From a bacterium (GTDB taxonomy: Bacteria > 4484-113 > JALSIF01), in NCBI GenBank assembly GCA_026981635.1, contig JALSIF010000261.1:1-11735 (forward strand): DNA of 11,735 nucleotides, given 5' to 3'. A model generated the notes under the pieces. The model did no database searches. It saw only the letters and a list, made by a program, of their open reading frames with translations, and had not been told where the DNA came from. Made by a program: the position numbers and the translations under genes. This document shows, one piece after another, positions 1-11,735 of the stretch. The first letter of the stretch is position 1. Every line of letters begins with the position of its first letter.

Positions 1-394
1 TCGGACCGCCCTGCTCATCTCTGTCCCTCCCCTGCGGCTTGACCCCACCCTGAGGCCACCCATTCGGGGAGCAAGGGAGCTGCTACTCAACCAGTCCCAC
101 CACCACCGGGTCGCCACCCCGGAGGAGCTATCCCCTCCCCTGCGCCGGCTAGTGGAGGGAGAGGTGACCGAGCGGGGGCTTAGCCAGGCGGTGCTGGTCG
201 GAGTTGCCGGTCCCCTCTTGCCCTACTCCCTCCACCAGGCCACCCCCACCGCCGACCTGGGCTGGGTGGCGGTGCGCTACCTGTGGGACGCCCCCCAGCC
301 GGTGGGCAGACTGCTGCTCCTCCTGCGGGTGCCGGGGGAGGAGGGGGTCTGGCTGGTGCCGGTGGGACCCTGGTCACAGGGAAGCGGTTCCTAG
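1..394 (+). CDS. Unrecognised protein, C-terminal part (5' end outside window)
   Basis: The frame is open from base 2 to the TAG at 392-394, giving 130 visible residues; the start lies upstream of the window. Almost every codon ends in G or C, as in the neighbouring real genes, which is the main reason to accept it as coding. The visible part is rich in Leu, Pro, Val and Arg. It has a short hydrophobic stretch (about residues 63-74, with VLVGVAGPLLPY) and a second Leu/Val-rich one near residues 107-125. These look more like buried strands of a soluble domain than clear membrane helices. I recognise no family and assign no function. It lies 47 bp upstream of the HIT gene on the same strand, so the two may be cotranscribed. 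Sure that it codes; unsure what for. Confidence 0.6.
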   Translation, partial: RTALLISVPPLRLDPTLRPPIRGARELLLNQSHHHRVATPEELSPPLRRLVEGEVTERGLSQAVLVGVAGPLLPYSLHQATPTADLGWVAVRYLWDAPQPVGRLLLLLRVPGEEGVWLVPVGPWSQGSGS

Positions 395-441
395 GGCGCT
401 ATCATTCAGCCGGAGAGTCCAGCGGCGAGGAGGCAAGCGGC

Positions 442-867
442 GTGAACCAGGAAAAGACCGTCTTCCAGAAGATCATTGACGGGGAGCTGCCCGCCGAGAA
501 GGTGTGGGAGGACGACAGGTGTATCGCCATCCTGGATCTCTTCCCCGCCAACCCGGGTCATGCCCTGGTGATCTCCAAACAGCCCTACCCCGACCTATTC
601 TCCATTGACGAGGAGACCCTCTGCCACTGCCACCGGGTAGCCAAGCGGCTGGCCCGGGCCATCAAGCGGGCCACCGACTGCGAGGGAATAAACATCCTGC
701 AGAACAACGGCTCGGCCAGCGGCCAGATCATCTTCCACTACCACATCCACATCATCCCCCGCTACACCGGCGACGGACTCCAGATCCCCAAATCCGGCCC
801 CAAGGCGGACGAGGACTACATGCGCGAGTGGGGGGAAAAGATCCGCAGTCAGCTCAAGGGTGTCTAG
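442..867 (+). CDS. HIT family (histidine triad) nucleotide-binding protein
   Basis: A 141-residue protein of the HIT superfamily, soluble cytoplasmic enzymes that hydrolyse or transfer nucleotidyl groups from nucleoside phosphoramidates or dinucleotide polyphosphates. The triad HYHIHIIP lies at residues 99-106, the middle His (101) being the expected nucleophile. The preceding NILQNNGSASGQ (about 84-95) and the N-terminal FQKIIDGELPAEKVWED are typical of HINT/Hit-like proteins, and the length fits. I chose GTG 442 because the family homology starts there and GAGGAGG (427-433) lies 8 nt upstream. A longer frame from ATG 283 would add 53 low-complexity Gly/Ala/Pro residues and overlap the previous gene. 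The exact substrate cannot be read from sequence, and no link to N2O reduction is apparent; nosL follows after 48 bp. Confidence 0.92.
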   Translation: MNQEKTVFQKIIDGELPAEKVWEDDRCIAILDLFPANPGHALVISKQPYPDLFSIDEETLCHCHRVAKRLARAIKRATDCEGINILQNNGSASGQIIFHYHIHIIPRYTGDGLQIPKSGPKADEDYMREWGEKIRSQLKGV

Positions 868-915
868 CCCCCACCGCGGATCGGAGGAGTGAGGAAACCA
901 TCAGGGAGGGGAAAT

Positions 916-1509
916 ATGCGGAACCGATGGGTGGTCTTCGGCGCGATCCTTGTTGTACTGCTCACCTCTTCCTGTCCACGCCAGGCGGACAAGGAAACGG
1001 GAGGGCCATCCCCTGCCGCTGAGACGGGCGGGCTGGCGGCGGTAGTGACGGAGGGTAAGTGCCCCGTCTGCGGCATGCCCTACGCTACCGCTTCCACCGA
1101 GGTCCATGCTGGCGGGCGCAAATTTGACAGCTTCCCCTGCTGGGTGGAGTACGCCGACAAGAACGGCCTAGATCCAGCCAAGGGAGAGATCCTTGATTTT
1201 CCCACCCGGGGAGGGGAGCGGAGCTTCGTTCCCCTCATCCAGGCCTTCTATGTGGAGGCGGAGTTTCTGGAAAGCTCCATGCCCCCCTTCCTGGCCGCTT
1301 TCAAGGACCCCACCGAGGCGGAGCGGTTTGCCGCCGAGCAGCAGAGCCAGGTGATCACCTTTGACCAGGCCCTGAAGATCTCCCGCAACTGGTTCAAGAA
1401 ACACGGCTACCGGGGCCACCAGGGCAAGCCGATGGATATGGGTGATATGGAAGGCAAACCCATGAACCACCAAGACGCCGACCAGCAGGGACGAAGCGGA
1501 GACGGATAG
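916..1509 (+). CDS. nosL: NosL, copper-binding accessory lipoprotein for N2O reductase
   Basis: NosL is an exported copper-binding protein that helps supply Cu(I) for assembly of the NosZ CuZ site. The family signature CPVCGM is at residues 49-54, followed by a second conserved-looking Cys (75, FPCWVEY). The N-terminus has a short basic start, a hydrophobic stretch (5-17) and TSSC at 17-20; Cys20 is a plausible lipidation site although position -3 is Thr rather than Leu. The last 35 residues carry His163, His168, Met173, 175, 178 and 183 and His185, including two GKPM repeats, and look like an extra metal-binding tail. ATG 916 was chosen because GGGAGGGG (904-911) precedes it and the signal sequence then starts properly. 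GTG 889 has its GGAGG only 1 nt away. The gene is convergent with nosY instead of following it. Confidence 0.9.
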   Translation: MRNRWVVFGAILVVLLTSSCPRQADKETGGPSPAAETGGLAAVVTEGKCPVCGMPYATASTEVHAGGRKFDSFPCWVEYADKNGLDPAKGEILDFPTRGGERSFVPLIQAFYVEAEFLESSMPPFLAAFKDPTEAERFAAEQQSQVITFDQALKISRNWFKKHGYRGHQGKPMDMGDMEGKPMNHQDADQQGRSGDG

Positions 1510-1526
1510 CTCTACCGGAATCCGTC
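1501..1526. terminator. Small inverted repeat spanning both convergent stop codons (weak terminator candidate)
   Basis: GACGGAT (1501-1507) is matched exactly by ATCCGTC (1520-1526), leaving a 12-nt loop. It covers the last codons and stops of nosL and nosY, whose coding regions end 15 bp apart. A shared bidirectional transcription end would be expected here. The stem is only 7 bp and there is no T-run on either side, so a classical intrinsic terminator is not shown; it may be chance. Confidence 0.25.
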
Positions 1527-2364
1527 AGATCAGGTCGCGCCGGCAAAGCAGGAGGGAACTTGACCCACCGGGCACCAGCGCCCAGAGGACCAGTGCTCCG
1601 GTTAGGGTAGCGATGGCGGTGGAGTAGCCGCCCAGCGCCTCAGCAAGCTTTGCTCCCGCCACCCCGAAGATCTCCTCCCCGCCCAGGGCCATCAGGCTTG
1701 CCACCCTGACCAGGTCAATGGGGTTTAGGAAGATGGAGTACATGAAGAGCTGGTTGGCCTCGCGCTCACTGAGCACCGAACCAAAGCCCAGCACAGCGAG
1801 GTCGTAGAGGGCGACCAGGAAGAACCAGACCAAAACCCCCAGGGCATAGCCCGCCATGGAGCGTCGAGTGACCACCGCGCAGACCATCCCCAGGCCCACG
1901 CTGGCCGCCGCCATGAGCAGGGAAAGGAAGGCAAACAGGATGTAGCCCCCCGCATCGGCTCCCCCCTGGCGCATGGCGATAACCGCCCCGGTGAGGGAGA
2001 AGGCAAACACCATCCCCAGCGCCATGGCCAGACACTGGCCGATGAACTTGGCAAAGATGAGCCGCGGTCGGGAGAGGGGCTGGGAGAAGATGAGCTCCCC
2101 CGCCCGGTCGCGCTGGGTGAGGGAGTGGACCCCGGAGAGCATCCCCATCAGGGGAACCAGGTAGATGACCAGGTTGAGCAGGCTAACCGTGGTGCGGCTA
2201 AACCCCATAAGGCCGGTGCGCTGGCTAACCGAAATGCCGAACCAGGCCACCCCAATGAGCAGGGCGGCAAAGACCAGGGCAAAGCCCATCACCCACTGGT
2301 CGCGAACCATGAGGGTTAGCTCAAACCAGACGATGTCCCTGGTGCGGAGCCGGGGAGACGCCAT
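1525..2364 (-). CDS. nosY: NosY, membrane permease subunit of the NosDFY copper-site maturation system
   Basis: A 279-residue integral membrane protein of the ABC-2 permease type, which partners the ATPase NosF and the periplasmic NosD in maturing the NosZ copper centre. Hydrophobic segments are seen near the N-terminus (VMGFALVFAALLIGVAWFGI), then LLNLVIYLVPLMGMLSG, the FIGQCLAMALGMVFAFSLTG region, ILFAFLSLLMAAASVGLGMV, GYALGVLVWFFLVALYDLAV and a final TLTGALVLWALVP, giving about six membrane spans. The loop LTQRDRAGELIFSQPLSR is typical of NosY/ABC-2 permeases (the region contacting the ATPase). I chose ATG 2364, 4 nt after the nosF stop with GGAG just upstream. A frame extended to 2406 would run back into nosF. 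It is the last gene of the nosZ-B-D-F-Y run. Confidence 0.93.
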   Translation of the reverse strand: MASPRLRTRDIVWFELTLMVRDQWVMGFALVFAALLIGVAWFGISVSQRTGLMGFSRTTVSLLNLVIYLVPLMGMLSGVHSLTQRDRAGELIFSQPLSRPRLIFAKFIGQCLAMALGMVFAFSLTGAVIAMRQGGADAGGYILFAFLSLLMAAASVGLGMVCAVVTRRSMAGYALGVLVWFFLVALYDLAVLGFGSVLSEREANQLFMYSIFLNPIDLVRVASLMALGGEEIFGVAGAKLAEALGGYSTAIATLTGALVLWALVPGGSSSLLLCRRDLI

Positions 2365-2368
2365 CGCC

Positions 2369-3307
2369 TTACTCTCCACTTTGGGCCTCCTCCACCACCT
2401 GGTCAATCAGCTTGAGGTAAAGCTTTTCCAGCCTGCCCGGGATCACCTCCAGGGACCTCACCCGAAGCCCTCGCCGCTCAAGCTCGCTCACCACCCGGGC
2501 GCGGCTCTCCGGGTCGGCCACCACCAGGTAGCCCTTGGCGTTGGGTGAGACTTTGCGTGCCCCCGCCTCACGGGCCACCCGCACCACCTCATCGCCATCC
2601 CCCTCCACCTCAATGCGCAGTTGCTCCATTTCTTCCACCTGCCGGTCAAGCTCCTGCCGGTCAAGATCACCCACCACCTTCCCCCCACAGAGGAAGATGA
2701 TCCGGTCGGTAAAGCCCACCAGCTCATCCAGCAGGTGGGTGGCGATGATGATCCCATGGCGGCCACCGCTTCTGGCGTGGGTCTCCTTGAGGAAGTCAAA
2801 GAAGTCCTTGGCCGAGCGGGGATCAAGCTGGGCGGTAGGCTCATCCAGCAGCAGAAAGTCTGCCTCGGCAAGCAGCGCTATGGCCAGGGTGGTGCGCTGG
2901 GCTAGGCCGCCAGACAGCTCCCGGCAGAGCTTGTCGGCCTGCTCCAGCTCGTATAGCCCCACCGTGCGCAGCACCTCCTCGGTGCGCTCCGGGGGAAGCC
3001 CCCGCAGGCGGCGGTAGAAGTCCACCACCTCCCAGACGCTGAGCTCGGCGGGAAGCTCTGGCCTTTGGGGCAGGTAGCTTATGTGGCGCAGGGCCAGGGA
3101 GGGCCGTTGAAAGGGGTCGTGACCGAATACCCTCACCCTCCCCCGGGTGGGCCGGATCAGGCCGGCACAGAGCTTAAGCAGGGTGGACTTGCCACTTCCG
3201 TTGGGTCCCACCAGGGCCACCACCCGGCCCGGCTCAAGGGAAAGGGTGATCCCCTCCACCGCCACTACCTGCCGGTAGCGCTTGGTGAGCCCCTCAAGCA
3301 CAATCAT
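2369..3307 (-). CDS. nosF: NosF, ABC-type ATPase of the NosDFY complex
   Basis: A 312-residue cytoplasmic ATPase that drives the NosDFY complex needed for CuZ assembly on NosZ. All nucleotide-binding motifs are intact: Walker A GPNGSGKST (34-42), Q-loop Gln81 in YLPQRP, signature LSGGL (131-135), Walker B FLLLDEP (151-157), D-loop around QLDP (160-163) and switch His191 in ATH. After about residue 225 a C-terminal regulatory-type domain of roughly 85 residues follows, as is usual in the NosF/CcmA-like group, so the length is normal. ATG 3307 overlaps the nosD stop as ATGA, and GGAGGAG (3314-3320) provides a ribosome site, so nosD and nosF are translationally coupled. The nosY start follows 4 nt after its stop. 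Confidence 0.95.
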   Translation of the reverse strand: MIVLEGLTKRYRQVVAVEGITLSLEPGRVVALVGPNGSGKSTLLKLCAGLIRPTRGRVRVFGHDPFQRPSLALRHISYLPQRPELPAELSVWEVVDFYRRLRGLPPERTEEVLRTVGLYELEQADKLCRELSGGLAQRTTLAIALLAEADFLLLDEPTAQLDPRSAKDFFDFLKETHARSGGRHGIIIATHLLDELVGFTDRIIFLCGGKVVGDLDRQELDRQVEEMEQLRIEVEGDGDEVVRVAREAGARKVSPNAKGYLVVADPESRARVVSELERRGLRVRSLEVIPGRLEKLYLKLIDQVVEEAQSGE

Positions 3308-4719
3308 CGCTTTCTCCTCCTAAACCGGCCGCCTATTCCCCGCGGCCTGGCCTGCCGTCCCACCAGCAAGGCTAGCAGAATCCCCAGCCCGAGCATCAAC
3401 ACCCCCGCCGCCGGACTGGGTTTGGTCGCCTTGCGCTGGGTCTCCAGCGCTACCCGGGCTACGGAGGTAGGCCGCATGAGGGGGGCAGGGTCCACGGTGG
3501 GCTGGGAAAAGATGATGGGAAAGACCTTCTCCGCACTGGCCAGCGCCTTGGCTCCCAGGCTGAAGAGGTACAGCCGGGCCAGGGGCCTCAGGCGCTGGAG
3601 CTCCTCAAAGGCGCCGCTCAGGTGGTGGGGCACATCTCCCACCCCGTCAAGGTCCAGGTCGTAGCCCAAGTAGTCACTCCAGTAGTTACCCCGTCCTTCC
3701 TTGGCCCAGATCACCCCGTCAATGGGTCCGTCCACCGGCTGGACCGAGGTGTAGTTGCCGATGAAGTCGTTCTCGGTGAAGTAGACCTCACCACCACCGG
3801 TGAAGGCCAGCACTCCGACATCATTTTCAGCAAAGAGGTTCTTTATAAATTCTGAGTCATATACTAGATCAAGCTGTATCCCAATATAGTTTCCGACTAC
3901 AACATTCTTAGATGCCTCAATATTCTTTGTTTTAAGAAGCACTAGTCCACTGGATAGGTACGTATCCCGGTTAAAAAGGATTTGATTCTGATTGAGTTCA
4001 ATATAATCTGAGTACATCATCACTCCACCTACTGTTGATCTATAGATTAGATTTCCCTCAAACTTGTTGTAGTCTGAGTACATGTAGTGGAGTCCATAGC
4101 GCAGGTCGTGAATACGGTTATTAATTGTGGTGATTCTATTGGCATGATCAAAGTATATCCCGTCTCTAACTAGACTAATGTCGTTTCCATGTATCGTCAC
4201 TTCCTCAGTATTCCAGAGGTAGATTCCATTTCCCTTCTCATCATCGGGAAGGCCCTTCTTCCCAACAATTACGTTGCCTAATATCTGATGCCCCTTTCCC
4301 CCCTCCACAAAAATACCGAAGCGGGCCTCAAGCAGGCGGTTGTCTCTGATGGTGATGCGGTCCCCCTTGATATGCACGCAGGAGGCGTTGTGCATGAGGT
4401 CATCTCCCGTACCCACCACGGTAAAGCCGGAAAGTTCAACCCCGTTGGCTAATAGCTCCACCGTGTGGGTAGAGCCACTGTTCTCAATCACTGGCCCGCC
4501 TCGCCCAACCAGCCTGAGGCCGGGGACCTTAACCACCACATGTTCCCGGTAGCGCCCCCCATCCACCACCACCACATCGCCCGGACCGGCCGCCTCCACC
4601 GCCGCCTGAATAGAGGAAAACTCCCCACCCTGCGGGGAAACGAAGATGGTCCTGGCCTGAAGTTGAGCAGGAAAAAGGATTAGGCACAGTGTAGCGGTTC
4701 CAATAACCAATCTTCCCAC
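3304..4719 (-). CDS. nosD: NosD, periplasmic right-handed beta-helix copper-maturation protein
   Basis: A 471-residue exported protein of the carbohydrate-binding/sugar-hydrolase (CASH) beta-helix fold, which works with NosF and NosY on NosZ copper-site assembly. A Sec signal (hydrophobic residues about 4-16, cleavage likely near QLQA/RT) is followed by many short strand repeats of the GNxI, NxI and SDY kind from about residue 90 to 325. The NosD hallmark GNYWSDYLGYDLDLDGVGD lies at about 344-362. Near the C-terminus a hydrophobic segment (AAGVLMLGLGILLALLVG, 437-454) and an Arg/Lys-rich tail suggest a membrane anchor. I prefer GTG 4719, because GGGGAGG (4725-4731) is 5 nt upstream; GTG 4746 would add nine residues but its GGAGGA is about 13 nt away. 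Bases about 3830-4270 are strikingly AT-rich. The stop overlaps the nosF start (ATGA). Confidence 0.93.
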   Translation of the reverse strand: MGRLVIGTATLCLILFPAQLQARTIFVSPQGGEFSSIQAAVEAAGPGDVVVVDGGRYREHVVVKVPGLRLVGRGGPVIENSGSTHTVELLANGVELSGFTVVGTGDDLMHNASCVHIKGDRITIRDNRLLEARFGIFVEGGKGHQILGNVIVGKKGLPDDEKGNGIYLWNTEEVTIHGNDISLVRDGIYFDHANRITTINNRIHDLRYGLHYMYSDYNKFEGNLIYRSTVGGVMMYSDYIELNQNQILFNRDTYLSSGLVLLKTKNIEASKNVVVGNYIGIQLDLVYDSEFIKNLFAENDVGVLAFTGGGEVYFTENDFIGNYTSVQPVDGPIDGVIWAKEGRGNYWSDYLGYDLDLDGVGDVPHHLSGAFEELQRLRPLARLYLFSLGAKALASAEKVFPIIFSQPTVDPAPLMRPTSVARVALETQRKATKPSPAAGVLMLGLGILLALLVGRQARPRGIGGRFRRRKR

Positions 4720-4724
4720 CCTGA

Positions 4725-4731
4725 CCTCCCC
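4725..4731 (-). promoter_or_regulatory. Ribosome binding site deciding the nosD start
   Basis: GGGGAGG on the minus strand, 5 nt before GTG 4719. It favours this start over the in-frame GTG at 4746 and places the short basic n-region directly before the hydrophobic core of the signal peptide. Confidence 0.55.
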
Positions 4732-4775
4732 TCTCCGACTTGGCACCCGTTGCCTGGATTCCTCCTAACTCCTTC

Positions 4776-5450
4776 TCAATTAGGCGGTGCAGCTTGGGTC
4801 TGGGCTGCTCCCTGACGTTGGCGCTTCAGGTAGGCTATGCTCTCGTAGAGGAAGGCGATAAGGATCAGTCCACCAGCAATAAAGAGCATCCAGCTGCCAT
4901 GCCCGGGTACGCTGGTAACGGTGAAGTTGGCGATCTTCTTGGTGCCAAATATGGGTGGCATAAATGGGTCAACTTTGATCGGGGCATCTGGAGCCAGATT
5001 GTGCCCGTAATACCAAAGCTTGTGATAAAAGTCATAAAAGGAGAAGCCTCCGAAGTAGAGCATGATCACCAGCGCATCAATCATGGTCTTAAACTCGCCC
5101 AACACGGCCGCCCTGAGTAGCAGGATGACGATAATGCCAAATCCCAAAGGAAGCCAAAGAAACTCCTTAAAGTCCTCTGCCACGATGGGGTCCATCCCAA
5201 TGTAGTGATTGAGGGCGTTGATCTCACGGATGTCGTCACGGTTGGGGACATCTCCTCCCTCCAGTCGGTTGGCGTAAATGTAGAGCCTAAGCGGAGGATC
5301 CTTGTACATCTGGGCCTCAAACTCCATGAACCAGAGGGGCTTGTTAAAGGCCCCATAGGCGATGAGCACCGCCGCGATTATCAACAGAAGCCTTCCGACC
5401 AGGCCAAAGCTTGAGTGGAGGTATTGGTTGATCCTCTCAAAGAAGCCCAT
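4776..5450 (-). CDS. nosB: NosB-like membrane protein of clade II nos clusters
   Basis: A 224-residue membrane protein of unknown biochemical role. Four membrane spans are visible at about 17-34, 98-116, 122-138 and 186-207. A hydrophilic, probably extracytoplasmic loop (about 38-95) contains the motif LNHYIGMDPI (80-89). The third span is followed by an aromatic- and His-rich stretch (FYDFYHKLWYYGHN, 138-151) and a loop with PGHGSW (182-187). Its place between nosZ and nosD is the known place of nosB in clade II (for example Wolinella-type) clusters, and this is the basis for the symbol; I cannot align it here. The His, Met and Tyr residues outside the membrane could bind metal, which is speculation. 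ATG 5450 has GGGGAG about 9 nt upstream. Its stop precedes the nosD start by 56 bp. Confidence 0.7.
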   Translation of the reverse strand: MGFFERINQYLHSSFGLVGRLLLIIAAVLIAYGAFNKPLWFMEFEAQMYKDPPLRLYIYANRLEGGDVPNRDDIREINALNHYIGMDPIVAEDFKEFLWLPLGFGIIVILLLRAAVLGEFKTMIDALVIMLYFGGFSFYDFYHKLWYYGHNLAPDAPIKVDPFMPPIFGTKKIANFTVTSVPGHGSWMLFIAGGLILIAFLYESIAYLKRQRQGAAQTQAAPPN

Positions 5451-5490
5451 CTCTATTTACTCCCCATATCCAAAATCAGCCTCTCCTGGA

Positions 5491-5527
5491 TGGGGGGCGG
5501 CGATCCTTTAACGACCGCCGCCCCCCA
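5491..5527 (-). repeat. 12-bp perfect GC hairpin between nosZ and nosB
   Basis: TGGGGGGCGGCG (5491-5502) and CGCCGCCCCCCA (5516-5527) form a perfect 12-bp stem with a 13-nt loop, starting 18 bp after the nosZ stop. No T-run follows on either strand, so it does not look like an intrinsic terminator. A likely role is protection of the nosZ mRNA 3' end or partial attenuation, which would give more NosZ than NosB, D, F and Y. The role is inferred; the structure is directly visible. Confidence 0.75.
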
Positions 5528-5545
5528 CGGAGACGGAGAACCGAG

Positions 5546-7468
5546 CTAGCGCTTCGGCTTCACCACCAGATAGCCCTGCATCTCCTGGTGAAGTGCAGAG
5601 CAGAAGTTGGTGCAGTAGTAGGGGTACACTCCCGGCTTATCAGCCTTGATCGTTACATGCTTGGTTTCACCGGGGTCAACAACCACATTGACGTTGTAAC
5701 CGACGATCCCAAAGCCGTGAAGCTCATCGGTGGTTTGCTCTATGTTGGTCAGGTGGAAGATAACAGTATCCCCCTCATTCACCTCAACCTCTGTCGGGTA
5801 GATGGTTGACCTGACCAGGGCAACCCATACCTCTACTGTGTTCGGCCCAGTGCGCTCAATCCGGGCTTGCTCAATGGATGTGATCTTGTTGGGATCCTTG
5901 TTGTCCTTCTCCAGGTCGTAGACCTCAATGACCTTTGGCTCCAGCTCCGATGCTTTGATGGAGATGGCATAGTGTGGCTCAGGCTCAGTAAAGGCATCAT
6001 AGAGCAGGCGCATCTTCTCACCCGAAATATCAATGAGTTGGCTGGACTCGGGCTGGCTGGGTCCTACCGACAGATGACGCCCGTGGGAGAGCTTGTTTAG
6101 AGCGATTACATACTCCCCGTAGGGCTCCACCGTATCCCCACCGGGAACCAGCAGGTGGCCAATGTTGTAGCTCACCTTGATGGTGTCCACCACCTTCCAC
6201 TCCTCAAGCTTCCACTTGGCGATGGCACTATCAATGAACAGCGAGGTGTAGGCGTAGCCCTTGTTGTCAAATTGGGTGTGGAGCGGGCCCAGCCCAACGT
6301 TTACCTCAGCCTCCTTGACCGAGTCGTAGTTGAGCACCGGGATGTCAAACACGGTGTCGGTGAAGTCCTGGTTCTCAATCGCCTTGAGGATCTTCTCAAA
6401 GTTGAACACGGTGACGATGGAGGCAAGCTTTCCGCTGGCCACAATCCACTTCCCGTTGGGTGCCACATCTACCCCGTGGGGGCTCTTGGCAGTAGGGATA
6501 AAAAAGATGGCCCCCTTTATGTCTTTAGGCTCAAGCACCCTGACACCGTTCAGCACCCGGCCCAGGTTGGGGTTGTTTTCCAGGATCTCATCTACCTTCT
6601 TCCAGTTGACTAGCAGCGTATAGTCGCGCTCGTTCTGGGAGGCGGTCACCTCCAGTTTACCGGTGGCCATCTCCGAGTTGTAGGAGGTCCAGAAGCCCCA
6701 GCCATGGGAAATCCCATGACCCGTCGCCCCCAGATCCCAGTCAAAGGGTGGAGTGACGATCTGCCAGGGGGTAGACATCTTTCCCGTCTCTGGATCTATC
6801 CGCACAGCACCCACTACGCCCTTGTACTTTTCTTTGTAGTCCGAGACAGGGGCGTAGGTGCCAATGGGGAAGGGGATGGAGAAACGGGTTCCATAGAGTA
6901 TGTACTCACTGTTGTCGGTGATGAAAGCTGAGCAGTGGGCTCCTGCCACGTTGGGGAGGTCAATTATCTCCTTGGTCTTGAAGTCCCTCAGGTCAATTCT
7001 CGCTATCCGATTGTTTGCGTTGTCGTTTACAAAGAGCCATCTGCCATCGTACTTCCCGTTGGTCTTGGACAGGTTCGGGTGGTGAACATCGCCCCAGGTG
7101 AAGCCACCCAGCATCTTTTTGGTCTCGTCGTCAAAGCCGTAGCCGGTTGACGGATAGGGAGTGAAGACCGGGATGGTGGCGATGTGGCGCATGGAGGGGA
7201 TGCCAGCGACAAAGACGTTGCCCGAGTGGCCTCCGGAATAGAATAGGTAGTAATCGTCTTTTTCTCCCGGTGGAACGTAGGTAGCTTCAGCCGCCGAGAC
7301 CATTCCTCCACCCCCCGTTGACGGCCGGGTTGCGGTAGGAGCTTTCCCCCGCTCTACCTTCTCCGCCCGCTGACAACTTGCCGCATAGGCGGCTATGAGC
7401 ACCGCCAGCGCGAACAGCCCCAGGATCAGGCCCATCCTGACCCACGCTCTCTGGTTCCTGTTGCCCAT
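5546..7468 (-). CDS. nosZ: NosZ, nitrous oxide reductase (clade II type)
   Basis: NosZ reduces N2O to N2 outside the cytoplasmic membrane, using the tetranuclear CuZ site and the dinuclear CuA site. The 640-residue protein has an N-terminal seven-bladed beta-propeller and a C-terminal cupredoxin domain (from about 545). All seven expected CuZ histidines can be placed: His129 and 130 (DVHHP), 178 (GAHCS), 331 (SPHGVD), 397 (PLHTQFD), 438 (NIGHLL) and 499 (EPHY). CuA ligands are His584, Cys619, Cys623, His627 and Met630 (CTNFCSALHQEM). The leader has a hydrophobic core (about 13-29) with no Tat twin-arginine motif and ends AASC (Cys32), so export by Sec, possibly as a lipoprotein, is likely. 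These traits and the neighbouring nosB-like gene mark clade II. GGAGG lies 8 nt before ATG 7468. It probably has its own FNR/CRP-type promoter. Confidence 0.98.
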   Translation of the reverse strand: MGNRNQRAWVRMGLILGLFALAVLIAAYAASCQRAEKVERGKAPTATRPSTGGGGMVSAAEATYVPPGEKDDYYLFYSGGHSGNVFVAGIPSMRHIATIPVFTPYPSTGYGFDDETKKMLGGFTWGDVHHPNLSKTNGKYDGRWLFVNDNANNRIARIDLRDFKTKEIIDLPNVAGAHCSAFITDNSEYILYGTRFSIPFPIGTYAPVSDYKEKYKGVVGAVRIDPETGKMSTPWQIVTPPFDWDLGATGHGISHGWGFWTSYNSEMATGKLEVTASQNERDYTLLVNWKKVDEILENNPNLGRVLNGVRVLEPKDIKGAIFFIPTAKSPHGVDVAPNGKWIVASGKLASIVTVFNFEKILKAIENQDFTDTVFDIPVLNYDSVKEAEVNVGLGPLHTQFDNKGYAYTSLFIDSAIAKWKLEEWKVVDTIKVSYNIGHLLVPGGDTVEPYGEYVIALNKLSHGRHLSVGPSQPESSQLIDISGEKMRLLYDAFTEPEPHYAISIKASELEPKVIEVYDLEKDNKDPNKITSIEQARIERTGPNTVEVWVALVRSTIYPTEVEVNEGDTVIFHLTNIEQTTDELHGFGIVGYNVNVVVDPGETKHVTIKADKPGVYPYYCTNFCSALHQEMQGYLVVKPKR

Positions 7469-7524
7469 TTCCCTTACCTCCTACTTCGGCATGGGGGTTT
7501 GCCCCAGCCGGTTTCTTTCTTGAA

Positions 7525-7538
7525 GCTAAAGAAATAGT
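7525..7538 (-). promoter_or_regulatory. Putative -10 element and start region of the nosZ promoter
   Basis: On the minus strand ACTATTTC (7538-7531) contains plausible -10 hexamers, and transcription would start near 7524-7527. The operator centre (7568.5) is then about 41.5-44 bp upstream, the usual distance for activation by an FNR/CRP-family protein that replaces a -35 box. The hexamer itself is a weak match to TATAAT, so this rests on the geometry. Confidence 0.35.
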
Positions 7539-7561
7539 CCCAGGCAGACGCAGACTAGTAA

Positions 7562-7575
7562 GTGACCTAGGTCAC
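7562..7575 (-). promoter_or_regulatory. FNR/CRP-family operator palindrome upstream of nosZ
   Basis: GTGACCTAGGTCAC is a perfect 14-bp palindrome. Read as GTGA-N6-TCAC, with an A on each side, it has the layout of CRP-family sites; read as GTGAC-N4-GTCAC it fits the TTGAT-N4-ATCAA layout of FNR, DNR and NnrR. It is the only strong palindrome in the gap, 94 bp before the nosZ start codon and downstream of the terminator of the preceding operon. Regulation of nosZ by low oxygen or nitric oxide through such a protein is common in denitrifiers. Which regulator binds here is unknown. Confidence 0.6.
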
Positions 7576-7631
7576 AAGCTCTACAAGTCCCCAACCTGCC
7601 ACTTCTTTGCATAGTCATCCGGTTCAAAGGT

Positions 7632-7662
7632 GAAGAAAAAGAGACTCCCTCCAACCAGGGAG
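7632..7662 (-). terminator. Intrinsic terminator of the cytochrome operon
   Basis: On the minus strand CTCCCT-GGTTGG-AGGGAG (7662-7645) forms a 6-bp stem with a 6-nt loop and is followed directly by the T-rich TCTCTTTTTCTTC. It begins about 40 bp after the stop of the pentahaem cytochrome gene. It would end the Rieske/cytochrome b transcript and separate it from nosZ. The stem is short, so some readthrough into nosZ is possible. Confidence 0.65.
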
Positions 7663-7702
7663 AGAGAGGAGCAAGAGCAGTCCTGGGTGACCGAAGCCGC
7701 TC

Positions 7703-8914
7703 CTACTCGGGAAGCTTTTTGCCCTGTTGGTGGAGATCGTAAGCACGTTTGAGAAGCTCCACTGCAAGCTTTCGTTCATCCTCGGATAGCCGAATTCTTG
7801 TCTCAAGCACCATCCTCATGGTTCCGATGGGATTCATGAGAAACTCCTCAAGATCCATTCCAAATCTCTTCCGCACATCCTCAACAGCCAGAGACAGGTC
7901 AGGTCCGATGTCCGCAGGGCTGTCAATTCCAAAGCTGGAGATGTCGTGGCAAGCATTACAACCCTTTGCTACGAACCATTGCCCCGGATCCTTCTCAAGG
8001 TCAATACTTAACGCGCCCGCTTCCTTCTGCTTGATCTCAGCCCCCGGTCTAGCCTTGTTAAAGCCTGCAGTAACCGGTATATATTTGGGAGGAATTCCCC
8101 ACTCTCGCCAGCTCATAACGAGCATGGCCAGGGCCATAGCCTCTCGGTCGGTGAGGTTGAAATTAGGCATTTCCGTTCCCGGGCTGACCCGCTTGGGGTC
8201 TTTGAGGTGCTCAAACTGCCAGTTCAGCATGGAGCGGATACCTTGGACAAAGGTGTAGTCAAAGGCTTCGGGGGATTTGTCCCCCTCATAGGTCAGGTCT
8301 GGTCCTATGGTCCCACCAATTCCGTCAACCGCATGGCACTGGAGACACCCTTTCTTCACAAACAGCTCTTTGGCAAGGTTGATGTAGTTCATTCCCTCCA
8401 CCTCCTTCTCAAAGAGGTGGCAGGAGTTACACCTTATCTCCAGCAAGGCCCTGGAGTCATCCAGCGGATAGCTCTGAACTAACTCCGGCAGGTCAAGAAC
8501 CGGCTCCAGCCAGAACTTAACCAGCCCGTGGGCCTCTTCTTTCTCCAGTGCCCATCCCTGACCGCCATGACAGGTGGTGCACCCATAGACCTCAATAGGG
8601 TGCTTCTCAAGGATCCCCTTGGGATGGGAACGGTAGGGCTGGGGTGCATCCTCCAACCCCTCCCAGGTAACTCCAGCATGACAGGTCATGCATCTGTCCA
8701 CCACACCCAGCTCCGGATTCCAGATCTGCTGAATCCCAAACTCAATCTTCTCCGCCACCTCCGGACCCCGGGTCTCATAGATGTACTGATAGAACCCCTG
8801 TTGGTAGCGCTGCCACTCCGAGTACTGCTCCTTGTAGGTAAGCCACACGCTAAGCAACACTACGGCAAGACCGGCAACCATCAGCCACACGACGTCCATC
8901 CGGTAGTTCTTCAT
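7703..8914 (-). CDS. Membrane-anchored pentahaem cytochrome c of a bc-like complex
   Basis: A 403-residue c-type cytochrome that probably takes the place of cytochrome c1/f, accepting electrons from the Rieske protein and passing them to periplasmic acceptors such as NosZ (inferred). One N-terminal membrane helix (about 8-26, VVWLMVAGLAVVLLSVWL) anchors it with the haem domains outside. Five CxxCH sites are visible: CMTCH (75-79), CTTCH (112-116), CNSCH (162-166), CLQCH (190-194) and CNACH (319-323). The segments after the last two (GTIGPDL with a later TEMPNF; DIGPDL) resemble class I cytochrome c domains with a Met ligand. ATG 8914 was chosen: a purine-rich AGGGAGAGG precedes it and the anchor then starts the protein. 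A frame to 9010 would overlap the cytochrome b gene. The gap from the cytochrome b stop is 13 bp. I know no fixed gene symbol. Confidence 0.88.
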   Translation of the reverse strand: MKNYRMDVVWLMVAGLAVVLLSVWLTYKEQYSEWQRYQQGFYQYIYETRGPEVAEKIEFGIQQIWNPELGVVDRCMTCHAGVTWEGLEDAPQPYRSHPKGILEKHPIEVYGCTTCHGGQGWALEKEEAHGLVKFWLEPVLDLPELVQSYPLDDSRALLEIRCNSCHLFEKEVEGMNYINLAKELFVKKGCLQCHAVDGIGGTIGPDLTYEGDKSPEAFDYTFVQGIRSMLNWQFEHLKDPKRVSPGTEMPNFNLTDREAMALAMLVMSWREWGIPPKYIPVTAGFNKARPGAEIKQKEAGALSIDLEKDPGQWFVAKGCNACHDISSFGIDSPADIGPDLSLAVEDVRKRFGMDLEEFLMNPIGTMRMVLETRIRLSEDERKLAVELLKRAYDLHQQGKKLPE

Positions 8915-8927
8915 GGCTATCCTCTCC

Positions 8928-10283
8928 CTAGTACTTGACGGGCGGAGCCTCCCAGGTTTGCCAAGGCCAGTACCACTCCCAGAATGGCCCCCTGAGATAG
9001 GAAGCGACAAGGATCAGAACCATGATCAGAAGCGAGATGATGATGAAGGTCAGGTTCTGCCACCTGCGTGAGCGATGAAACCAGACCCCCACCGCTTCCA
9101 CCGGGGAGCGGTCTAGCCAGGGCCAAACCGCCGCCCAGAGAAGAAGCAAACCGGGGATCAGGATCCCTCCTACTAGGCCACCGCTGATGGCAAAACCTGT
9201 GCCGAACTTGATGGTAGTGATGGTGACCAGCTCCTGCAGCCAGAGGAAATACCAGGGAGCCTTGGCCGGGTTGGGAGTGACCGAGGGGTTGGCCGGGTCC
9301 TCCAGCGGGGCAGGAATGAGTTGGGTGAGCACCATGGCCACTGCCAGGGTTGCCAGCCCCACCAGCAGCACCCTACGCACCAAGATAGGAACCGCATGAA
9401 CCGTCTGCTCCTCGGTGTCCACCATCACCTGCTTGACCATGGGGGTCTCACCCTTCACCAGTCCCATGATCATGTAGTTCTTGCGCTTGGCAGGCTTAAC
9501 CTCCTTCTTCCTCTCCTCCAGCGCCAGGTGGTCCTCGCAGGCCAGCCCCCCGTCCTTTCTAATCCGCCACATGTGCCAGGAGAAGAGCAAAAGAACCAGG
9601 GCGGGAAGGAAGAAGACATGCAGGGTGTAGAAGCGGATCAGGGTGTTTTGGGAAATCTCGTTTCCTCCGAGCAGGATGAAGCGGATCTGCTCTCCCACCA
9701 GTGGAGCGTTGCGGGCAATCTCGGTGCCAACCGTTATCGCCCAGAAGGCCAGCTGGTCCCAGGGCAACAGGTAGCCAGTAAAGGAAAGGAGCAAGGTAAG
9801 AAGTAGCAGTGCTATACCAATCAGCCAGTTCAGGGGCCGGTTCTGGCGGGCAAACACCCCGTTTCTGTAGGCGGCGGTGAGAAAGACCCGCATCATGTGA
9901 AGGAAAACCACCCCCACCATGAGGTGAGCGCTGATCCGATGGAGGTTTCTTAGGTAGCTGCCGTAGGGGATTACATACTCCAGATCCTTGATTGATGCGT
10001 AGGCCCGCTCGGTGGAGGGAACGTAGAAGAACATGAGGATGACCCCGGTCACCGTAAGGATGAGAAAGAGGATGGCCGAGATGGTGCCCAGCCAGAGGGA
10101 GTAGGACCAGGAGAGGGAGCGGTGGCTAACCCGGTTGGGAAACCAGTGGAGCAGGAAGTTGACCACAATGGCATCCCCCTGCTCCTTTTTGCTGCGCGGC
10201 CACCACGACCAGACCACCGATCTCCAGTCAATCTTTAGCAGACCAGCCAACTCTCTTAGGACTCTTGTGCCGGCTCTCGCCAT
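8928..10283 (-). CDS. Cytochrome b (b6 plus subunit IV fused) of a Rieske/cytochrome b complex
   Basis: The membrane core of a quinol-oxidising complex, carrying two b haems and the quinone sites. The 451 residues combine an N-terminal b6-type half (about 1-245) and a C-terminal subunit IV-like half, with about eight membrane helices. Likely haem ligands are His115, His129, His222 and His237; the 14 and 15 spacings are as in cytochrome b6 rather than mitochondrial b. The Qo-site PEWY is replaced by APWY (342-345, in KAPWYFLWLQE). There is no Cys in the first 60 residues that could bind an extra haem ci. A charged cytoplasmic linker (about 241-285) joins the halves. The N-terminus is extended by about 50 polar or aromatic residues. 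GGAGG lies 4 nt before ATG 10283. The Rieske gene lies 33 bp upstream and the pentahaem cytochrome 13 bp downstream, so this is one operon. Confidence 0.95.
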   Translation of the reverse strand: MARAGTRVLRELAGLLKIDWRSVVWSWWPRSKKEQGDAIVVNFLLHWFPNRVSHRSLSWSYSLWLGTISAILFLILTVTGVILMFFYVPSTERAYASIKDLEYVIPYGSYLRNLHRISAHLMVGVVFLHMMRVFLTAAYRNGVFARQNRPLNWLIGIALLLLTLLLSFTGYLLPWDQLAFWAITVGTEIARNAPLVGEQIRFILLGGNEISQNTLIRFYTLHVFFLPALVLLLFSWHMWRIRKDGGLACEDHLALEERKKEVKPAKRKNYMIMGLVKGETPMVKQVMVDTEEQTVHAVPILVRRVLLVGLATLAVAMVLTQLIPAPLEDPANPSVTPNPAKAPWYFLWLQELVTITTIKFGTGFAISGGLVGGILIPGLLLLWAAVWPWLDRSPVEAVGVWFHRSRRWQNLTFIIISLLIMVLILVASYLRGPFWEWYWPWQTWEAPPVKY

Positions 10284-10316
10284 TTAGCCTCCTTCCTCCA
10301 GTCGTAGGATTGGCTT

Positions 10317-10955
10317 CTAGGTGAAAAACCTCCAGCCGATCTCCACCTTCCTCCGCTTGTCAACGGTTAACGAGCCATCATCCGGGGAAATGAAGACCTC
10401 GTACCAATCAAGCGGCCTAGGAGCAGGTCCAGCGTAATTGGTGCCATCCCCATAAAACTTTGAGCCATGGCATGGGCAGTGAAACTCCCAGTGTTCCTCT
10501 ATCATCTCCCGGCCTCCCCGCCCCCTGACCATCTTGGGCTTCTCTAGGGGGACATACTTCACCGTGCAGCCCAGGTGGGTACAGATGGCAGATATGCAGT
10601 AGAAACGGGTTTGCTTAGTGGCCTTATCTACTTCTTTGAACACGAAAGCCCGCTGCTCCGGAATGAAGTTGACCCCCTCGGCCACCTCCTCCGGCTTTCC
10701 CACCTTGAAGCGCTTGTTGGGCTCATAGAGCACCCGGGGAACGAAGGAGAGCAGGGACAGCCACCCCTGCCAAACCACCCCCAGGAAGACCGACAGGCCG
10801 GTGGCCATCCCCAGCCAGCGTCGGCGGGTAAAGAGGGGGCGGTCAATCTGCTCAAAGTCGGGCGCTACCTCACTTGCCACCTTCTTCGGCAGACTCACCT
10901 GCCCAGCGCCCCGCTCCTGCCCACTTTCCTCAGGCGGGGACTTCAACCTCTTCAT
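10317..10955 (-). CDS. Rieske [2Fe-2S] protein of the cytochrome b complex
   Basis: The high-potential iron-sulfur subunit, which carries an electron from quinol to the cytochrome c subunit. Box 1 CTHLGC is at 125-130 and box 2 CPCHGSKF at 160-167; the cluster ligands are Cys125, His127, Cys160 and His163, with a Cys130-Cys162 disulfide expected. A polar N-terminal stretch of 43 residues precedes TRRRWLGM (43-50), a Tat-like twin-arginine motif, and the single membrane anchor (about 52-72), so Tat insertion is likely. The spacing between the boxes (29 residues, with an Arg/Lys-rich part near 139-150) is longer than in typical Rieske proteins, where it is nearer 15-20. ATG 10955 has the strong site GGAGGTGAT upstream, and the gene overlaps the end of the FAD oxidoreductase gene by 26 bp, which suggests coupled translation. 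Confidence 0.95.
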   Translation of the reverse strand: MKRLKSPPEESGQERGAGQVSLPKKVASEVAPDFEQIDRPLFTRRRWLGMATGLSVFLGVVWQGWLSLLSFVPRVLYEPNKRFKVGKPEEVAEGVNFIPEQRAFVFKEVDKATKQTRFYCISAICTHLGCTVKYVPLEKPKMVRGRGGREMIEEHWEFHCPCHGSKFYGDGTNYAGPAPRPLDWYEVFISPDDGSLTVDKRRKVEIGWRFFT

Positions 10956-11735
10956 ACCACATCACCTCCATCGTCATGGCCTCAGTGGGGCAGCGGATGG
11001 CACAAAGCCCACAGCGGATGCAGAGCTCATCATCCTTGAGCATCACCGAGACGGGCCCGCCATCCGATGCCCCCGCCTCTTCCACCAACCTCCTCACCGT
11101 CTCATCGTCGCAGAGGATCTCAAGCTCCATCAGATCCACCAGCTTTAGGCAGTCGGTGGGGCAGACATCCACGCACCGGTTACACATCACACACAGGTCC
11201 GGGTTGTAGACCGTCTGGATATGGCAGGAGAGACACCGCTCCGCCTGGCGCCTGGCCTCCTCCGGCGAGTAGGTCTCTTCCACCTCGGAGATGCCAGTGC
11301 GTCGCTCAAAGTCCACCGTGGGGGGCGCCTTGCGCGGGTAGTTCTCATAGCCCTCCGGCTGCTGGTAGCGGTTGATGGGGAGCTTCTCAAAGATGAAGTG
11401 GACCTCGTGGCGCACCTCCCGCTTGCGCAGGTAGGAGTCGATGGAGAGGGCGGCCCGCTTCCCGTCGGCCACCGCATCAATGATGTTCCTGGGGCCGAAG
11501 GCCACATCACCGCCCGCAAAGACCCACTCGGCGGTGGTCCTCAGGGAGTCGGGATCAACCTTGATGGTCTTTCGCGGGGTGATCTCCACCCCATCCTCCG
11601 GCTTTAGGAAGGAGAGGTCGGCGGTCTGGCCGATGGCCAGAATTGCGGTGTCGGCCTCAAACTCCTCTACGATCTCCTCGTCATACTCCGGGTTGAAGCG
11701 GCCCTCCTCGTCAAACACCCGCTTCACCCTAACCA
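10930..11735 (-). CDS. FAD-dependent oxidoreductase with two [4Fe-4S] motifs (GltD-like), N-terminus outside window
   Basis: The C-terminal 268 residues of a cytoplasmic flavoprotein are visible; the frame stays open to the window edge, so the GTG at 11727 is probably internal. Numbering from that GTG, AILAIGQTADLSFL (28-41) and WVFAGGDVAFGPRNIIDAVADG (68-89) are the nucleotide/FAD-binding hallmarks of the GltD-like (glutamate synthase small subunit) pyridine nucleotide:disulfide oxidoreductases. A Cys pair RCLSC (164-168) follows, then two ferredoxin motifs, CVMCNRCVDVCP (179-190) and CIRCGLCAIRCP (236-247), separated by an insert of about 45 residues. A role in passing electrons between NAD(P)H, or another cytosolic donor, and the adjacent cytochrome b complex is suggested only by the 26-bp overlap with the Rieske gene. 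It could also be an unrelated GltD-type enzyme subunit. Confidence 0.85.
   Translation of the reverse strand, partial: VRVKRVFDEEGRFNPEYDEEIVEEFEADTAILAIGQTADLSFLKPEDGVEITPRKTIKVDPDSLRTTAEWVFAGGDVAFGPRNIIDAVADGKRAALSIDSYLRKREVRHEVHFIFEKLPINRYQQPEGYENYPRKAPPTVDFERRTGISEVEETYSPEEARRQAERCLSCHIQTVYNPDLCVMCNRCVDVCPTDCLKLVDLMELEILCDDETVRRLVEEAGASDGGPVSVMLKDDELCIRCGLCAIRCPTEAMTMEVMWYEEVEVPA
10961..10969 (-). promoter_or_regulatory. Strong ribosome binding site of the Rieske gene inside the upstream gene
   Basis: On the minus strand GGAGGTGAT matches the 16S anti-Shine-Dalgarno end over nine bases. GGAGG is 9 nt before ATG 10955. The site lies within the last codons of the FAD oxidoreductase gene and decides the Rieske start, showing that the 26-bp overlap is genuine. 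Confidence 0.7.

What the first reader, a model, noticed from the sequence alone, without database searches (positions are those of the whole stretch)
5546..11735. Clade II N2O reductase paired with a Rieske/cytochrome b/pentahaem cytochrome c module
Seen: a tightly packed set of FAD/Fe-S protein, Rieske, fused cytochrome b and pentahaem cytochrome c directly upstream of nosZ on the same strand. No nosR is visible. Known: NosR carries quinol electrons toward NosZ in typical systems; many clade II clusters lack it, and some carry Rieske or cytochrome b genes. Inference: this module is the dedicated, energy-conserving quinol-to-NosZ route, with the pentahaem protein replacing cytochrome c1 and the soluble carrier.
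Basis: partly seen in the sequence, partly recalled or inferred. Interest (0 to 1): 0.75.

Follow-up and report, generated by a model that had tools for sequence, protein, structure and literature searches.

The report
Quinol-oxidising complex dedicated to N2O reductase
Next to the gene for the enzyme that destroys the greenhouse gas N2O lies a conserved set of genes that most likely passes electrons from the cell membrane straight to that enzyme, with an extra subunit of a kind that could use the N2O reaction to make NADH; the same set occurs in a named Anaeromyxobacter strain, so the idea can be tested.

Summary
Upstream of a clade II nosZ lie, on one strand, an FAD/Fe-S protein (cut by the contig end), a Rieske protein, a fused b6/subunit-IV cytochrome b and a five-haem cytochrome c. 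The module's cytochrome b belongs to a strongly supported clade in which 14 of 15 readable loci have nosZ next (Acidobacteriota, Myxococcota, Bacteroidota, Chlorobiota, KSB1, the window's class). In 396 Acidobacteriota, 25 of 25 readable five-haem genes abut nosZ. No nosR-type domain was found in this genome. New here: the fifth haem domain is specific to nosZ-linked copies and occurs elsewhere as a stand-alone cytochrome beside nosZ, which marks it as the likely exit to NosZ. The Rieske profile is nearest, among solved structures, to anammox Rieske/b proteins whose complexes carry an NAD(P) oxidoreductase; here the FAD/Fe-S protein is always present and co-varies with NosZ. The same genome has a sister module tied to a cbb3-type oxidase. 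Rieske/cytochrome b genes beside clade II nosZ are already published. The NAD-linked reading, possibly N2O-driven NAD+ reduction by quinol bifurcation, was not found in the papers searched and is unproven.

The parts
10930..11733 (-). C-terminal part of a GltD/NfnL-type FAD/Fe-S oxidoreductase (last FAD-binding stretch and two [4Fe-4S] motifs); N-terminus lost at the contig end; full length 633-640 aa in relatives
10317..10955 (-). Rieske [2Fe-2S] protein with CTHLGC and CPCHGS motifs, N-terminal TRRRW Tat-like anchor, Phe in place of the redox-tuning Tyr
8928..10283 (-). cytochrome b: b6 half (haem ligands H115, H129, H222, H237; second pair spaced 15) fused to a subunit-IV half; APWY in place of PEWY; H46 on the N-side; no N-terminal Cys for haem cN
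7703..8914 (-). pentahaem cytochrome c: one N-terminal membrane anchor, three-haem domain, class I haem 4, C-terminal haem 5 domain (proposed NosZ-facing exit)
5546..7468 (-). clade II (Sec-type) nitrous-oxide reductase NosZ, with CuZ histidines and CuA ligands aligned to solved NosZ
4776..5450 (-). three-helix membrane protein in the NosB position, mostly 39-51% identical to the gene after nosZ in module-bearing relatives
3304..4746 (-). NosD, copper-site maturation protein
   Evidence: TIGR04247 340 bits, cut-off 300
2369..3307 (-). NosF, ABC transporter ATPase
   Evidence: position in relatives
1525..2406 (-). NosY, ABC-2 type membrane protein
889..1509 (+). NosL-like copper chaperone, convergent with nosY (weak Pfam match just over the cut-off)
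7561..7576 (-). CRP-type palindrome TGTGACCTAGGTCACT about 100 bp before nosZ (0.02 expected by chance in the window)
7645..7668 (-). terminator-like hairpin with T tail between the cytochrome c gene and nosZ (not clearly above chance in the scan)

Best explanation
The four genes upstream of nosZ encode one membrane complex, a b6f-like Rieske/cytochrome b complex, dedicated to NosZ. Inferred route: menaquinol is oxidised at the P-side site between cytochrome b and Rieske. One electron goes to the Rieske cluster, then the three-haem domain of the pentahaem protein, haem 4, haem 5, CuA of NosZ and CuZ, where N2O becomes N2. The other goes through the two b haems to the N side, where the FAD/Fe-S subunit exchanges electrons with NAD(H). 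The P-side route to NosZ is the main claim, and the confidence below is for it. For the N-side branch the reading I favour, but only at about 0.4, is that electrons leave the b haems through the Fe-S clusters to reduce NAD+, pulled by the very exergonic N2O branch, as proposed for anammox Rieske/b complexes. Shown: gene content, motifs, conserved synteny, single clade, co-variation, domain-specific haem 5. Inferred: complex formation, electron flow, direction at the NAD site.
For: (1) Joint occurrence: in the cytochrome b tree the 18-row clade (SH-aLRT 100, stem 0.7) holds 14 nosZ-linked loci, two loci whose contig ends first (L052, L057), one (L084) whose contig breaks inside the cytochrome c gene with nosZ on another contig that begins in that gene, and one exception. 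In 396 Acidobacteriota the five-haem gene occurs in 26 genomes, all among the 41 with clade II nosZ above cut-off (P = 1.7e-30, relatedness not corrected); 25 abut nosZ and the 26th lies at a contig end. (2) No NosR-type domain in 12 of 16 genomes searched, including this MAG and Anaeromyxobacter PSR-1; no NosH-type domain in this MAG, G001, G007, G008. (3) The haem 5 domain scores 140-167 bits in nosZ-linked proteins, 65 in the exception G039 (which has no NosZ), at most about 50 elsewhere; it is homologous (E 1e-39) to a stand-alone monohaem cytochrome directly upstream of a close NosZ in G119/G385. (4) FAD/Fe-S, Rieske, b, c5 and NosZ distances correlate at 0.78-0.93, FAD/Fe-S with NosZ 0.92. 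(5) The Rieske family profile's best solved matches are 9rk4 and 9rk3, the Rieske proteins of the anammox NAD(P)-oxidoreductase-bearing complexes (PMC12954380). (6) FAD/Fe-S relatives match NfnABC and NfnL, with an intact GGGxVAxDAAR site and an acidic residue that suggests NAD. (7) A sister module tied to a cbb3-type oxidase lies in the same genome.
Against: No biochemistry; a MAG only. The window's own FAD/Fe-S gene is truncated, so its NAD site is unseen. The N-side histidine (H46) expected from the anammox models is conserved also where no FAD/Fe-S gene is adjacent, so it does not discriminate. Haem cN and the five-helix subunit IV of the anammox models are absent here. In this genome, unlike most relatives, a gap with a terminator-like hairpin and a CRP-type site separates the module from nosZ, so they may be transcribed apart. 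Three other bc-type cytochrome b genes exist in the genome and could also feed NosZ. Relatedness inflates the distance correlations and the P value.
Confidence: 0.75

Rival explanations
1. Same complex, ordinary Q-cycle: the b haems reduce quinone at an N-side site and pump protons; the FAD/Fe-S protein is a loosely associated or unrelated redox enzyme. This is closest to the first reader's reading.
For: Four b-haem ligands and the P-side architecture are intact; a Rieske/cytochrome bc complex is needed for clade II N2O respiration in Wolinella (Hein 2017, known by its title as cited in PMC10653820); relatives without an adjacent FAD/Fe-S gene exist in Chloroflexota and others.
Against: The FAD/Fe-S gene is present in every nosZ-linked locus with enough upstream sequence, often overlaps Rieske, and co-varies with NosZ at 0.92; the Rieske protein is nearest to the anammox type that has this subunit.
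Confidence: 0.3
2. The FAD/Fe-S subunit is an input: NADH is oxidised on the N side and its electrons enter the b haems or the quinone pool, making an NADH:N2O oxidoreductase.
For: NAD-type site in the subunit; an electron path would work in either direction.
Against: The genome has complex I, which does NADH:quinone transfer with energy conservation; the same argument was made for anammox (PMC12954380).
Confidence: 0.2
3. The module reduces periplasmic c-type carriers in general; its place next to nosZ reflects shared regulation or co-transfer, and NosZ is fed by other cytochromes.
For: Other bc-type genes in the genome; G039 carries a close module without nosZ.
Against: Near-exclusive pairing with nosZ and a haem 5 domain found only in nosZ-linked copies; the oxidase-linked sister clade has its own distinct cytochrome.
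Confidence: 0.12

Closest known systems
Anammox Rieske/cytochrome b complexes Kuste4569-4574 and Kustd1480-1485 (Kuenenia stuttgartiensis; PMC12954380)
   Same: Rieske protein of the same kind (9rk4, 9rk3 are the best solved matches), b6/subunit-IV type cytochrome b, multihaem cytochrome c in place of cytochrome f, FAD/Fe-S NAD(P) oxidoreductase related to NfnABC, N-side His before the first helix, Ser kept with Phe for Tyr next to the Rieske cluster as in Kustd1480
   Different: b6 and subunit IV fused; three, not five, helices in the subunit-IV half; no cysteine for haem cN; five haems instead of six or eight; terminal acceptor NosZ instead of the proposed nitrite-reducing octahaem protein
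Clade II nos clusters with Rieske (S), cy-b and cy-c genes (Fig. 5 legend of PMC11096178; Hein and Simon reviews, known by citation)
   Same: clade II nosZ, nosB-like, nosD, nosF, nosY, nosL with Rieske, b and c genes nearby
   Different: the published description seen here names the genes but not an NAD-linked FAD/Fe-S subunit as part of the complex, the family relation to anammox complexes, or the haem 5 exit domain
Wolinella NosG-C1-C2-H route plus Rieske/cytochrome bc complex (Hein 2017 by title; summary in PMC11539149)
   Same: quinol electrons reach clade II NosZ without NosR; a Rieske/bc complex is needed
   Different: separate small cytochromes and a NosGH module; here no Fer4_5 protein in the genome and one fused pentahaem protein
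Methylacidiphilum caldifontis IT6 nos cluster inside alternative complex III genes (PMC11102522)
   Same: a quinol-oxidising complex placed together with clade II nos genes
   Different: alternative complex III, not Rieske/cytochrome b
ExtP/ExtQ b-type cytochromes of selenite/tellurite reduction operons (NCBIfam NF040969, NF040970)
   Same: nearest named family for the two halves of the cytochrome b
   Different: both halves fall below the curated cut-offs; here fused and nosZ-linked

Membership tests
Clade II NosZ | score over the Sec-type NosZ model and under the cut-off of the Tat-type model | tested here: met
   TIGR04246 864 bits (cut-off 625); TIGR04244 431 bits (cut-off 625)
Clade II NosZ | no twin-arginine signal; nosB-like gene next to nosZ | tested here: met
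   N-terminus MGNRNQRAWVRMGLILGLFAL without RR motif; three-helix protein at 5450-4776 conserved after nosZ
NosZ catalytic enzyme | seven CuZ histidines and CuA Cys/His/Met ligands | tested here: met
   alignment to 9f8x: the histidine positions and CxxxCxxxHxxM are kept (ligand positions from general knowledge of NosZ)
Anammox-type Rieske/b complex with NAD(P) oxidoreductase | Rieske protein of this type | tested here: met
   best two of 89 solved matches are 9rk4 (8e-34) and 9rk3 (3e-30); next b6f 3e-22
Anammox-type Rieske/b complex with NAD(P) oxidoreductase | FAD/Fe-S NAD(P) oxidoreductase encoded with the complex | tested here: met
   C-terminal part in the window; full length with NAD site in relatives
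Anammox-type Rieske/b complex with NAD(P) oxidoreductase | multihaem c in place of cytochrome f | tested here: met
   five CxxCH, not six or eight
Anammox-type Rieske/b complex with NAD(P) oxidoreductase | haem cN attachment and five-helix subunit IV | tested here: not met
   the only Cys is at residue 249, after helix 4; 4+3 helices. So it is filed as a relative and variant, not as a member
Anammox-type Rieske/b complex with NAD(P) oxidoreductase | N-side His for the predicted interface haem b | tested here: inconclusive
   H46 invariant in A3 but also in loci without an adjacent FAD/Fe-S gene
Canonical bc1 complex | cytochrome c1 and PDWY/PEWY motif | tested here: not met
   pentahaem protein instead; KAPWYFL invariant in A3
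NosR route | FMN_bind plus Fer4_5 polyferredoxin membrane protein | tested here: not met
   no match in G000 (85% complete) nor in G001, G007, G008
Quinol bifurcation to NAD+ | N2O-dependent NAD+ reduction by quinol | not testable with these tools
   needs membranes or purified complex

The most novel reading that the evidence does not exclude
N2O reduction powers quinol bifurcation that makes NADH: the complex splits each menaquinol, sending one electron through Rieske and the pentahaem protein to NosZ and the other through the b haems and Fe-S clusters to NAD+. It would be one case of a wider, modular family (NosZ-linked, cbb3-oxidase-linked and other clades) of NAD-coupled Rieske/b complexes, each with its own terminal reductase.
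Probability: 0.4. Interest if true: 0.87.

Novelty: new variant of a known kind. Interest (0 to 1): 0.63.

Why it matters
How clade II N2O reducers without NosR feed electrons to NosZ, and whether this conserves energy, is to my knowledge still open for most lineages. This work points to one defined gene set, found in at least five phyla and in a named Anaeromyxobacter strain, and to the protein domain likely to hand electrons to NosZ. If the NAD branch is right, N2O would pay directly for reducing power, a reason to keep nosZ without the rest of denitrification. It also ties the unexplained anammox NAD(P)-linked complexes to a wider family that may be easier to study.

Tried and rejected
AlphaFold2 of the pentahaem protein (10-row alignment): mean pLDDT 48, only the membrane anchor reliable, so no fold search was made. 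AlphaFold2 of cytochrome b: mean pLDDT 59.6, enough for the helix count; matches are bc1/b6f cytochrome b as expected. Testing H46 as a marker of the FAD/Fe-S partner: failed to discriminate. Plasmid search with cytochrome b: only partial matches under 40% identity. PMC3839093 and PMC4907195 are not held. The early impression that G196 lacked the FAD/Fe-S gene was an ORF-picking artefact; it is there at 55% identity. G588 first seemed to have nosZ without the module; its contig ends inside the haem 5 domain. The CxxCH in the FAD/Fe-S protein (RCLSCH) is read as an Fe-S cysteine motif and not a haem site: the known part has no membrane helix and the full-length relative is built like cytoplasmic NfnL/GltD enzymes.
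Full report
What is there. The window is a whole 11,735-bp contig of a 1.75-Mb MAG, 85% complete. On the minus strand it carries the C-terminal part of a GltD/NfnL-like FAD/Fe-S protein, a Rieske protein, a cytochrome b that joins a b6-like half and a subunit-IV-like half, a cytochrome c with five CxxCH motifs, clade II nosZ, a three-helix membrane protein in the nosB position, nosD, nosF and nosY. A NosL-like gene faces them on the plus strand.

Is the pairing with nosZ real? In the relatives search, every five-haem protein above 43% identity was followed directly by nosZ: G001, G004, G007 and G008 of the same class, and G015 from elsewhere; the next one, G039 at 42%, was not. A scan of 84,980 species genomes with the cytochrome b alignment returned 80 loci. 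Nine of these carry nosZ directly after the five-haem gene: Acidobacteriota (five), Bacteroidota, Chlorobiota, KSB1 and Anaeromyxobacter sp. PSR-1. In the tree they form, with the window's class, one clade of 18 (SH-aLRT 100, stem 0.7): 14 nosZ-linked, three cut by contig ends, one exception (G039). For one of the three (L084) nosZ was found on a contig of the same genome that begins inside the same cytochrome gene. In 396 Acidobacteriota the five-haem gene is in 26 genomes, and all 26 are among the 41 with clade II nosZ over the cut-off (P = 1.7e-30, not corrected for relatedness). Twenty-five abut nosZ, and the last lies at a contig end. In a domain-wide sample of 385 genomes, 34 have clade II nosZ over the cut-off. 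Among those read, the full module cytochrome is upstream in seven, all with NosZ at least 58% identical to the window's; more distant NosZ proteins use something else. The module is therefore tied to one NosZ lineage and is not general to clade II.

Is there another route to NosZ in these genomes? FMN_bind (NosR) is absent from the MAG and from 11 of the 15 other genomes searched, including PSR-1. Fer4_5 (NosH/NapH/NosR type) is absent from the MAG, G001 (94% complete), G007 and G008. Because the MAG is incomplete this is strong only through its relatives. Three further bc-type cytochrome b genes lie elsewhere in the genome.

How does the pentahaem protein end on NosZ? Profiles of its three parts show that the N-terminal three-haem part and haem 4 are shared across most of the Rieske/b family. 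The C-terminal haem 5 part scores 140-167 bits in nosZ-linked proteins, 65 in G039 and at most about 50 elsewhere. G039, the one exception in the tree, has no NosZ in its genome. In G119 and G385, whose NosZ is 64% identical to the window's, the gene directly upstream of nosZ is a stand-alone monohaem cytochrome homologous to this part alone (E 1e-39); in G119, whose surroundings were read, no Rieske or cytochrome b of this kind is nearby. The simplest inference is that haem 5 is the donor domain for NosZ, used free in some lineages and fused to the quinol complex here. Invariant methionines at residues 249 and 366 of the protein counted from its Met are candidate sixth ligands for haems 4 and 5 (inference).

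What is the FAD/Fe-S protein doing? It is present in all nosZ-linked loci with enough upstream sequence, commonly overlaps or abuts the Rieske gene, and its distances across 14 loci correlate with those of NosZ at 0.92. A full-length relative matches NfnABC, NfnL and GltD structures. Most relatives keep a GGGxVAxDAAR-like nucleotide site followed by an acidic residue (LES) where the NADP-type pattern has YRR, which suggests NAD (a rule of thumb). The Rieske family profile finds, of all solved structures, first 9rk4 and 9rk3. These are Rieske subunits of the Kuenenia complexes that carry a putative NAD(P) oxidoreductase, have potentials of +303 and +335 mV, and are proposed to make NAD(P)H by quinol bifurcation (PMC12954380). 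The window's Rieske shares the Ser/Phe pair of Kustd1480. The cytochrome b has the N-side histidine and an Arg-Lys that resemble those the published models place at a new interface haem. However, these residues are also present in loci without an adjacent FAD/Fe-S gene, so they do not decide. Haem cN and the five-helix subunit IV of the anammox models are missing. I therefore call it a relative and a variant, not a member.

A second case in the same genome. Contig C107 holds a paralogous FAD/Fe-S-Rieske-b-c set followed by cytochromes and a cbb3-type oxidase (CcoN, FixO), the only haem-copper oxidase over the cut-off in the MAG. The same arrangement recurs in Acidobacteriota, Chlamydiota and one Bacillota MAG. 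In the tree the oxidase-linked rows lie apart from the nosZ clade. This suggests a modular family: one NAD-linked Rieske/b core, with different exit domains and terminal reductases.

Mechanism. Most likely: menaquinol oxidation, Rieske, three-haem domain, haem 4, haem 5, CuA, CuZ, N2O. For the low-potential electron there are three options: quinone at an N-side site (ordinary Q-cycle), NAD+ through the Fe-S subunit, or reverse flow from NADH. The organism has complex I, which makes a wasteful NADH entry less likely. I weigh NAD+ reduction at about 0.4, the ordinary Q-cycle at 0.3 and NADH entry at 0.2. Every step of electron flow is inferred; gene content, synteny, clade structure, co-variation and domain specificity are shown. 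That the quinone is menaquinone is assumed, not tested.

What was known. Rieske, cytochrome b and cytochrome c genes beside clade II nosZ are in the literature (Fig. 5 legend of PMC11096178). A Rieske/bc complex is required for N2O respiration in Wolinella (Hein 2017, by title). Two routes to clade II NosZ are summarised in PMC11539149. Alternative complex III genes surround the nos cluster of Methylacidiphilum. No paper found in the open library joins nosZ with quinol bifurcation or an NAD-linked Rieske/b complex; subscription papers were not searchable.

Noticed in passing
G000:C107 (L043:230-9364): Paralogous FAD/Fe-S-Rieske-cytochrome b-tetrahaem c module next to a cbb3-type oxidase (CcoN, FixO), the only haem-copper oxidase over the cut-off in the MAG; same layout in Acidobacteriota, Chlamydiota and one Bacillota MAG.
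   Followed up: partly
L196:4251-4790 (G119) and the same place in G385 (L172): Stand-alone monohaem cytochrome homologous to the haem 5 domain directly upstream of a NosZ 64% identical to the window's, without the Rieske/b module nearby in G119.
   Followed up: partly
window:7561-7668: CRP-type palindrome TGTGACCTAGGTCACT and a terminator-like hairpin in the 234-bp gap between the pentahaem gene and nosZ; relatives often have almost no gap.
   Followed up: partly
L037:16119-16601, L039:5084-5668, L040:12906-13385: Rrf2-family regulator gene directly upstream of the FAD/Fe-S gene in class relatives, a candidate NO- or redox-responsive switch for the nos operon.
   Followed up: partly
L042 and L046 (G039): G039 has two such modules, neither beside nosZ and no NosZ in the genome, both followed by sensor kinase-like genes (read by eye); one has a diverged haem 5 domain.
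   Followed up: partly
L088, L104, L105, L112, L118, L120, L123: Related Rieske/cytochrome b sets with an eight-haem cytochrome and no adjacent FAD/Fe-S gene in Poribacteria, Binatota and Nitrospinota; terminal partner unknown.
   Followed up: no
L076-L121 (many loci): A large clade of FAD/Fe-S-Rieske-b-multihaem c (mostly 5-10 haem) sets in Planctomycetota, Omnitrophota, Acidobacteriota and Myxococcota whose terminal acceptor is not apparent from the neighbours searched for.
   Followed up: no
window:283-867, +: A frame that reads like a HIT-family protein beside the NosL-like gene (recalled from its sequence, not tested).
   Followed up: no
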